A DNA stretch of 64,000 nt. It comes from Anaerolinea thermophila. GTDB lineage: Bacteria; Chloroflexota; Anaerolineae; Anaerolineales; Anaerolineaceae. The stretch spans positions 62,001-126,000 of the forward strand of contig NZ_DYHZ01000005.1 in assembly GCF_020723905.1 (NCBI RefSeq), read 5' to 3'. The position numbers and the translations under genes are program-made. Positions 1 through 64,000 of the stretch are shown here, piece by piece (the stretch's first letter is position 1; each line of letters opens with the position of its first letter). The notes below the pieces were generated by a model. That model ran no database searches, was not told the DNA's origin, and saw only the letters and a program-made list of their open reading frames with translations.

Positions 1-269
1 AGTTCTTTAGGGTTCCGGACACTGCCACTGTACAGAGTAGATGTGGTTTGTTCTATTTTGATGGTGTGCTGTCGAACGAGTTCTTCGGCATTGTGAAGTC
101 GAAACCGGGATTTTTCTAACTGGCGATGAGTTTCTTCCAGTTTCTTCCGGGCGTCCAAAATGCGCGAGTCTTCGGAGAGCATTTTTTCAATTTGTTTTAA
201 GCGGGCATGAATTTGATCCAGTTGGGAATCAATTTGCTGGAGTCGGTAGAGATGAGCACTCTGGTTCAT
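1..269 (-). CDS. Zinc-ribbon/coiled-coil protein, COG1579-like (C-terminus outside window)
   Basis: This gene reads leftward and leaves the window, so only the first 89 residues are visible. They begin MNQSAHLYRLQQIDSQLDQI and form a long heptad-rich coiled coil ending in a LYSGSVRNPKEL-like segment. That pattern is typical of the CT398/COG1579 family, which has an N-terminal coiled coil and a C4 zinc ribbon at its C-terminus. The zinc ribbon itself would lie outside the window. The molecular role of the family is not well established. The start is supported by a TATAAT box only 6 nt upstream on the same strand, which predicts a leaderless mRNA starting at this ATG. The gene diverges from the membrane-protein operon at 356. 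Confidence 0.7.
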   Translation of the reverse strand, partial: MNQSAHLYRLQQIDSQLDQIHARLKQIEKMLSEDSRILDARKKLEETHRQLEKSRFRLHNAEELVRQHTIKIEQTTSTLYSGSVRNPKE

Positions 270-275
270 ACGACC

Positions 276-304
276 ATTATAGGTTGGGTTGAACGCAACC
301 GCAA
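276..304 (-). promoter_or_regulatory. Promoter of the COG1579-like gene (leaderless)
   Basis: On the minus strand a TTGCGG -35 (299-304) is separated by 17 nt from a perfect TATAAT -10 (276-281). The ATG at 269 lies 6 nt after the -10, so the expected transcription start coincides with the start codon. There is no room for a ribosome binding site. Confidence 0.7.
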
Positions 305-336
305 GTTTTTTGAAAGAAGGCGAAAAAGTTTGACCG

Positions 337-342
337 TATAAT
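337..342 (+). promoter_or_regulatory. -10 box before the membrane-protein operon
   Basis: A perfect TATAAT lies 13 nt upstream of the ATG at 356. The predicted transcript would have only about a 7 nt leader, and no Shine-Dalgarno sequence is visible. No good -35 is present at standard spacing (a TTGAAA at 310-315 is 21 nt away), so this is a -10-only call. Confidence 0.45.
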
Positions 343-355
343 TAGTATACCGCCT

Positions 356-1879
356 ATGAAGACAAAAATGTCACTCACTACAATCGTCATTGTTCTTGTG
401 ATCGTTTTCTTTCCCTATGTCCTCGGATGGTTGTTACAGGGAGATTTTGTTTTCTCGGGTTTCCTGTTCAATCCGCAGGATGGATTTTCGTACCTTGCCA
501 AAATGCGACAGGGTTGGGAGGGTTCGTGGGGGTTTACTCTGCCATTTACCTCGAATCCTGGTGAACCGGTACCTCTTTTTCTGTTTTATTTGTTTTTGGG
601 ACACCTGGCAAGAATTTTTCATCTTTCTCTCCCTGTGATGTATGGCATAACCCGTTTCCTTTCCTCGGCATTCCTGCTTTTCATGCTTTGGGATTTTCTC
701 CAACGCACCTTTAAGGAGAAATCTCCAGATGCGCAAAGGGTGTTCTGGCTCCTGGCGCTGGGAGGTGGATTGGGGTGGCTGGTTGCTCTTACCAGCGGTT
801 TTCTGACGGGAGATTTCTGGGTGGCGGAAACCTACCCGTTTCTATCCATGTTTGCTGCTCCTCATTTTTCACTGGGGCTGGCTTTGATTTTGTGGGGTGA
901 TAAGATTTCAACGATGCCCTTCAATCCCCTCAATGCGTTAGGCTTGAGTATTATCAGTCTGACTCTGGGGTTTATTCAACCATTTGGAGTGGTCATCTTA
1001 GGGTTATGGCTCGGTATACGTTTCCTGGTTCAGGGTTTGTTTCAACAGAATTGGATACCATGGGTTCGTTTTATTCCAGTTGTTCCCGGATTGCTGGTGT
1101 TGTTCTGGCAATATGGGTTGATTTCATCCCATCCGGTTTTGAGACTGTGGAATGAGCAAAATGTCACTTCAGCCTTGCCTTTGTGGGATTTGCTGGTCTC
1201 GCTTTCGCCTGCTGTCATCCTGGCTGTGCTGGGGGGAAGGCGCGCATTTCAGCGCAAAGATTTTCCTTTCATTGTGGTTGCAGGATGGGTCCTTGGGGCA
1301 ATGGTATTGATTTATTTCCCTTTCAATTTACAGCGGCGATTCATGACCGGATTGTATATCCCGGTTGGGGTTTTAGCGGGATATGGGGTGAGTGCGTGGT
1401 TGGGATCGCGCTCTGTTCTAAAAAAATGGGTATGGCGCGTGGTGTGGATAACTTCTTTTTTCACACCTTTACTGGTTGTACTGTCCACAATCGGCGCTGT
1501 CTTCCAGAAAGACGCCAGTGTGTATTTGTACCCTGATGAGGTGCGTGCTTTCCACTGGATGGAGCAAAATCTTCCCAAAAATGCTGTGATCTTAGCCGCT
1601 CCTCAAACGGGATTAATGATTCCCGCATGGACAGGGTTGAGAGTGGTTTATGGACATCCCTTTGAGACGGTGCGCTCGGACGAAAGCAAGCAATGGGTGG
1701 AAAAATTTTTCCTTGGGGAGATGACAGCAGCAGAAACTGATGTGTTTTTCCGCCAGTTTAATATCCAGTATCTGTTAATTGGTCCACGAGAAGAAGCGCT
1801 TTTACAGGGCAGGAATCCATCTGTTGGCAGGATGGTTTATCAAACAGAAAATGTGCGAATATTTCGTGTAGAAAAATGA
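356..1879 (+). CDS. Polytopic membrane protein A1 (unknown family, glycosyltransferase-like)
   Basis: This 507-residue protein has about ten or more hydrophobic segments and a soluble C-terminal part of roughly 100 residues. I do not recognise a named family. The architecture (many membrane spans, a short DGFSYLAKM motif in the first extracytoplasmic loop near residues 42-50, a small C-terminal domain) resembles GT-C or RgtA/B-like membrane glycosyltransferases, but no catalytic motif is certain. It is clearly paralogous to the protein at 3956-5539. Both share D-G-x-SYLAKM, a GGGLG-L stretch, an F/Y-NLQRR motif near residue 325 and a C-terminal QVEKFF/Y-type motif. Its stop overlaps the next start as ATGA, so it is the first gene of a translationally coupled operon. 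Confidence 0.75.
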   Translation: MKTKMSLTTIVIVLVIVFFPYVLGWLLQGDFVFSGFLFNPQDGFSYLAKMRQGWEGSWGFTLPFTSNPGEPVPLFLFYLFLGHLARIFHLSLPVMYGITRFLSSAFLLFMLWDFLQRTFKEKSPDAQRVFWLLALGGGLGWLVALTSGFLTGDFWVAETYPFLSMFAAPHFSLGLALILWGDKISTMPFNPLNALGLSIISLTLGFIQPFGVVILGLWLGIRFLVQGLFQQNWIPWVRFIPVVPGLLVLFWQYGLISSHPVLRLWNEQNVTSALPLWDLLVSLSPAVILAVLGGRRAFQRKDFPFIVVAGWVLGAMVLIYFPFNLQRRFMTGLYIPVGVLAGYGVSAWLGSRSVLKKWVWRVVWITSFFTPLLVVLSTIGAVFQKDASVYLYPDEVRAFHWMEQNLPKNAVILAAPQTGLMIPAWTGLRVVYGHPFETVRSDESKQWVEKFFLGEMTAAETDVFFRQFNIQYLLIGPREEALLQGRNPSVGRMVYQTENVRIFRVEK

Positions 1880-3963
1880 GGCGTTTGACTCACAAAGTTT
1901 GGCTTCTGGCGATTCCATTACTGGGATTGATTCCTGGGTTATGGGGTGTTTTCTTTCCAGCACAGTCTTCCTATAGTGACCTGGTGATCAGTCATTTACC
2001 CAATGCACTCTGGATCCAGACATCCCTTTCTACCATGGGGGAAATTCCCTTATGGTCTCGTTTGATTTTGAGCGGGTATCCGTTTTCTGCCAATCCATTA
2101 TCAGGTCTCTTCTATTTTCCTTCCTGGTGGGGCTTGCTGTTTCCTCAACCTGCAGGTTTATATCTGGTGACTGCCTTCCATCTATTCCTTGGCGGGGTAG
2201 GAATGGTGAAGTTTTTGGAGGAAAAACATTTGCCCTACCCGGCAGCAATTTTTGGTGGGTTGTTGTTTCAAACCATGCCTCGACTTTGGGCTCACTTCCT
2301 CGCCGGGCATATTACTCTGGTATTTGCTCTTTGCTGGATGCCTTGGCTTTTCTGGGCTGTTGACCGCTCTATCAGGGTGAGAGGACGTATCATTGGCTTG
2401 TCTGCTTTATTTTGGGGGTTGATTGCACTTGCGGATCTGCGGATGGTTCTCCCTGTTGGTCTGGCATGGGGTGGGTACGTTCTGTTCAGGGTGCTTATTG
2501 CCGAAAAATGCTGGAAAGATTTATTCAGATTCATTTTGGAAGGTACAGGTGGGCTTCTTCTTGCCGCTTCAGTCTGGTTGCCCTTGAGTGAGTACACCCG
2601 TCTCTCTACACGGGCGCTGATGAGCACAAGCGAAAATCTGGTTTTTTCTTTTCCTCTTGACCACCTCTGGGGGCTGTTCATACCGGATCTGGGCGGCAGT
2701 CCCGAATGGGTAATTTATCCGGGGGCTGTTGTGCTGGTACTGCTTCCACTGGCTTCGTGGAAAAGAAAAGAAAATGTGTTTTGGTGGATTCTTTCCATAA
2801 CTGGGATTGTCTTTGCCCTGGGTGATACTGTGCCGGGGCTGGGGGAACTGTATCACTGGCTCGGGTTAGGAGTGTTACGGGTACCGGCAAGGATGCTTCT
2901 GATCACCCAGTTTTCCTGGATCTTGTTAGGCTCATTGACGGTCTCTCAATGGTTAGAAGTTCCTCCGCGAATAGCGCCGTCCATGAAACTGGCTGGAGTT
3001 GCCGTTACGACGTTTCTCCTGTTACTGGCTTTTGGAACCGGGGTCATGACCGGGGAGTGGATCCCTCGATTGTGGACAGGTAGTGTATCTTTTTTCCTGG
3101 CTTATGTATGGCTCAGGATACTGGTTGCGAAAGGCTTTTCATTCAAGAATTCTATGAGCATTTTTTGGGGAGTGCCGCTGCTTTGCAACTTACTGGTTAT
3201 CGCTTTTGGGGCAAAAATACTCCCGGCAGGAGAGGTACTCGCTCAAAATGCAGAAGTGGCTCGCTGGTTGACAGCGCAAAAGCGAGAAATGGGTAATTTT
3301 CGCACTTACTCGCCTTCGTATAGCCTTCCACAGCAAACTGCCGCTCTTTACGGAATTGAACTGGCGGATGGGGTCGATCCTCTCATACTGGCGTCATACC
3401 AGCAATTTATGGAAAAAGCCACCGGGGTTCCCTCCAGAGGGTACAGTGTTACCCTGCCTCCTTTTGAAACAGGAGAGCCGGCGCTGGATAATCGTTTTTA
3501 CAAGCCCGATTTTCAACAACTTGCTCTGGTAGGGGTTAAGTATGTGCTGGCTGACTTTGATCTCGTGGGTGCGGAAACGAATCTTGTGACAACCATCGGC
3601 TCAACAAGGGTTTATCAAAACCCATTTTTTGTGGGCATGGCATGGCTGGAACAGGGACAGGAAACCATTCCTGTGTCTGAAGTTGTTTATACAGCCAACA
3701 CTCTTGAAGTTCGCCGGGTGGGACAGGGGCGTTTAGTGTTTGCAGAACTGGATTATCCGGGCTGGCGTGCCTTTGTGGATGGAAAACCGGTTGAAATCAC
3801 TCCAGCCTATGGAATCTTGCGATCTGTTCTGATACCTGCTGGCACTCATCAGGTTCGAATGGAATATCATCCACAAAAAGGGTACTGGGGGATCCTGGTG
3901 AGTGTGCTTTCCTGGGGAGGGCTGGCTGTTCTGTGGTTCAAGCAGAAACGTGTTGATGATTGA
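1876..3963 (+). CDS. YfhO-like membrane protein B1
   Basis: This 695-residue polytopic membrane protein resembles the YfhO family. The first loop carries an acidic YSDL...LPNALW region and a GxPxxANPLSGLFYFPSWW-like stretch. The C-terminus ends with the family-typical LDYPGWRAFVDGKPVEI segment followed by a final membrane helix. YfhO proteins are linked to glycosylation of teichoic acids or other surface polymers, and here the substrate is unknown. It starts inside the stop of A1 (ATGA) and ends 8 nt into the next gene, so expression is coupled. The closest relative in the window is the protein at 5536-7917, which has the same start and end motifs but is about 100 residues longer. Confidence 0.75.
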   Translation: MRRLTHKVWLLAIPLLGLIPGLWGVFFPAQSSYSDLVISHLPNALWIQTSLSTMGEIPLWSRLILSGYPFSANPLSGLFYFPSWWGLLFPQPAGLYLVTAFHLFLGGVGMVKFLEEKHLPYPAAIFGGLLFQTMPRLWAHFLAGHITLVFALCWMPWLFWAVDRSIRVRGRIIGLSALFWGLIALADLRMVLPVGLAWGGYVLFRVLIAEKCWKDLFRFILEGTGGLLLAASVWLPLSEYTRLSTRALMSTSENLVFSFPLDHLWGLFIPDLGGSPEWVIYPGAVVLVLLPLASWKRKENVFWWILSITGIVFALGDTVPGLGELYHWLGLGVLRVPARMLLITQFSWILLGSLTVSQWLEVPPRIAPSMKLAGVAVTTFLLLLAFGTGVMTGEWIPRLWTGSVSFFLAYVWLRILVAKGFSFKNSMSIFWGVPLLCNLLVIAFGAKILPAGEVLAQNAEVARWLTAQKREMGNFRTYSPSYSLPQQTAALYGIELADGVDPLILASYQQFMEKATGVPSRGYSVTLPPFETGEPALDNRFYKPDFQQLALVGVKYVLADFDLVGAETNLVTTIGSTRVYQNPFFVGMAWLEQGQETIPVSEVVYTANTLEVRRVGQGRLVFAELDYPGWRAFVDGKPVEITPAYGILRSVLIPAGTHQVRMEYHPQKGYWGILVSVLSWGGLAVLWFKQKRVDD

Positions 3964-5539
3964 TATGAAACGTCGAAACATCTTTTCCTTTGCATTCATT
4001 GTTATTTTATTGACCAGTCTTCCATACCTGGTGGGCTATCTGCGCCAGGATGAACAGTGGCGTTACACCGGGTTGTTAATTGCCGCCGAGGATGGACACT
4101 CATACCTGGCAAAAATGTTGCTGGGTGCTGCAGGGGACTGGTTGTTTCGTACCCCCTATACGGCATACCCTCAAAGAGGCTTCCTGGCGTTTTTCCCCTA
4201 TATCCTGTTAGGAAAACTGACTTCCCCTCCCGGACAGTACAGTCAACTGGTTGCTTTGTTTCATCTGTTTCGAATTGCCGGGGTGATATTCTGCATCTGG
4301 GCAACTGACCGATTCGTTTCTCTCTATTTCTCCGAATGTCGCTACCGATTATTTGCTGTAGTTTTAGCCACTCTTGGCGGAGGACTGGGATTTCTCTACG
4401 TATTTGGATTATCTTCTTTCTGGCAGGGGGGGCTTCCTCTGGAATTTTATTCACCGGAAACTTTTGGTTTCCTCTCTTTCCTGGCTATTCCCCATTTGCT
4501 CTGGGCGCGAGGTTTCCTGTTTTGGGGCTTGACAGATTATCTTCATGCCCATCGCGAGGAATCTTTTTGGGGAGGATGGAAGGCTGGGGTAATCTGGAAT
4601 CTCACCGGTTTGATGCAACCCTTCACAATTGTCGTTGGATGGGCTGTTTTAGCCATTCACCTGTTTGCTGAATTTCTTTATTCTCTCCTGCAAAAAAATA
4701 ATCCTCTTCATTCCTCTTTTAGTTTCTGGGCAAAACGGGCATCAGGCGCTGTCCTGGCTTCATCTCCTTTTGTGATCTACACGTTTGTCTCTTTCCGATT
4801 AGATCCTTTCTTGAAGCAGTGGGAAAAACAAAATATTATCCTTTCGCCCCCAATCGGGGATTATCTTCTGGCATATGGGATATTGCTGCCCTTATCCTTG
4901 GTGGGGACATGGAAATGGTTGCGCCAATCAGATGTCTCCAAACGGTTATTGATTTTCTGGGCATTGTTTTTCCCTGTTCTTGCCTATGTGCCCTATAATT
5001 TACAGAGGCGCTTACCGGAAGGGGTATTCGTTGCCCTCTCCATTCTGGCTGTGGCTGGTTTTTCTATCCTCTCAGGATTCCCTCGTTCTCTGGCAAAGAT
5101 CTGGCTAGGACTGAGCATGATTCCATCCCTCATTTTGGTGGGCGGCGGGATAATCACTCTGCTGAATCCCTCTCCACCTTTATACTTCAGTGCGGATGAA
5201 CAGGATCTTTTTAAGACAATGCGGGATATGGTGCCACGGTCATCTGTGGTTTTAGCCGATTGGGACCTTTCGAATTTGTTGCCTGCTCATGTTCCGGTGC
5301 GAGTGATTATTGGTCATGGTCCTGAGAGCCTCCGGGCAATTGAATTGAAACAACAGGTGGAAAAATTCTATCGAGGAGATTTGAGCGAGAAAGAAAGGTT
5401 ACAGTTCTTAAAGCAAGAAAACGTGGATTATTTAATTGTGAGACAGGAGATCTCCCCAAATGGGTGGCGAAAAATGCCCGATCTTAAATTGCTTTATCAA
5501 AATTCTTCTTTAGCATTATTTCAAGTCACCAGACCATGA
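3956..5539 (+). CDS. Polytopic membrane protein A2, paralogue of A1
   Basis: This multi-spanning membrane protein has 527 residues from the ATG at 3956. An ATG at 3965 (524 residues) is equally possible, and the longer frame reaching back to 3902 would overlap B1 too far. It repeats the landmarks of A1: a DGHSYLAKM motif near residue 45, LGGGLGFLY, a YNLQRR motif, and a soluble C-terminal tail with ELKQQVEKFYRGD. The function is unknown and a membrane glycosyltransferase or polymer-processing role is inferred only from the architecture and YfhO-like partners. It overlaps both neighbours (8 nt with B1, ATGA with B2). Confidence 0.72.
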   Translation: MIDMKRRNIFSFAFIVILLTSLPYLVGYLRQDEQWRYTGLLIAAEDGHSYLAKMLLGAAGDWLFRTPYTAYPQRGFLAFFPYILLGKLTSPPGQYSQLVALFHLFRIAGVIFCIWATDRFVSLYFSECRYRLFAVVLATLGGGLGFLYVFGLSSFWQGGLPLEFYSPETFGFLSFLAIPHLLWARGFLFWGLTDYLHAHREESFWGGWKAGVIWNLTGLMQPFTIVVGWAVLAIHLFAEFLYSLLQKNNPLHSSFSFWAKRASGAVLASSPFVIYTFVSFRLDPFLKQWEKQNIILSPPIGDYLLAYGILLPLSLVGTWKWLRQSDVSKRLLIFWALFFPVLAYVPYNLQRRLPEGVFVALSILAVAGFSILSGFPRSLAKIWLGLSMIPSLILVGGGIITLLNPSPPLYFSADEQDLFKTMRDMVPRSSVVLADWDLSNLLPAHVPVRVIIGHGPESLRAIELKQQVEKFYRGDLSEKERLQFLKQENVDYLIVRQEISPNGWRKMPDLKLLYQNSSLALFQVTRP

Positions 5540-7917
5540 ACAAAAATAAACCCCGTCTTCATGCTCTTTTGAATTCCTCTGTGTTTCGTCTGGCCCTGAT
5601 TGCCGTGGGTCCTCTGATTCTGGTGGGGCGTTTTTTGATTCAGGGAAAAGTCCTGTTCTGGGGAACGCCGTCTTTACAATTTGTTCCATGGTGGCTGGAA
5701 GGGTTGCGACAGATGCAGGATGGGGTTGTTCCCCTGTGGAATGCCTTTAATGGCATGGGGGCTCCTTTACTGGCTAATTATCAAACGGCTTTCTTTTACC
5801 CCCCAAACTGGATTTTATTTCTTTTCTATTTCATCTGGAAAACAGAAGGTCTGGCTTGGGGTTTTACTTTTCTGGCGATGCTTCATCTGGTTTGGGGCGG
5901 GTGGGGAATGCTTTTCTTTCTCAGGCAACGGGGTGCCAGTCCATTTGCACAGGTAATTGGCGGGATGGCTTATGCTTTAGGGGGGTACCTGGTTGGAAGG
6001 TTAGAGTTTTTCAGCATGATCTGGGTTGCTTCCTGGCTCCCGTGGATTGTGGGATATTGTGAGCGGTTTTTTTCAACAGAAGAAATTAAGGCAGGTGTAT
6101 TTCCGATGCTTGTCCGTTGGCTACCTGGTTTGGCGGTGCTTTTCTCCTTCCAGTGGCTGGCAGGGCATGCACAGTTATCCTGGTACACCCTTGTATTTAC
6201 AGGAATTTGGGGCATTGTGAGGTCTTTTTCGACTGCCAGGTGGCATGGCCTTATCCGATGGCTGGTTTTATTGGCTTGCGCCGGAGTCCTGGCAGGGATG
6301 ATTAGTGCCGTTCAGTTGCTTCCAACCGCAGAATATTTATTGCATTCTCAGCGGGCAAGTGAATATGGATTTGAGGAAGCGGTTGTTTATTCCTACTGGC
6401 CCTGGCGATTATTGACCCTGCTGGCTCCCGATTTATTCGGTAACCCTGGCACTGGCAATTACTGGGGGTATGCAACTTACTGGGAAGATGCGGCTTATCT
6501 TGGTTTAATCCCTCTGGGTATGGCTTTCACTACCTTAAGAGGGGTGTTTGGTCGCCGATATGCTCATCCATGGTTGACACGAAGACAAACCCTGGGATTA
6601 TGGCTTGGAGTGGCTGTATTCTTTATCCTAGCAATGGGAAAAAACACCCCGGTTTTCCCGTTCCTCTATCACCATGTCCCCTCTTTCAATTTATTCCAGG
6701 CGCCGGCACGGTGGATGATTCTGGTAGTGTTTTTATTGATTATTCTGGCTTCTGCGGGAATTGATTCATGGCATCATCCTTCAGGAAGAGGATTGTACTG
6801 GTTACGTCTTGGAACCGCAGGAGCGTTTGCCATCACTCTGGGCGCTGGATTGGCTTCGCTGGTTTTCCAAAATATTCGTTCGACCTTTATTCTGAGTACA
6901 GCCGTGATGGGATGGTGGGCACTTCTTGCGGGAGGTCTGACCCTGATCATTCCATGGTTTGAGAAAAAGGATGGTTTATTGTTCTGGCAATATCTGGTGG
7001 TTTTGGCGGTTGGAGCCGATTTGCTTTTGGCTGGTTGGAACCTGAATCCGGTGGTTTCGACTGCTTTTTATTCCGAAACCACTTCTTCCGAAAGATTATT
7101 ACAGCAAAAGGCTTTTTCTGGTCGAGTGTTTCTCTCTGATGCAGAGGAATATTTCTTGAAATTCAGACGTTTTTTTCGTTTTCAGGATTATCGTGCAGTG
7201 GAACCATGGCACCATCTCAGAAGTGTTCTTTTACCCAATACCAACCTTTATAATCGGATTTCCTCAGCGGTTAATTTTGATCCCTTCGTTCCTCGACGCT
7301 TTGCCGACTGGATGGATGCTCTGAATCAACGCAGTGAAGAAGAAATATCTCTTGTTTTACCCTGGATGGGAGTGTCTGTGTGGGAAAAACTGGATGGCTC
7401 CTCTCCGATAGGAGTCCGTTTTGATCCGGTTTCGAAGCCGATTGAGGTTGCTTGGTTTGCGTGTGCTCAAAGGGGAGTTGAAGATGTCCATCAAGTGATG
7501 GATTATTTGGTTGAGAGGAAAGCCGTGAAAGGGCCCCTGCTCCTTGAAGCAATCCCTGGGGAATCTTGTGCTGATGAGGATATGCTTCTTCTGGATGCGC
7601 AACTGCGTTCTTCCCAAATTGTGGTTGTTTCACCAGAGGAAGGATGGCTGTATTTTGCTCAAATTGTCTTTCCGGGCTGGCAGGCGTATGTGGATGAGCA
7701 ACCGGTACCCATTTATCGGGCAAACTATGCCTTCATGGCAGTGTATTCGCCCAGGCAAGGTGCTTCCATTCGTCTCATATATAACCCTCTGTCATTCCGA
7801 ATTGGAGCATTGTTGAGTATACTGGGTTTAATTCTCCTGGGTATTTTCACCCTGAGAGCGTTTGATCGGTTCAACCGCGTAAAAAAGGATAAAGACGCAT
7901 GGAAAAAATCAGCATGA
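5536..7917 (+). CDS. YfhO-like membrane protein B2
   Basis: This 793-residue polytopic protein is of the same YfhO-like type as B1. It has an N-terminal loop with [28 protein letters not shown]-type residues, about 12 hydrophobic helices, a large extracytoplasmic domain after roughly residue 510, and a [15 protein letters not shown] segment before the last helix. Family knowledge points to surface glycan or lipid-linked sugar modification, and the exact substrate cannot be read. The start overlaps the stop of A2 as ATGA, and its end overlaps the MoxR gene by 19 nt. This suggests one transcript from 356 to 10210. Confidence 0.78.
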
Positions 7918-8873
7918 CTGTAGCCGATGTTCAAAAATTGAGTGAGAAAATCCTCCAGAATCTGGAACGTGTCATTGTTGGGAAACGCCATGTTCTGGAA
8001 CTGACTCTTATTGGATTACTCAGTCAGGGACATATCTTAATTGAAGATGTTCCTGGCGTGGGAAAAACGATGCTGGCGAGGAGTCTGGCAAAATCTTTAG
8101 GATGTTCCTTTAATCGCCTTCAATTTACTCCTGACATGCTTCCCAGTGACATTACCGGCGTTTCGATTTTTAATCAGGTTACTCGTAATTTCGAGTATCG
8201 TCCCGGTCCAATCATGGCTCAAATTGTTCTTGCCGATGAAATTAATCGTGCAACGCCTAAAACGCAATCGGCATTGCTGGAAGCCATGGAAGAGCGCCAG
8301 GTTACGGTGGATGGGGTGACGCATCCTCTCCCAATGCCGTTTCTGGTCATGGCAACACAAAATCCTATTGAGTATGAGGGAACATTCCCTCTCCCTGAGG
8401 CACAACTGGATCGCTTTTTGTTGCGGATCCGTTTGGGATACCCAGCGCTGGAGGACGAAATCAAGATTCTTGGAGAACAACAGTACCAGCATCCCATTCA
8501 AACTCTTGAGCCGGTGCTTTCTCAAGACGAATTGTTGGAGATGCAGGAAGCGGTGAAATCCGTCTTTATCTCCCCGGCAGTTAAGCGTTATATTGTAGAA
8601 CTCAGCCGGGCAACCCGAGAGAACGATGACGTGTACCTGGGAGCCAGTCCGAGAGGAAGTTTAGGTTTGGCAAGAGCCAGCCAGGTCCGGGCTGCGATGC
8701 AGGGCAGAGATTATGTGTTACCTGATGATGTGAAAGCCCTGGCTGAGAGTATTCTGGCTCATCGAATAGTCATTAATCCAGCCGCACGTTTGAAGAATCT
8801 GACTTCCAGTCAAATTGTCAATGAAATCGTCTCTGCACTTCCTGTTCCGGGTGGTTTAATGAGTAAGTCCTGA
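7899..8873 (+). CDS. MoxR-family AAA+ ATPase
   Basis: This 324-residue AAA+ ATPase of the MoxR/RavA type has a Walker A motif GVGKT at residues 53-57, a Walker B region VLADEINRA, and an ATQNP sensor region. The C-terminal part carries the [13 protein letters not shown] lid motif. MoxR proteins act as chaperones that assemble or activate partner proteins, usually together with DUF58/VWA proteins, and the next gene is exactly such a partner. A purine-rich AAAGGAT lies at normal spacing before the ATG at 7899, although the start falls inside the end of B2. An alternative ATG is five codons downstream. Confidence 0.92.
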
Positions 8874-10210
8874 TGTTGGTTCTACGAAAAACGTTTTGGG
8901 TTATTTTGGGTGTGTTTTTGTTTGCTTTGCTGGGAGGGTACCTCATTCCCAGCGGGATTTTCCCTGTTCCTGCGTCCTTACAGAATCAGACCACAATTCG
9001 TATCTTTACCCGGATTGCTGCCATCAGCGGAGGCGCTATTGTGTTAGGCTGGCTCTGGGCTCAGTTTTCTCTGGTGGGTATAGTTGTCCGCCGTGAGGCT
9101 CGAGTATTGCGTCATCAGGTAGGGCAGATTTTTGAAGAACGTTTTCGTGTCATCAATCGCCTGCCGGTTGTGCGCCTGTGGCTGGAAATTCTGGATGAAT
9201 CGGAGTTGCCCGGGGCATCAGGTTCCAGGGTTTTATCCTTAATGGGTCCTCGGCAACAAAGAACCTATGTGGCTTACACATTGCTGAATCAACGGGGAGC
9301 GTTTCGGTTAGGACCGACGCGAATTTCCTCAGGAGATCCGCTGGGGATTTTTCGAAAAGTGGTAGAAATACCCGGAACTCAGGAATTGATTGTCCTGCCC
9401 TTTGTGGCAAACCTCCATCGCTTTCCATCCCCCCTTGGGCAATTTCCGGGCGGAAAGGCGATTCTGCAAAAGGCTACTGAAGTCACCCCCCAGGCAGCGG
9501 GAGTCAGAGAATACCTTCCCGGGGATGCTTTGAGATCTATTCACTGGCCTACTTCTGCCCGAAAAAATCGTTTAATGGTTAAGGAATTCGAACAGGATCC
9601 CCAGGCTGACGTGTGGATTATTTTGGATGCAGAATCCAGAGTGCACTTTTCTCTTTCTGAGAACGTTGTTCCTCCCCGGATTGATCATATCTGGTTGAGA
9701 AAAACCGAGTTAGCATTCAATCTTCCACAGGATACATTTGAGTATGGCGTTAGCGCGGCGGGCTCGATAGGGGCTTATTATCTCAAGCAGGGAAGGTCGG
9801 TTGGATTTATCTGCGCAGGACAGGCATTTGTGGTTTTGCCGGCAGAGCGTGGGGAAAGACAGCTGAACAAAATTCTAGAGACACTGGCTTTCTTGAAACC
9901 GAATGGAAATTTACCCCTTCTGGCTGTGGTGGAAGCGGAAGCCACGCAAATTCCCCGTGCCAGCACAATTGTCCTCGTCACACCGTCTATTCACCCTTCA
10001 ATGGATTTAACCATTGACACGCTCCTGGTGCGTCGCATGAAACCCGTTTTGGTTCATATTGACGCACATACCTTTGGAGCGAATTTTTCCAGTGAAGAAT
10101 TTATAGATCGGGTCTGCTTGAGAAACGTTCCGGTTCTGCGTATCAGGAATAACGAACCACTCACCGAAGCGTTAGAAATGAAAACACCCTCTTATTATCG
10201 AGAAGATTGA
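8873..10210 (+). CDS. DUF58 domain protein, MoxR partner
   Basis: The 445-residue protein begins with two hydrophobic helices (about residues 5-30 and 45-70). The DUF58 signature follows near residues 210-235 (REYLPGDALRSIHWPTSARK) and then a VWA-like region with VWIILDAES. DUF58 proteins are membrane-anchored partners of MoxR ATPases. The start codon overlaps the MoxR stop (TGATG). The 3' end overlaps the convergent CDGSH gene by 16 nt. Since the pair follows four membrane proteins in one operon, a role in building or inserting that envelope machinery is a reasonable inference. Confidence 0.88.
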   Translation: MLVLRKTFWVILGVFLFALLGGYLIPSGIFPVPASLQNQTTIRIFTRIAAISGGAIVLGWLWAQFSLVGIVVRREARVLRHQVGQIFEERFRVINRLPVVRLWLEILDESELPGASGSRVLSLMGPRQQRTYVAYTLLNQRGAFRLGPTRISSGDPLGIFRKVVEIPGTQELIVLPFVANLHRFPSPLGQFPGGKAILQKATEVTPQAAGVREYLPGDALRSIHWPTSARKNRLMVKEFEQDPQADVWIILDAESRVHFSLSENVVPPRIDHIWLRKTELAFNLPQDTFEYGVSAAGSIGAYYLKQGRSVGFICAGQAFVVLPAERGERQLNKILETLAFLKPNGNLPLLAVVEAEATQIPRASTIVLVTPSIHPSMDLTIDTLLVRRMKPVLVHIDAHTFGANFSSEEFIDRVCLRNVPVLRIRNNEPLTEALEMKTPSYYRED

Positions 10211-10413
10211 GTTTCCTCACCCTTTTCTTCGGATGTTGCAGGAACTTCGATTACCGCGGGTCCTACATTGCTATGGATTTGATTGTGGGTGCCATCACAA
10301 AACGGGAAATTTTTAGACCCATAACAACGACAAAGCGAGACCCTCTCTCCCGGTTTTAACTGGACGATATGACGAAAATGTCCGTTTTTCTCCACGGTAG
10401 AAAACTCAGGCAT
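10195..10413 (-). CDS. CDGSH iron-sulfur domain protein
   Basis: This small 72-residue protein has one CDGSH-type zinc-finger motif: C28, C30, C39 and H43 in CRCYGSKNFPFCDGTH. This 3-Cys/1-His set binds a redox-active [2Fe-2S] cluster in the mitoNEET family. Function in bacteria is uncertain, with redox sensing or cluster transfer proposed. A strong AGGAGG precedes the ATG. It is the last gene of the minus-strand stress operon and its end overlaps the DUF58 gene on the other strand. Confidence 0.9.
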   Translation of the reverse strand: MPEFSTVEKNGHFRHIVQLKPGERVSLCRCYGSKNFPFCDGTHNQIHSNVGPAVIEVPATSEEKGEETQSSR

Positions 10414-10435
10414 AGATCAATCCTCCTTTTATATA

Positions 10436-10954
10436 TCAGGATGAAGAAAGGGTATGTCCCTTTTCTGCATCTGGACTTTCCTGAAGTAATTCTACAGCAT
10501 GAGGAATAACAGCGGCAACGGTTTGTAGATTCTCAACGGCTGCTTTTGGACTTCCGGGTAAGTTGATGATGAGGGTGCGTTTTCGGATTCCTGCAATTGC
10601 CCGGGAAAGCATGGCGTGAGGGGTTATTTGCAGGCTTTTCTGTCGCATGGCTTCAGCAATTCCGGGAGCCTCGCGCTCAAGAATAGCGCGGGTTGCCTCA
10701 GGAGTCACGTCTCTTGGAGCAAATCCAGTCCCACCTGTGGTTAAAACCAGGTCAGTTTTACCAGAATCGCATGCCTGGATTAACCAGTTGGAAATCATCT
10801 CTTTTTCATCCGGAACCAGTCCAGTTTGCACCACATTCCAGCCCAATTGTTGAATGGCTTTAACCAGCGCTGGACCGGATAAATCTTCTCTTTCTCCCCG
10901 AAAGGATCGGTCAGAGATGGTAAGGATACTGACGCGAATGCCTGGATTACTCAT
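10436..10954 (-). CDS. moaB: Molybdenum cofactor biosynthesis protein, MoaB/Mog family
   Basis: The 172-residue protein has the MoCF-binding fold signature TTGGTGFAPRDVTPEATRAIL near residues 70-90. It also has the downstream R-KTLIINLPGSPKAA motif that binds molybdopterin or MPT-AMP. These proteins adenylylate molybdopterin before molybdenum insertion (Mog) or are related binders (MoaB), and sequence alone does not separate the two well. The start overlaps the end of the receiver gene by 8 nt. No other molybdenum gene is in the window, so its place in this operon looks fortuitous. Confidence 0.87.
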   Translation of the reverse strand: MSNPGIRVSILTISDRSFRGEREDLSGPALVKAIQQLGWNVVQTGLVPDEKEMISNWLIQACDSGKTDLVLTTGGTGFAPRDVTPEATRAILEREAPGIAEAMRQKSLQITPHAMLSRAIAGIRKRTLIINLPGSPKAAVENLQTVAAVIPHAVELLQESPDAEKGHTLSSS

Positions 10955-11309
10955 GGGGCTGAACCTGGTGAATCAAACTCAGCAGGTCATCGGGCATATA
11001 AGGCTTGAGCAGGAATGCATCTGCTCCGGCTTCAAGACATTCCTCTTTAAGATATTGTCCGGAAGTCATGATGACGCGGATATTTCTGGTTACGGGATTT
11101 TGTCTTATCTCTTTGACAATTTCAGTGCCGTTCTTATCCCTCAAGTAGTAGTCCAGAATCAGTAGTTCGGGCATTTCTCTCTGAATTTGCGAGAGGGTAT
11201 CGCTCTCAGAAATACCATCCCAGATAATGACTTGATGATGATCCAGTTCCAGCAAGGTTTTCAAAATAGCCTGCATGGTTCGATCATCATCCACCAGCAT
11301 GATTTTCAT
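10947..11309 (-). CDS. Stand-alone CheY-like response regulator receiver
   Basis: The 120-residue protein is a single REC domain: acidic pocket D7-D9, phospho-acceptor D53 (LLILDYYL), T82/S83 and the conserved K102 in LLKPY. There is no output domain, so it probably acts through protein contacts or as a phosphate relay. It starts inside the lon stop (ATGA) and overlaps moaB, so it is translated with lon. No histidine kinase is adjacent. Confidence 0.92.
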
Positions 11310-13912
11310 GGTTGCTTTTTTTTCCCTTTCCGCGGCTTTTTCTGTTGAGGTGTTTCTTCTGACACTTTCCCGGCTGGTTCAAGCGCCGTTTCCAGTACTT
11401 CGTCTATTTCATCAACCAGCACAAACTGCATGCTCTTCTTAACCTCTTCAGGTAATTTTTCCAGATCCGGTTGATTCAATTTGGGAAGGATGACAGTTTT
11501 CAATCCCGCTCGATGCGCTGCCAGAACCTTTTCTTTAATTCCCCCCACGGGAAGAATTTGCCCTCGCAAGGTGATTTCTCCTGTCATTCCAATATCCGAT
11601 TTGACCGGACGGTTGGTCAATAAAGAAACCAGAGCAGTTGCAATGGTTACGCCTGCAGAGGGACCATCCTTGGGTTGGGCGCCTGCCGGTACATGGACGT
11701 GAATATCCGATTTTTCAAAGAAGTCCACCGGAATCTGATATTTTTCTGCTCTCGCCCGGACTAAGGAAAGAGCGGCACGTGCCGATTCTTGCATGACATT
11801 TCCAATGGATCCGGTGACTATGAACCCTTTGGCTCCGGGCATTCGGGTGGCTTCAACGAATAAAATATCCCCCCCTACCGGCGTCCACGCCAATCCGATG
11901 GCAACCCCCGGTTGTGAGGTGCGGATATTAATCTCGTCGTTGGTACGATAGCGCGGTTGCCCGAGCAATTCGCGGACAATCTCCGGGGTAATTTCGGGAG
12001 ATACCTGCTTTTGCTCTGTGATGCGTGTGGCGATCTTCCGCAAGACGCTGCCAATCTCCCGCTCAAGGTTTCTTACCCCCGCCTCCCGCGTGTAAGTGCG
12101 AATGATGGTTCGCAGGGCTTCATCTGAAAATCTGGCTTCATCTGGCTTCAAACCGTTTTCTTTCAACTGGCGAGGAACCAGATATTGTTTTGCAATTTCT
12201 ACTTTTTCCCCTTCTGTGTATCCCGAGATGCTGATGATCTCCATGCGGTCAAGCAAAGGGGGAGGAATGGTTTCTAACTGGTTGGCGGTGGTAATGAACA
12301 TTACCTGGGAAAGGTCAAAGCCCACTTCAATGTAATTATCTCGGAAATCATTGTTTTGCTCGGGGTCAAGCACTTCCAGAAGAGCCGAGGCTGGATCTCC
12401 GCGAAAATCAGTGCCGAGTTTATCAATTTCATCCAGCATAAAAACCGGGTTTCGGGATTCTACCCGCCGAAGTGCCTGAATGATTCTTCCAGGCATGGCA
12501 CCAATGTATGTTCGTCGGTGACCGCGAATCTCGGCTTCATCCCGCACGCCGCCCAGAGAGATGCGGACGAATTTTCTTCCCAGTGCTCTCGCAATGGATT
12601 GTCCCAGTGAGGTTTTTCCAACCCCCGGTGGACCCACAAAGCACAAAATGACCCCTTCGCGTTGTTTGCGAATAAAATCGGTAGGGGGAGTTTCTTCAGC
12701 CGTTCCGGTCTGACGTTCAAGTCTGAGTTTCCGAACGGCTAAAAATTCCAGAATACGCTCTTTTACGTCTTCCAGACCGTAATGGTCTGCTTCCAGAACT
12801 TTTCGGGCGTGAGGAATATCCAGATTATCCTGGGTCAGTTTCGACCAGGGGAGCGAAACCAGCCAGTCCAGATAGGTTCGGATAACCCCGTATTCCGCTG
12901 CCGCCGTGGGAAGCCGGGACAACCGGTCAAGTTCTCGGCGGGCTTGTTTGTAGGCTTCCTCAGGCATTCCAGCCGACTCGATTTTTTGACGAAATTCTTC
13001 CACTTCAGCGGCCTGTTCATCCATTTCGCCCAGTTCGCGTTGAATGGCTTTCATCTGTTCCCGCAGGAAATACTCCCGCTGAACCTTTTCAATTTCCGAA
13101 CGGGCTTCATTCTGGATTTTTTGCCCGAGTTCAAGCACCTCAATTTCCCGGGTGAGGATTGTGGTCAGTTTCTTTAACTTCTCAGTGACTGAATTGAGTT
13201 CCAGGATGGCTTCCGCATCTTCCAGATCCATTCGCTGGAAGTTGGCGATGGTGTAGACCGTGAGCAATGGATCTTCGATGGCTTCAATGGATGCTACCAG
13301 TTCTCTCGGAAATGAGGGGATCAATTCCGCAATCCGTTTAAACTGATCCCTGGCGTTTCGAGCAAGGGCTTCAACTTCAAGGCCCTCTTCAACTGTTTCG
13401 GGAGCCAGTTCGATATTGGCTCTCAGGTATGGCTCAATCTGGGTAAAGTCTTTCAGGATAAACCGATGAATGCCCTGTACCAGCAGGCGAATGGTGCCGT
13501 CGGGGACGCGGAACATTCGGTGAACAACTGCAACGGTGCCATATGAATACAGGTCTTCCGGTCCCGGATTATCCAGTTCGGGATTTTTTGAGGTGACCAG
13601 CCCGATGAGTTTTTCCCCAATCACAACATCATCTACCAGTCGAATGGATCGGGGTTGACCGATGGTCAGGGGAACGGCAATTTGGGGATAAACCACCAGC
13701 CCGCGCAGTGGCAGGATGGGTAAATTGCTGGGAATGGGGGCACCCGTTGAGGAATTTTCGCCTTCTGGCTCTTCGTTTGATGGGTCGATTTTATGCTGTT
13801 CGGTCATGAACTCCAGAATTAAATCCGCAAAATTTTCTTTGATTTGATTTTCTTCGTCTTCCATCCACTTGATGAGTTCGAGAGGCGTTGAGTTCCATCG
13901 TGATGCGGGCAT
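11306..13912 (-). CDS. lon: ATP-dependent protease Lon
   Basis: This 868-residue Lon protease carries an N-terminal substrate-binding LON domain from about residue 62 and a coiled region at about 250-310. The AAA+ module has Walker [10 protein letters not shown] at 427-435, and the protease domain has catalytic S752 (KDGPSAG) and K795 (GGIKEK). It degrades damaged and regulatory proteins in the cytoplasm. Compared with typical Lon of about 780-820 residues it has an extra acidic N-terminal segment of about 60 residues and a short Lys-rich tail. The ATG at 13912 is 6 nt after the hsp20 stop, and internal ATGs at residues 17 and 36 are alternative starts that would remove part of the extension. 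The protease sits in an operon with tpx and hsp20. Confidence 0.97.
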
Positions 13913-13918
13913 AGATTT

Positions 13919-14329
13919 TTACTCAATTCGAATATGTTTTACAGCAAGTTTGGGCAAACGAATCAGCAAAAAACCATTTTGGTATTCTGCGGTTGCCTGT
14001 GAGGGATCGACCGGACCCGGCAATTCAACGGCGGAGAAGAAATCGCCAAAGTTCACTTCCATCTGATGGTAAATTCTCTGACCGGGGATGTCCGGACGGG
14101 TACCCTGAATGATCAGGGTTTGCTGGTCCAGACTGATTTCGAAATGTTTCTCGTCCATACCGGCAATTTCCACTCGCACCAGATAGGCATCTTCCACTTC
14201 CAGCAAATCGGTGGGGGGGCGCCAGATATGCGAACGTCCTGTGACCCGCCAGTTTACAATGAGATAGTCGGGTTTATCGGAATTGAATACGTTTTTTAAG
14301 TAGGAGGGACGCATGGCAACTGTAATCAT
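13919..14329 (-). CDS. Small heat shock protein, Hsp20 family
   Basis: This 136-residue protein has an alpha-crystallin domain. It shows DAYLVRVEIAGMDEKHFEISLDQQTL-type strands and a G-IYHQMEVNFGDFFSAVELPGPVD segment, close to the family A-x-x-x-n-GVL/L-I-PK ending (FLLIRLPK). Small heat shock proteins bind unfolding proteins without ATP and hold them for refolding or proteolysis, consistent with lon immediately downstream. An AGGTGT element precedes the ATG, and the gene begins 11 nt after the tpx stop. Confidence 0.92.
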   Translation of the reverse strand: MITVAMRPSYLKNVFNSDKPDYLIVNWRVTGRSHIWRPPTDLLEVEDAYLVRVEIAGMDEKHFEISLDQQTLIIQGTRPDIPGQRIYHQMEVNFGDFFSAVELPGPVDPSQATAEYQNGFLLIRLPKLAVKHIRIE

Positions 14330-14340
14330 AGAACACCTCT

Positions 14341-14859
14341 TTATAAAGCGGCACGTGCCGCTTCGAGAACTTGTTCGTAATTGGGTTCATCTCCCAGCGC
14401 TGCCATGTACTCTGCATAGGTTACTTTGTCATTGCGATCTACAACAAAGACTGCACGCCGTAGGATCCGGTATTCCTTCATCAGACATCCGTAGCGTGTG
14501 CCAAATTCAACTTCCCGATGATCGGATACTACCAGAACCTGATCAATTCCGGCTGCGCCGCACCAGCGTTTCTGGGTGAATGGCAAATCGGCAGAAATGA
14601 CAATGATAACAATATCTTTACTCAGTTTGGCGGCTTCTTCATTGAAACGTCTGGTTTCGCGGTCACAAACTGAGGTTTCAAGAGACGGAACGGCGGCAAT
14701 GACCCGTACTTTTCCTTTTGTACTTTCCAGTACAGCAATATATTCCCAGTTTTGAGTGACTGCATGAAATTCAGGGGCGATTTGTCCGGGAAGGATGTCT
14801 TCACCAATAACAGGGGTATCCTTCCCTTGAAACTTGATCAACCCGTACCGTTCTTTCAT
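14341..14859 (-). CDS. tpx: Thiol peroxidase (Tpx, atypical 2-Cys peroxiredoxin)
   Basis: This 172-residue protein has the Tpx-type active site SLETSVCDRETRRFNEEA, with peroxidatic C65 and the likely resolving C100 (KRWCGAAG). It reduces hydroperoxides using thioredoxin-type reductants and protects an anaerobe's Fe-S enzymes from transient oxygen. A GGGAGG lies before the ATG. It is the first protein gene of the tpx-hsp20-lon operon and lies 28 nt downstream of tRNA-Arg, so cotranscription with the tRNA is possible. Confidence 0.92.
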   Translation of the reverse strand: MKERYGLIKFQGKDTPVIGEDILPGQIAPEFHAVTQNWEYIAVLESTKGKVRVIAAVPSLETSVCDRETRRFNEEAAKLSKDIVIIVISADLPFTQKRWCGAAGIDQVLVVSDHREVEFGTRYGCLMKEYRILRRAVFVVDRNDKVTYAEYMAALGDEPNYEQVLEAARAAL

Positions 14860-14887
14860 TGTTCCTCCCTGGAAGACCGGAGAAAGG

Positions 14888-14960
14888 CGCCCCTGGAGAG
14901 ATTCGAACTCTCAGCCAACTGCTTAGAAGGCAGGTGCTCTGTCCATTGAGCTACAGGGGC
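14888..14960 (-). tRNA. tRNA-Arg (anticodon TCT)
   Basis: On the minus strand a 73-nt cloverleaf can be drawn. It has acceptor stem GCCCCTG/CAGGGGC, D arm GCTC/GAGC, anticodon loop CTTCTAA giving anticodon TCT, and a T arm GAGAG-TTCGAAT-CTCTC. The anticodon stem has one mismatch at its outermost pair. The CCA end is not encoded. An extended -10-like TGGTAAAAT lies about 19 nt upstream. Confidence 0.93.
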
Positions 14961-15073
14961 ACACCATTTTATTTGATTTTACCATGAAAAATTTTCGCCG
15001 TTTGACATCAGTACAAAAAAACTATCCCGTTTCCAGAAGAATATTTCATGAATCTGTTTCCCTTCACTATTTG

Positions 15074-15079
15074 TATAAT
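15074..15079 (+). promoter_or_regulatory. -10 box giving a leaderless mRNA for the cytidylate-kinase-like gene
   Basis: A perfect TATAAT ends 6 nt before the ATG at 15086, so transcription should begin at or within the start codon. No good -35 is seen at 16-18 nt and no Shine-Dalgarno sequence fits. This box also argues against a longer protein starting at 14984, because the -10 would then lie inside the coding frame. Confidence 0.55.
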
Positions 15080-15085
15080 AAATTT

Positions 15086-15682
15086 ATGAATGCAATCACA
15101 ATCTCTCGGCAAATGGGGGCTTGGGGCAGGAAGGTGGCGGAAGCCACTGCTGAGTTATTAGGGTATAAGTTGGTCTGGCGAGAGGTGATCAATCAGGCAG
15201 CGTTGAGGGCGGGAGTTCCTGAAGTCGCTCTGGCGGCAATTGATGAATTTGGCTTTATGGGCATAAAACCCAGAGAAGAAGATTTGCAGGCGTATCATCG
15301 TGCTGTACGTCAAATCATGGAAGAACTGGTGAGGGAGGGCAGGGTGGTGATTATTGGCAGAGCGGGGCAGTGCATTTTGGCAGATAATCCCCGTGTTTTT
15401 CACATACGCGTCATTGCTCCCATAGAGGTAAGGATTTCCCGGGTTGCAGAAGAGCAAAAAATGCCCCCGGAGCAGGCAAGAATCCTGATTGAACGCAGTG
15501 ATCGTTTCAGGCAGGATTATCTGAAACGGTTTTATCACGCCAATATTGATGATCCGACCCTGTATGATCTGGTGTTGAACACGCATCGCATTGATATCAG
15601 ATGTGCAGCGCATTTGATTGAATCCTTAGTCAGAAACCATGAGGCTGAATCGTCTCCCGGAGATTTTCACCTTGGACTCTGA
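15086..15682 (+). CDS. Cytidylate kinase-like family protein
   Basis: This 198-residue P-loop kinase-like protein begins MNAITISRQMGAWGRKVAEA. The GAWGRK stretch is where the cytidylate kinase-like family (AAA_26/COG1102) has its phosphate-binding loop. Further landmarks are a VIIGRAGQCIL segment, an RxxR-type lid region and a DLVLNTHRID ending. The true substrate of this family is generally not established. I chose the ATG at 15086 over an upstream in-frame ATG at 14984 because homology starts here and a -10 box sits directly upstream. The 3' end overlaps the next gene by 44 nt. Confidence 0.8.
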   Translation: MNAITISRQMGAWGRKVAEATAELLGYKLVWREVINQAALRAGVPEVALAAIDEFGFMGIKPREEDLQAYHRAVRQIMEELVREGRVVIIGRAGQCILADNPRVFHIRVIAPIEVRISRVAEEQKMPPEQARILIERSDRFRQDYLKRFYHANIDDPTLYDLVLNTHRIDIRCAAHLIESLVRNHEAESSPGDFHLGL

Positions 15683-16052
15683 AAAAAAATCGCCCCAATT
15701 TGTTCATCCAATTGAAGAGGTTTTTGCGCGGATTCTGGATTTCTATGGAATCCAGTGGGAATACGAGCCGCGAACTTTCCCGTTGAAATGGGATGACGAG
15801 GGGAATGTGCTTGAAGCCTTTACACCAGATTTCTATCTACCAGAACAAAATTTGTTTGTTGAGTTGACTACGCTTCGCCCAAGGTTAACCACCAGGAAAA
15901 ATCGCAAATTAAAACGGTTAAAGGAACTGTATCCTGAAATCAATATCAAACTTTTTAAGAGAAGAGAATTGAGAAATATGATGTTGCGATTTGGACTGCG
16001 CGAAGAAGTGGAGAGAATCATTGGAACGGATGCACAGGAGATGGATGAATAA
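15639..16052 (+). CDS. Small PD-(D/E)xK nuclease-like protein, function unknown
   Basis: The 137-residue protein contains E-A-F-TPDFYLPEQNLFVELTT followed by RLTTRKNRKLKRLKELYPEINIKLF. The arrangement of an Asp, a downstream E-x-T and a conserved Lys on consecutive strands resembles the PD-(D/E)xK nuclease core found in very-short-patch-repair-like proteins. I infer a nuclease fold only, and no activity can be asserted. It overlaps the kinase-like gene by 44 nt and ends 3 nt before hpt, so the three genes are probably one transcript. No clear ribosome binding site is present, which fits translational coupling. Confidence 0.65.
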   Translation: MRLNRLPEIFTLDSEKKSPQFVHPIEEVFARILDFYGIQWEYEPRTFPLKWDDEGNVLEAFTPDFYLPEQNLFVELTTLRPRLTTRKNRKLKRLKELYPEINIKLFKRRELRNMMLRFGLREEVERIIGTDAQEMDE

Positions 16053-16055
16053 CCT

Positions 16056-16616
16056 ATGGAAAGAGAAACATGGTTAAAAGATATTCAGGAAGTCCTGTTC
16101 ACTGAGGAGCAGATTCGAGAGCGAGTGAAAGAACTGGCGCGTCAAATCTCGGTAGACTATCAGGATAAAAATCCTATCCTGATAGGGGTTCTTAAGGGGG
16201 TGATGTGCTTTTTACCGGACTTAATTCGTGAAATGAGCATTCCTGTAGAAGTGGATTTTATTGCGGTATCCAGTTATTCGACTGAATCGCGAGATAAGGG
16301 AGTGGTTCGCGTCGTCAAGGATTTAGATCTGCCATTGATGGATCGGCATGTCTTGTTTGTGGAGGATGTAGTTGATACCGGTTTGACCCTTCATTACTTG
16401 CTACGGAACCTGCGAGCACGCAATCCGGCAAGTTTAGAGGTATGTACCCTCTTAAATAAAAATCCCCGCAGACTGGTAAATATTCCCATCCGTTACATAG
16501 GTTTTGAAGTGCCTGATTACTTTGTGGTGGGATACGGGCTGGATTTTAATGAGCAGTATAGAAACCTGCCGTATATCGGGATTTTGAAGCCTTCGATCTT
16601 GTTTGGGAAAGATTAA
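16056..16616 (+). CDS. hpt: Hypoxanthine phosphoribosyltransferase
   Basis: This 186-residue purine salvage enzyme converts hypoxanthine (and usually guanine) plus PRPP to IMP or GMP. The type I phosphoribosyltransferase PRPP-binding motif VLFVEDVVDTGL lies at residues 99-110. The flexible-loop region SSYSTESRDKG is at 72-82, and the purine-contact segment PDYFVVGYGLDFNEQYRNL lies near the C-terminus. The length is normal for Hpt. It is followed by the structured RNA at 16624. Confidence 0.95.
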   Translation: MERETWLKDIQEVLFTEEQIRERVKELARQISVDYQDKNPILIGVLKGVMCFLPDLIREMSIPVEVDFIAVSSYSTESRDKGVVRVVKDLDLPLMDRHVLFVEDVVDTGLTLHYLLRNLRARNPASLEVCTLLNKNPRRLVNIPIRYIGFEVPDYFVVGYGLDFNEQYRNLPYIGILKPSILFGKD

Positions 16617-16623
16617 AAAGTAA

Positions 16624-16784
16624 GGGGCCTCAAGTAACCCGTCCAGCCTTCTCTTCAAATTTGCCTAGTCTTTTACTCTAGTTTTGTTCACTGCGGTACC
16701 GCTGTGCATCCGGTCCGCTCCCAAAACCTAATCGGTTTATGACTGAGGCTTTTTAGAGTGCTTATCGAATTTCTTGAGGCTCCC
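16624..16784 (+). ncRNA. ssrS: Candidate 6S RNA (SsrS)
   Basis: This 161-nt stretch folds by eye into one long, interrupted hairpin. The closing stem pairs GGGGCCTCAAG (16624-16634) with CTTGAGGCTCCC (16773-16784), with one bulge. A large open bubble follows. An inner stem pairs CCTAGTC with GACTGAGG and TTTTG with CAAAA. The apical hairpin is GCGG-t-ACCG-CTGTGCATC-CGGT-CCGC. The rod with a central bubble, about 160-190 nt length and a GCAT...CGGTCCG...AAAACCT core are the hallmarks of 6S RNA, which mimics an open promoter and binds sigma70-RNA polymerase. A hairpin terminator follows at 16790. The assignment rests on a manual fold and recalled consensus, not a covariance search. Confidence 0.6.
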
Positions 16785-16789
16785 TTTAT

Positions 16790-16821
16790 CCGAAGGATTT
16801 TTCCTTCGGCATTTTCATCTT
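16790..16821 (+). terminator. Rho-independent terminator after hpt/6S RNA
   Basis: An 8-bp perfect stem CCGAAGGA (16790-16797) and TCCTTCGG (16802-16809) encloses a TTTT loop and is followed by CATTTTCATCTT. The T-tract is broken, so efficiency may be moderate. Confidence 0.6.
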
Positions 16822-16882
16822 AAACGATAAAAGATTAAAATTCAAGATGGTTAAGATTAGAAAATTCGCTTTTGCCCATTCG

Positions 16883-17482
16883 CTATTTTTTTGGGAGAAA
16901 GATACAGGAGATTTCTGTGCCTTGATGCATGCATTGATGTTGTCCGTAGGAAATTCCTGTCAGCCGTTCGAGCATCTTTTGATCGAACGCACATATCTGT
17001 GGATGGTGTTTCCATAAAGAGGCGTATGGGCAACTTCGGAGGATGATCCTGGGACCGTTCTGGGTTGCTTCCCACCGGGGGGCGTAATGAAGTTTCTCTA
17101 AAACTTCCATAGCACGACGAAGTTTTGTGGGCAGGGGGTATGCTGGACTTTCGGGAAAGATCTGCCCGGCAAGGCTTTCCCAGATGTGAGGTTCAGGGCA
17201 TTGAGGCACAATTTGTTTGAGAATACCCAGTATCAACATTTCTGTATTCTCCGGGTGATTTGTGGGAGCAAGGCGGTATCTTTGGGGGGGGCGCCCAACT
17301 TTACCGGGCGAATTTAAACCCGGAGGAATTTCTTCAATCCGATTTTCTTGCAAGAGAATCTTTAAATGATACCTTATGTCGACAGGTGAAAGCCCTGTGT
17401 GGCTGGAAATTTCCCTTGCAGTCAGAACAGGTGATTTTAAAAACAGGTTCAGAATTTTTTCTCTGGTTGTGGAATCAGCCAT
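16883..17482 (-). CDS. SufR-like winged-helix regulator with Fe-S cysteine motif (SufR1)
   Basis: The 199-residue protein has an N-terminal winged-helix domain (residues 5-70, with TAREISSHTGLSPVDIRYHL as recognition region and GRPPQRYRL wing). The C-terminal domain has C151-x12-C164 in CPY...HPQICAFD, then C184 and C193. This layout matches SufR-type repressors, whose [4Fe-4S] cluster controls DNA binding. It is paralogous to the regulator at 44095. I start it at the ATG at 17482, 6 nt after a TATAAT box, rather than at the upstream TTG, which overlaps the promoter. It is transcribed divergently from nuoB across a perfect inverted repeat, so it probably regulates itself and the nuo genes. 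Confidence 0.82.
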   Translation of the reverse strand: MADSTTREKILNLFLKSPVLTAREISSHTGLSPVDIRYHLKILLQENRIEEIPPGLNSPGKVGRPPQRYRLAPTNHPENTEMLILGILKQIVPQCPEPHIWESLAGQIFPESPAYPLPTKLRRAMEVLEKLHYAPRWEATQNGPRIILRSCPYASLWKHHPQICAFDQKMLERLTGISYGQHQCMHQGTEISCIFLPKK

Positions 17483-17488
17483 AGAGAC

Positions 17489-17494
17489 ATTATA
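17489..17494 (-). promoter_or_regulatory. -10 box of the SufR1 gene (leaderless)
   Basis: On the minus strand a perfect TATAAT ends 6 nt before the ATG at 17482. The -35 zone lies inside the inverted repeat at 17499-17526 and is AT-rich without a clear TTGACA. Confidence 0.55.
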
Positions 17495-17498
17495 ACGC

Positions 17499-17526
17499 AA
17501 TTTAATAAAATAATTTTTATTAAATT
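17499..17526. promoter_or_regulatory. Perfect 12-bp inverted repeat: candidate SufR1 operator
   Basis: The left arm AATTTAATAAAA (17499-17510) and right arm TTTTATTAAATT (17515-17526) are exact reverse complements around a TAAT spacer. The repeat lies between the SufR1 -10 box and the nuo -35 box. A regulator bound here would block the SufR1 promoter directly and could affect the nuo promoter 8 nt downstream. That SufR1 is the ligand is inferred from position. Confidence 0.6.
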
Positions 17527-17533
17527 ATCCTGC

Positions 17534-17562
17534 TTGACACTCCCCAGTATCCTGTTTACAAT
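17534..17562 (+). promoter_or_regulatory. Sigma70-type promoter of nuoB-nuoCD-nuoI
   Basis: A perfect TTGACA -35 (17534-17539) is followed after exactly 17 nt by TACAAT (17557-17562). The expected start near 17569 leaves a leader of about 26 nt containing a GGAG-like element before the nuoB ATG. Confidence 0.8.
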
Positions 17563-17594
17563 GAACAAAGATGCCCGATACAATGGAGTAGGTT

Positions 17595-18248
17595 ATGGCA
17601 AATGAAGATCTGCAAATTCCCGGTTATGAAATCCCCCCCGAAATGCAGGGACAGGTCGCGGTAACAACCCTGGACCGTATTTACAACTGGGGGAGAAAAA
17701 ATTCTCTCTGGCCCATGATGTTTGGTCTGGCTTGTTGTGCCATTGAAATGATCGCCACTGCCGCATCACGTTTTGATTTCGCTCGTTTTGGGATGGAAGT
17801 TATGCGCCCCAGTCCCCGTCAGGCGGATGTGATGATTGTCTCAGGCACGGTGACGAAAAAAATGGTGCCCCAAATTGTGCGTCTGTATAATCAGATGCCT
17901 GAGCCGAAGTATGTGGTGGCAATGGGAGCATGTGCTTCCGGAGGCGGTCCGTTTAAAGAAGGGTACAACGTGGTCTCCGGAATTGACAAGTTCATCCCCG
18001 TAGATGTGTACATCCCGGGATGTCCGCCTACCCCGCAGGCGCTTATCAATGGATTAATGATGTTGCAGAAGAAGGTCGAACGGGAATCGTTACGCACTGC
18101 GCGCTGGTATTCTCGTGAACCTGCACCAGCAATTCCTGTGCCGGTTTTAGGACCCGACCTCATGGATCCGCGTCGTTACGATGAAATCCGGGCTTATACC
18201 CTGAGCAAACGAAACCAGCAAACGACTGAAGAGCAGACGGAGGCGTAA
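17595..18248 (+). CDS. nuoB: NADH-quinone oxidoreductase subunit B
   Basis: This 217-residue protein holds cluster N2, the last Fe-S cluster before quinone in complex I. Its ligands are visible as the tandem C47-C48 (GLACCAIEM), C113 (GACASGG) and C143 ([10 protein letters not shown]). It belongs to the peripheral arm on the cytoplasmic side of the membrane. The C-terminal extension after residue 170 is longer than the core family. It is the first gene after the promoter at 17534 and ends 2 nt before nuoCD. Confidence 0.96.
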
Positions 18249-18250
18249 TC

Positions 18251-19996
18251 ATGGCTGAGTCTCCCGTTGTAGGAACCCAACTCAATTTGTTGGATCATTT
18301 TCCGGAATGGCTGAAAAAAGATGAGCGTCCGGGTTTTGAGGGCTACATTGTACCTGCTGAGCATCTCCTGGAATTTGCCCATGCCCTCCGGGACCGTTTT
18401 GGCTATGATTTGCTTTCCAGCGTCACCGGGGTAGATTACCTCCCTGAAGGAAAGATGGAGGTGGTTTACCACGCTTTGCAAACTACCGGCGGACCGGTCC
18501 TGAACTTCAAAGTACAGGTGGATCGCCAGAATCCTGTGGTGCCCTCTGTGGTATCCATCTGGCCCGGTGCAGATTTTCAAGAGCGAGAAGCTTGGGATTT
18601 GCTGGGTATCCGTTTTGAAGGGCATCCGGATCTGAGGCGCATTCTCATGTGGGAAGGGTTTGCCGGGCATCCGCTTCGGAAGGACTGGAAAGAGCCGTAT
18701 TTTGAAGAAGAAGCAAAGCCCTATAAGAGCCGCTGGCCAGAGGGTCATGTTCAACGGGCAGAAGACCGTCATCCATTACACGATAACGTAGATTATCCTG
18801 CGGGGTTTGATCCAGATTCGTGGTCTCCAGAAACGGCTGATGATGTCCTCTATAAAACTTATCAATCCATAATGGAAGGGTCAGATTCCGAACTTCATAC
18901 CGACCGAATGATTGTGAACCTTGGCCCTCAGCACCCTTCCACTCATGGCGTTTTTCGTATGGTGGTTGTGCTGGATGGCGAAACCGTTGTGGATGTAAAA
19001 CCAGTCTTCGGGTATCTTCATCGCAACCATGAAAAAATTGGTGAGCGCTGTACGTGGTTGCAAATCATGCCGTTTACCGATCGCCTGGATTATATTTCGT
19101 CCATGAGCAACAACTTTGGATACGCTCTGGCGGTGGAACGGTTGATGGGAATTAAGCCCCCCGAACGGGCGGAATATATCCGCGTGATGATGGCTGAACT
19201 GACCAGAATTGTGAGCCATCTGATTTCGATTGGATTCCTTCTAAACGATTTAGGGGCTTATTTTACTCCGTCGTTATATGCGCTCGAGGAACGTGAACTG
19301 ATTCTGGATATCTTTGAAGCCGTATCGGGTTCCCGCATGATGTGCAATTACTTCCGGTTCGGCGGGGTGGCGCGTGACCTCCCTGAGGGAGTGTTGGATA
19401 AAGTTAAAGAGCTGGTCTTTGAACGCCTGCCGCGGAAGATTGATGAATTTGACCGTTACCTGACGCGCAATGAAATTGTCAGAGTTCGCACGGAAGGCGT
19501 TGGAGTTTTGACGGCGGAACAGGCTATTGCGCTTTCGGCAACCGGACCCATTCTGAGAGCCTCTGGCGTTCCATATGATATTCGTCGCGCTGACCCGTAT
19601 AGCATTTATGACCGTTTTGATTTTGATGTGGTGGTCCGTTACCATGGCGATGTTTACGACCGCTATCTCGTACGTCTGGAAGAAATTCGCCAGAGTATCC
19701 GTATTCTCCAACAGGTGGTGAGGGATATTCCCGAAGGACCGGTTCAGACAGGCAAACCGCAATGGCAGGTTCGAGTTCCTGCTGGCGAATCCTATGGCAG
19801 AGTGGAAGGCCCAAAGGGTGAACTGGGGTATTACATCGTTTCTAACGGAAAACCCAATCCATGGCGATACCATGTCCGGGCGCCTTCATTTGTCAACCTT
19901 ACCAGTCTGGCACAAATGGCGCGCGGTGGTAAAGTTGCCGATATTGTGGTTATTTTAGGTTCGATTGATATTGTGCTGGGCGAAGTGGATCGCTAG
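18251..19996 (+). CDS. nuoCD: NADH-quinone oxidoreductase subunit C/D fusion
   Basis: This 581-residue protein joins NuoC (about residues 25-150) to NuoD (about 216-581) through a linker of about 65 residues. The NuoC part has SVTGVDYL and [22 protein letters not shown]. The NuoD part starts with [11 protein letters not shown] at 223-233 and [12 protein letters not shown], the quinone-site region. The Cys pairs that hold nickel in [NiFe] hydrogenases are absent, so it is a complex I subunit rather than a hydrogenase large subunit. Fused NuoCD is known from several lineages. The gene lies between nuoB and nuoI, and subunits A, H and J-N are not in this window. Confidence 0.96.
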
Positions 19997-20006
19997 GAGG
20001 ATTTTC

Positions 20007-20618
20007 ATGAACGGACTGGGCATCGTTCGAGGTCTCTGGGTGACCTTTAAACATTTCATCCTTACCTACATTGAGGACATTCGTACAGGCAAACGGCGAT
20101 ATTATTCTCCAGAAGGGATCCTGGCTCGTACAAAGGGGGATGTCCAGGGAGCCTTTACCATTCAGTATCCCGAAGAAAAATATCCTGTTCCAGAGGAATT
20201 TCGCTATATCCCCTTCCTGGTTTATGAGGAAGGGGAAAATGGGCAAAAGAATTATCGCTGTACTTCCTGTGGAATTTGTGCAAAAGTTTGCCCTCCTCAG
20301 TGTATCTGGATTGTGCGCACCAATGATCTCAACACGGGAAAGCCCATTCCCGCACCGGCTGAATTTTACATTGATGTAGATATCTGCATGAATTGCGGCT
20401 TGTGCGCAGAATATTGTCCCTTTGATGCCATCAAAATGGATCATGATTATGAGATTGCCTCATACAATCGCTTTACCGACCATATCTTCAACAAAGAAAG
20501 ATTGGGAAAACCGCTGAGTTACTACGCACAGATTCGACCGCAGAACTTTGCCCGCGAAGAAGCCGCCCGAAAAGCAGAAATGGAAGCAAAGGCTGCCCGA
20601 AAAGCCGCAACTGCGTGA
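20007..20618 (+). CDS. nuoI: NADH-quinone oxidoreductase subunit I
   Basis: This 203-residue protein carries two [4Fe-4S] motifs: C85-x2-C88-x2-C91-x3-C95 and C127-x2-C130-x2-C133-x3-C137. An amphipathic N-terminal region (WVTFKHFILTYIEDI) fits docking to the membrane arm. The start at 20007 is chosen because TAGGAGG lies 6 nt upstream, while the in-frame ATG at 19965 is inside nuoCD. The C-terminus ends in an Ala/Lys/Glu-rich helix. It passes electrons from upstream clusters to N2 in NuoB. Confidence 0.95.
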   Translation: MNGLGIVRGLWVTFKHFILTYIEDIRTGKRRYYSPEGILARTKGDVQGAFTIQYPEEKYPVPEEFRYIPFLVYEEGENGQKNYRCTSCGICAKVCPPQCIWIVRTNDLNTGKPIPAPAEFYIDVDICMNCGLCAEYCPFDAIKMDHDYEIASYNRFTDHIFNKERLGKPLSYYAQIRPQNFAREEAARKAEMEAKAARKAATA

Positions 20619-20648
20619 TACAATTTCAGGAAAACAGGCAGGTGGTGG

Positions 20649-20993
20649 ATGTATAATCCAGATACAGATTTGCTTTTCCCCTTGAGGGTGGTTCCTCAAC
20701 TTCGCTCGTTAAGAGGAAGCGAGTGGGCAAAATTGATTGATGAAATTCAATCCGAAAAGGCAAGTCTGGCGGAACAGGCAGCATTTGTTTTATTAATGGT
20801 GAAATTGAGCGGCTGCGGTACATGTAATGCTGATTCTTTCAGGGCAATGCGAGGATGTACGGCTTGCTCACGTCAGGTTGTACGCAGATACCGGGGTAGC
20901 GATACAGAACTGGTTGAGCAGTACCGGTTTTTAGTGACTGAGGTTCAGCAATTTATAAGCGCTCAAGAATCTAACGGTATAGACTCTTTTTGA
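20649..20993 (+). CDS. Conserved Cys-rich protein, function unknown
   Basis: I do not recognise the family of this 114-residue protein. The central part has four cysteines in the order CGTCNADSFRAMRGCTAC (about residues 58-75), which could bind a metal or an Fe-S cluster. It is followed by a RRYRG-type basic stretch and a helical C-terminus. No signal peptide or membrane segment is seen. It lies 30 nt after nuoI and 25 nt before an Mrp-type Fe-S carrier gene, so a role linked to Fe-S proteins is a guess from position only. A weak CAGGTGG precedes the ATG. Confidence 0.6.
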   Translation: MYNPDTDLLFPLRVVPQLRSLRGSEWAKLIDEIQSEKASLAEQAAFVLLMVKLSGCGTCNADSFRAMRGCTACSRQVVRRYRGSDTELVEQYRFLVTEVQQFISAQESNGIDSF

Positions 20994-21018
20994 TGAAAAG
21001 ATTGTCTTATAGGAGAAC

Positions 21019-22101
21019 ATGATGAGCAGTGTTGTTACCAGAGAAGCGGTTTTACAGGCTCTCAGTCAGGTTCAGGAACCTGAATTACACAAAGATTTGG
21101 TCACTCTCGACATGATCAAGGATGTTGAGATTGATGGTGATAAGGTTCGTTTTCGCATTGTGCTGACTACACCGGCTTGTCCTCTGAAGAGCCGTATTGA
21201 AAATGAAGCACGGAACGCGGTTTTATCCATCCCCGGTGTCAGGGAGGTAGAAGTGGTGTTGGATGCCCGGGTTCCTTCTGATGGGCGAAATCGGGGGGTG
21301 CTCTCTCTACCCGTTCATAATGTTGTGGCTGTGGCGTCGGGCAAAGGTGGTGTGGGTAAAAGCACTGTTGCGGTCAACCTGGCAGTCAGTCTGGCACAAT
21401 CGGGTGCCCGGGTCGGGTTACTGGATGCCGATATTTATGGTCCCAACATTCCCACGATGATGGGGGTTCAGCGCTTGCCTCCCCAAAATGGTCAAAAGTT
21501 GATCCCTGCTGAAGCCTACGGAGTACAGATCATGTCCATTGGTTTCCTGGTGAAACCTGGACAGCCTTTAATCTGGCGTGGTCCCATGCTTCATTCAGCC
21601 ATTCGGCAATTCCTGGCAGATGTGGCGTGGAATGAACTGGATTATATGATTATTGATCTGCCTCCAGGAACAGGGGATGCGCAGTTGAGCCTTGCGCAGT
21701 CTGTCCCGTTGAGCGGCGGATTGATTGTTACCTTGCCCCAACGAGTTTCCCAGGAAGACGCCATGCGCGGTTTGCAAATGTTCCGCGAATTGAATGTCCC
21801 TGTACTGGGAGTGGTGGAAAATATGAGTTACCTGGAACTCCCCGATGGAACGAAGATGGACATCTTCGGTTCGGGTGGCGGAGAGGAATTGGCGCGTGCT
21901 GCCGAAGTTCCCTTCTTAGGGGCGATTCCTATGGATCCAACGGTGCGAGTTGGCGGAGACCAGGGGGTACCGGTAGTTATCTCTGCTCCGGATTCAGCAC
22001 CTGCACGTGCCTTGACTGCTATTGCTCAAAAAGTTGCCGCCAGTTTGAGCGTTGCCGCCTTATCTACGCCGGGAGCCATCTCAATTGATGTGATTGATTA
22101 A
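21019..22101 (+). CDS. mrp: Mrp/NBP35-type P-loop ATPase with MIP18 (DUF59) N-domain
   Basis: The 360-residue protein has an N-terminal DUF59/MIP18 domain (about residues 6-85, with TTPACPLK). The Mrp ATPase domain follows, with the deviant Walker [10 protein letters not shown] at 108-116. Mrp/ApbC proteins carry and transfer Fe-S clusters. The usual CxxC that holds the cluster between two monomers is replaced by [20 protein letters not shown], and the only Cys in the protein is in the DUF59 domain. The fold assignment is certain, while the cluster-carrier role is therefore less so. AGGAG lies before ATGATG, so the second ATG is an alternative start. Confidence 0.9.
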
Positions 22102-22103
22102 TC

Positions 22104-23162
22104 ATGAACGGCATGCTTCCTGTTCTGGTCGGTGTACGTTTCTCGAAAGTCGGGAAAATCTATCATTTTGACGCCACGTTAGTTCCAGATGTGGAAGTGG
22201 GGGATTCTGTTGTCGTTGAAACTGCAAGAGGACTTCAGATTGGTACCGTTGCGCAAATTTTCCCAACCCCCGAGGAAATACCTGAAGGTCTTAAGAGGGT
22301 AGAACGCAAGGCCACCCCCCAGGATTTACTTATTCGTCAGGAATGGCAGGCAAAGGAAGCCGAAGTCGTCTCGGTGTGCAAGGCGAGAGCGCGCGAACTG
22401 GGGCTTTCGGGTGTCAAAATTGTTGCGGCAGAATACAGTTTTGATGGCACCAAACTGGCTATTCTCTTCAGTACAGAAACGGATGAGCGAGTGGATTTAA
22501 AGTCCCTTCGGCAGGATATGCAAAAGCAATATGCTCCCGCTCAGGTAGAATTGCGTCAAATCGGTCCCCGTGATGTTGCCAAGTTGCTGGGAGGTATGGG
22601 CGCCTGTGGTTTGGAATCCCGGTGCTGTTCCCAATTCCTGTGTGAGTTCAGTTCCATTTCGATTCGAATGGCAAAGGAACAGGGGATTTCTCTGACCCCC
22701 TCAGAAATTACCGGGATGTGCGGAAGGCTTCGGTGTTGTCTCATCTATGAATTTCAGCAGTATGCTGAGGCACGCGCTCGACTTCCAAAGCGTAACAAGC
22801 GGGTGGTTACCCCGGATGGAGAGGGTAAGGTTGTGGATGTAGTCCCATTGAAGGGAGCGGTCATTGTGGAACTGCCGGATGGCGTCAAGAGGGAATATCC
22901 GGGAGAGAAAATCTCGCTGGTTGGTGAACCTCTGCCACAGAGCGCTACCCCGGTGACCATTTCAGCAGAAGAACCTGAACCCGCTGACCTGGTAGAGGAA
23001 GAATCGGGCGGGGAGTGGGAAGAAGGAGAAGGGCTTGTGGACGAGGAGCAGGAATTAGAAACTCTTCCACAAGAGTCACCTGAACAAACACAGAGGGATC
23101 AAGCCCGAACGCGACGTGGTGGCAGGTTTCGGAGGAAGCCGAAAAAGAAACCCAGGCAGTAA
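22104..23162 (+). CDS. PSP1 domain protein (RicT/YaaT-like)
   Basis: This 352-residue protein has the PSP1 C-terminal domain with its conserved Cys set: C168, C174, C175, C180, C206, C211 and C212. They lie within CGLESRCC...FLCEF and ITGMCGRLRCCLIYE. In Bacillus the homologue RicT/YaaT is part of the Fe-S-containing Y-complex that governs RNA processing and differentiation. The last 80 residues are a low-complexity acidic stretch ending in a very basic RRGGRFRRKPKKKPR tail, which may contact RNA or the ribosome (inference). It starts 2 nt after mrp. Confidence 0.88.
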   Translation: MNGMLPVLVGVRFSKVGKIYHFDATLVPDVEVGDSVVVETARGLQIGTVAQIFPTPEEIPEGLKRVERKATPQDLLIRQEWQAKEAEVVSVCKARARELGLSGVKIVAAEYSFDGTKLAILFSTETDERVDLKSLRQDMQKQYAPAQVELRQIGPRDVAKLLGGMGACGLESRCCSQFLCEFSSISIRMAKEQGISLTPSEITGMCGRLRCCLIYEFQQYAEARARLPKRNKRVVTPDGEGKVVDVVPLKGAVIVELPDGVKREYPGEKISLVGEPLPQSATPVTISAEEPEPADLVEEESGGEWEEGEGLVDEEQELETLPQESPEQTQRDQARTRRGGRFRRKPKKKPRQ

Positions 23163-23183
23163 TTCTCAACCTGAAGGAGGATC

Positions 23184-24362
23184 ATGGAAGCCTTACGACA
23201 AGACGCACAGCGTTTAGCCCCGGAACTCGTGGCAGTCCGCCGGGATCTTCACCGTCATCCTGAATTAGGGTTTCAGGAAGTTCGTACTGCCGGGGTGGTT
23301 GCCAAAACGCTTACCGGGCTGGGATTGGAAGTCACGACCGGGGTTGCCAAAACCGGGGTGGTAGCCTTGCTGGAAACTGGCAAACCAGGTCCTACGATTC
23401 TGGTTCGTTTTGATATGGATGCCCTCCCCATTCAGGAACAGAATACTGTTGATTATGCTTCCCAGACTCCCGGGGTCATGCATGCCTGCGGTCACGATGC
23501 TCATGTGGCAATTGGACTGGGGGTCGCCAGACTTCTGTCTGCTCATCGGGAAGAACTTCGCGGGCGGGTGAAATTCATGTTCCAGCCCGCCGAAGAAGGT
23601 TTGGGCGGCGCAGAGAAGATGATTCAGGAAGGGGTTCTGGAGAATCCACGTCCCGATTACGCATTGTCCATGCACGTATGGAACGAAAAACCGGTTGGGT
23701 GGGTAGGTATCAAATCGGGTGCGCTTATGGCAGGTGCGGATAGTTTCCGCATTTTGATTGAAGGCAAGGGAGGACACGGCGCTATTCCTCATCAGACTGC
23801 CGATCCGGTATATGCAATGGCGCAAATCATCACGGCTTTGCAGTCCATTGTGTCCCGCAATGTTTCTCCTCTGGAAACCGCGGTTATCTCAGTGGGCAGT
23901 GTCAGAGCCGGGGAGGCTCATAATATTATTCCGCAAACGGCTGAAATTTTAGGCACGGTTCGCACCTACTCAGACGAGGTGCGTGAATTGGTATTAAACC
24001 GTTTATGCACGATTGCAGAGGGTGTGGCGCAATCTTTGGGGTGTCGAGCGACGGTAAAAATCAACGATGTAACTCCGGCTGTTATCAATGACAAAAAAGT
24101 AGCCCAGATCGTTCAAAGTGCTGCTGCGAAAGTGTTGCCTGAAATGACGAATGATACTTCCTGTCAGACTATGGCATCGGAAGACATGGCATACGTGTTA
24201 CGGGAAATTCCCGGTTGTTATTTCTTTGTCGGATCTGCTAATCCTGAAAAAGGACTTTCTTTTGCTCATCACCATCCACGGTTTGATATTGACGAAGAAG
24301 TCCTCTGGCGCTCTGTGGCAATCATGTCTGCGGCAGTGATGGAACTGGTATGGAGCGAATAA
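23184..24362 (+). CDS. M20 family amidohydrolase
   Basis: This 392-residue cytoplasmic metallo-hydrolase is of the M20D (hippurate/IAA-amino-acid hydrolase-like) type. Landmarks are the metal-binding HACGHDAHVAIGLG near residues 100-113, PAEEGLGGAEKMI near 138-150, and SMHVWNEKPVG near 168-178. A dimerisation domain with GKGGHGAIPHQTADP is inserted, and the FAHHHPRFDIDE C-terminal motif is present. The likely reaction is hydrolysis of N-acyl amino acids or small peptides, with no specific substrate readable. A good AAGGAGG precedes the ATG. Confidence 0.92.
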   Translation: MEALRQDAQRLAPELVAVRRDLHRHPELGFQEVRTAGVVAKTLTGLGLEVTTGVAKTGVVALLETGKPGPTILVRFDMDALPIQEQNTVDYASQTPGVMHACGHDAHVAIGLGVARLLSAHREELRGRVKFMFQPAEEGLGGAEKMIQEGVLENPRPDYALSMHVWNEKPVGWVGIKSGALMAGADSFRILIEGKGGHGAIPHQTADPVYAMAQIITALQSIVSRNVSPLETAVISVGSVRAGEAHNIIPQTAEILGTVRTYSDEVRELVLNRLCTIAEGVAQSLGCRATVKINDVTPAVINDKKVAQIVQSAAAKVLPEMTNDTSCQTMASEDMAYVLREIPGCYFFVGSANPEKGLSFAHHHPRFDIDEEVLWRSVAIMSAAVMELVWSE

Positions 24363-25231
24363 ACTTTTCTCTAGACCATGTTCTTTCTCAATTACTTCGC
24401 CCGCCCCGGCGAGTGGTATCTCTGGTTCCCTCATATACCGAAAGTTTGTTTGAATTAGGATTTGGTTCTTCGGTGGTGGGGATTACAGATTATTGTGTTC
24501 ATCCATCTGAACATTTGAAGAATATTCCTCGCGTAGGGGGTCCAAAAAACGCCCGCATTGAGGCGATTCTTTCGCTAGAGCCGGACCTTCTCCTGGCTAA
24601 TCCTGAAGAAAACAGCGCCGATGTGGTCTTGGCTTTATCGGGAAAGGGTATTCCCGTGTGGGTGAGTTTTCCCCAGACAGTCCAGGAGGCTATCCAGTTT
24701 CTATGGGGGCTGGTGGATTTGTACCGGGATAAACAGGCAGGGTTGAAGGTGCGTATCCTTGAGCAAAGTTGGGAGTTTGCGCGTCAGGTTGCTGATACTC
24801 TTCCGCGATTCCGGTATTTTTGCCCGATCTGGGAAGAACAAATCGGTGAAGAAACCCGGTGGATGACCTTCAATAATCATACCTACTCAGCGGATTTGCT
24901 CGCTTTATTTGGCGGGGAAAACCTGTTTGGTTCCAAAGAAAAAGAAATTCCGGCAGAGAACAAGCGTGTTCACGATCTTCGCTACCCGAACGTCACTCTG
25001 GCAGAGGTAATTGCGGGTCAGCCCGAAGTTATTCTTCTTCCCGATGAGCCTTTTGCATTTGATTCAGGTTCGGTTGATCGGTTTTTTAAAGTATTTCAGG
25101 ACACCCCGGCTGGGAAGAACCGCCACATTTACCTCATCCCCGGGAATTTGATTTTCTGGTATGGAGTGCGTTTAGGGAAAGCCCTAACCGAACTACCCGA
25201 CCTATTATCCCCTCTCTACCAGCAAAGTTAA
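24350..25231 (+). CDS. BtuF-like periplasmic-binding-fold protein without signal peptide
   Basis: The 293-residue protein has the helical-backbone metal-receptor fold. It shows RVVSLVPSYTESLFELG at about residues 20-36, VGITDYCVHP, VGGPKNARIEAILSLEPDLLLA, and a C-terminal lobe with EVILLPDEP. Such proteins normally bind cobalamin or siderophores for ABC importers, but this one has no signal peptide or lipobox and no permease or ATPase gene nearby. It is probably a cytoplasmic member of the family whose ligand is unknown. It overlaps the M20 gene by 13 nt. Confidence 0.8.
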   Translation: MERINFSLDHVLSQLLRPPRRVVSLVPSYTESLFELGFGSSVVGITDYCVHPSEHLKNIPRVGGPKNARIEAILSLEPDLLLANPEENSADVVLALSGKGIPVWVSFPQTVQEAIQFLWGLVDLYRDKQAGLKVRILEQSWEFARQVADTLPRFRYFCPIWEEQIGEETRWMTFNNHTYSADLLALFGGENLFGSKEKEIPAENKRVHDLRYPNVTLAEVIAGQPEVILLPDEPFAFDSGSVDRFFKVFQDTPAGKNRHIYLIPGNLIFWYGVRLGKALTELPDLLSPLYQQS

Positions 25232-25267
25232 TAATCTGGTTGCATAAAGGTTTGATCTCAGAACCAG

Positions 25268-25296
25268 TTGACTGAGAGATCCTCTTATGGTATGAT
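25268..25296 (+). promoter_or_regulatory. Promoter of the GntR/FCD regulator and korAB
   Basis: TTGACT (25268-25273) and TATGAT (25291-25296) are separated by exactly 17 nt. The operator palindrome begins at the base after the -10, so a bound repressor would sit on the transcription start. Confidence 0.75.
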
Positions 25297-25318
25297 TTAA
25301 TCAGATTAATCTGATTAA
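25297..25318. promoter_or_regulatory. 22-bp perfect palindrome: FCD regulator operator
   Basis: Each half-site reads TTAATCAGATT and is the exact reverse complement of the other half, with no spacer. It covers the predicted start of transcription at about 25303. Size and symmetry are typical of GntR/FCD operators, and the regulator gene begins 14 nt downstream. Autoregulation is therefore inferred. Confidence 0.75.
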
Positions 25319-25331
25319 TTAGAGCAATTCC

Positions 25332-26033
25332 ATGATTTTGCCAGAGCGCCAAAACTTAACCTTTCTCAGTCCCTTTTTAAAGTATCTTGCCACAATACAA
25401 AAAGAGGGGGATTCTCTGCCCCCTTTGACCGTGATTAGCGAACAACTGGGAATCAGTCTGGCTTCCCTTCGAGAACAACTCGAGGTGGCAAGGGCATTGG
25501 GACTGGTTGAAGTGCGTCCCAGAGTGGGTATACGTATTCTCCCTTATTCCTTAAAACCTGCTTTGCTTCAGAGCGCCGGCTTTGCCATTCAAATGGATGA
25601 AGCGTACTTTTCCCAGTTTTCGGACTTGAGGAAGCAGGTGGAAACGGGTTTCTGGTATCAGGGCGTTAGAAGTATGAGTCCCGCAGATCGCCAGTTGCTG
25701 TTAACACTGGTGGAAAGAGCCGAAGAAAAATTAAACGGTACTTCTCCACAGATTCCTCATGAAGAGCATCGTGAACTGCATTTGAGCATGTACCGTAAAC
25801 TGAATAACCCGTTTGTAATGGGGGTTTTGGAAGCCTACTGGGATCTGTACGAGGCGGTCGGTCTGGCTTATTACACCGATATGACGTATTTATGCAGGGT
25901 TTGGAATTATCATCGCCGCATGGTTGAAGCCATTCTCAATGATGATCTCGATCTGGGATTCCAATTATTGATTGAACATGCAGGGCTGTTGACCGAACGT
26001 CAGCGACCTGATGTTGTACCTCGATTTGAGTGA
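25332..26033 (+). CDS. GntR-family regulator, FadR/FCD subgroup
   Basis: The 233-residue protein has an N-terminal winged helix (about residues 10-75, with LTVISEQLGISLASLREQLEVARALGLVEVRPRVG). An all-helical FCD ligand-binding domain follows (about 90-225), whose EEHRELHLSMYRKLNNP and ...EHAGLL histidines probably bind a metal and a small carboxylate. The ligand is not readable, but since korA-korB follow 25 nt downstream, a 2-oxoacid or related carboxylate is a plausible effector. The promoter contains a perfect palindrome that this protein most likely binds. Confidence 0.88.
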   Translation: MILPERQNLTFLSPFLKYLATIQKEGDSLPPLTVISEQLGISLASLREQLEVARALGLVEVRPRVGIRILPYSLKPALLQSAGFAIQMDEAYFSQFSDLRKQVETGFWYQGVRSMSPADRQLLLTLVERAEEKLNGTSPQIPHEEHRELHLSMYRKLNNPFVMGVLEAYWDLYEAVGLAYYTDMTYLCRVWNYHRRMVEAILNDDLDLGFQLLIEHAGLLTERQRPDVVPRFE

Positions 26034-26058
26034 TCAATTGATCCAAAAAGGAGTTTTT

Positions 26059-27906
26059 ATGCCCCTCACAGAACAGATTGAATCGGTTTTATCCTCACAC
26101 CTCCAGTCGGAAGTGATTAATGATTTTGCCATTACCTTTTGCACGGTGAATGGCTCAGGGAGTGCTACTGCCAACCTTACTGTCATGCGTGCCCTGTTTA
26201 AGATGGGTATCCCGGTTTCGGGTAAAAACATATTCCCGTCGAATATTCAGGGGTTGCCCACGTGGTATACCATTCGGGTAAGCAAAGATGGTTATATTGG
26301 ACGGGTTGAAAAAGATCATATCATTGTGGCGATGAACCCTGCCACTTTTTTGAAAGACCTCGAATTTCTGGTGCCCGGTGGAGTCGTGTTGTACAACGAG
26401 GATATTAAAACTCCCCCAACCCGTGATGACCTGATTTATTATCCCATGCCCGTCAAGCAACTGATTAAAACAGTGGAGGTTCCCTCTCAGTTGCGTGATT
26501 TTATCTCCAACATGGTTTATGTTGGGGTATTGTCCTACATCCTGGATATCGATTTGAATGCAGTACATTCAGCATTGGACTTTCACTTTAAGGGCAAAAA
26601 GACCCCTGTGGAAAGCAACATGGCGGTCATTCAGAATGCCTATAACTGGGCAAAGGAAAATATCCAGAAGAGAGATCCCTATAAAGTGGCTCCAATGGAA
26701 AAGACAAAAGGGAAACTCCTCTCGGATGGCAACACGGCGGCTGCTTTAGGGAGTATTTATGGCGGTGTGCAGTTTGTTTCCTGGTATCCCATCACCCCGG
26801 CTTCTTCCCTTCCAGAGGCTTTAATTGAATACATTCCCAAACTCCGCACCGATCCTGAAACGGGAAAGCAAAATTACGTTATTGTACAGGCAGAGGACGA
26901 GATTGCTGCCATTGGTATGCTGGTAGGTGCAGGTTGGGCTGGTCTGCGATCAATGACCGCGACTGCTGGACCCGGATTAAGTCTGATGAGCGAATACATG
27001 GGGCTGGCGTACTTCGCCGAGGTCCCGCTGGTGATTTGGGACGTTCAACGCGTGGGACCCAGCACTGGCTTACCCACGCGCACGGCTCAAGGGGATATTA
27101 CCGAAGTTTATTTCATGAGCCATGGAGACACTCAGTTCATCCAGTTGTTCCCCGGCAATATTAACGAGTGCTTTGAATTTGGCTGGAAAGCGTTTGATAT
27201 TGCGGAGCGTTTACAAATGCCAGTGGTGGTCATGAGCGATCTGGATTTGGGGATGAATAACTGGATGTGCGATCCTTTTGAATATCCTCAAACGCCGATG
27301 GATCGGGGCAAAATCTTGTGGGAACAGGATCTTGAAGAAATCCTCCAGAAAAATGGCGGAAAGTGGGGAAGATATCTGGATATTGACGGCGATGCTATCC
27401 CTTATCGCACCGTTCCGGGAAATCTGCATCCAAAGAGCGCTTATTTTGCCCGTGGAACAGGACACGATGAATTTGCAGGATATTCCGAAGATCCAGAAGT
27501 CTGGGAACGGGTACTGGACCGGTTAGCCAGGAAATGGGAAACTGCAAAGCAGTATGTGCCCGATAGCGTGCATTACCCCAGGGGAGGCGAAGGTATTGGT
27601 ATTCTTGCCGTGGGCTCCACCGAAGCGGCAATTCTGGAAGCGTTGGACCTGCTTGAGAAGGAAGGAATCAAGGCAGATTACCTCAGAATACGTGCCTTCC
27701 CGCTGAAAGAGGATGTGGAGAAATTCATCCGATCTCACCAGCGTATTTATGTAGTTGAAATGAATCGAGATGGTCAATTGCGCCAGATTTTGATGATGAA
27801 TTACCCGGAGCATGCCGGAAAGTTTGTCAAAGTTGCTCGAATCAACGGCTTGCCATTAAGCGCTCGATGGATTAAGGATGAAATTCTGACTCAGGAAAGG
27901 AAATAA
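26059..27906 (+). CDS. korA: 2-oxoacid:ferredoxin oxidoreductase, alpha subunit (fused gamma-alpha)
   Basis: This 615-residue subunit has an N-terminal gamma domain (about residues 15-190, with TVNGSGSATANLTVMRALFKMGIPV). The pyrimidine-binding alpha domain starts near residue 215, where GNTAAALGSIYGGVQFVSWYPITPASSLPEAL and AEDEIAAIGMLVGAGWAGLRSMTATAGPG are family signatures. The enzyme oxidatively decarboxylates a 2-oxoacid (2-oxoglutarate or a related acid) to acyl-CoA and reduces ferredoxin. The ATG at 26059 follows AAGGAGT, and the in-frame upstream ATG lies inside the regulator gene. It ends 2 nt before korB. Confidence 0.93.
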   Translation: MPLTEQIESVLSSHLQSEVINDFAITFCTVNGSGSATANLTVMRALFKMGIPVSGKNIFPSNIQGLPTWYTIRVSKDGYIGRVEKDHIIVAMNPATFLKDLEFLVPGGVVLYNEDIKTPPTRDDLIYYPMPVKQLIKTVEVPSQLRDFISNMVYVGVLSYILDIDLNAVHSALDFHFKGKKTPVESNMAVIQNAYNWAKENIQKRDPYKVAPMEKTKGKLLSDGNTAAALGSIYGGVQFVSWYPITPASSLPEALIEYIPKLRTDPETGKQNYVIVQAEDEIAAIGMLVGAGWAGLRSMTATAGPGLSLMSEYMGLAYFAEVPLVIWDVQRVGPSTGLPTRTAQGDITEVYFMSHGDTQFIQLFPGNINECFEFGWKAFDIAERLQMPVVVMSDLDLGMNNWMCDPFEYPQTPMDRGKILWEQDLEEILQKNGGKWGRYLDIDGDAIPYRTVPGNLHPKSAYFARGTGHDEFAGYSEDPEVWERVLDRLARKWETAKQYVPDSVHYPRGGEGIGILAVGSTEAAILEALDLLEKEGIKADYLRIRAFPLKEDVEKFIRSHQRIYVVEMNRDGQLRQILMMNYPEHAGKFVKVARINGLPLSARWIKDEILTQERK

Positions 27907-27908
27907 CC

Positions 27909-28949
27909 ATGGCAGACATTCAGGCTCTTAATGCAATAGGGCTTTCGCGAACCGATTATCGCGGTTTACCTTCTACTTTGTGTCAGGGCTGTGGACATAA
28001 TGCAGTTTCCAATCAAATTATCCAGGCTATGTACGAAATGAACATCCAGCCAGAGAAGATTGTCAAGTTCTCGGGCATTGGTTGTTCCAGTAAAAGCCCT
28101 GCGTATTTCCTCGGACGTTCATTTGCGTTCAACGGTGTGCATGGACGTATGCCTTCTCTGGCAACCGGCGCGTTGTTTGCAGATACTTCCCTGTACGGGA
28201 TGGGTGTGAGTGGAGACGGCGATACAGCCAGCATTGGCATGGGACAGTTTAAACACGTCATCCGGCGCAATTTACCCATGGTGTATATTGTGGAAAACAA
28301 CGGCGTGTATGGGTTGACCAAGGGACAATTTTCTGCGACCGCAGAAAAAGGACTAACCCTCAAGCACGAAGGCACCAACCTGTTTTTACCGGTGGATATT
28401 TGTCTGGAAGCCCTGGCTTCCAATGCCACGTTTGTGGCGCGCGGGTTTGCAGGGGACCCCAAACAACTCAAGGAATTGCTCAAAGCGGCTATCAAGCATC
28501 GCGGGACGGCTGTACTGGACATCATCAGTCCCTGTGTCACTTTTAACAATAAAGATGATACGATACACTCTTATGCTTTTGGGAAAGAGCGCGAAGTGCG
28601 TTTGCACGATTTGATTTTTGTCCCAGCGCGTGACCAGTTAACCATTGAGGATTTTGAAGAGGGAACTGTCCGCGATGTTGAACTGTATGACGGCTCGATC
28701 ATCACCTTGCGCAAACTGGAACGGGATTATGACCCAACCAGCCGCAGTGAGGCTTTCCGCATTTTGGAAGAGGCTCGTGAACGGCGAGAATTGATCACCG
28801 GGTTGATTTATGTTGAGCCGGATGCTCCTTCGATCTTTGATTTGTATCAGTTACCGGAAAAGCCTTTGAACCGGATGACCGAAGAAGAACTCCGACCGGC
28901 TTCCCACACCCTGAAGGACGTTCATTCGTGGTTGTTTAACAATCTCTGA
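27909..28949 (+). CDS. korB: 2-oxoacid:ferredoxin oxidoreductase, beta subunit
   Basis: This 346-residue TPP-binding subunit has the LCQGCGHNAVSNQ N-terminal Cys motif and GIGCSSKSPAYF. The TPP/magnesium segment is GVSGDGDTASIGMGQFKHVIRRN...VENNGVYGLTKGQ. Conserved cysteines in these segments provide cluster ligands together with a Cys in CVTFNNKD. It lacks a separate ferredoxin-type delta subunit, so external ferredoxin is the acceptor. A strong terminator follows at 28971. Confidence 0.95.
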   Translation: MADIQALNAIGLSRTDYRGLPSTLCQGCGHNAVSNQIIQAMYEMNIQPEKIVKFSGIGCSSKSPAYFLGRSFAFNGVHGRMPSLATGALFADTSLYGMGVSGDGDTASIGMGQFKHVIRRNLPMVYIVENNGVYGLTKGQFSATAEKGLTLKHEGTNLFLPVDICLEALASNATFVARGFAGDPKQLKELLKAAIKHRGTAVLDIISPCVTFNNKDDTIHSYAFGKEREVRLHDLIFVPARDQLTIEDFEEGTVRDVELYDGSIITLRKLERDYDPTSRSEAFRILEEARERRELITGLIYVEPDAPSIFDLYQLPEKPLNRMTEEELRPASHTLKDVHSWLFNNL

Positions 28950-28970
28950 TTGAGATGACATTTATGAAGA

Positions 28971-29008
28971 AGCCGTGCGAGCGACTTTTCGCCGCACGGC
29001 TTTTTTTT
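28971..29008 (+). terminator. Rho-independent terminator of the korAB operon
   Basis: AGCCGTGCG (28971-28979) pairs perfectly with CGCACGGCT (28993-29001) and is followed by an unbroken run of eight T (29001-29008). The T-run abuts the stop codon of the convergent sulfurtransferase gene. Confidence 0.92.
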
Positions 29009-29865
29009 CATGGTTGGTTGCCTCGACGGATGGGACGCTTGGGATCGCGAATCCACTCGCTCCATGAACCCGCGTATAATCGTGCCATCCCCAGCCCGGC
29101 TATGGACATTGCCAGAAGATGATGACAGGACGTTACGCCAGATCCGCAGTACACAACAGTGTGATCTATGGGTGTTTCTCCAAGAAGTCGTAGAAATTGA
29201 TCGCGTAAAGTGTCCGGCGGTAGAAATGTACCATCGGGTTGCAGGTTAAGCCCATGAAAACGATTTATTGCCCCGGGAATATGTCCGGCTACCGGGTCAA
29301 TCGGCTCTTCTTCTCCCGCATAGCGTTGCGGTGCCCGGGCATCAATGATTTTCCATCCGTTTTTCCCAAGGATTGCCATCATTTCTTCAGTGGAAATGAG
29401 CCAGCCGCTTTTGGGGGTAAGGAATGGCTTTCCGCTGGAAGGAGGGGGAACCTCTGCCGAGACCCGGCGGTTTTCGCGTACCCATTTGTCCCAGCCGCCA
29501 TCCAGAACGCACACCGTCTCATTTCCCCAGTATCGAAGCATCCACCACAGACGGGCGGCATAGGCGCCGCCATTCTGGTCGTACACCACAACCAGAGATT
29601 GAGGTGAGATTCCCCATGTAGACAATCGTTTTGCAAAGGTTTCCGGTTCTGGAAGAGGATGTCGTCCAGTCTGTGGCGTGCGTACTCCACTTAAGTCTTC
29701 ATCCAGATGAGCGTAGAATGCGCCGGGAATATGGGACTCCCGGTATTGTTCTCTGCCCCATTCGGTTTGAAACAGGTCAAACCGGCAATCCACAATGACC
29801 AGATTGGAGTCATTCAGAAGTTGTTCAAGTTCATCGGTTTGGATCAGGTCTTGAACGACGGTCAT
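29008..29865 (-). CDS. sseA: Sulfurtransferase with two rhodanese domains
   Basis: This 285-residue protein has an inactive-type N-terminal rhodanese domain and an active C-terminal one. The active-site loop VVYCGSGVTSCH lies near residue 240. The CGSGVT(S/A) loop is typical of 3-mercaptopyruvate sulfurtransferases, and thiosulfate is an alternative donor. The CRFDL and SHIPGAFYAHLDEDLSG segments mark the first domain. It supplies sulfane sulfur in the cytoplasm. It starts 1 nt after the pyk stop and is likely cotranscribed with it. Confidence 0.9.
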   Translation of the reverse strand: MTVVQDLIQTDELEQLLNDSNLVIVDCRFDLFQTEWGREQYRESHIPGAFYAHLDEDLSGVRTPQTGRHPLPEPETFAKRLSTWGISPQSLVVVYDQNGGAYAARLWWMLRYWGNETVCVLDGGWDKWVRENRRVSAEVPPPSSGKPFLTPKSGWLISTEEMMAILGKNGWKIIDARAPQRYAGEEEPIDPVAGHIPGAINRFHGLNLQPDGTFLPPDTLRDQFLRLLGETPIDHTVVYCGSGVTSCHHLLAMSIAGLGMARLYAGSWSEWIRDPKRPIRRGNQP

Positions 29866-29866
29866 A

Positions 29867-31339
29867 TTATTTTCCGGATTGAGGACTGGTATAGGTCTCG
29901 CCGAGGGTGTGAAGCAGGCAGAAATTGGGCTGTCTCATGGCGCCTACCGGTAAGCCAGAAATCAAAACAATTTGTTCCCCTTTATGAAATCCCAGTTTGC
30001 CCAGCAACATCTCTTCAACAATTTGCAACATGCTCTCCACAGAATAGGCAAAAGGTACGTAATAGGCGCTGACTCCCCAAAACAGCCCTAATTTTTGCAG
30101 AGTTTCCTGAACGGGTGTAAAAGCCAGAATAGGGACGATAGGACGAGATTTTGAGGTGAATAAAGCCGTCCTGCCCGTTTCAGTAAACACGATAATGGCT
30201 TTCACGTCTCGATCATGGGCAAGTTCCCGTGCTGCCCACGTGATGGACAGAGCATCGCTTTGCACCGCCTCGCGGGGCAAATCTTTATAGTGCCCCCACA
30301 TGGAATAATTGGTCTCGGCATCTTCAACAATGGAAGCCATGGTACGAATCGCCTCAACCGGATACTTCCCTGCGGCAGTTTCAGCCGAGAGCATGACTGC
30401 ATCTGTTCCATCAAAGACAGCATTGGCAATGTCAGAAGCCTCAGCACGTGTCGGACGGGGGTTGTAAATCATGCTTTCCAGCATCTGCGTGGCGGTAATC
30501 ACAATTTTGGCGTGACGGTTAGCCAGGTAAATGATTTCTTTCTGCAACGTGGGAACTTCGGCAAGGGACATTTCTACCCCTAAATCGCCGCGGGCAACCA
30601 TAACGCCATCTGCCTCGTGAATGATTTCATGCAGGTTCTGGATGGCTTCGGGAAGTTCGATTTTGGCGATGACCAGGGGAGCAGAGCATTTTCCACTGCA
30701 TTGTGAATCAATGGCGTTCTTAACGGCTCGGATGTCATCGGCTGTTCGGACAAAAGACATGGCAACCACATCTACACCATGTTCGAGCCCGAAAATGAGG
30801 TCAGCCCGGTCTTTCTCTGTAAATCCGTCAATTCCCAGGTTGGCTTCCGGGAGATTGACACCTTTCTGAGAGCGCAGGTTTCCCCCGTTGATGACCTCAC
30901 AGATGATGTAATCTGCAGAAACTTCACGAACTTTGAGTTCTAAATTCCCATCATCCATCAAAACCCGGTTACCTTCATGGACGCTGGATTCCAGATTGGG
31001 TACATCCATAGGAATGATTTTAACGGAGGAAGGAATATCAGGGAGCGTTTTCTTCGAGGTCAGGGCAATCACTTCACCGGGATTGAGATCAATGCCATTT
31101 TCAGGTAAGACTCCTACCCTTAATTTGGGACCCTGTAAATCCTGCAGAATGGTGATTTCCTTTCCCAGTTCTTTGGAAATCTGTCGAATGGTTTGAATGC
31201 GTCGGGCATGTTGTTCATGTGTACCGTGAGAGAAATTCAAACGGGCGACATCCATTCCGGCTTCTGCCATTGCACGGATCGTCTCTGCGTTTTCGCTTGC
31301 AGGACCTAAAGTGGCAATAATTTTGACTCGTCTATTCAA
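29867..31339 (-). CDS. pyk: Pyruvate kinase
   Basis: This 490-residue enzyme makes pyruvate and ATP from phosphoenolpyruvate and ADP. It shows the N-terminal KIIATLGPAS motif, VARLNFSHG, the catalytic Lys/metal region IAKIELPEAI, VMVARGDLGVEM, and the TQMLESMI motif before the C-terminal domain. The length matches the type with a complete C domain. A GGGAGG ribosome binding site precedes the ATG. The region upstream contains the rocD terminator, so pyk needs its own promoter. Confidence 0.97.
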   Translation of the reverse strand: MNRRVKIIATLGPASENAETIRAMAEAGMDVARLNFSHGTHEQHARRIQTIRQISKELGKEITILQDLQGPKLRVGVLPENGIDLNPGEVIALTSKKTLPDIPSSVKIIPMDVPNLESSVHEGNRVLMDDGNLELKVREVSADYIICEVINGGNLRSQKGVNLPEANLGIDGFTEKDRADLIFGLEHGVDVVAMSFVRTADDIRAVKNAIDSQCSGKCSAPLVIAKIELPEAIQNLHEIIHEADGVMVARGDLGVEMSLAEVPTLQKEIIYLANRHAKIVITATQMLESMIYNPRPTRAEASDIANAVFDGTDAVMLSAETAAGKYPVEAIRTMASIVEDAETNYSMWGHYKDLPREAVQSDALSITWAARELAHDRDVKAIIVFTETGRTALFTSKSRPIVPILAFTPVQETLQKLGLFWGVSAYYVPFAYSVESMLQIVEEMLLGKLGFHKGEQIVLISGLPVGAMRQPNFCLLHTLGETYTSPQSGK

Positions 31340-31351
31340 GTTCGCCTCCCG

Positions 31352-31395
31352 TTTTTTATAAAAATTATACCGCCGCTCCGGTTCCGGAGCGGCGG
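31352..31395 (-). terminator. Terminator of the argF-rocD transcript
   Basis: A perfect 12-bp stem pairs CCGCCGCTCCGG (31370-31381) with CCGGAGCGGCGG (31384-31395) around only 2 nt. On the minus strand the stem lies 6 nt after the rocD stop and is followed by TATAATTTTTAT. The same TATAAT is 25 nt before the pyk ATG and could double as a -10 box, though no -35 fits. Confidence 0.8.
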
Positions 31396-31401
31396 TGATT
31401 T

Positions 31402-32604
31402 TCAGAGACTGGTCAGGACGTCGCGGATCTTGGGGAGTGCCCAGTCAATGGTAGAACGGTCTATGATTAGAGGAGGAGCAAACCGGATGACGTGCATATG
31501 GGTTTCTTTTGCCAGAATACCCTGAGTCTTTAAGGCTTCACAGAACCGGCGGGCGCCTCCGGCTTCGGGTTTTAACTCAACCCCGATCAACAAGCCTTTT
31601 CCGCGGACCTCTTTGATGTGTTTGCTGGGAATTTCTGACAGTTGTTCAATGAAGTACTCGCCCTGAACCGCAGCATTTTCAATCAGGTTTTCTTCCTGTA
31701 AAACTCGAATGGCAGCCCGGGCAATTGCCGCGGCAAGCGGGTTTCCTCCAAATGTGGAGCCATGTTCGCCGGGCTGGAATAACCCCATGAGTGGCTCATC
31801 TGCAAGGACGGCAGAAACCGGATAAAAACCTCCGGAAAGGGCTTTGCCAACCACGACCATGTCTGGACGCACATTTTCATGCTGGCAGGCAAATAATTTA
31901 CCGGTGCGCCCTAACCCGGTTTGAATTTCATCGGCGATGAAAAGCACCTGATGTTTCTGGCAGATCTCAGCCACCTGTTTCAAATAACCCGATGGAGGGA
32001 TTATTACACCGGCTTCCCCTTGAATCGGCTCAATGAGAATAGCGGCAGTATTCGGTGTGATTGCCTTTTCAAGGGCTTCCACATCGCCGTATGGAACCAC
32101 GACAAAGCCGGGAGTGAATGGACCAAAGGGCTCTTTGTAGGCGGGTTCGGTAGAAAACGAAATGATTGTGGTTGTGCGACCGTGGAAGTTACCGCTGGCA
32201 ACGATAATCTCTGCCTGGTATTTGGGAACTTTCTTGACCTCGTATGCCCACTTGCGCGCCAGTTTAATGGCAGTTTCAACAGCCTCTGCCCCGCTATTCA
32301 TCGGAAGAGACATGTCATAACCGGTCAGTTCAGAAAGTTCTTTATACAGGAGGGGTAACTGGTCGTTTCGAAACGCTCGAGAGGTCAGGGTTACCCGGGA
32401 GGCTTGTTCGACCATTGCCTGCAGGATTTTGGGGTGCACATGCCCCTGGTTCAAGGCGGAATAAGCAGACAAACAGTCCAGATATTGATTACCTTCTACA
32501 TCATATACCCAGACTCCCTGTGCCCGTTCAATGACCACGTCCAGGGGATGATAGTTGTGTGCGCCGTGTTTTTCTTCCAGTTCAATGAAATATTGAGATT
32601 TCAT
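31402..32604 (-). CDS. rocD: Ornithine aminotransferase
   Basis: The 400-residue class III PLP aminotransferase starts [23 protein letters not shown] and has [18 protein letters not shown], both specific to ornithine--oxo-acid transaminases. The PLP-binding Lys is in [17 protein letters not shown], preceded by [12 protein letters not shown]. It moves the delta-amino group of ornithine to a 2-oxoacid, giving glutamate semialdehyde. It follows argF by 16 nt, so ornithine can be routed either to citrulline or toward proline and glutamate. Confidence 0.94.
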
Positions 32605-32620
32605 AGATTCCTTCTATTCA

Positions 32621-33547
32621 TTACCCTGCTTGGAATAATCGAACCAGAATGGCTTTTTGGGCATGCAGCCGGTTATGTGCCTGAGGGAAGAGAGCAGAAT
32701 GGGGTCCATCGGCAACTGCATCGGTAATTTCCTGTCCACGATGAGCAGGTAAGCAGTGCATCACGATGCAGTCCTTGTCCGCTTCGCTAACCAGTTGCTC
32801 ATTTACCTGGTAGGGAGGAAAGACCTTTTCGCGTTCTCTGGCTTCTGCTTCCTGCCCCATGCTTGTCCAGGTATCGGTATAGATGACTTGAGCATTCTTA
32901 ACGGCTTCATGGGGATCTCGGGTGAAACGCACTTTTGACCCGCTCTGAGCCGCAAATTGCAATCCCAGTTCGACAGCCTGTTTGGGCATGTCATATCCTT
33001 CGGGGCCGCTGTGGGTGAAATTCCCGCCCAGTTTGGTGACGATGTGCATCAGTGAGACACACACATTGTTTCCATCGCCCACAAAGGTCACATTGATTCC
33101 CTTGAGCGTGCCGAACTTTTCCAGAATGGTCAGTGCATCTGCCATAGCCTGGCAGGGGTGGTCGTAATCGCTCAATCCGTTGATCACCGGCACGCTTGCC
33201 CACCTGGCGAGTTCCAGAACATGTTCGTGGGCGAATACTCTAGCCATGATGGCGTGAACATATCCGGAGAGAACCCGCGCCACATCAGCGATGGATTCCC
33301 GTTGACCCAGACCAATCTCGTTGGGAGAGAGATACAGCGCATCTCCTCCCAGGTGGCGCATTGCCATATCAAAACTTACCCGGGTACGTAAACTGGGTTT
33401 CTGGAAAATCATTCCCAGCACTTTCCCTTTTAGAAGCGGGGGGTTGCCTCCTGAAAAGTACTCCTTTTTGAGTTGAATTGCCAGATCCAGCATGCTTTGG
33501 AGTTCTTCGGGGGTGAAATCTTGAATACTGATGAAATCTTTTTTCAT
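32621..33547 (-). CDS. argF: Ornithine carbamoyltransferase
   Basis: This 308-residue enzyme makes citrulline from ornithine and carbamoyl phosphate. Visible motifs are the carbamoyl-phosphate loop [22 protein letters not shown], the ornithine-binding [11 protein letters not shown], and HCLPAHRG near the C-terminus. The ATG at 33547 follows CAGGAGT, and a GTG two codons upstream is less likely. Direction of flux (biosynthetic or catabolic) cannot be told, since no arginine deiminase or carbamate kinase lies nearby. Confidence 0.95.
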
Positions 33548-33586
33548 AACCACTCCTGTTTATCATAAAGTCGTGGAATCTGCTGT

Positions 33587-33595
33587 AGTATAACA
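33587..33595 (-). promoter_or_regulatory. Extended -10 promoter of argF-rocD
   Basis: On the minus strand TG-T-TATACT forms an extended -10 element without a good -35. It predicts a leader of about 33 nt that contains the argF ribosome binding site. Confidence 0.5.
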
Positions 33596-33843
33596 TAAGC
33601 GAATATATCTCCGCATCCGTCATTCGAATTGCCTTTGACTGAATAATGTCACAACCTGGAGTCGTTTTGATTAAAGTCAGGGGATAGGTACAGTTGCCTG
33701 TTTCTAAAGATTGAGAAATTCGTGCTGGATACGGGTAAATCTCCAAATCAGTTTGGATGGGCGGTGGTAAAATTATCCAGATTTTTTATTAATATTAGCA
33801 GGTGAACAACCTGCATTTTCATCAATCTATTTCAAGGGGCGGC
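33596..33843. other. Intergenic region between argF and tkt
   Basis: The roughly 290-nt gap between the argF and tkt starts (33548-33843) holds no convincing gene. It contains the argF promoter and, near tkt, a small hairpin GCAGGT-GAACA-ACCTGC (33798-33814). An AAGGGG ribosome binding site lies directly before the ATG at 33844. No clear promoter for tkt was found, although TAAAAT and AT-rich stretches occur around 33765-33795. Confidence 0.5.
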
Positions 33844-35859
33844 ATGATGGAAACAAAAGAGTTTCAAAACAAAGCCTTAAATACCATCCGATTTCTTTCT
33901 GCCGATGGTGTTCAGAAAGCCAATTCGGGGCATCCCGGATTACCCATGGGCGCTGCTGCAATCGCCTACACAGTTTGGACAAGACATCTAAGGCACAACC
34001 CGGCGAATCCAAAATGGTTCAACCGCGATCGCTTTATCTTATCGGGCGGACACGGTTCCATGCTTTTGTACAGTTTATTGCATTTGACCGGGTATGATCT
34101 CCCACTGGAAGAACTTCAACAATTCCGTCAGTGGGGTAGCCGCACTCCAGGACATCCTGAATATGGATTGACCCCGGGTGTGGAGACTACAACTGGACCG
34201 CTCGGACAGGGGTTCGCCAATGGTGTAGGTATGGCAATTGCCGGGAAACATTTGGCGGCAGTGTATAACCGTCCTGGTCATGAAATCATTAATTATTTTG
34301 TCTATGCTTTAGTCACTGACGGAGACTTAATGGAAGGTGTAGCCGCAGAAGCCGCTTCTCTGGCAGGGCACCTGAAGTTAGGAAACTTGATTTATTTATA
34401 CGATGATAACCGCATTTCCATTGAGGGCTCCACGGAGGTTGCTTTTACCGAGGATCGTGCCAGGCGTTTTGAAGCCTACGGATGGCAGGTGCTTTTTGTT
34501 GAAGATGGGAATGATGTTGATGCCATTGATGCGGCGATTTCGCAGGCGAAAACCGATCCAAGACCCAGTCTTATCATTGCCCGAACGCATATCGGTTATG
34601 GTTTGCCCACCCGACAGGATACTGCCAAAGCCCATGGAGAACCCCCGGGGGAAGAAGAACTGCGAGGCGCAAAACAAAAACTTGGCTGGCCTCTTGAACC
34701 AATGTTTTACATTCCCGAAGATGTGCTGGTGTTTTTCCGTCAGGCTGTAGAACGCGGCAAGCGTTGGGAAGAAGAATGGCAAGCCAGATGGATAGCCTAT
34801 CGCCAGGAATTTCCGGATTTAGCCTCCGAGTTGGAACGGCGAATTCAGGGGAATTTACCTGCCGGATGGGCTGATGATTTACCTGAATTTCCGGCGGATC
34901 CAAAAGGAATGGCAACCCGGGTTGCCTCTGGTAAAGTCATCAACGCGCTTGCCGCTCGATTGCCCGAATTAATGGGTGGCTCTGCCGATTTAGCGCCTTC
35001 GACCATGACGTGGATCAATTCATCCTCTTCTTTCCAGGCTGAATCACCTGAAGGGAGGAATTTACAGTTTGGCGTTCGTGAACACGGCATGGGTGGAATT
35101 GTGAATGGGATGGCTTACAATGGCGCTTTCATCCCCTTTGGTTCAACTTTCCTGGTGTTTGCGGATTATATGCGCGCAGCCATTCGTCTGTCCGCGCTTT
35201 CGCATTTGGGTTCCATCTGGGTTTTTACCCACGACAGTATTGGATTGGGAGAAGATGGTCCTACCCACCAGCCCGTTGAACATCTGGCAAGTTTGCGGGC
35301 AATTCCCAATCTGGTAGTCCTCCGTCCGGCAGATGCCAATGAAACCCGAGAAGCGTGGAAAATTGCCATCGAACGACGCGATGCTCCCACAGCACTGGCG
35401 CTCTCCCGTCAACCTGTGCCAACGCTGGATCGAACTGAATGCGCTCCGGCGAGTGGTGTTGCCAGAGGCGCTTACGTACTGGCAGATTGGGGAAGTCAAT
35501 CCCCTGAAGTGATTCTGATGGCATCAGGTTCGGAAGTGTCGCTCATCTACGAAGCTGGCAAGGAATTGGTCAAACAGGGCGTTTCTGTACGCCTGGTTTC
35601 TTTCCCCTCCTGGGAATTGTTTGCCCAGCAAGACCTGTCCTATCGGGAAAGTGTTTTACCCTCCCGGATTAAACATCGGATTGCCGTGGAGGCAGGTGTG
35701 GGCATGGGATGGGAACGCTGGGTTGGCTGTGAGGGGAAGGTGATTTCAATTGAGCGATTTGGCGCATCTGCCCCCTATAAAGTCATTTACCAGCAGTTGG
35801 GGTTAACGGTAGAAAGAATTGTTGAGGAAGCACGTTCTCTTTTGAAGGGAGGGCACTGA
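33844..35859 (+). CDS. tkt: Transketolase
   Basis: This 671-residue TPP enzyme moves two-carbon units between pentose and hexose/triose phosphates. It has the N-terminal [41 protein letters not shown], and the TPP/metal motif [19 protein letters not shown]. The second domain carries [16 protein letters not shown] and [19 protein letters not shown]. The ATG at 33844 is chosen for its AAGGGG ribosome binding site, and the in-frame GTG at 33802 lies in a small hairpin and lacks one. It ends 1 nt before rpiB, so tkt, rpiB and tal-pgi form an operon. Confidence 0.96.
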
Positions 35860-35860
35860 A

Positions 35861-36319
35861 ATGCGCATAGCCGTTGCATGTGACCATGGCGGTTTCCCCC
35901 TGAAAGCCACTGTCCTTCGGGTAGTTCAGGAAGAAGGGCATGAAGCGATGGATCTGGGCGCATACGATGCTCAAAGCTCCGACTATCCTGATTTTGCGGA
36001 GAAAGTTGGAGAAGCCATTCTCAGTGGAAAAGCGGAGCGTGGGATTCTGATTTGTGGCTCGGGAGTTGGTGCCTGCATCGCGGCAAATAAAATCCGTGGT
36101 GTTTATGCGGGAGTCTGCCACGATACTTATTCCGCCCACCAGGGCGTTGAGCATGATGACATGAATGTCCTCTGTCTTGGCGCAAGGATTGTGGGAGAAG
36201 AACTTGCCAAGGAACTGATTCGGGCGTTTCTTCGAGCACATTTTTCTCAAGAAGAACGCCATGTTCGTAGAGTGCAGAAAGTCCGTAAAATTGAGCAGAA
36301 AGGAGCGGTTCAACCGTAA
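35861..36319 (+). CDS. rpiB: Ribose-5-phosphate isomerase B
   Basis: This 152-residue RpiB/LacAB-type isomerase interconverts ribose 5-phosphate and ribulose 5-phosphate. It has the N-terminal ACDHGGFPLKATV and the active-site ILICGSGVGACIAANKIRGVYAGVCHDTYSAHQGVEHDDMNVLCLGARIVG region, with catalytic Cys in LICGSG. It lies between tkt and tal-pgi in the pentose phosphate operon. Confidence 0.95.
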   Translation: MRIAVACDHGGFPLKATVLRVVQEEGHEAMDLGAYDAQSSDYPDFAEKVGEAILSGKAERGILICGSGVGACIAANKIRGVYAGVCHDTYSAHQGVEHDDMNVLCLGARIVGEELAKELIRAFLRAHFSQEERHVRRVQKVRKIEQKGAVQP

Positions 36320-36325
36320 GGAATT

Positions 36326-39100
36326 ATGAGCAACCGATTCCAGGAACTGTTACAGGCAGGTCAATCGCTTTGGTACGATAATATTCAGCGCTCCCTGATT
36401 AAGAACGGGGTACTGAAGCAAATGATTGAACGGGGTGAAATTCGAGGTATCACCTCCAATCCTACAATATTTAATCTGGCAATCTCTAAATCCAATGATT
36501 ATGACTCTGCAATTGCTCCTATGGCATGGGCTGGCTGGACAGCCGAGGAGATGTTCTACCAACTGGCGGTAGAAGACATCCAATCTGCTGCTGACCTGTT
36601 CCTGCCTCTTTATCAACAAAGCAATCGCGCAGATGGTTATGTGAGTCTGGAGGTGAGCCCGTATCTTGCCAGAGATGCTGAAAACACCCTTCGAGAAGCG
36701 ATTGAACTATGGAAGCGGGTCAACCGCCCCAATTTGATGATTAAAATTCCCGCTACCCGGGAGGGATTGACAGCCATTCGTGAGGCTATTGCACAGGGTA
36801 TTAATGTGAATGTGACCCTGATTTTCTCCCTCGAACGCTACCGCGAAGTGATTGAGGCTTATCTGGCTGGACTGGAACAGCGCATCCAGGCTGGATTACC
36901 TGTTGACACCATTGCTTCAGTGGCGTCTTTCTTTGTGTCCCGGGTGGATACCAAAGTAGACGCTCTTCTGGAGAAAGGGATTGCAGAAGGAAAACTGGGG
37001 GAGGAAGCACGCGCTCTCCTGGGGAAAACGGCAATTGCCAATGCCAGGCAGGCGTATCAAATATTCAAAGAGGCGTTTAACTCCCCTCGCTTTCACGCGC
37101 TGGCTCAAAAAGGATCGCAGGTGCAGCGTCCCCTTTGGGCTTCGACCAGCACCAAGAATCCGAATTACCGGGATGTGCTGTACGTAGAAGAACTTATCGG
37201 TCCATTTACCGTCAATACCGTTCCCCCTCAGACCCTGGATGCCTTTCGTGATCATGGGCGGGTTGCCTTAACGCTCGAACAGGGGATTGAGGAAGCCCGG
37301 GCGCATCTGGAAGCCCTCGAGCGGTTGGGTATTTCTATGGCGGTGGTTACGGCTCAACTGGAAGATGAAGGGGTTAAAGCCTTCGCCGATTCATTTACAA
37401 CCCTCTTACAGACGTTAAACCAGCGCAAAGAGGAATTTAAGTCTGCTCTGGGCCCTCTGGCTGAGTCCGTTTCTCAACGCGTAAAATCCTTTGAAGATAT
37501 CCAGTTTCCTGAACGGTTTCATCGTCACGATCCTACACTCTGGTCTTCACTTCCGGAAGATCAAGAGGAAATCCTCAAGCGGATGGGCTGGTTGGAAGCA
37601 CCTCAAACGAGCCGCGCTCTCATCCCTGCCATTCAGGAATTTGCCCGCGAAGTGACAAAAGCAGGATTCACTCATGCGGTGTTGTTAGGCATGGGAGGCT
37701 CTTCTTTAGCCCCTGAGGTCCTGCGCCAGGTTTTTGGGGTTGGAAAGATTGAGGATCGTCCTGCCCTGGATTTGCTCATCCTGGATTCCACAGATCCTGC
37801 TCAGGTACAGGCAGCAGAAGCCTGGTCGCCTATAGAGAGGACTCTTTACATCGTTTCCAGTAAATCAGGAACCACCATAGAAATTACAGCCTTTATGGAG
37901 TATTTCTGGAAGAAAGCCGAAGAGCGCTGTGGGGCGGAAGCCGGTACTCATTTTATTGCCATCACCGATCCTGGAACAAAACTGGAAAAGATTGCCAGCG
38001 AACGCAGGTTTCGCAAAGTATTTCTGGCAGATCCAATGGTTGGTGGGCGTAATTCAGCGCTTACGGCTTTTGGACTGGTACCTGCTGGTTTACTTGGAAT
38101 CCCTCTGGATGAGTTTTTATCTCGCGCCCAGCAGGTTGCAGAAGAATGTGCTCCCGGTATTCCAGCAGGACGCAATCCCGGATTGGTGCTGGGGGCAATC
38201 ATGGGAGAGGCTGCTTTGTCAGGGCGGGATAAAGTTACCTTCCTGGCAGATAAACTATGGCAGCCGTTAGGTGCCTGGCTGGAGCAACTTATTGCTGAAA
38301 GCAGTGGAAAGAGAGGTAAAGGTATTGTTCCCGTTGACCTTGAGCCTTTCTATCCGGCTGATGTGTATGGGAAAGACCGTTTGTTTGTTTACTTACGTGC
38401 AACGGGCGAGAAAGATGCGATGGTTCGCCAGCTCGTGCAATCAGGACACCCGACGGTTGTGCTCACAGCAGAAACCCCCATGGATCTGGCGGGAGAATTT
38501 TACCGATGGGAAGTTGCCACAGCAGTGGCTTGCTCCATCATTGGCGTGAACAGTTTTGATCAGCCCGATGTTCAGGACAACAAAGATCGAAGTGTTAAGA
38601 AAATTCAATCTTTCCATGAGACCGGGGTACTGGAACAGGAGAAACCGGCATGGGAGAAAAATGGGGTACAGGTTTTCAGCAAAGACCCGGTGCATGGGAT
38701 GTCTCTGAAAGAAGTTGTCATGCGGTTCCTTCAAAACGCTTCTCAGGGAGATTACATTGCCATTAACGCCTATTTGCCTCGTAATTCGGAGATGCAGACC
38801 CAACTGGGAAAACTGCGCTACTGGATTCAGCAGTTAACCGGTTTGCCCACTACTCTGGGGTTTGGCCCTCGTTTTTTGCACTCCACCGGGCAGTTGCATA
38901 AAGGCGGGGCAAACAATGGCGTTTTCATCCAGATTACCGCTGACCCACAATTCGATGTCGAAATCCCGGGGATGAACCTGACTTTTGGGCAACTGGAACG
39001 GGCTCAGGCTTTGGGCGATTACGAGTCGCTGGTGGCTCGAGGCAGGCGGGTCATTCGGATTCACCTTGGCAAGGAATCTCCCGAAATTCTGGATTTCTAG
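36326..39100 (+). CDS. tal-pgi: Bifunctional transaldolase / glucose-6-phosphate isomerase
   Basis: This 924-residue protein joins two enzymes. The transaldolase part (about residues 1-365) has GITSNPTIFN and the Schiff-base K140 in NLMIKIPAT. The phosphoglucose isomerase part (about 385-924) has GMGGSSLAPEV, SSKSGTTIEI and LHKGGANNGVF. The fusion links the non-oxidative pentose phosphate pathway to glycolysis at fructose 6-phosphate. Similar Tal-Pgi fusions are annotated in other bacteria, so this is a known architecture. It is the last gene of the operon and is followed by a strong hairpin. Confidence 0.95.
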   Translation: MSNRFQELLQAGQSLWYDNIQRSLIKNGVLKQMIERGEIRGITSNPTIFNLAISKSNDYDSAIAPMAWAGWTAEEMFYQLAVEDIQSAADLFLPLYQQSNRADGYVSLEVSPYLARDAENTLREAIELWKRVNRPNLMIKIPATREGLTAIREAIAQGINVNVTLIFSLERYREVIEAYLAGLEQRIQAGLPVDTIASVASFFVSRVDTKVDALLEKGIAEGKLGEEARALLGKTAIANARQAYQIFKEAFNSPRFHALAQKGSQVQRPLWASTSTKNPNYRDVLYVEELIGPFTVNTVPPQTLDAFRDHGRVALTLEQGIEEARAHLEALERLGISMAVVTAQLEDEGVKAFADSFTTLLQTLNQRKEEFKSALGPLAESVSQRVKSFEDIQFPERFHRHDPTLWSSLPEDQEEILKRMGWLEAPQTSRALIPAIQEFAREVTKAGFTHAVLLGMGGSSLAPEVLRQVFGVGKIEDRPALDLLILDSTDPAQVQAAEAWSPIERTLYIVSSKSGTTIEITAFMEYFWKKAEERCGAEAGTHFIAITDPGTKLEKIASERRFRKVFLADPMVGGRNSALTAFGLVPAGLLGIPLDEFLSRAQQVAEECAPGIPAGRNPGLVLGAIMGEAALSGRDKVTFLADKLWQPLGAWLEQLIAESSGKRGKGIVPVDLEPFYPADVYGKDRLFVYLRATGEKDAMVRQLVQSGHPTVVLTAETPMDLAGEFYRWEVATAVACSIIGVNSFDQPDVQDNKDRSVKKIQSFHETGVLEQEKPAWEKNGVQVFSKDPVHGMSLKEVVMRFLQNASQGDYIAINAYLPRNSEMQTQLGKLRYWIQQLTGLPTTLGFGPRFLHSTGQLHKGGANNGVFIQITADPQFDVEIPGMNLTFGQLERAQALGDYESLVARGRRVIRIHLGKESPEILDF

Positions 39101-39116
39101 GGTCATCTTCCCTTAA

Positions 39117-39163
39117 AAAGCAAGGCGGAGCAGGGAAAGCATCACCTGCTCCGCCTTGGCTTT
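39117..39163. terminator. Bidirectional terminator between tal-pgi and the ROK kinase
   Basis: AAGGCGGAGCAGG (39122-39134) pairs with CCTGCTCCGCCTT (39145-39157), extended by AAAGC/GCTTT across a bulge. On the minus strand the stem is followed by TTTTTAAGG, and on the plus strand by the weaker GGCTTTAC. It serves both convergent transcripts. Confidence 0.85.
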
Positions 39164-39176
39164 ACAAACTTATCAT

Positions 39177-40073
39177 TCAGATAATCTGTTGTGCCATGGC
39201 TAAAGAGCCCAGAATCCCGGAGCGATTTCCCAAACCGGGCGGCACAATGTACTGGTCAATGTTCTCCAAAAGAGTTCTGGCTTGTACATAACCATTCAGG
39301 AGAGTGATGACCCTTTGACGAATTGCAGGGAATAAATGGGAGCGTTGCATGACTCCGCCACCCAGAATCACTTTTTGTGGAGAGGTGGTAAGAATCAGGT
39401 TGCTCACAGCCAGAGCGATATATTCGGCTTCCAGAGCCCAGGCGGGGTGGTCATCGGGTAATTGATGTCCGGGCATTCCCCACCGCTTTTCCAGCGCAGG
39501 GCCGGAAGCCAGACCTTCAAAACAGTCTCCATGATAGGGGCAGTTTCCAATGAACGGGTCTTTTTTGAGATCGTGAGGAATACGCATGTGACCGATTTCA
39601 GGATGCACCAGTCCATGAATCGGTTTTCCGTTTACCAGGATTCCCCCGCCAATCCCCGTGCCTATGGTGATATAAATAAAATCACTGAGCCCCTTTGCGG
39701 CTCCCCACGTGGCTTCGCCAATTGCCGCACCAACGACGTCATGTTCAAAGGCTACCGGGAGATTGAGGGCTTTACGCAATGTTCCCACAACATTGGTGTT
39801 TTTCCATCCCGGTTTGGGGGTGGTGGTGATAAATCCATATGTGGGGGAATGAGGATTTAAATCAATTGGACCAAAACAAGCGATTCCCAGGCTTCGTAAT
39901 TTTTCCCGGTATTTTTCCTGTTGTTCTTTGAAAAATGCTATGGCTTTTCCAAGGGTCTCTTCTGGATGAGTGGTTGGAATGCGAATTTCTGCCCGGATGT
40001 CATCAGGCCCCGTCCCAACCGCGCAGATAAACTTGGTTCCACCGGCTTCAATACCACCTGCGAGTTTCGACAT
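39177..40073 (-). CDS. ROK-family sugar kinase, probable fructokinase
   Basis: This 298-residue kinase has the N-terminal phosphate motif [13 protein letters not shown] and the ROK signature. The zinc site HPEIGHMRI...[17 protein letters not shown] holds the His and two Cys. The GxGxGG segment is [14 protein letters not shown]. The EAGGTKF start, [15 protein letters not shown] and the short length are characteristic of bacterial ROK fructokinases rather than glucokinases, so fructose is the probable substrate. It makes sugar phosphate for the neighbouring pentose phosphate/glycolysis genes, but is transcribed separately. Confidence 0.85.
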
Positions 40074-40104
40074 ATGCCCTCCCTGATAAATGTCCTTTAT
40101 TCAA

Positions 40105-40110
40105 ATTATA
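40105..40110 (-). promoter_or_regulatory. -10 box for the ROK kinase gene
   Basis: A perfect TATAAT is present on the minus strand 31 nt before the ATG, leaving room for a GGGAGG ribosome binding site. The -35 position reads GGTTAA, which is weak. Confidence 0.45.
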
Positions 40111-40146
40111 AGCATAAACCATCCGACTTAACCAGCCTTAATCCGG

Positions 40147-40152
40147 TATAAT
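40147..40152 (+). promoter_or_regulatory. -10 box for the PLP acyltransferase gene
   Basis: A perfect TATAAT predicts transcription from about 40159 and a leader of about 70 nt. No convincing -35 is seen. The inverted repeat at 40161-40190 lies at the start of the leader. Confidence 0.5.
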
Positions 40153-40160
40153 CTATTCGT

Positions 40161-40190
40161 GCTCTGATTCATTTTTTCTCATATCAGAGC
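40161..40190 (+). repeat. Inverted repeat in the leader of the PLP acyltransferase gene
   Basis: GCTCTGAT (40161-40168) and ATCAGAGC (40183-40190) are exact reverse complements around 14 nt. In RNA this makes an 8-bp hairpin right at the predicted 5' end. As DNA it could be an operator just after the promoter. A T-rich run follows at 40195-40203, giving it a weak attenuator-like look. Confidence 0.5.
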
Positions 40191-40228
40191 AAGATTATTT
40201 TTTTCATTCTACCTGATGAGGAATTCAT

Positions 40229-41407
40229 ATGGACATCTTTGAGAAAACCCGTCAATTTACTGCCGCAAAGGAGGCAATAAAGGAAGGGTATTACCCATAT
40301 TTTATCCCACTGGATGAAAATGAGGGCACTGAAGTTGTGTACAAAGGGCACCGGCTGATCATGTGCGGCTCCAACAATTATCTGGGGCTAACCACACACC
40401 CCAAAGTGCGAGAAGCCGCTGAGCAAGCCATTAGAAGATACGGTACCAGTTGCACCGGCTCACGTTTTCTGAACGGTACTCTGGAAATGCACGAGGAACT
40501 GGAACGCCGGCTTGCTAAGTGGGTGAAAAAGGAAGCCGCCCTGGTATTTTCTACCGGTATGCAGGCAAATTTAGGAGCGGTTTCGGCAATTGTTGGGCGA
40601 GGGGATTACGTGATTCTGGATAAGGATGACCACGCCAGCATCGTGGATGGAGCGCGGTTGAGTTTTGGAGAAATTACCCGTTTCCGCCATAATGATGTGG
40701 CTCATCTGGAAAAAGTCCTCCAATCCTTACCAGAATCTGCCGGTAAACTGGTGGTTGTGGATGGTGTCTTCAGTATGGGTGGAGACCTGGCGCCGTTGAA
40801 GGAAATGGTACCCGTGTGCCAGAAATACGGAGCAAGATTAATGGTGGATGATGCTCATGGTATGGGCGTGATGGGGAGAGGGAGAGGAACTGCTGAAGAA
40901 CTGGGTGTAACTGACCAGGTGGACCTGATTATGTCCACTTTCAGCAAATCCTTTGCCTCGCTGGGTGGTTTTATTGCTGGAGATGAAGATGTTGTTCATT
41001 ACATCAAACATCATGCCCGTTCATTGATCTTTAGCGCCAGCATTCCACCGGCAAATGCTGCTGCGGCTCTGGCGGCGCTGGAGATCATGGAACAGGAGCC
41101 CGAGCGAGTCCAGCGGGTCATTGATATTGGTAAGAAGATGAAGGCAGCCTTTGAAGAGATGGGTTATAACACCGGAAATTCGCAAACTCCCATCATTCCT
41201 ATCATCATTGGTGATGATCAAAAAACTTTCTTTTTCTGGAAAGCCTTGTTTGAAGCAGGCGTTTTTGTTAACCCGGTAATTTCTCCGGCAGTACCTCCTG
41301 GAATGCAGTTACTGCGCACCAGTTACATGGCCACTCACACAGATGAACAACTGGACCGGGTGCTGGAAATTTTCTACCAGATTGGCAAACAAATGGCGAT
41401 AATATAA
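40229..41407 (+). CDS. AOS-family PLP acyltransferase (Kbl/BioF/Spt-like)
   Basis: This 392-residue alpha-oxoamine synthase condenses an amino acid with an acyl-CoA, releasing CO2 in most members. It has CGSNNYLGLTTHPKV, GTSCTGSRFLNGT, VDDAHGMGVMGRGRGTAEE, and the PLP-lysine motif STFSKSFASLGGF. Sequence alone does not separate glycine C-acetyltransferase, 8-amino-7-oxononanoate synthase and serine palmitoyltransferase. The bypass of biotin or threonine genes nearby leaves all three open. A TGAGGA ribosome binding site precedes the ATG. Confidence 0.88.
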   Translation: MDIFEKTRQFTAAKEAIKEGYYPYFIPLDENEGTEVVYKGHRLIMCGSNNYLGLTTHPKVREAAEQAIRRYGTSCTGSRFLNGTLEMHEELERRLAKWVKKEAALVFSTGMQANLGAVSAIVGRGDYVILDKDDHASIVDGARLSFGEITRFRHNDVAHLEKVLQSLPESAGKLVVVDGVFSMGGDLAPLKEMVPVCQKYGARLMVDDAHGMGVMGRGRGTAEELGVTDQVDLIMSTFSKSFASLGGFIAGDEDVVHYIKHHARSLIFSASIPPANAAAALAALEIMEQEPERVQRVIDIGKKMKAAFEEMGYNTGNSQTPIIPIIIGDDQKTFFFWKALFEAGVFVNPVISPAVPPGMQLLRTSYMATHTDEQLDRVLEIFYQIGKQMAII

Positions 41408-41412
41408 AACGA

Positions 41413-41450
41413 GAGCGGGCTTTTCTAAAAAAGCCCGCTCTACTTTTTAT
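41413..41450. terminator. Bidirectional terminator between the acyltransferase and DegV genes
   Basis: GAGCGGGCTTTT (41413-41424) pairs with AAAAGCCCGCTC (41429-41440), followed by TACTTTTTAT on the plus strand. On the minus strand it is followed by TCGTTTTAT. It fits the convergent gene arrangement. Confidence 0.9.
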
Positions 41451-42280
41451 TTCAGTCTGTACAGAATACCGATCGTATTCGGGCCACAGTGACTGGCGAT
41501 GACCGAACCCGCATAAGTAATGAGGATTTCTTCGATGGGAGCGCGGTTTAATAACTCCTGTTTGAGGAATTCTGCATCTTCATCGCAACCCGTGTGGGTA
41601 ACAAAGACCCTCTTCAACCAGACTTGAGGCAAATCTTTCTCGAAGTCGGAGATCATTGTCATCAGTCCTTTTCGCCTTACTCCCCGGGTTTTTGAACGAA
41701 CTCCCAGTGTTCCATCTTTACGGACTTCAATGATTGGGCGGATGGACAGCAAACTTCCCATCAGATTTTGCAACGCGGAGCACCTGCCGCCTTTATATAA
41801 ATAATCAAGGGTATCAATGATGAAAGAAGTACGCACTTTGGGAACTCGTTGGGAGATTTCTGAGGCAATTTGTGCAGCATCATAACCGGCATCTCTTAAT
41901 TCTGCTGCCTCAATTGCCAGCATCCCGATGCCTGTGGAAAGGTTAAGACTGTCCACAATGTAGATATCGTCCCGTCCAAGGTTCTCTCTGGCAAGAATGG
42001 CATTTTTTAAAGTTGCAGAAAGTTGAGAGGAAATGCCAATATACACATGGGGTCCCGGGGCTTCAAACCGTTTCAAGAAGTCTCCGATAGAAGCCGCTGA
42101 AGTTTTTGGTAATCTTCCCGTCCTGGAAACAAAATCAAATAATTGAGGAAGGTGAATTTCGACACCATCCAGGTAGGTCTTATCATCCAGAAGAACGTAC
42201 AGGGGGATGACAGAAAGGTTGTACCGCTCAATTAAAAAAGGGCTTAAATCGGCTGTGCTGTCTGTCCAAATGGTTGTCAT
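41447..42280 (-). CDS. DegV family fatty-acid-binding protein
   Basis: This 277-residue protein begins TTIWTDSTADLSPFLIERYNLSVIPLYV, the family's DSTADL hallmark. It also has TSAASIGDFLKRF, a HVYIGISSQLSATLKNA phosphate-like site, DSLNLSTGIGM, and FIIDTLDYLYKGGRCS in the second domain. DegV/FakB proteins bind a fatty acid and present it to a kinase, FakA. No FakA gene is in the window. It starts 7 nt after corA, so the two may be cotranscribed. Confidence 0.93.
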   Translation of the reverse strand: MTTIWTDSTADLSPFLIERYNLSVIPLYVLLDDKTYLDGVEIHLPQLFDFVSRTGRLPKTSAASIGDFLKRFEAPGPHVYIGISSQLSATLKNAILARENLGRDDIYIVDSLNLSTGIGMLAIEAAELRDAGYDAAQIASEISQRVPKVRTSFIIDTLDYLYKGGRCSALQNLMGSLLSIRPIIEVRKDGTLGVRSKTRGVRRKGLMTMISDFEKDLPQVWLKRVFVTHTGCDEDAEFLKQELLNRAPIEEILITYAGSVIASHCGPNTIGILYRLK

Positions 42281-42287
42281 AATTCCC

Positions 42288-43265
42288 TCAAAACCAGTTT
42301 CGTTTTTTGAAAAAAAGAATCATTCCTGAAGCGATCAGGATAAAAATAACCCAAACCATCAAATAGCCCAAACGCCACTCCAGTTCCGGCATATATCTGA
42401 AATTCATGCCATAGATTCCGGCAACGAAGGATAACGGCAGGAAGATGGTGGAAACAATTGTCAGGGCTTTCATGATTTCGTTCAGCCTTAAGGATGTGGA
42501 ATTCAGATAGATATCCAGAATCCCGGTGACGATGTCTCTAAGAGACTCCGATAAATCTTGAAGCCGGACAAGGTGATCATAAATATCTCTGAAATAAATC
42601 CGGCTTTGCCGGTCTATCAAAGAAAAGTCATCTCTGCTAAGCCGATTGACAATTTCTCGTTGCGGTGCAACCAGTCTACGGAGGGACATCAGGGCGTGTT
42701 TTATTTCCAGAGTTTTCGAGAGTACATCTGGAGTAGGAGATTGCAGGACCTGATCTTCCAGATGCTCTATTTGCTCATCAATTTCGTCCAGAACCGGTAA
42801 ATAATCATCTACAAGGCGATCAAGAATGGCATGGCATAGAAAATCAGATCCGCGGGTGAACAGGCGTTCATCTTTCTCAAGGCGTTGCCATACTGCCTCA
42901 ATGGGAGAGACGTGCATTTCATGAGCAACCGTCACCACATAATTTTTTCCGAGAAACAGGTCTAGTTCCACCGGGTTTGAAATCTCCCAGTAATTTCCGG
43001 GAGGAAGTGCGTGCATAATGATGAATAAATAGTCCCCAAAGTCATCCATTTTGGGGACTTGATAGCCATTGCTGGTACAGTCTTCAATGGTCAGGGGGTG
43101 GAAGTGAAACAAATTTCCAAGGATGGTTTGCAATTCTTCTTCCGTGGGTGCGTTCAGACAAATCCACACCAACCCCTCTGGGTCCTGTAATGCTTCTTGT
43201 ATTTCCCCAGATGAGAGGTTGATCCTTGGGGGATGGTTGTTTGTGTAGTATAACGATCGGATCAT
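42288..43265 (-). CDS. corA: CorA-family magnesium/cobalt transporter
   Basis: The 325-residue protein has a large N-terminal cytoplasmic domain and two C-terminal membrane helices. The first helix ends in the signature YGMNF. The preceding FLPLSFVAGI segment and the long coiled helix (IEHLEDQVLQ...) are typical. A homopentamer forms a channel-like Mg2+ uptake system in the inner membrane. No riboswitch-like leader was recognised upstream. Confidence 0.95.
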   Translation of the reverse strand: MIRSLYYTNNHPPRINLSSGEIQEALQDPEGLVWICLNAPTEEELQTILGNLFHFHPLTIEDCTSNGYQVPKMDDFGDYLFIIMHALPPGNYWEISNPVELDLFLGKNYVVTVAHEMHVSPIEAVWQRLEKDERLFTRGSDFLCHAILDRLVDDYLPVLDEIDEQIEHLEDQVLQSPTPDVLSKTLEIKHALMSLRRLVAPQREIVNRLSRDDFSLIDRQSRIYFRDIYDHLVRLQDLSESLRDIVTGILDIYLNSTSLRLNEIMKALTIVSTIFLPLSFVAGIYGMNFRYMPELEWRLGYLMVWVIFILIASGMILFFKKRNWF

Positions 43266-43357
43266 GACGCAGAGACTTCCACATTGAACAATGTGAGGGT
43301 TATTTTATTCGATTTTCATCGTTTTGTGGGTAACTTTGGATGGCTCTGCGAAAAGAT

Positions 43358-43386
43358 TTGGCAATTCAGTCTATTCCCGTTACAAT
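43358..43386 (+). promoter_or_regulatory. Promoter of the SCP2-like gene
   Basis: TTGGCA (43358-43363) and TACAAT (43381-43386) are separated by exactly 17 nt. The leader contains AGAGGA before the ATG at 43416. Confidence 0.75.
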
Positions 43387-43415
43387 GAAGAAAAAGAGAC
43401 AAATAAGAGGAACCG

Positions 43416-43751
43416 ATGCAGGAAATTGACAAAAATCAGATTACCCAGATGTTGCTTCAAGCCTTTCAACCCGAAAAAGCAGCAGGTATGAAAGCCGTCA
43501 TTCAAATTGAACTCAGTGGGAATCCGGGCGGAAGTTATTACCTTCGGATTGAGAATGGACGCCTGGATGGAGGAGAAGGTAAAGCGGAAAAACCTCATCT
43601 GACATTAATTTCAGATGCGCAAACCATTCTGGATTTGCTTCAAAAGAAAAGCGACCCAACGAGTGCTTTTTTTCAGGGTCGCTTGCAGATCAAAGGAGAT
43701 ATGGGGTTGGCGATGAAATTGCTCCAGGTGTTTAAAAATCCTTTGGGTTAG
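43416..43751 (+). CDS. SCP2 sterol-transfer-like small protein
   Basis: This 111-residue single-domain protein is of the SCP2/alkyl-sulfatase-C type. It has VIQIELSGNPGGSYYLRIENGRL, a beta-sheet face, then HLTLISDAQTILDLLQ and SAFFQGRLQIKGDMGLAMKLLQVF. Such domains enclose a hydrophobic pocket and bind lipids or acyl groups, and the cellular role here is unknown. The 3' end overlaps the convergent MIP18-domain gene by 4 nt. Confidence 0.88.
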   Translation: MQEIDKNQITQMLLQAFQPEKAAGMKAVIQIELSGNPGGSYYLRIENGRLDGGEGKAEKPHLTLISDAQTILDLLQKKSDPTSAFFQGRLQIKGDMGLAMKLLQVFKNPLG

Positions 43752-44098
43752 TAAATTCCCCAGTCGTCAATCAATCCTTCTTCCATATAGGAAAAATCCC
43801 ACATCTCATCTGCCCGGAAGTCAATATGAGTGGGCATGCCTAACACTTCTTCCGTTTTCTGGCGGGTAGTTTCCAGCATTGCTGGACCATATGGACAGAA
43901 TGGTGTGGTGAGAATCATCTTGATTAAGGCATTTCCATCCTGAATGGTGACATCTCGAACCAACCCTAACTGGATAATGTTTAAGCCAATTTCTGGATCA
44001 ACAATGGTCCGCAGGGCTTCGGTGAGCGGTTCAACCAGTTCGGGATGTGTGGAGTCAATCCCCCATTCTGGACGGTTATGATTTTGGTTTTCGGTCAT
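43748..44098 (-). CDS. MIP18 family (DUF59) protein, SufT-like
   Basis: This 116-residue protein has the DUF59 features DPE at residues 34-36, LGLVRDVTIQDGNALIKMILTTPFCPYG with conserved C68, and an acidic C-terminus ending DDWGIY. MIP18/SufT-type proteins help deliver Fe-S clusters to target enzymes. Its start overlaps the SufR2 stop (ATGA). Together with the divergent suf operon, this gives strong context for Fe-S assembly. Confidence 0.88.
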   Translation of the reverse strand: MTENQNHNRPEWGIDSTHPELVEPLTEALRTIVDPEIGLNIIQLGLVRDVTIQDGNALIKMILTTPFCPYGPAMLETTRQKTEEVLGMPTHIDFRADEMWDFSYMEEGLIDDWGIY

Positions 44099-44736
44099 CC
44101 TGATCTCTCCATGGCGGATTTTTTATTAATGACATAACTGCAGTGAGGATCCCCCGATAACACACAGGAGATTTTCTCAGCAGGGACTGAAAGCATGGTG
44201 CTGATCAATTGCTGGTCCACAGCACACACTTCCGGGTGAGATTGCCCGATTTGATAGTACGGACAGGTAATTTCTCGAATGATATATTGATCGTCTTGCT
44301 GTTCCAACTCCACAGTGAACCCTTCCTGCGCCAGTAATTGTTTGACGGCTTCCATCTTTTGCTCAAATGGAAGGGTTTTCACTTTTTCTGCTGCATCTGC
44401 TGCAATGTCTTCAGCGATTTGCTCGAATAATTTGCTGACCATGGGGGCGGGAAGGGCTTCTTTCAATTGTTCCAGTAAACGGTTGGTTAAACGAAGGTAT
44501 CGCGAGGGAAACCGCTCCATTCCCTTTTCGGAGAGAGAGTACACCTGGCGAGGTCTCCCCACGCCATGGCGTTCTTCTTCTATGACGATCAACCCTTCTG
44601 CCATCAAGGCGCTCAGGTGATGTCTCACGGAAATACCATTAATGCCCGCGGCATCTGCCAGTTCCTTAATGGTAGATTTGGGGTGGGTTAATAACGTATG
44701 AAGAATTCTGTCTCGCGTGCTCTTAATCTGTTCCAT
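44095..44736 (-). CDS. sufR: SufR-type Fe-S-sensing repressor (SufR2)
   Basis: This 213-residue protein has a winged-helix DNA-binding domain (residues 8-70, STIKELADAAGINGISVRHHLSAL, wing RPRQVYSL). The C-terminal cluster motif C158-x12-C171 lies in CPYYQIGQSHPEVCAVD, with C191 and C199 after it. In cyanobacteria SufR holds a [4Fe-4S] cluster and represses the suf operon when clusters are plentiful. The gene is divergent from sufC, and both promoters overlap an inverted repeat, which makes the assignment strong. The ATG at 44736 has AGAAGGT upstream and is preferred to a TTG at 44751. Confidence 0.88.
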   Translation of the reverse strand: MEQIKSTRDRILHTLLTHPKSTIKELADAAGINGISVRHHLSALMAEGLIVIEEERHGVGRPRQVYSLSEKGMERFPSRYLRLTNRLLEQLKEALPAPMVSKLFEQIAEDIAADAAEKVKTLPFEQKMEAVKQLLAQEGFTVELEQQDDQYIIREITCPYYQIGQSHPEVCAVDQQLISTMLSVPAEKISCVLSGDPHCSYVINKKSAMERSG

Positions 44737-44763
44737 AGACCTTCTGTCCAACCTTTGATTTGT

Positions 44764-44792
44764 AGTATAACGATTTCCTGAGAATTTGTCAA
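44764..44792 (-). promoter_or_regulatory. Promoter of sufR-sufT-like operon
   Basis: On the minus strand TTGACA (44787-44792) and TATACT (44764-44769) are separated by exactly 17 nt. The -35 overlaps the left arm of the inverted repeat at 44788-44821. Confidence 0.85.
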
Positions 44793-44821
44793 TATATAAG
44801 ATTTTTATATTAAATATTGAC
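44788..44821. promoter_or_regulatory. Inverted repeat between divergent suf promoters: candidate SufR operator
   Basis: GTCAATAT (44788-44795) and ATATTGAC (44814-44821) are exact reverse complements separated by 18 nt. Each arm overlaps the -35 box of one promoter, so a protein bound here would shut both. Binding by SufR2 is inferred from position. Confidence 0.65.
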
Positions 44822-44845
44822 GCAGGGGTTCTGCTATGCTATAAT
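44817..44845 (+). promoter_or_regulatory. Promoter of the sufCBD operon
   Basis: TTGACG (44817-44822) and TATAAT (44840-44845) are separated by exactly 17 nt. Transcription is expected at about 44852, giving a leader of about 39 nt with a GGAG ribosome binding site before sufC. Confidence 0.88.
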
Positions 44846-44890
44846 GCCATCAGTTGATAGGATATTCCAGACGATAAAGGAGTTGAAGTT

Positions 44891-45661
44891 ATGTCTGAGT
44901 TGGTCATCAAAAATTTACATGTAGCCATAGAAGGTAAAGAAATTATTCGAGGCTTGGATTTAACCATTCGTCAGGGTGAGGTGCACGCCATCATGGGTCC
45001 TAACGGGACGGGGAAGTCTACTCTGGCATATACCCTGATGGGGCACCCCTCTTATGAAGTCACTGAAGGAGAAGTCTGGTTCAAGGGGCAAAACATTCTT
45101 GAACTGGAGCCTGATGAGCGCTCTCGCCTGGGCATCTTTCTGGCTTTTCAATACCCGGTTGCTATTCCCGGAGTTACAGTAGCCAATTTCCTGCGCACTG
45201 CCATTAACGCCCGGCGTCGCGCTGAAAACCCCGAAGACAAGGGCATCCCCATTCCTGAATTTCGTAAGTTACTCAAATCCAAGATGGAACTTTTGAAGAT
45301 GGATCCATCTTTTGCTGGGAGATACTTAAATGATGGCTTTTCTGGCGGCGAGAAAAAACGCGCCGAGATTTTGCAGATGGCGATGCTTCAACCGGAAATT
45401 GCCATTTTGGATGAGACCGACTCAGGCCTGGATATTGATGCACTCCGCATTGTAGCAGAAGGTGTTAATGCCCTCCGTGGCAAGGATTTAGGGGTGTTGG
45501 TAATTACCCACTATCAGCGCATATTAAACTATATTACTCCCGACTTTGTGCATATCATGTTGGGTGGTCGGATTGTAGAATCTGGCGATGCTGAACTAGC
45601 CCTTCATCTTGAAGAGCACGGGTACGATTGGGTGCGCGAGAAGTACGAAGCCGTTTCCTAA
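44891..45661 (+). CDS. sufC: Fe-S assembly ATPase SufC
   Basis: This 256-residue ABC-type ATPase powers the SufBCD scaffold. The Walker [10 protein letters not shown] lies at residues 36-44, the ABC signature [12 protein letters not shown] and Walker [17 protein letters not shown] follow, and the switch His is in VITHYQRIL. It is soluble, with no membrane partner, as usual for SufC. It is the first gene of the suf operon. Confidence 0.97.
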
Positions 45662-45688
45662 GTGTCTTAATGGTATCAGGAGGTTGAT

Positions 45689-47101
45689 ATGTCGAACTCC
45701 CCGCAAAATGACTTTTTAGAGGCGCTGGATGAATATCGGTATGGATTCAGCGATCCGGAGACTTATGTCTTCAAGAGTCAAAAAGGGCTGAGCCGGACGG
45801 TCGTGGAACAAATCTCCCACATGAAGGGAGAGCCGCAGTGGATGCTTGAATTCCGCCTTAAAGCCCTGGAGCATTTCTTGAAGCGTCCCATGCCCACATG
45901 GGGGGCTGATTTGAGTGACCTGAATCTGGATGATATTTATTACTACGTCAAGCCTACCGACAAAGAAGGACGTACATGGGATGATGTGCCTGCTACCATC
46001 AAAGAAACCTTCAACCGTTTGGGGATCCCGGAAGCAGAACAAAAATTCCTTGCGGGTGTAGGCGCTCAGTATGAATCTGAAATGGTATATCACAGTATTC
46101 AGGAACACCTTGAAAAGCAAGGGGTGATTTTCCTGAGCATTGAAGACGGCTTGCGTAAGCATCCTGATCTCTTTCGCGAATACTTTGGCACGGTGGTTCC
46201 CATTGAAGACAACAAATTTGCCGCTTTGAACAGTGCGGTCTGGTCTGGTGGGTCTTTTGTGTATGTGCCAAAAGGGGTCAAGGTGGACTTACCGCTTCAG
46301 GCGTACTTCCGTTTGAACGTTGCAAACATCGGGCAGTTTGAACGCACCCTGATTATTGCAGATGAAGGTGCCCAGGTTCATTACGTGGAAGGTTGTACGG
46401 CGCCTCAATACACCACTGATTCATTCCATAGCGGGGTGATTGAAATTGTGGTAAAGCGCGGAGCGCGTGTGCGTTACTCCACCATTCAGAACTGGTCCAA
46501 TAACGTTTACAATCTGGTCACTCAGCGTGCGGTAGTCTACGCAGATGGGGTCATGGAATGGGTTGATGCCAATCTTGGTTCCAAGGTGACCATGAAGTAT
46601 CCTTCCTGTTACCTGATGGAACCCGGTGCTCGAGGGGAAATTCTTTCCATTGCCTTTGCAGGAAAAGGACAACATCAGGATGCGGGCGGTAAGGTGGTTC
46701 ATTTTGCGCCTCACACCAGCAGTAAGATTACTTCGAAGTCAATCAGCAAGAGTGGCGGGCGTACTTCTTACCGCGGTCTGTTGAAGGTGTATAAAGGCGC
46801 CGCTGGAGTCCGCTCCAACGTGGTTTGTGATGCTCTGCTTCTGGATGACAAATCTCGCTCAGATACGTATCCGTACATTGAAATTGATGAAGATGATGTC
46901 ACCATTGGACACGAGGCTTCGGTTTCCAAAGTCGGAGAAGAGCAACTCTTCTACCTGATGAGCCGTGGATTGAGCGAGGAAGAAGCCACCACCATGGTTG
47001 TTTCGGGATTCATTGAGCCTCTGGTCAAGGAACTCCCCATGGAATATGCCGTAGAGATGAATCGGCTGATTCAGTTGCAAATGGAAGGCTCAATCGGTTA
47101 A
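45689..47101 (+). CDS. sufB: Fe-S scaffold protein SufB
   Basis: This 470-residue SufB has the family landmarks [43 protein letters not shown] and [23 protein letters not shown]. Further landmarks are [30 protein letters not shown] and a C-terminal [38 protein letters not shown]. With SufC and SufD it forms the complex on which [4Fe-4S] clusters are built, and the Cys in NVVCDALL corresponds to the conserved cluster-assembly Cys. AGGAGG precedes the ATG. Confidence 0.97.
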
Positions 47102-47114
47102 GGGAGGAAGAATC

Positions 47115-48488
47115 ATGGCAATGCAGGAAACACCGCGAATCATTACCCGGACTCGTCGGGCAGATATTGCGAAACCCAGGGAATTTCAATTTGACGAGAG
47201 TGCGGTAGATTTGTCTTTACCGCATCCTGATTTGGTTGCATATCGTCAACAAGCCTGGCAACACTTTAAAAATCTTCCCATGCCCTCTGTTCAGGAAGAA
47301 GCATGGCGCAGGACGGATATACGAGGTTTAAAAGCCGATACATTCCGCTTGCCTCGCAAAGAAGAATACAAAGATCTGACTCCTCCTCCGGATGACCTTC
47401 TTCAACCTCTGGCAGATGGTGAACACGGGGGGGAAATTGTCCTGTTCCCCGGTGGCGCCCGCGTTTTCCTGGATGAGGAATTGCAAAAGCAGGGTGTGAT
47501 TTTTACCGATTATCAGACGGCTTTGAAGGAGCATCCTTCCCTGGTGACAAAAATCCTCGGAAAGGCTGTACAAACGTCCGATGGGAAATTCGCTGCTCTG
47601 GCAGGGGCATTGGCACAAACCGGGGTATTCCTGTATGTACCTCGCAACGTTCATCTGCAGACACCTTTGCACAGCCTGTTGTGGGGACCGGGAATTGGAC
47701 TGGCGCATATCTCTCACATCCTTGTTTACCTTGAAGAAGGGGCTTCGGTAACTTACGTACACGAGTCTGCCTCCCCAACCGAAATGGATCAGTCTCTCCA
47801 TGCAGGGATTGTCGAACTCTATGTGGGTCCGTCGGCTCAATTAACTTTTGTTGAATTACAGAGTTGGGGTGAGCATGTCTGGAATTTTACCCACGAGCGA
47901 GCGCTGGTGGACCGTGATGGCAATCTGGACTGGATTTTTGGCGCTATTGGCAGTCATTTGACCAAGAACTTCTCGGAAATTAATCTGGTTGGCGAAGGAA
48001 GTACTGGTAAGATGTCCGGCTTCTACTTCACCGATCATGACCAGCACCTTGACCATGATACCCAGCAAAATCACTTAGCCCCTCACACAACCAGCGATTT
48101 GCTTTTCAAAGGAGCACTGATTCAGGAATCGCGGTCAGTGTGGCAGGGAATGATTTACGTTGCCCCTGGTGCTCAAAAGACGGATGGCTATCAGGCAAAC
48201 CGCAATCTGGTGCTCAGTCCAAAAGCCCGAGCCGATTCCATCCCCGGATTGGAGATTCTGGCGGATGATGTTCGCTGTACCCACGGCGCAACGGTAGGCA
48301 AAATTGATGAGGACCAGATTTTCTACCTGGTGTCGCGGGGCATTCCCCGTCCACTTGCAGAGCGGTTAATTGTAGAAGGCTTCTTTGATCCGATTATGCA
48401 ACGCATCCCATTTGAAGGCGTACGACAGCGCTTCCAGAGGACGATTGCTGAAAAAATGCGCGTCTTCGATGAGCAAATGGGTCGTTAA
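47115..48488 (+). CDS. sufD: Fe-S scaffold protein SufD
   Basis: This 457-residue SufB/D-fold protein begins with the helical N-terminal domain containing MPSVQEEAWRRTDIRGL, typical of SufD. The beta-helix core has LAGALAQTGVFLYVPRNVHLQTPLHSLLW and TSDLLFKGALIQESRSVWQGMIYV. The C-terminal CTHGATVGKIDEDQIFYLVSRGIPRPLAERLIVEGFF completes it, with the His that faces the SufB cysteine. It pairs with SufB and starts 13 nt after it. Confidence 0.95.
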   Translation: MAMQETPRIITRTRRADIAKPREFQFDESAVDLSLPHPDLVAYRQQAWQHFKNLPMPSVQEEAWRRTDIRGLKADTFRLPRKEEYKDLTPPPDDLLQPLADGEHGGEIVLFPGGARVFLDEELQKQGVIFTDYQTALKEHPSLVTKILGKAVQTSDGKFAALAGALAQTGVFLYVPRNVHLQTPLHSLLWGPGIGLAHISHILVYLEEGASVTYVHESASPTEMDQSLHAGIVELYVGPSAQLTFVELQSWGEHVWNFTHERALVDRDGNLDWIFGAIGSHLTKNFSEINLVGEGSTGKMSGFYFTDHDQHLDHDTQQNHLAPHTTSDLLFKGALIQESRSVWQGMIYVAPGAQKTDGYQANRNLVLSPKARADSIPGLEILADDVRCTHGATVGKIDEDQIFYLVSRGIPRPLAERLIVEGFFDPIMQRIPFEGVRQRFQRTIAEKMRVFDEQMGR

Positions 48489-48493
48489 TATTG

Positions 48494-48499
48494 TATAAT
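48494..48499 (+). promoter_or_regulatory. Possible internal -10 box before orf99-sufS
   Basis: A perfect TATAAT follows the sufD stop by 5 nt. It could start a shorter transcript with a leader of about 31 nt for orf99, sufS, sufU and the Rieske gene. The -35 zone lies inside sufD and is weak. Confidence 0.4.
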
Positions 48500-48536
48500 T
48501 GTCTGGCTTAATAACTTTGCCAGGAGCAAGTAAATT

Positions 48537-48836
48537 ATGGCACAGTTTTCATACATGAAACCGCCTGAAACCAGCAAGACCTATGAGGTTGGGGATGTTG
48601 TAGAAGTCTATTGTGACCACGAAAAGGGAGGCCAGCGCATTCGCGGTTGGCTGAAGGGCATTGTGGTTCAGGTAGATGCCAAAATGGTTGCCATTCAATT
48701 CCGTTCCAACGTTTTTCTGACCGATGGATGGATGGTTCCTGACCATATCCTCTGGTATCCGGTCAATTCTCCACACGTGCGATTCCCTGGCGAAAAGAAG
48801 GGCCCGGGGCGCACAGACTACACAAAGGACTTCTAG
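48537..48836 (+). CDS. Conserved protein of unknown function in the suf operon
   Basis: I do not recognise this 99-residue protein. It has beta-rich stretches (TYEVGDVVEVYCDHEKGG, IRGWLKGIVVQVDAKMVAIQF) that suggest a small SH3-like barrel, then a Trp/Pro-rich middle and a charged GEKKGPGRTDYTKDF tail. There is one Cys and no membrane segment. It sits between sufD and sufS with 3 nt to the latter, so it is coexpressed with Fe-S assembly. Its role may be accessory or regulatory, which is inferred from position only. Confidence 0.68.
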   Translation: MAQFSYMKPPETSKTYEVGDVVEVYCDHEKGGQRIRGWLKGIVVQVDAKMVAIQFRSNVFLTDGWMVPDHILWYPVNSPHVRFPGEKKGPGRTDYTKDF

Positions 48837-48839
48837 GTT

Positions 48840-50063
48840 ATGCTATCTGTTGAAGAAATTCGCAGACAATTTCCCATCCTCCATCGTCAGGTACGGAAAG
48901 GGGTGCCGCTGATCTATCTCGATTCGGCGGCAACCTCACAAAAGCCGCTGCAGGTCATTGAGACCATGCAGCGGTTTTACCAGTTAATGAATGCCAATAT
49001 TCATCGCGGAGTCCACACTCTGGCAGAAGAATCCACGGCGGCTTATGAAAAAGCCCGTGAGAAAATCGCTTCATTTATCGGCGCATCCTCCACTAAAGAG
49101 GTTATCTTTACACGCAACACGACAGAAGCCATTAACCTTGTTGCCTATTCCTGGGGCAGAAAATTTTTACAACCCGGGGATGTGATAATCCTGACCGAGA
49201 TGGAACATCATTCCAACCTTGTTCCATGGCAGATTCTCTCATCTGAAAAAGGCATCAGGCTGGAATTTATTCCCGTACAGGAAGATTTCCTGTTGGATCT
49301 GGATGTGTACCGGCGATTACTGGAATTACGCCCCAAACTGGTGGCTTTTACCCATATGTCCAACGTATTGGGCACAATTAATCCTGCAAAGGATATGATT
49401 CGCCTTGCTCATGAAGCAGGGGCTTTGACACTTATAGATGGCGCCCAATCAGTTCCTCATTTTGCAGTCAATGTGCGGGATCTGGATGTGGACTTCATGG
49501 CTTTTTCCGGGCATAAAATGTGCGGTCCCACCGGCATTGGCGTTCTTTACGGAAAGCAGGAATTGCTGGAAAAAATGCCTCCATTCTTGGGTGGCGGTGA
49601 CATGATTAAAAAGGTGCTCCTCCGTGATTTTGTACCCAATACCCTTCCGCATAAATTTGAAGCCGGTACACCAGCCATTGCGGAAGCCATTGGCTTGGGA
49701 GCCGCCGTGGATTTTCTCCAGGAAATCGGTATGGATTGGGTTCTTGCTCACGAGCAGGAAATTACCGCTTATGGTTTAGAGCGGTTATCTGAAATTCCTG
49801 GTTTGAAGATCTTTGGCCCTGATGCCTCACATAAAGGGGGGGTCATCTCATTCACCATGCAAGGCGTACACCCTCATGATGTGGCCCAGATTCTCGATCA
49901 GGACGGGATTGCTGTGCGCGCAGGGCACCATTGTGCCATGCCCTTGCATGAGAAATTCCACATTCCCGCCACCACTCGTGCCAGTTTCTACCTGTATTCC
50001 CGTAAAGAAGAAGTGGATCTACTGGTGGCTGGGCTGGAAAAAATCCTCACAATCTTTGGATAG
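48840..50063 (+). CDS. sufS: Cysteine desulfurase SufS
   Basis: This 407-residue group II cysteine desulfurase takes sulfur from L-cysteine for cluster building. The PLP Lys is K226 in AFSGHKMCGPTGIGVLYG. The catalytic Cys is C365 in RAGHHCAMPLHEKF, on a short loop typical of SufS rather than IscS. N-terminal YLDSAATSQKP and NIHRGVHTLAEEST are also family-specific. It is followed by its partner SufU 8 nt downstream. Confidence 0.97.
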   Translation: MLSVEEIRRQFPILHRQVRKGVPLIYLDSAATSQKPLQVIETMQRFYQLMNANIHRGVHTLAEESTAAYEKAREKIASFIGASSTKEVIFTRNTTEAINLVAYSWGRKFLQPGDVIILTEMEHHSNLVPWQILSSEKGIRLEFIPVQEDFLLDLDVYRRLLELRPKLVAFTHMSNVLGTINPAKDMIRLAHEAGALTLIDGAQSVPHFAVNVRDLDVDFMAFSGHKMCGPTGIGVLYGKQELLEKMPPFLGGGDMIKKVLLRDFVPNTLPHKFEAGTPAIAEAIGLGAAVDFLQEIGMDWVLAHEQEITAYGLERLSEIPGLKIFGPDASHKGGVISFTMQGVHPHDVAQILDQDGIAVRAGHHCAMPLHEKFHIPATTRASFYLYSRKEEVDLLVAGLEKILTIFG

Positions 50064-50071
50064 GCTCTTTT

Positions 50072-50479
50072 ATGGATGATTTATACCGGGAAGTAATCAT
50101 CGAGCGTTATAAAAATCCTCTTTACAAAGGGGAACTGGATCCATGCGATATCCGCTTTGAGGATGAAAACCCGCTCTGTGGAGATCATATCCGAATAGAC
50201 TTGCGGGTGGATGACCAGAATAGGGTTACCGAGGCGGCTTTCAGTGGACATGGATGCGCGATTTCTCAGGCATCAGCAGATCTCCTGCTCGAGTCCATCA
50301 TTGGAAAATCCCTGGACGAGGTCAAGGCTCTTACTAAAGAGGATGTGCTTGACCTTCTGGGAATTGAACTGGGACCGGTGCGGTTAAAGTGTGCTTTGCT
50401 TTCTTTAAAAGTCTTGAAAGCCGGAGTGTACGGACTGGGCGAAGCACCCGATGATCTTGTTGGCGAGGGTATTGAGTGA
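50072..50479 (+). CDS. sufU: SufU sulfur acceptor
   Basis: This 135-residue SufU has the zinc/sulfur-accepting residues C36 and D38 (NPLCGD), C62 (GHGCAISQASADLL) and C107 (RLKCALL). The insertion between the second and third Cys distinguishes SufU from the scaffold IscU. It accepts persulfide sulfur from SufS through its zinc site. The stop is separated from the Rieske gene start by 1 nt. Confidence 0.95.
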   Translation: MDDLYREVIIERYKNPLYKGELDPCDIRFEDENPLCGDHIRIDLRVDDQNRVTEAAFSGHGCAISQASADLLLESIIGKSLDEVKALTKEDVLDLLGIELGPVRLKCALLSLKVLKAGVYGLGEAPDDLVGEGIE

Positions 50480-50480
50480 T

Positions 50481-50822
50481 ATGAATGACTCTTCCAACGT
50501 TGAATTTTTGCAAATCGTTGAGCAATCTGAACTTCCCCCTGGAGAACGTTTGTTTGTCGAAGTAGAAGGCGTACCCATTGTTCTGTTCAATGTAGGCGGG
50601 CAATTCTATGCCATTGGGGATGTCTGTACTCACGATGATGGTCCTCTGGGAGAGGGTGAACTGGACGGCTACTGCATCCGATGTCCCCGCCATGGCGCCA
50701 GATTTGATATTCGCAATGGCAAAGCGCTTTCCCTGCCTGCTGTTGAAGATACGCTTTCATTCCCGGTGCGCGTTGTCAACGGATGGATTGAACTGGGGTT
50801 TCCTAGAAAATCCAAGTATTAA
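50481..50822 (+). CDS. Rieske-type [2Fe-2S] ferredoxin
   Basis: This 113-residue Rieske ferredoxin binds its cluster by C49/H51 (VCTHDDGPLGEG) and C68/H71 (CPRHGARFD). The small soluble form resembles ferredoxins of dioxygenases or NirD. Similar proteins are found at the end of suf operons, where a role in electron supply for cluster assembly has been suggested. The ATG at 50481 follows the SufU stop (TGATATG), whereas an in-frame ATG at 50451 lies inside sufU. A terminator follows. Confidence 0.92.
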   Translation: MNDSSNVEFLQIVEQSELPPGERLFVEVEGVPIVLFNVGGQFYAIGDVCTHDDGPLGEGELDGYCIRCPRHGARFDIRNGKALSLPAVEDTLSFPVRVVNGWIELGFPRKSKY

Positions 50823-50840
50823 TATTGACTGGAAAAAGTA

Positions 50841-50868
50841 AAAAAAGGCGGCTAAAGCCGCCTTTTTT
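50841..50868. terminator. Bidirectional terminator of the suf operon and PIG-L gene
   Basis: AAAAAAGGCGGC (50841-50852) pairs with GCCGCCTTTTTT (50857-50868) around TAAA. The symmetrical A- and T-runs allow termination on both strands. Confidence 0.95.
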
Positions 50869-50869
50869 G

Positions 50870-51541
50870 TTATTCTTCGCATGCGTTCAGCATTTCCTTA
50901 CAGCCAAAGGCTCCAACAATTCTCAATATGTCGAACCCCTCGGCATACGGTCTTTCGCAGATGGCACCGTTTCGAATGAGCGTTGCACGGGTAATCTCTG
51001 GATTAAAGTAGTACCTCTCAGCGTAGGTTTTATATTCAGCAAGGGCTTGAATCTTTCGATCGACATCCTGCTGGCTGACTTCTACCAGAAAACTGGGGAA
51101 AAAGCCGTAACTGCTGCGAATCACGTCAAAGCCCAGCACAGTTTTTCCTCTGAAGGCTCTCAATGCTTCTTCGGTGACTGTGCCGTGGTCCTGATGAATG
51201 TCGGCTCTGGTATGAACGAAAATGATATCGGGTTGGAATTTGCGATTCCAATCCAGTAAGTATTCCAGAATCTCCTGCCGATAATGGGGAAATCGCCGGG
51301 TTTCGAACGGACCCAAAATCGCCCATTCCCTGGGAACGCCCAGAACATCCATGCTGCGATAATGTTCTTCGACCAGATTTTTCAGGGCGGGATTTTTCTG
51401 GTTGTCCGAGAGGGTTACACAGCGAATTTCGGTGTGGGGAACGATATGCGCAATCAATGCCCCACATCCCAGTTCGATGTCATCTGGATGTGCACCCAGG
51501 AAGAGAACCCGGCGCCCATAAAAGATCATGTCGTTGTTCAT
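50870..51541 (-). CDS. PIG-L (LmbE) family deacetylase
   Basis: This 223-residue zinc-dependent N-deacetylase is of the LmbE/PIG-L type. The AHPDDIELGCGALIAH motif lies near residues 16-32 and supplies the His, Asp and catalytic Asp. The third metal His is in DIHQDHGTVTEEALRAF. Such enzymes remove acetyl groups from GlcNAc-type sugars in glycolipids or low-molecular-weight thiols such as bacillithiol/mycothiol precursors. The substrate cannot be read. It follows the methyltransferase gene by 6 nt. Confidence 0.9.
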   Translation of the reverse strand: MNNDMIFYGRRVLFLGAHPDDIELGCGALIAHIVPHTEIRCVTLSDNQKNPALKNLVEEHYRSMDVLGVPREWAILGPFETRRFPHYRQEILEYLLDWNRKFQPDIIFVHTRADIHQDHGTVTEEALRAFRGKTVLGFDVIRSSYGFFPSFLVEVSQQDVDRKIQALAEYKTYAERYYFNPEITRATLIRNGAICERPYAEGFDILRIVGAFGCKEMLNACEE

Positions 51542-51547
51542 CGTGAT

Positions 51548-52348
51548 TTACTTCGTAGCGATAAATCCGCCTACCACCTTGGTCATAACCAGTTTTCCAT
51601 CGCGTTCAATACGTGCTCTGGCAACCTGCTCAATTTGCTTCATGATGGTTTCAAATTCCTCTTTGGTATTAAAGAGGCTGTTCCACAGCTTGCGATCTTC
51701 GGAGAGAGATGCACGCGTGTATGCAAGGAAAGGTTCGACAGTCTCAAAGGTAAGAGGATTTTCGAAAATATGTGTCTCAACCTTCGAGAACAGTTTTTCA
51801 ATCGCGCCGAAAATTTCCGTGCTGTAGCGGGAACTTCCCGGCATGGGAGGAATGGGTTTTCCAGTGGCTTCCCGAATGATGTCGTAAAAGACTTGCTTAT
51901 TGGTGGGCATTGGCCCGGTTGTGAACAACCGTCCGCCAGGTTTCAGTACCCGGTGCATTTGTTCAATAGTAAAAGGAATATTTTCTGCATAGTAAATGGC
52001 GAAACAGCAAGATACCAGGTCGAATTGATTGCTATCCAGAGGAAATACCTCATTGAAGTTCAATTCGGAAAATTCGACCTTGCGATTGGTTTTCTCTGCG
52101 ATCTGGCGCGCTTGCCCAAGCAATTCTTCGTTGATATCTACACCCAGAATAGAGGCTTCCCCACCAAGAAAATCGTAAAAAGAAAAGCATTGTTTTCCAG
52201 CCCCACAGCCTACATCCAAGATACGCATTCCCTTTTGTAAGGGAAGAATGTCCAGCATCCATGCATCAATGTCTTTTGCGCCATACTGGTTGTGAATATT
52301 GATGCGAGTTTGCAAATCGTTCGTTGTTTCGTGGTATTCAATTTTCAT
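51548..52348 (-). CDS. Class I SAM-dependent methyltransferase
   Basis: This 266-residue methyltransferase has the SAM-binding motif I RILDVGCGAGKQCFSF near residue 37, LGVDINEELLGQARQIAE, and a motif post-I FDLVSCCFAIYY. It has the UbiE/Methyltransf_11 fold, and its substrate is unknown. AAGGAGAG precedes the ATG, and an extended -10 box at 52379 suggests an independent promoter after the hyp operon. It and the PIG-L gene form a short operon, perhaps for a modified sugar or lipid. No large gene is present on the other strand over this stretch. Confidence 0.88.
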   Translation of the reverse strand: MKIEYHETTNDLQTRINIHNQYGAKDIDAWMLDILPLQKGMRILDVGCGAGKQCFSFYDFLGGEASILGVDINEELLGQARQIAEKTNRKVEFSELNFNEVFPLDSNQFDLVSCCFAIYYAENIPFTIEQMHRVLKPGGRLFTTGPMPTNKQVFYDIIREATGKPIPPMPGSSRYSTEIFGAIEKLFSKVETHIFENPLTFETVEPFLAYTRASLSEDRKLWNSLFNTKEEFETIMKQIEQVARARIERDGKLVMTKVVGGFIATK

Positions 52349-52378
52349 GGTTCTCTCCTTAAGAAGAATTGGAATTTA

Positions 52379-52387
52379 ATTATACCA
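52379..52387 (-). promoter_or_regulatory. Extended -10 promoter of the methyltransferase-PIG-L operon
   Basis: On the minus strand TG-G-TATAAT forms an extended -10 element 30 nt before the ATG at 52348, placed after the hypE stop. No good -35 is required for this class. Confidence 0.6.
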
Positions 52388-52406
52388 GGCCTTTTTTCGA
52401 TCTTTT

Positions 52407-53498
52407 TCAGCAGATTCTCGGTAGAATTTCTCCAGAAAGACTCTCAACAATGCGGGTTGAACCGATAACGGTACGCATCAGGACTTTGCCGGGGTTCTCG
52501 GCAATTACTTTTCCAATGATCTGGGCTTGAGCGCCGTGGGGGTGCTCTCGTAGCGCCTCCAAAGCGGTGTGCGCTTCACTTTCTGGCACAATGGCGAGAA
52601 TCTTGCCCTCATTGGCAACATAGAGGGGGTCAAAACCCAGCATTTCACACATGGAACGTACTGCTGGATTGACCGGTAATGCCATCTCATCTAGCAGGAT
52701 GCCCACCTGACTTTGTGAGGCAATCTCATTGAGGGTTGTTGCCACTCCACCTCTGGTGGGATCCCGCAGGACATGAGTGTGAGGTGCTGCTTTCAGCAAT
52801 TGTTTAATCAGTTGGTTGAGGGGAGCGACATCAGATTGAATGGGGCTTTGAATTCCCAAATCTCCCCGCGCGGTCAGGATTGCCATACCATGGTCTCCCA
52901 TTGTACCCGAAATCAGCACCAGATCGCCTGGTTGGGCATTGGCTCCATGGATATCGCAGTCAGAAGGCAACCACCCGAATCCGGTAGTATTGATAAATAC
53001 TCCATCCATCTTGCCTCGTTCGACCACTTTAGTGTCCCCGGCGACAAATGTCACGCCGGCTTCTTCGGCAGTTTTTTGCATCGAAGCGAGAATCTGCTCC
53101 AGCAATGCCACAGGAAAGCCTTCTTCAAGGATGAAAGAGGCTGTTAAGTACAATGGAGTGGCGCCAGAAACAGCAACATCATTGACTGTGCCAGCGACAG
53201 CCAGGCGTCCGATGTCTCCGCCCGGAAAAAACAGGGGGAAAACCACATGGGAATCAGTTGAGACAATCAGTTTTCCCTGGCTTTCAGGAAGTTCAGGCAA
53301 AGCCAGCCTTGCAAAGTCATTCCCTGCAAGGAGAGCAGGACTGGAAAGGTATTTTTGAAAGACCCTGCGAATTAAATCGTGGGTCATTTTACCGCCGCTC
53401 CCGTGCCCGAGAACAATTTGTTCGTTATGCGGTAGAGGCAAGGGACAGGCTAGCCCCTGATAATCAGGGAGTTGTTGACTCTCGTTTAAGTCGTTCAT
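52407..53498 (-). CDS. hypE: Hydrogenase maturation protein HypE
   Basis: This 363-residue protein dehydrates the thiocarboxamide on its C-terminal Cys to a thiocyanate, the precursor of the cyanide ligands of [NiFe] hydrogenase. The protein ends in PRIC, the conserved HypE tail with the acceptor Cys. Near the N-terminus [14 protein letters not shown] is the ATP-binding signature, and the [16 protein letters not shown] motif is typical. I start it at the ATG at 53498 that overlaps the hypD stop (ATGA); the longer frame would run into hypD. Confidence 0.96.
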
Positions 53499-54592
53499 GA
53501 CCTGATAATCCTGGAGTAACGATAGAATGCAGAACAAGCGCCCTCAGCTGAAACCATTGGGGCCCCCAATGGATGTTCGGGAGTGCACTGTGTACCAAAG
53601 GCAGAACATTGATGGGGTTTCTTAACCCCCTGAAGGATTTCGCCGGCAATACAGAGGGGCGATTCGTGAGTCTGAATATGCCCAACCTGGAAGCGGTGCT
53701 CTGCGTCAAATTTTTTGTAGGCTTCGCGCAACCCCCAGCCGCTTAGCGGAATGAGACCGATACCGCGCCAGTTTCGGTCCACCGGCATAAATACCTGATC
53801 AATCATTCTTTGTGCAGGTTGATTTCCTTCTCGCTGAACAGCACGGGGGTAAGCGTTATACACTTCCGCTTTGCCGTTTTCCAGCAATTCAACGGTTTTT
53901 AAAATGCCCAGCAAAATATCCGCGGGTTCAAAACCGGTCACGACGATAGGCACCTGATACTTTTCTGCAATGGGTTCATATTCCCAGTAACCCATCACCG
54001 TGCAAACATGTCCTGCCGCCAGAAACCCCTGAACCCGGTTGGAGGGGGAACTCAGGATGGTATGCATGGCAGGGGGAACGCGAACTTGAGAGACCAGCAG
54101 AGAGAAATTTCCAAGGTTTTGTGCCTGCGCCTGAAGGATTGCCGCTGCGTTTGCGGGTGCAGTGGTTTCAAATCCAATTGCGAAAAACACCACTTGTTTA
54201 TCCGGATTTTCCCGGGCAATCTGTACCGCATCAATGGGGGAGTATACTACCCGGACATCTCCTCCTCTGGCTCGTATGGAAAAGAGATCATCCGAACTAC
54301 CCGGGACACGTAACATATCGCCAAAAGAAGTAAAAATGACATCTTTCTGGCTGGCAATTGCCAGGGCTTTGTCAATTTGTTCCAGTGGAGTTACACACAC
54401 AGGGCATCCTGGTCCATGAACCAGTTCGATTTCGGGAGGAAGAACCTGATCGATTCCATAGCGGAGAATGGCATGCGTTTGCCCGCCGCAAATTTCCATC
54501 AATACCCATGGTTTGCTAACGGTGCGTTGAATCTGCCTTACGATTCCCTGAATGAGATGATGATCTCGGAATGGAAGGTTGATATCACTCAT
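53495..54592 (-). CDS. hypD: Hydrogenase maturation protein HypD
   Basis: This 365-residue Fe-S protein holds the Fe(CN)2CO unit with HypC during assembly of the [NiFe] centre. It has [16 protein letters not shown] near the N-terminus and [17 protein letters not shown], the conserved Cys site. [11 protein letters not shown] lies in the middle, and a C-terminal Cys set ([29 protein letters not shown]) probably binds the [4Fe-4S] cluster. Its start overlaps hypC and its stop overlaps hypE, both by ATGA. Confidence 0.96.
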
Positions 54593-54834
54593 AGGTTTTC
54601 TTCTTCATCCAGAGCGGAGATTTCACTGAGTAATTGTAAAGTCTCGCGGGCTTCCTCTTCACTCAACAGGGTAATGACAAATCCCGCATGCACTAAGGCG
54701 TATTGGCCAATCTCTGCCTCAGGAACAGATTCAAGGCAGGCTTCCCGAATGGCACCTCCAAAATCAATTTTTCCCATTTTCAACCCGCCTTGCTGATAAA
54801 TTTCAACAATTTTTCCCGGGATTCCCAGACACAT
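54589..54834 (-). CDS. hypC: Hydrogenase maturation chaperone HypC
   Basis: This 81-residue protein begins [13 protein letters not shown]2 is the conserved residue that contacts iron and the hydrogenase large-subunit precursor. The rest contains [12 protein letters not shown] and [18 protein letters not shown], as in the family. The ATG at 54834 is certain from the start motif, while an upstream in-frame ATG would overlap hypF. Confidence 0.97.
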
Positions 54835-54845
54835 ATTTTTTCTCC

Positions 54846-57146
54846 TTATCCGTTTCTCTTCGTGGCTTTCCATCCCGCAATTGCCGCCTGTCCCAGCGAT
54901 AACCCGCCGTCATTTGGAGGGACAATCTTGTGGAAGAAAACCCTGAACCCATGTTGTTCAAGAAGCGTTTTGGCTTTTTGAACCAGAACTCGATTTTGCC
55001 ATACACCACCTGAACAGGCTACCGTATTGATTCCGGTTTCTGAACGGATGGTTTCACTGGCGTAGAGGGCAACTGTTGCTACCCAGTTGTGGAATTTTGC
55101 TGAGATTGTCGAAGGTGGGGTGCCGGCCAGCCAGTCGTTCAGTATCTCTTGCCATAATGTGCCTAATTTTATCTCATCCTCTTGTAGGATGACGGAATAT
55201 GTACCCGTTTCCTTGGGATCGCATATGGTTTCCAGCATAATAGCAGCCTGGGCTTCATAACTGGCTTCATGCCGTAATCCGATGCAGGATGAAACAGCAT
55301 CGAAGAGCCTGCCCATACTTGAAGTCCATGGGGCATTAATTCGGTGTTTCAGTTGCGAATGAAGCAAAGTCAGTTCATCTCCACACAGAGCTGAGCAGGG
55401 CGGTAAATGTTCTTCCCATGGAATGCCGGCATGCCAGAGATGCGCCAGCGCTGTACGGGCAGGTTTTCGTATCGATGCATCACCACCCGGCAACGGAATA
55501 TATTCCAGATGGAAGCGGCGATGATATCCGCTGTACCCACCGACCAGAATTTCACCTCCCCAGATAGCGCGGTCTTCACCCAGCCCGGTGCCATCAAAGA
55601 TTAATCCAATGACAGGATCATCCGTGTCCCATTGATGTTCCACCAGACAGGAGGCCAGATGGGCGTGATGGTGTTGAATACGAATTAATGGGAGGTTTTC
55701 CCGTTCGCTACGGGCTTCTGCGTATCGTGTGGCCATGTAATCGGGGTGTAAATCACAAGCCAGGACTTCGGGAACTGTTTTAAAGACATTCTGGTAATGC
55801 TCGATCCCCTCTACAAAAGAATTGAGCGTTTCCAGATTCTCCATATCTCCAATGTGGTGGCTCAGGAACGCATACCGTTCGCGAGTGAGACAGAAGGTAT
55901 TTTTCAATTCTGCTCCCGCCGCTAAAATGGGTGGAAAGTGAAATGGGAGAGATATCGTGTCGGGAGCATATCCTCGCGCCCGACGTATGGGAAGAAAACC
56001 GCCTGCCGAAACGGCCACTACAGAATCATCTACCCGCATATGAATTGGTCGGTTATGCAACAAAAACGCATCGGCGATGTTTTGTAAGCGAGTGAGCCCT
56101 TCTTCATCTTCGTAGGCAATCGGTTCTTCGCTGAGATTGCCGCTGGTCATTACCAGCACCTCAGGGAAACCTTCTCCTGGTTCTAGAAGCAAATAATGCA
56201 ACGGCGTGTAGGGTAACATCACACCAATGGTATCCACATCCGGAGAAACATCCTGCACCACTCGCGCATCTTTTTTCTTACGCAATAAAACGATGGGTTT
56301 TTGGCGCGAGAGGAGGATAGCCTTTTCTTCTTCGTTTATTTCAGCAATCTTTTCCACTCTGGAAAGATCAAATACCATGACAGCAAAGGGTTTATCACTC
56401 CGTTTTTTGCGGTTGCGCAGGGCCCTCACAGCTTTTTCGTTTGAAGCGTCGCAGGCCAGGTGGAACCCTCCCAGTCCCTTAATCGCAACAATGGCTCCTC
56501 CTTTGAGAAGTTGACGGGCTTTCTGGAGAGCATCTTCTCTCTCCGCAACCCGCTGACCTTTCACCTCTAACCAGAGGTACGGGCCGCATTCAGGACAGGC
56601 GATGGGTTGGGCATGGAACCGCCGATCCAGAGGATTAGTGTATTCCTCCTGGCATGCAGGGCACAGATCAAAAGAAGCCATGGTCGTGTTAGGGCGATCA
56701 TAAGGGATGCCCTTGATAATGGTAAATCGCGGTCCGCAATTGGTGCAGTTGATAAACGGATAGCGGTACCTGCGATCGTTTGGGTCAGATAATTCTCGCA
56801 GACAGTCTTCGCAAATGCTGATATCGGGCGATACAGGTAGAAACTGGCTCTCGGAATCTGCACTCTCCAGAATCAGGAATTCAGTAGCCCCATTGGGATG
56901 GGTTTCGGTTACCTTGATGTGGTCTAACCGTGCCAGGGGAGGGGGATTATTCTGCAATGTGTGGAGAAACTGTTCCACGCATTTTCGAGTGCCGCATATT
57001 TCAATTTCCACCCCACTGGAGGTGTTTCGAACCCATCCAGTCAAAGAATTTTTAACCGCTTCCTGATAGACAAAGGGACGGAAGCCTACTCCCTGCACTA
57101 TGCCCCTGACTAATATTTTCACACAATAAAGATCTGTGTCAATCAT
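54846..57146 (-). CDS. hypF: Carbamoyltransferase HypF
   Basis: This 766-residue multidomain enzyme transfers the carbamoyl group of carbamoyl phosphate to HypE. In order it has an acylphosphatase domain (VRGIVQGVGFRPFVYQEA, residues about 13-30) and two zinc-finger motifs with CEDCLREL/CTNCGPRF and CPACQEEY/CPECGPYL. A YrdC-like domain (GGAIVAIKGLGGFHLACDA) and a Kae1-like C-terminal domain with HHHAHLASCLVEH and CSGGVWQN follow. The start at 57146 overlaps the hypB stop (ATGA) and is preferred to a longer in-frame start. Confidence 0.96.
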   Translation of the reverse strand: MIDTDLYCVKILVRGIVQGVGFRPFVYQEAVKNSLTGWVRNTSSGVEIEICGTRKCVEQFLHTLQNNPPPLARLDHIKVTETHPNGATEFLILESADSESQFLPVSPDISICEDCLRELSDPNDRRYRYPFINCTNCGPRFTIIKGIPYDRPNTTMASFDLCPACQEEYTNPLDRRFHAQPIACPECGPYLWLEVKGQRVAEREDALQKARQLLKGGAIVAIKGLGGFHLACDASNEKAVRALRNRKKRSDKPFAVMVFDLSRVEKIAEINEEEKAILLSRQKPIVLLRKKKDARVVQDVSPDVDTIGVMLPYTPLHYLLLEPGEGFPEVLVMTSGNLSEEPIAYEDEEGLTRLQNIADAFLLHNRPIHMRVDDSVVAVSAGGFLPIRRARGYAPDTISLPFHFPPILAAGAELKNTFCLTRERYAFLSHHIGDMENLETLNSFVEGIEHYQNVFKTVPEVLACDLHPDYMATRYAEARSERENLPLIRIQHHHAHLASCLVEHQWDTDDPVIGLIFDGTGLGEDRAIWGGEILVGGYSGYHRRFHLEYIPLPGGDASIRKPARTALAHLWHAGIPWEEHLPPCSALCGDELTLLHSQLKHRINAPWTSSMGRLFDAVSSCIGLRHEASYEAQAAIMLETICDPKETGTYSVILQEDEIKLGTLWQEILNDWLAGTPPSTISAKFHNWVATVALYASETIRSETGINTVACSGGVWQNRVLVQKAKTLLEQHGFRVFFHKIVPPNDGGLSLGQAAIAGWKATKRNG

Positions 57147-57808
57147 GAGCGATTCGTTTGAATTTGAGCAGAGAGCCACTGCACCCACTCTTCAATTCCC
57201 TCACCTGTTTTGCAGGAAACCGGGAATGTTACCAGACCTGGATTTAGCATCTCCACTCCTTGCCGGAAGTAATCCATATTGAAATTCACATACGGCATAA
57301 GGTCGGTTTTGTTAATAATCAAAACCTGGATGCCTCGATAGATCGCAGGGTATTTGTACGGCTTATCGTCTCCTTCGGGTATCGAAGCAATGAGCACATT
57401 AATGTGAGTACCCAGTTGAAAAGCCGCTGGACAGACCAGATTTCCCACGTTTTCAATGATCACGACATCCAGTTGCTCCAGGGGTAATTTTTCCAGTCCT
57501 TTGCTCACCATGATAGCGTCTAGATGGCAATCGCCGCCGGTGTTGATCTGTACAGCAGGAATGCCCACTGCGTTGACTTTGTCGGCGTCAATGGTGACCG
57601 GTGCAGTATCCCCTTCAAGCACACCAATTCGAAATGAAGGGCTAAGGGCTTTGATGGTTTGTAAAATAAAGGAGGTTTTCCCTGCACCGGGAGATGCCAT
57701 CAGGTTGATAGAGAAAATTTTCCGGTCATCCAGTAATTTTCGGTTCAGGTGTGCCACCTGATCGTTTGCGCTGAGAATATTTTCCACAACAGTGACTCGA
57801 TTGCTCAT
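57143..57808 (-). CDS. hypB: Hydrogenase nickel incorporation GTPase HypB
   Basis: This 221-residue SIMIBI GTPase inserts nickel into [NiFe] hydrogenase with HypA. The P-loop is SPGAGKT at residues 39-45. The metal/switch site shows GGDCHLDA and NVGNLVCPAAFQLG, and VLIINKTDLMPYV is the base-specificity motif. It lacks the N-terminal His-rich or CxxCGC nickel-storage region. It overlaps hypA and hypF by ATGA. Confidence 0.96.
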   Translation of the reverse strand: MSNRVTVVENILSANDQVAHLNRKLLDDRKIFSINLMASPGAGKTSFILQTIKALSPSFRIGVLEGDTAPVTIDADKVNAVGIPAVQINTGGDCHLDAIMVSKGLEKLPLEQLDVVIIENVGNLVCPAAFQLGTHINVLIASIPEGDDKPYKYPAIYRGIQVLIINKTDLMPYVNFNMDYFRQGVEMLNPGLVTFPVSCKTGEGIEEWVQWLSAQIQTNRS

Positions 57809-58164
57809 TTTTCCTCCGTAGCCGTTTCAATTGCAATACTGTCCAGGTAAAACTCTTCTCCCTGTAATACTTTAATCCTTGTGCTGGAGCAGCTTGGACA
57901 GGGGGTTAAATCTGCAGGAATCTCATAGGTATATTCACAATCCAGACACAATAACTGGGCGGGAATTCGTTCAAAATGAAGAACGGCGCCTTGACAGAGA
58001 GTATTCTGGCTGATGATGTCCCAGTAGAACTGAATGGAATCGTCTACAATGCTGGACAACCGCCCGATAACCAGATAAATATCTGTTACCCGGGTGGCGT
58101 GATGTTGCTCTGCATACTGGAGCGAGAGGTTAAGGATATGTTCGGTTACCGATAATTCGTGCAC
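57805..58164 (-). CDS. hypA: Hydrogenase nickel chaperone HypA
   Basis: This 119-residue protein begins MHELSVTEHIL. H2 is the nickel ligand. A zinc site C73-x2-C76...C89-x2-C92 lies in LLCLDCEYTYEIPADLTPCPSCSS. It delivers nickel to HypB and the large subunit. It is the first hyp gene and follows the cNMP-domain gene by 19 nt. Confidence 0.96.
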   Translation of the reverse strand: MHELSVTEHILNLSLQYAEQHHATRVTDIYLVIGRLSSIVDDSIQFYWDIISQNTLCQGAVLHFERIPAQLLCLDCEYTYEIPADLTPCPSCSSTRIKVLQGEEFYLDSIAIETATEEK

Positions 58165-58183
58165 AACGTGATTATACCTGTAA

Positions 58184-58699
58184 TTATTCTGAAAATTCCA
58201 GTGTATCCTCTTTATGAATTTGTGAGGCTTGTTCTCGAATCACCTGTAATAAATTGATGCGGCTTTGCATTAAGGTAGTTGCCGCAAGGTTGGCAACTCT
58301 TTGGATGATCTGGTATCCTACGGAGGGAACTTCATCGCAAATTTTTTGTAGCGCTTCAGCATTAATGCAAAGCACGGTGCTCCGGCGAATGCTTTGGGCA
58401 GTCTCAAGTCGCTGACGAATCATTGAGGTCATGGAAGACCACCCAATGATATCCAGAGGTTCTGCCTTTGCAATGATCACCTCACCATAACCGGGGGCGT
58501 AACACGAGAGTTTTACTTCTCCATCCAGCAAAATATACAGGGTTCGATCTACATCGCCCTCTTTAAACAGAATTTCCTGCGGCGGAATCTCGCGAAGATG
58601 GCTGATTTGTGCCAGCTTGAAGAGAATCTCCGAAGAGAATCCATGGAAGAGAGGAATGCTCTGAAAGATTTCAGTAAGGTTTGTAGACTGCAAATTCAT
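58184..58699 (-). CDS. Cyclic-nucleotide-binding-domain protein without HTH
   Basis: The 171-residue protein is a Crp/Fnr-type sensor domain. It has PLFHGFSSEILFKLAQISHLREIPPQEILFKEGD, TLYILLDGEVKLSCYAPGYGEVIIAKAEPLDIIGWSSM, and the dimer helix with RVANLAATTLMQSRINLL. The usual C-terminal HTH is absent, so it cannot be a classical DNA-binding Crp. No Cys cluster like that of Fnr is present. It leads the hyp cluster and lies just after the NuoE/F genes, so it may sense a ligand and act through protein contacts (inference). Confidence 0.85.
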   Translation of the reverse strand: MNLQSTNLTEIFQSIPLFHGFSSEILFKLAQISHLREIPPQEILFKEGDVDRTLYILLDGEVKLSCYAPGYGEVIIAKAEPLDIIGWSSMTSMIRQRLETAQSIRRSTVLCINAEALQKICDEVPSVGYQIIQRVANLAATTLMQSRINLLQVIREQASQIHKEDTLEFSE

Positions 58700-58775
58700 T
58701 CTGAAGCGTTTTTATCATTATCAAGGCAGTTTCTAAAGTGCAGTGTGTCATCATCCCAATCGAAAATTGTCATGC

Positions 58776-58804
58776 AAAAAGAAGAGCCCCATGAGCGGGG
58801 CTCT
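58776..58804 (-). terminator. Terminator after the second NuoF gene
   Basis: On the minus strand AGAGCCCC (complement of 58797-58804) pairs with GGGGCTCT (complement of 58783-58790), followed by TCTTTTTGC. It lies about 20 nt after the stop at 58823, so it separates the NuoE/F operon from the cNMP-hyp operon. Confidence 0.88.
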
Positions 58805-58822
58805 CATTCAAATGCTTTGCCC

Positions 58823-60469
58823 TTATGCTTCCTGAGGACTCTTTTCTGGCACCATGGTACACACGCCGGTCGGACAGACACCTAAACGAATGTGGGCTTC
58901 TACTTCGGCGCGGAAGTACTTCAGGATGTCTTTAATCGGCGTTGCCGCTGTTTGTCCCAGTCCGCAATTAGACAGATTTACCAGGTTATCACTCAGACTT
59001 AAAAGTTCATCCAGATCTTTGAGCACCCCTTGACCTTCAGAAATGCGTTGCAGGATTTGATATGCCCGATAGGTGCCAATTCGGCAGGGGGTGCACTTTC
59101 CGCAACTTTCTTTCCGGAAGAAGTTCACCAGCACTTTGGCTAAATCCACAACACAGGTGTCTTCATCGCAAATAAGCAATGCTCCTGAACCAAGAGATAC
59201 CCCGGCTTTGTTATAGGAATCAAAATCCATGGGAGTATCCTGAAGGCTGGCTGGAATGACAGACCCTGAAGATCCACCCGTCTGAGCCAGTTTGAAGGTG
59301 CGACCGTTTTTCATCCCCCGGGCGTAAATAGCGATCACTTCCCGGAGGGTGATTCCCATGGGAACTTCAATCAACCCCGTGTTGTTCACGTTGCCCAGAA
59401 TGGTGTAAACCTTGGTTCCGGGACTGCTGGGAGTGCCAAATTTCCGATACCACTCGGCACCGTTGCGCAGGATGGGAGGAATATTTGCCAGTGTTTCAAC
59501 ATTGTTGACCAGAGTAGGTTTTCCCCATAAACCATGCGTGGTTGGATAGGGTGGACGGGCGCGCGGTTCTCCCCGTTTTCCTTCAATAGACTCAATCAGG
59601 GCTGTTTCTTCGCCGCAAATATACGCTCCCGCGCCGGAGTGGATATGAATTTCGAAGTGAAAATCGGTACCAAAAATATTTTTCCCCAGGAAACCATATT
59701 CTTTTGCCTGAGCAATGGCGACGTTCAGGCGTTCCTGCGCCAGGGCGTATTCCCCGCGCACATAGATATAGCCTTCATCGGCTCCCACCGCATAGCCGGC
59801 AATTGCCATGGCTTCCAGAATTGCATGGGGATCCCCTTCCAGGATAACCCGGTCTTTAAAAGTACCCGGTTCACTTTCATCTGCATTGCAAATGACGTAT
59901 TTTTTGCCTCCGGGGGCTTTTGCAACGAATGACCACTTCAACCCCGTTGGGAAACCCGCGCCGCCGCGTCCTTTCAGCCCGGATTTTTGAACCTCGGCAA
60001 TGACATCCTCTGGCTTCATTGAAGTGAGCACTTTACCGAGGGCGGCGTATCCATCATGCAGGATGTAATCTTCAATATTTGTAGGGTCAATCACTCCGGC
60101 GCGTTCCAGCACGATGCGCTGTTCAGCAGGAAGCGTCCCTTTTCGGGCAGTTAACCAGGCAATCCGTCCGCTTAATTCCTGGGGCGAAAGTTGCAATTCA
60201 GGAACAACCCGCCCTTTGTAGAGATGCTCTTCAACAATAAGAGGTACGTTTTCGGGCTTCACAGGTCCGTACAATACTGCTTCAGGATAAACAATGACAA
60301 CCGGGTGGACTTCATGTCGTCCCAGATCGCCTACCATGGATACTTGCACTTCATCCTGTAATCCTTTGGCTTCAATTTCCTGTTGAAAGCGCTGGAATAC
60401 TTCTTCCGCACCATACAGCATGCTTTTGGGGTCGCTGGAGATGAGAACCATCGAACGATAGATTTTCAC
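58823..60469 (-). CDS. nuoF: NuoF-like NADH-binding flavoprotein, second copy
   Basis: This 548-residue NuoF/HoxF-type subunit oxidises NADH through FMN. It shows the NADH-binding GRGGAGFPTGLKWSF, ICNADESEPGTFKDR, and FMN-binding GAGAYICGEETALIESIEGKRGEPRARPPYP. The N3-type [4Fe-4S] motif ESCGKCTPCRIGTYR...LSNCGLGQ is complete. The N-terminal thioredoxin-like domain (residues 1-100) has lost all cluster cysteines (MVLISSDPKSMLYGA). Unlike the 594-residue copy at 61039 it has no C-terminal ferredoxin tail. It starts 10 nt after nuoE. A role as the diaphorase of complex I, a hydrogenase or a formate dehydrogenase is open. Confidence 0.93.
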   Translation of the reverse strand: MKIYRSMVLISSDPKSMLYGAEEVFQRFQQEIEAKGLQDEVQVSMVGDLGRHEVHPVVIVYPEAVLYGPVKPENVPLIVEEHLYKGRVVPELQLSPQELSGRIAWLTARKGTLPAEQRIVLERAGVIDPTNIEDYILHDGYAALGKVLTSMKPEDVIAEVQKSGLKGRGGAGFPTGLKWSFVAKAPGGKKYVICNADESEPGTFKDRVILEGDPHAILEAMAIAGYAVGADEGYIYVRGEYALAQERLNVAIAQAKEYGFLGKNIFGTDFHFEIHIHSGAGAYICGEETALIESIEGKRGEPRARPPYPTTHGLWGKPTLVNNVETLANIPPILRNGAEWYRKFGTPSSPGTKVYTILGNVNNTGLIEVPMGITLREVIAIYARGMKNGRTFKLAQTGGSSGSVIPASLQDTPMDFDSYNKAGVSLGSGALLICDEDTCVVDLAKVLVNFFRKESCGKCTPCRIGTYRAYQILQRISEGQGVLKDLDELLSLSDNLVNLSNCGLGQTAATPIKDILKYFRAEVEAHIRLGVCPTGVCTMVPEKSPQEA

Positions 60470-60479
60470 GGCACCCTCC

Positions 60480-60959
60480 TTAGTTATATCGCGCCAAGAT
60501 GTCGGGGATCATCTCAGGGGTTACATTTCCATACAGGTCTTCATCAATGACAATTACAGGTCCCACACCGCAAACTCCTAAACAGGACACTGTAACCAGG
60601 CTCCATTTCTTGTCCGGTGTGGTTTCACCGGCATCAATTTTTAATTCCTGTTTCAGGCGTCGCCACACTTCGCGTCCGCCAACCACATGGCAGGGGGCGC
60701 TTTCGCAGAACAGAATGATATGGCGCCCCATCTCTTTAACATTGAGCATGTGGTAGAAAGTAGCCACTGAGAACACCTGACTTTTCGGAATCTGAAGGAG
60801 TCGGGCAACTTCTTCCAGCCCTTGAGAAGGGATATACCCGTATTCTTTATTAATGTCCTGCAGAATAGGGATGAGTTCTTCGCGCGTTTTGCCATGAACT
60901 TCTACCACGTGTTTAACAATTTCGAGGATGTTTTTTCCATGAGGTTGTTCGTTTGTCAT
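60480..60959 (-). CDS. nuoE: NuoE-like [2Fe-2S] thioredoxin-fold subunit
   Basis: This 159-residue NuoE homologue binds a [2Fe-2S] cluster by C85/C90 (CESAPC) and C126/C130 (CLGVC). The N-terminal helical bundle has LIPILQDINKEYGYIPSQGLEEVARLLQIP, and SVATFYHMLN leads into the thioredoxin fold. It works with NuoF in electron transfer from NADH. The ATG at 60959 follows GGGAGG, while a longer in-frame start would overlap the end of the other NuoF gene. A terminator hairpin lies between that gene and this ATG. Confidence 0.95.
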   Translation of the reverse strand: MTNEQPHGKNILEIVKHVVEVHGKTREELIPILQDINKEYGYIPSQGLEEVARLLQIPKSQVFSVATFYHMLNVKEMGRHIILFCESAPCHVVGGREVWRRLKQELKIDAGETTPDKKWSLVTVSCLGVCGVGPVIVIDEDLYGNVTPEMIPDILARYN

Positions 60960-60994
60960 GAGCCTGTTCCTCCCGACGAAAACATGGTGATTGG

Positions 60995-61030
60995 AAAAAA
61001 GCACGAAGGCGCCCTTTTTGAGCGCCTTCG
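60995..61030 (-). terminator. Terminator/attenuator between the two NuoE/F units
   Basis: On the minus strand CGAAGGCGC (complement of 61022-61030) pairs with GCGCCTTCG (complement of 61004-61012), and a TTTTTT run follows within 3 nt. It starts 9 nt after the stop at 61039 and ends 36 nt before the next ATG. Read-through would couple the units, and termination would favour the upstream ones. Confidence 0.8.
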
Positions 61031-61038
61031 CTGGGTCC

Positions 61039-62823
61039 TTAGTTGACAACGATCGCATTGAAGTTGCACACCTGCATACAAATTCCGCACCGTACGCAGA
61101 TGTCTGGGTCAATCTTGTGGGGCTGCCGTCTTTCGCCGGTAATGGCGTTGACCGGACAGTTACGCGCGCAGACCGTACAACCTGTGCAGGCTTCAGGCAC
61201 GATTTCATATGCGATTAACGCCCGGCATACTTTTGCTGGACAACGTTTCTCGTAAATATGGGCTTCATATTCGTGGCGGAAGTACTTCAACGTGCTGGCA
61301 ACCGGATTAGGTGCACCCTGCCCAAGCCCGCACAAACTTGCAGTGCGAATTTGTTCGCACAATTCTTCCAGCCGCTCGATATCACCGTCTTCCCCTTTCC
61401 CTTCGCAAATGCGGGTGAGAATTTCCAGCAATCGGCGGGTTCCAATTCTGCAGGGGGTGCATTTTCCGCACGATTCTTCCTGGGTGAACTCCATGAAGAA
61501 TCGTGCAATATCTACCATGCAGGTTTCTTCATCCATGACCACCATGCCCCCTGAACCCATAATCGAGCCAGCCTGGGTCAGGGACTCATAATCTACTGGC
61601 AGGTCTAAAAATTCTGCCGGCAAACATCCACCCATGGGACCACCCGTCTGGATGGCTTTGAACCCCTTATCGTCTTTGATGCCACCGCCAACATCGTAAA
61701 CAATTTCGCGTAGAGTAATACCTAAAGGAACTTCAATCAGCCCGGTATGTTTCACATCGCCTGCCAGGGCAAAGGTTTTCGTGCCTTTGCTTTTTTCAGT
61801 TCCCATGCTGGCAAACCAGTCTGCGCCTCTAAGAATGATCTGGGGAACGTTGGCATAGGTTTCCACGTTGTTGATGTTCGTCGGTTTGCCCCACAAACCG
61901 GAGACGGCGGGGAAAGGAGGACGGGGACGTGGCTCTCCCCGGCGTCCTTCGATAGAAGCCATCAGAGCGGTTTCCTCGCCGCACACAAATGCGCCAGCAC
62001 CCTGCCGAACTTCCAGATCAAATGAGAAACCTGTTCCGAGGATATTCTCTCCCAGGAAACCAAATTCTCGGGCTTGTTTGATAGCAATGTTCAAAGTCTT
62101 TACGGCTAATGGATACTCAGCACGACAGTAGATATATCCCTGCCTTGCGCCAATAGCATATGCGGCAATGATCATTCCTTCAATCACTGAATGCGGATCA
62201 GATTCAAGCACCCGGCGGTTCATAAAAGCGCCTGGATCGCCTTCATCCGCGTTACAGACCACGTATTTCATGTCTGCCTGACTGTTTCGGCAGAACTGCC
62301 ATTTCCGTCCCGTTAAGAAACCTGCGCCTCCACGACCCCTCAGACCCGAACGGGTTACCTCATCAATGACCTGTTCCGGGGTCATTTCTGAGAGGACCTT
62401 TGCCAGCGCCATGTAACCATCTTCTGCAATGTAATCCTCGATGTTATTGGGGTCAATGACTCCGCAATTGCGCAAGACGACCCGCACCTCTTTGGCTTTG
62501 GGAGCACCCAGTTCTTCATCTACCACTTTTTTCTCTTGAGCGCGGAATTTTTCAACAATCCGCCCCTTTAAGAAGTGCTCCTCTACCAGATAAGGGATAT
62601 CATCGGGGCTTAAGCAGGCATAATGTACCCCTTCAGGGTAAACAATCATGTCGGGACCAAATAAGACGGGGTCGCCAATTCGCGATGTCTCTAAAACCTG
62701 AATTTCGTCGATGAGCCCCTGTGCTACTAACTCATCATTTAAGGCATCAATAATTTGATGTGCCCCTCGCTTCACGCACTCAGGATCCACCGACACCAGT
62801 ACATGTGATCGGTAAAATGCCAT
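61039..62823 (-). CDS. NuoF/HndC-type subunit with C-terminal 2[4Fe-4S] ferredoxin
   Basis: This 594-residue protein matches the NADH-binding subunit of bifurcating [FeFe] hydrogenases and related enzymes (HydB/HndC). The N-terminal thioredoxin-like domain retains one Cys (C16) instead of four. The NADH site GRGGAGFLTGRKWQF and FMN site GAGAFVCGEETALMASIEGRRGEPRPRPPFP follow, then the [4Fe-4S] motif ESCGKCTPCRIGTRR...SLCGLGQ. The C-terminal ferredoxin has CTGCTVCARNCPVNAI and CVRCGICMQVCNFNAI. No [FeFe] hydrogenase gene follows within the window, where such operons usually place it, so its partner is unknown. AGGTGG precedes the ATG. Confidence 0.93.
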   Translation of the reverse strand: MAFYRSHVLVSVDPECVKRGAHQIIDALNDELVAQGLIDEIQVLETSRIGDPVLFGPDMIVYPEGVHYACLSPDDIPYLVEEHFLKGRIVEKFRAQEKKVVDEELGAPKAKEVRVVLRNCGVIDPNNIEDYIAEDGYMALAKVLSEMTPEQVIDEVTRSGLRGRGGAGFLTGRKWQFCRNSQADMKYVVCNADEGDPGAFMNRRVLESDPHSVIEGMIIAAYAIGARQGYIYCRAEYPLAVKTLNIAIKQAREFGFLGENILGTGFSFDLEVRQGAGAFVCGEETALMASIEGRRGEPRPRPPFPAVSGLWGKPTNINNVETYANVPQIILRGADWFASMGTEKSKGTKTFALAGDVKHTGLIEVPLGITLREIVYDVGGGIKDDKGFKAIQTGGPMGGCLPAEFLDLPVDYESLTQAGSIMGSGGMVVMDEETCMVDIARFFMEFTQEESCGKCTPCRIGTRRLLEILTRICEGKGEDGDIERLEELCEQIRTASLCGLGQGAPNPVASTLKYFRHEYEAHIYEKRCPAKVCRALIAYEIVPEACTGCTVCARNCPVNAITGERRQPHKIDPDICVRCGICMQVCNFNAIVVN

Positions 62824-62868
62824 AAACCACCTTCTATTCTTTTAGGATCAGGACAAGGCGGTAAATCC

Positions 62869-63237
62869 TTAACCTTCTAATAAATGATCTTTTACCACCT
62901 GTCCGTTCAGGACATGCTCTTTCATAATGCGAATGGCAGCATCAGGAGTCACCTTTCCATAAGTGACTTTTGGCTGTTCTCCAATAACAACCTGAACAAT
63001 CGGTTCGTATGAATCCCAGCCAATGTTGCCCGTCTGTCTGACTGTAATTCCGGAAAGATTTTCTTTTTCAATGAATTCAAGGATGGCTTTTAGAGTTTCA
63101 CGGGCTCCCGCAGCAATGCCCACAGTGCCCATTCCCACAATAATCTGAACCTCCCCTGAAGCGGTTTTTACCTTCCGCTTTTCCAAGGCCTGTTCCCGCA
63201 ATTTTTTCAGATCCTCAAGGCTTTTTACCCTGTCCAT
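62869..63237 (-). CDS. HndB-like ferredoxin-fold protein lacking all cysteines
   Basis: This 122-residue protein has the thioredoxin-like [2Fe-2S] ferredoxin fold seen in HndB. It shows EVQIIVGMGTVGIAAGARETLKAI, TVRQTGNIGWDSYEPIVQVVI and KVTYGKVTPDAAIRIMKEHVLNGQVV. In cluster-binding relatives the segments read MGTCGIAAGAR and TGCIGLC, whereas here the ligand positions are V39, N71 and D75. The whole protein contains no Cys. It therefore probably has a structural or docking role rather than carrying electrons. The ATG at 63237 follows GGAGA, and the longer frame overlaps the next gene. Confidence 0.85.
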   Translation of the reverse strand: MDRVKSLEDLKKLREQALEKRKVKTASGEVQIIVGMGTVGIAAGARETLKAILEFIEKENLSGITVRQTGNIGWDSYEPIVQVVIGEQPKVTYGKVTPDAAIRIMKEHVLNGQVVKDHLLEG

Positions 63238-63253
63238 ACATGTCTCCTCATGA

Positions 63254-63814
63254 TTATGAGATTTCTGAATAGGACGCCTGGAGTGCCTTAATACCAGATT
63301 CAAATTCCTTGCGCAGATAATTTAAAACAAGTGGATCTGTCAAAGGCACATCACCAAGTTCCTGTTTAACCAATGTATCATCAAACTCAAATTTTTGTTC
63401 ATCCACTTCGTATATAAACGTCCAGTGGACTTCCGGACATCCCACTTCAAGAGAGAAGAAAGTTTCAGCAAGATTTCCTAAGGGCATTCGGTCAATGTGA
63501 CTGCGTTGAAACGTTACTTTCACCTCAGTCCCTTTTCCCGGGGTGGAGTGGATTTCCAGGTTTCCACCGCACGCTTCGGCAGCGGCTTTCAAAAGGGGGA
63601 TGCCCAGCCCTACATTGCGGGTGGTTCGGGTGGTTACAAATGGATCGATCACCTGTTGAACCATTTGGGCATCCATACCTTTACCGTCGTCTTTCACTAC
63701 CAGGGTGAGCAAATCTGATTTTGTATCTTCTTTAACCTCAATCGTAATGTTTCGAGCGTTTGCTGAAACACTGTTGTGGGCGATATCCAGTAAATGTAAA
63801 GCCAGTTCTTTCAC
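63254..63814 (-). CDS. Histidine-kinase-like ATPase (HATPase) protein
   Basis: The 186-residue protein is an isolated GHKL ATPase domain. It has the N box HNSVSANA, G1 box DDGKGM and G2 box GLGIPLLKAAAEACGG, but no dimerisation/phospho-acceptor His domain. Such proteins sit between NuoE and HndB-like genes in many fermentative bacteria and are of unknown, probably regulatory, function. The start is the GTG at 63814, which overlaps the NuoE stop as GTGA. Longer in-frame starts lie within the NuoE gene. Confidence 0.85.
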   Translation of the reverse strand: MKELALHLLDIAHNSVSANARNITIEVKEDTKSDLLTLVVKDDGKGMDAQMVQQVIDPFVTTRTTRNVGLGIPLLKAAAEACGGNLEIHSTPGKGTEVKVTFQRSHIDRMPLGNLAETFFSLEVGCPEVHWTFIYEVDEQKFEFDDTLVKQELGDVPLTDPLVLNYLRKEFESGIKALQASYSEIS

Positions 63815-64000
63815 GCTTCTTTCTGTTCGTCTTGAATCAAACGAAGCAATTGCGGGAACTTGTTTGGACGAACGCGCCCCTGAATTTCTTCGTCCACCAC
63901 AATCACAGGTGCCTGACTGCAAGCCCCAACGCACCGGCATAATTCAAGGGTAATCTGACCGTCGGGAGTGGTTTCACCGGGGTCAATTCCCAGAATCTGT
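63811..64000 (-). CDS. nuoE: NuoE-like [2Fe-2S] subunit, first copy (5' end outside window)
   Basis: Only the last 62 residues are visible. They contain GETTPDGQITLELCRCVGACSQAPVIVVDEEIQ, the second half of a NuoE thioredoxin fold with the C-x3-C ligand pair CVGAC. The protein ends QDEQKEA. It is distinct from the complete NuoE at 60480 and heads the unit NuoE-HATPase-HndB-like-NuoF. The start and first ligand pair are outside the window. Confidence 0.88.
   Translation of the reverse strand, partial: QILGIDPGETTPDGQITLELCRCVGACSQAPVIVVDEEIQGRVRPNKFPQLLRLIQDEQKEA

Follow-up and report, generated by a model that had tools for sequence, protein, structure and literature searches.

Structured bacterial RNAs that belong to none of the known families are uncommon, and some of them have proved to be parts of new ribonucleoproteins (RNPs) or catalysts. 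OLE and the raiA motif are structured bacterial RNAs outside the housekeeping set, and Y RNAs combine a conserved bulged terminal stem with a variable interior. A part of PMC11706538 presents the raiA motif as a structured bacterial RNA. The locus described here lies in a window of 64,000 nt from the genome of Anaerolinea thermophila (the whole stretch of DNA that was analysed) and had been put forward, in a sequence-only reading, as a plus-strand gene for 6S RNA (RF00013) behind hpt, the gene of a hypoxanthine phosphoribosyltransferase. It shares with 6S RNA a free-standing gene, paired ends and, in the short Anaerolinea form, a similar length, but it differs in giving no 6S covariance match in the loci scanned, in its conserved terminal helix, in the predicted branching of its longer members, and in the presence of a separate, real 6S gene. 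With OLE and the raiA motif it shares the character of a lineage-conserved structured RNA without a conserved ORF, and it differs from them in having no Rfam match above cut-off in the window and the 28 homologous loci scanned, and in being known so far from Anaerolineales only.

According to our comparison, the minus strand between about 16810 and 16613 probably carries a free-standing structured RNA of a new Anaerolineales family that would act in an RNP or hold a protein, a reading to which we assign a probability of roughly 0.6. The gene, its strand, its terminal helix and its synteny with hpt are supported by comparison of the homologous loci, and the features of the window are collected in Table 1.

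Table 1. Features of the RNA locus and the adjoining gene cassette, in window coordinates
Feature	Position	Strand	Basis
Predicted ncRNA gene, about 165-198 nt	16613-16810	-	Alignment with homologues carrying a promoter at the corresponding place
Predicted ncRNA ends	5' near 16810; 3' in U-rich stretch, about 16613-16618	-	Both placed by alignment
Core of the RNA, closed by the conserved terminal helix	16622-16786	-	Statistics of the 17-pair helix, 35 sequences
Terminal helix, 5' strand, with one-base bulge and purine-A mismatch	16768-16786	-	Alignment
Terminal helix, 3' strand, GGTTACTT... block	16622-16639	-	Alignment
Hairpin: 5' hairpin of the RNA (minus strand); possible terminator of hpt (plus strand)	16790-16809	.	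Present in the window, G001 and G004
Presumed promoter, TTGAAT-N17-TAAGAT, 8/12 of consensus	16817-16845	-	Same position as in two congeners
hpt, hypoxanthine phosphoribosyltransferase, convergent with the RNA gene	16056-16616	+	TIGR01203, 209.2 bits (cut-off 150)
137-aa nuclease-fold protein, T7 endonuclease I-like, Thr77 at the lysine position	15639-16052	+	Sequence and profile matches; co-occurrence with the RNA
Cytidylate kinase-like protein, third cassette gene	14984-15682	+	PF13189, E 1.2e-42

Occurrence in Anaerolineales

Homologues of the RNA were found in 37 Anaerolineales genomes of three families, and sequences from 35 of these make up the alignment. A DNA search of 61 relatives gave some match at E <= 1 in 31, strong only in the genome of the window (G000) and in G004 and G001 of the same genus, where the match again lies behind hpt, and short in the others; the same search did not find the RNA in the congeners G002 and G003, both incomplete genomes. 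A covariance model built from the three Anaerolinea sequences and run on 147 genomes of the family added one further genus, again behind hpt. Downstream of the 29 closest hpt orthologues in the family (E <= 9.2e-69), conserved ends with a variable interior were present in 26, while nothing was found behind hpt in G083 and G027 and the contig ends too early in G062. A pattern of the 5' end matched 44 of 400 genomes of the order, 31 of them RNA carriers, and the remaining 13 showed no 3' end within 480 nt. This pattern added G027 and G098 within the family and, from two other families, seven genomes more, and inspection behind hpt added G267 and G310. Its sensitivity can be judged from these last two, which it missed among the 33 carriers of the order sample, and from the 31 carriers also reached through hpt, 29 of which it matched.

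Furthermore, a search of contigs with an anchor word returned 43 stretches, of which four were read; L044 and L061 are Anaerolinea homologues, the former from the cultured strain Anaerolinea thermolimosa IMO-1, and L040 and L055 are chance matches. Two viral contigs (L076 and L220, one from each of two scans) were likewise judged on reading to match by chance. In a sample of the phylum, a pattern of the 3' end, which detects 30 of the 35 homologues but not the copy in the window, was found in 2 of 251 genomes, G007 of the family and G552, and the latter match was judged by eye to be chance. With this sample and these imperfect probes, the RNA is so far restricted to Anaerolineales.

Partial or repeated copies were observed at two places. 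At about 1170-1250 of L162 (G170:C19), the first 18-19 bases of the RNA and a TATAAT-like box are present upstream of an apparent protein gene, and the remainder of the RNA is absent. In L164 / L130 (G100:C153), a second, near-identical copy of the 5' part of the RNA stands, together with its promoter, at a contig end, and could be a duplicate gene or an assembly duplicate.

A conserved helix around a variable interior

A closed fold of about 161 nt after hpt had been noticed from the sequence, and it is indeed predicted for 16624-16784 (161 nt), in a stretch directly adjoining the hpt stop codon (16614-16616). On the plus strand, 16617-16790 folds at -54.5 kcal/mol with a z of -5.5, and none of 200 shuffles was as good. 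The view that this stretch has no protein-coding explanation also holds, as inspection of 12 of the 35 homologues gave 0-31 aa for the longest ATG-ORF on the RNA strand.

In the alignment, the ends of the RNA would pair into an irregular terminal helix of 17 pairs. Over the 35 sequences, 97.1% of the 595 cells are paired against 92.6 +/- 0.5 in shuffles, and slid versions of the helix reach at most 62.7%. Cells with a double change number 31 against 10.1 +/- 2.3, and the covariation score is 0.212 against 0.127 in shuffles, where the cells count related sequences and not events. Two of the five measures show no excess, namely the pairs with any double change (5; 135 of 500 shuffles as high) and the further pair types (16; 78 of 500 as high). 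The locus thus shows a conserved helix with compensatory changes, as looked for in a structured ncRNA family. The irregularities of the helix are themselves kept: a one-base bulge (A in 30 sequences, C in 5), a mismatch of a purine opposite an invariant A and, past two A-U pairs, two pairs that are U-G in 33/35 and 35/35.

The interior, on the other hand, is variable, and the core ranges from 163 nt in the window to 343 nt in L150. It appears to be a fast-evolving set of hairpins, rod-like with a small branch in the predicted fold of the short Anaerolinea form and probably branched in the longer members, as single-sequence predictions suggest. Within clades, the interior fold receives some support from pairs with a double change, which in raw counts were 13 of 54 (A5, 8 sequences), 3 of 55 (A6, 7 sequences) and 5 of 47 (A7, 3 sequences). 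The motifs GCGG, GCAT and CGGTCCG, taken earlier as a 6S-like apical core, do not bear that comparison: their letters vary among the three Anaerolinea sequences with the pairing kept, and the stretches invariant among the three lie outside them.

These invariant stretches, of 17 and 23 nt, could be taken to indicate a trans-acting small RNA in which conserved stretches base-pair with mRNAs. However, the terminal helix takes in part of the 17-nt stretch, most of the 23-nt stretch is engaged in pairs of the predicted fold, and across families conservation sits in the terminal helix only, so we regard such a mode of action as unlikely. In the reading that we prefer, that of an RNA acting in an RNP or holding a protein, the fixed terminal helix would be the docking site.

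The neighbourhood of hpt

The RNA directly faces hpt, 3' to 3', in 33 of the 37 genomes. Among nine genomes of other families with this type of hpt (E <= 3e-71), it does so in seven; the other two, G055 and G296, have hpt on the same contig at a distance of about 1.8 and 2.4 kb from the RNA. Where measured, in 26 of the 35 loci, the two genes are 4-98 nt apart, and in four genomes of genus 8 (L090, L097, L100 and L101) the hpt stop lies inside the 3' strand of the RNA. Beyond hpt, the gene of the 137-aa protein is present in all 26 family loci with the RNA facing hpt, and the cytidylate kinase-like gene in 25 of them. In G027 and G098, the RNA faces, again 3' to 3', a gene other than hpt, whose product we take to be LON-substrate-binding-domain-like, and this indicates that the RNA is an independent gene.

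Such a tight layout, including the stops within the RNA in genus 8, would suit a cis-antisense regulator, a convergent transcript that would act on the stability or termination of the hpt mRNA by overlapping its 3' end. Against this, the overlap with coding sequence is nil or about 20 nt, the partner gene is unrelated in G027 and G098 and distant in G055 and G296, and plain antisense has no need of a conserved irregular helix. This explanation therefore seems improbable, somewhat more so than pairing in trans.

An ArsR-like winged-helix gene (PF01022) lies upstream of the RNA on the minus strand, at 16883-17500 of the window; among the loci compared, the three Anaerolinea genomes alone showed such a gene close to the RNA.

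Orientation of the gene

The strand on which a fold is noticed need not be the one that carries the gene, and the homologues place this gene on the minus strand. A promoter of the form TTGACT/A-N16-17-TATAAT, or close to it (at least 10/12, at most 80 nt upstream), precedes the RNA on the minus strand in 30 of the 35 sequences, and upstream of the opposite reading none of the 35 reaches 10/12. In 28 of the 30, 6-9 nt separate the end of the promoter from the conserved 5' end, and L147, L150 and the three Anaerolinea sequences have extra sequence between the two. A sigma70-type promoter is thus supported for most members by comparison, and from it the RNA would be expected to be steadily expressed. 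The promoter of the window itself falls below the scan threshold and is alone no better than chance (180 of 200 shuffles of the upstream 80 nt reach 8/12); it is presumed from its position, which is that of TTGACT-N17-TACGAT and TTGACT-N17-TACTAT in the congeners. The promoters of these congeners, G001 and G004, reach 9/12, with 28 and 44 of 200 shuffles as good.

The pairs of the terminal helix point in the same direction, with 95 G-U against 8 A-C among the 595 cells on the minus strand, where A-C stands for a would-be G-U of the plus strand. Furthermore, the minus strand folds better, by energy and by z, in all eight tested of the 35 sequences. The plus strand also folds better than its shuffles, as is expected of a reverse complement. 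The gene and the fold seen by the sequence-only reading behind hpt therefore stand, with homologues and compensatory changes behind them, whereas the plus strand is contradicted by the promoters, the G-U excess and the folding alike. With the gene on the minus strand, the simple terminator that had been seen to follow the RNA, a hairpin that does exist, comes to stand where the RNA is predicted to begin, and may nevertheless act as a terminator of hpt.

The same evidence bears on the possibility of a plus-strand element, such as a structured 3' UTR or an attenuator of the hpt operon. That the fold begins at the hpt stop codon, faces hpt so regularly, is followed by a terminator-like hairpin on the plus strand and exceeds its shuffles there would all be accounted for, but the G-U/A-C asymmetry, the promoters, the better folding of the minus strand and the position away from hpt in G027 and G098 leave this very improbable.

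Comparison with known RNA families

The Rfam models, run on both strands of 16000-17500, gave six matches at E 0.07-9, all below cut-off and none to 6S up to E 10, and no 6S match was obtained in the 28 of 37 homologous loci that were scanned. None of the 4227 Rfam families was above cut-off in the window and these 28 loci, barring the RNase P gene that L144 carries next to the RNA. Three matches to NsiR1 in the homologous loci (E 6.6-8.4) touch the 3' edge of the RNA and are far below cut-off. A genuine 6S gene is found at G000:C4:97694-97869 (RF00013, 80.7 bits, cut-off 46.4), and the other housekeeping RNAs of the genome lie elsewhere as well, RNase P RNA at C13:330065, SRP RNA at C10:224055 and tmRNA at C1:245033, with no covariance match of these three at the RNA locus. 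It is thus supported that the RNA is not the 6S RNA, RNase P RNA, SRP RNA or tmRNA of this genome, and all four identities were rejected. Of the two findings that together were to speak against the earlier proposal, no covariance hit and no compensatory changes, only the first was made; since compensatory changes are present, the RNA stands and only the 6S name falls.

If this were a second 6S RNA, mimicking a promoter, binding sigma70 RNA polymerase and serving as template for product RNAs, the rod-like shape and similar length of the short Anaerolinea form would fit, and a part of PMC7726162 reports two 6S RNAs in some bacteria. Against this identity speak the failure of the 6S models to match the window or the 28 loci on either strand, the clear 6S gene at another locus, the cross-family conservation in the terminal helix and the predicted branching of the longer homologues, and we give it very little weight. 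A bacterial Y RNA bound by Ro60 through its terminal stem would resemble the present RNA, by analogy, in the bulged stem and variable interior, but 40 of the 41 genomes tested, including 31 of the 32 RNA carriers among them and G000, lack a TROVE/Ro60 domain, which makes this identity scarcely credible. No description of the RNA was found in the literature searched, a search outside which most subscription papers lie.

Two observations concern single genomes. G001 alone of the 41 has a TROVE/Ro60 protein (L168, G001:C61), and in G055 one small contig carries both the RNase P RNA gene (L144:2613-3018, minus strand, G055:C149) and the gene of the present RNA.

A nuclease-fold protein as possible partner

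If the RNA of this new family acts in an RNP or holds a protein, the best candidate partner could be the 137-aa nuclease-fold protein encoded just beyond hpt, because it occurs in the same genomes as the RNA and has lost its catalytic lysine, a loss expected of a fold used for binding and not for cutting. The protein is present in 36 of the 37 genomes with the RNA and in none of 42 genomes without detected RNA, where absence of the RNA was judged by the exact 5' pattern for 39 and by model R1 alone for G002, G003 and G005; it is the only cassette member counted in this way. It was not found in G098 (77% complete), which has the RNA. G083 has the protein and no RNA beside hpt, its whole genome having been searched only with the insensitive model R1. 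Only in G027 are the two both present and apart. As their genes are mostly neighbours, one deletion could remove both.

The protein matches T7 endonuclease I in sequence (PDB 3cae, E 1.9e-4) and by profile (E 4.1e-4), and PF05367 at E 0.0011, below the Pfam cut-off. Of 28 extracted neighbour proteins 26 were aligned, L083 being left out for its wrong boundaries and L218 for an overlong start, and E26, D64 and E75 are invariant in the 26. The likeness to T7 endonuclease I and the PD-(D/E)XK fold thus lies in the sequence match and in the acidic residues that are kept, and the difference lies in the catalytic lysine by the second acidic motif, which is replaced by threonine (Thr77) in 26/26 and also in the left-out homologues where readable (L218, and G004 for L083). 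The junction-bound structure 2pfj has alanine at the lysine position in the profile alignment. A part of PMC9547003 indicates that the active-site mutant D55A of T7 endonuclease I still docks on junctions.

Structural comparison was made with a predicted model (pLDDT 78.9, three sequences). Foldseek gave nothing at E <= 0.001 (best 0.067), with T7 endonuclease I at rank 7, and the enzyme is not among the 50 VIA matches listed. Mitoribosomal proteins of T. gondii and Tetrahymena take the first places in the VIA list (Z 8.2, 7.9 and 7.0), which also contains Bax1, Vsr and TnsA, although by the tool's own note values up to Z 8.2 may reflect only a common arrangement. The mitoribosomal proteins on this list are presumably RAP proteins. 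In RNA-binding FASTK proteins, according to a part of PMC12687428, the C-terminus is homologous to PD-(D/E)XK nucleases. PADLOC returned one weak match (E 0.0028). A T7-endonuclease-I-like fold is thus weakly indicated and is carried by the sequence match, the structural support being weak.

It can be proposed, tentatively and at odds that we consider low, that the endonuclease-I-like protein without its lysine is joined to the fast-evolving RNA in a dedicated RNP, perhaps together with the kinase and the phosphoribosyltransferase, in which a nuclease fold has turned to RNA binding and the whole is gained and lost as a unit. As the gene and its strand, the terminal helix, the type of promoter and a candidate partner are now in hand, the function of the RNA is directly testable, and strain IMO-1 offers a cultured carrier. 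Just upstream of the cassette of kinase, nuclease-fold and hpt genes, a tRNA-Arg gene (tct) lies on the minus strand at 14886-14960 of the window.
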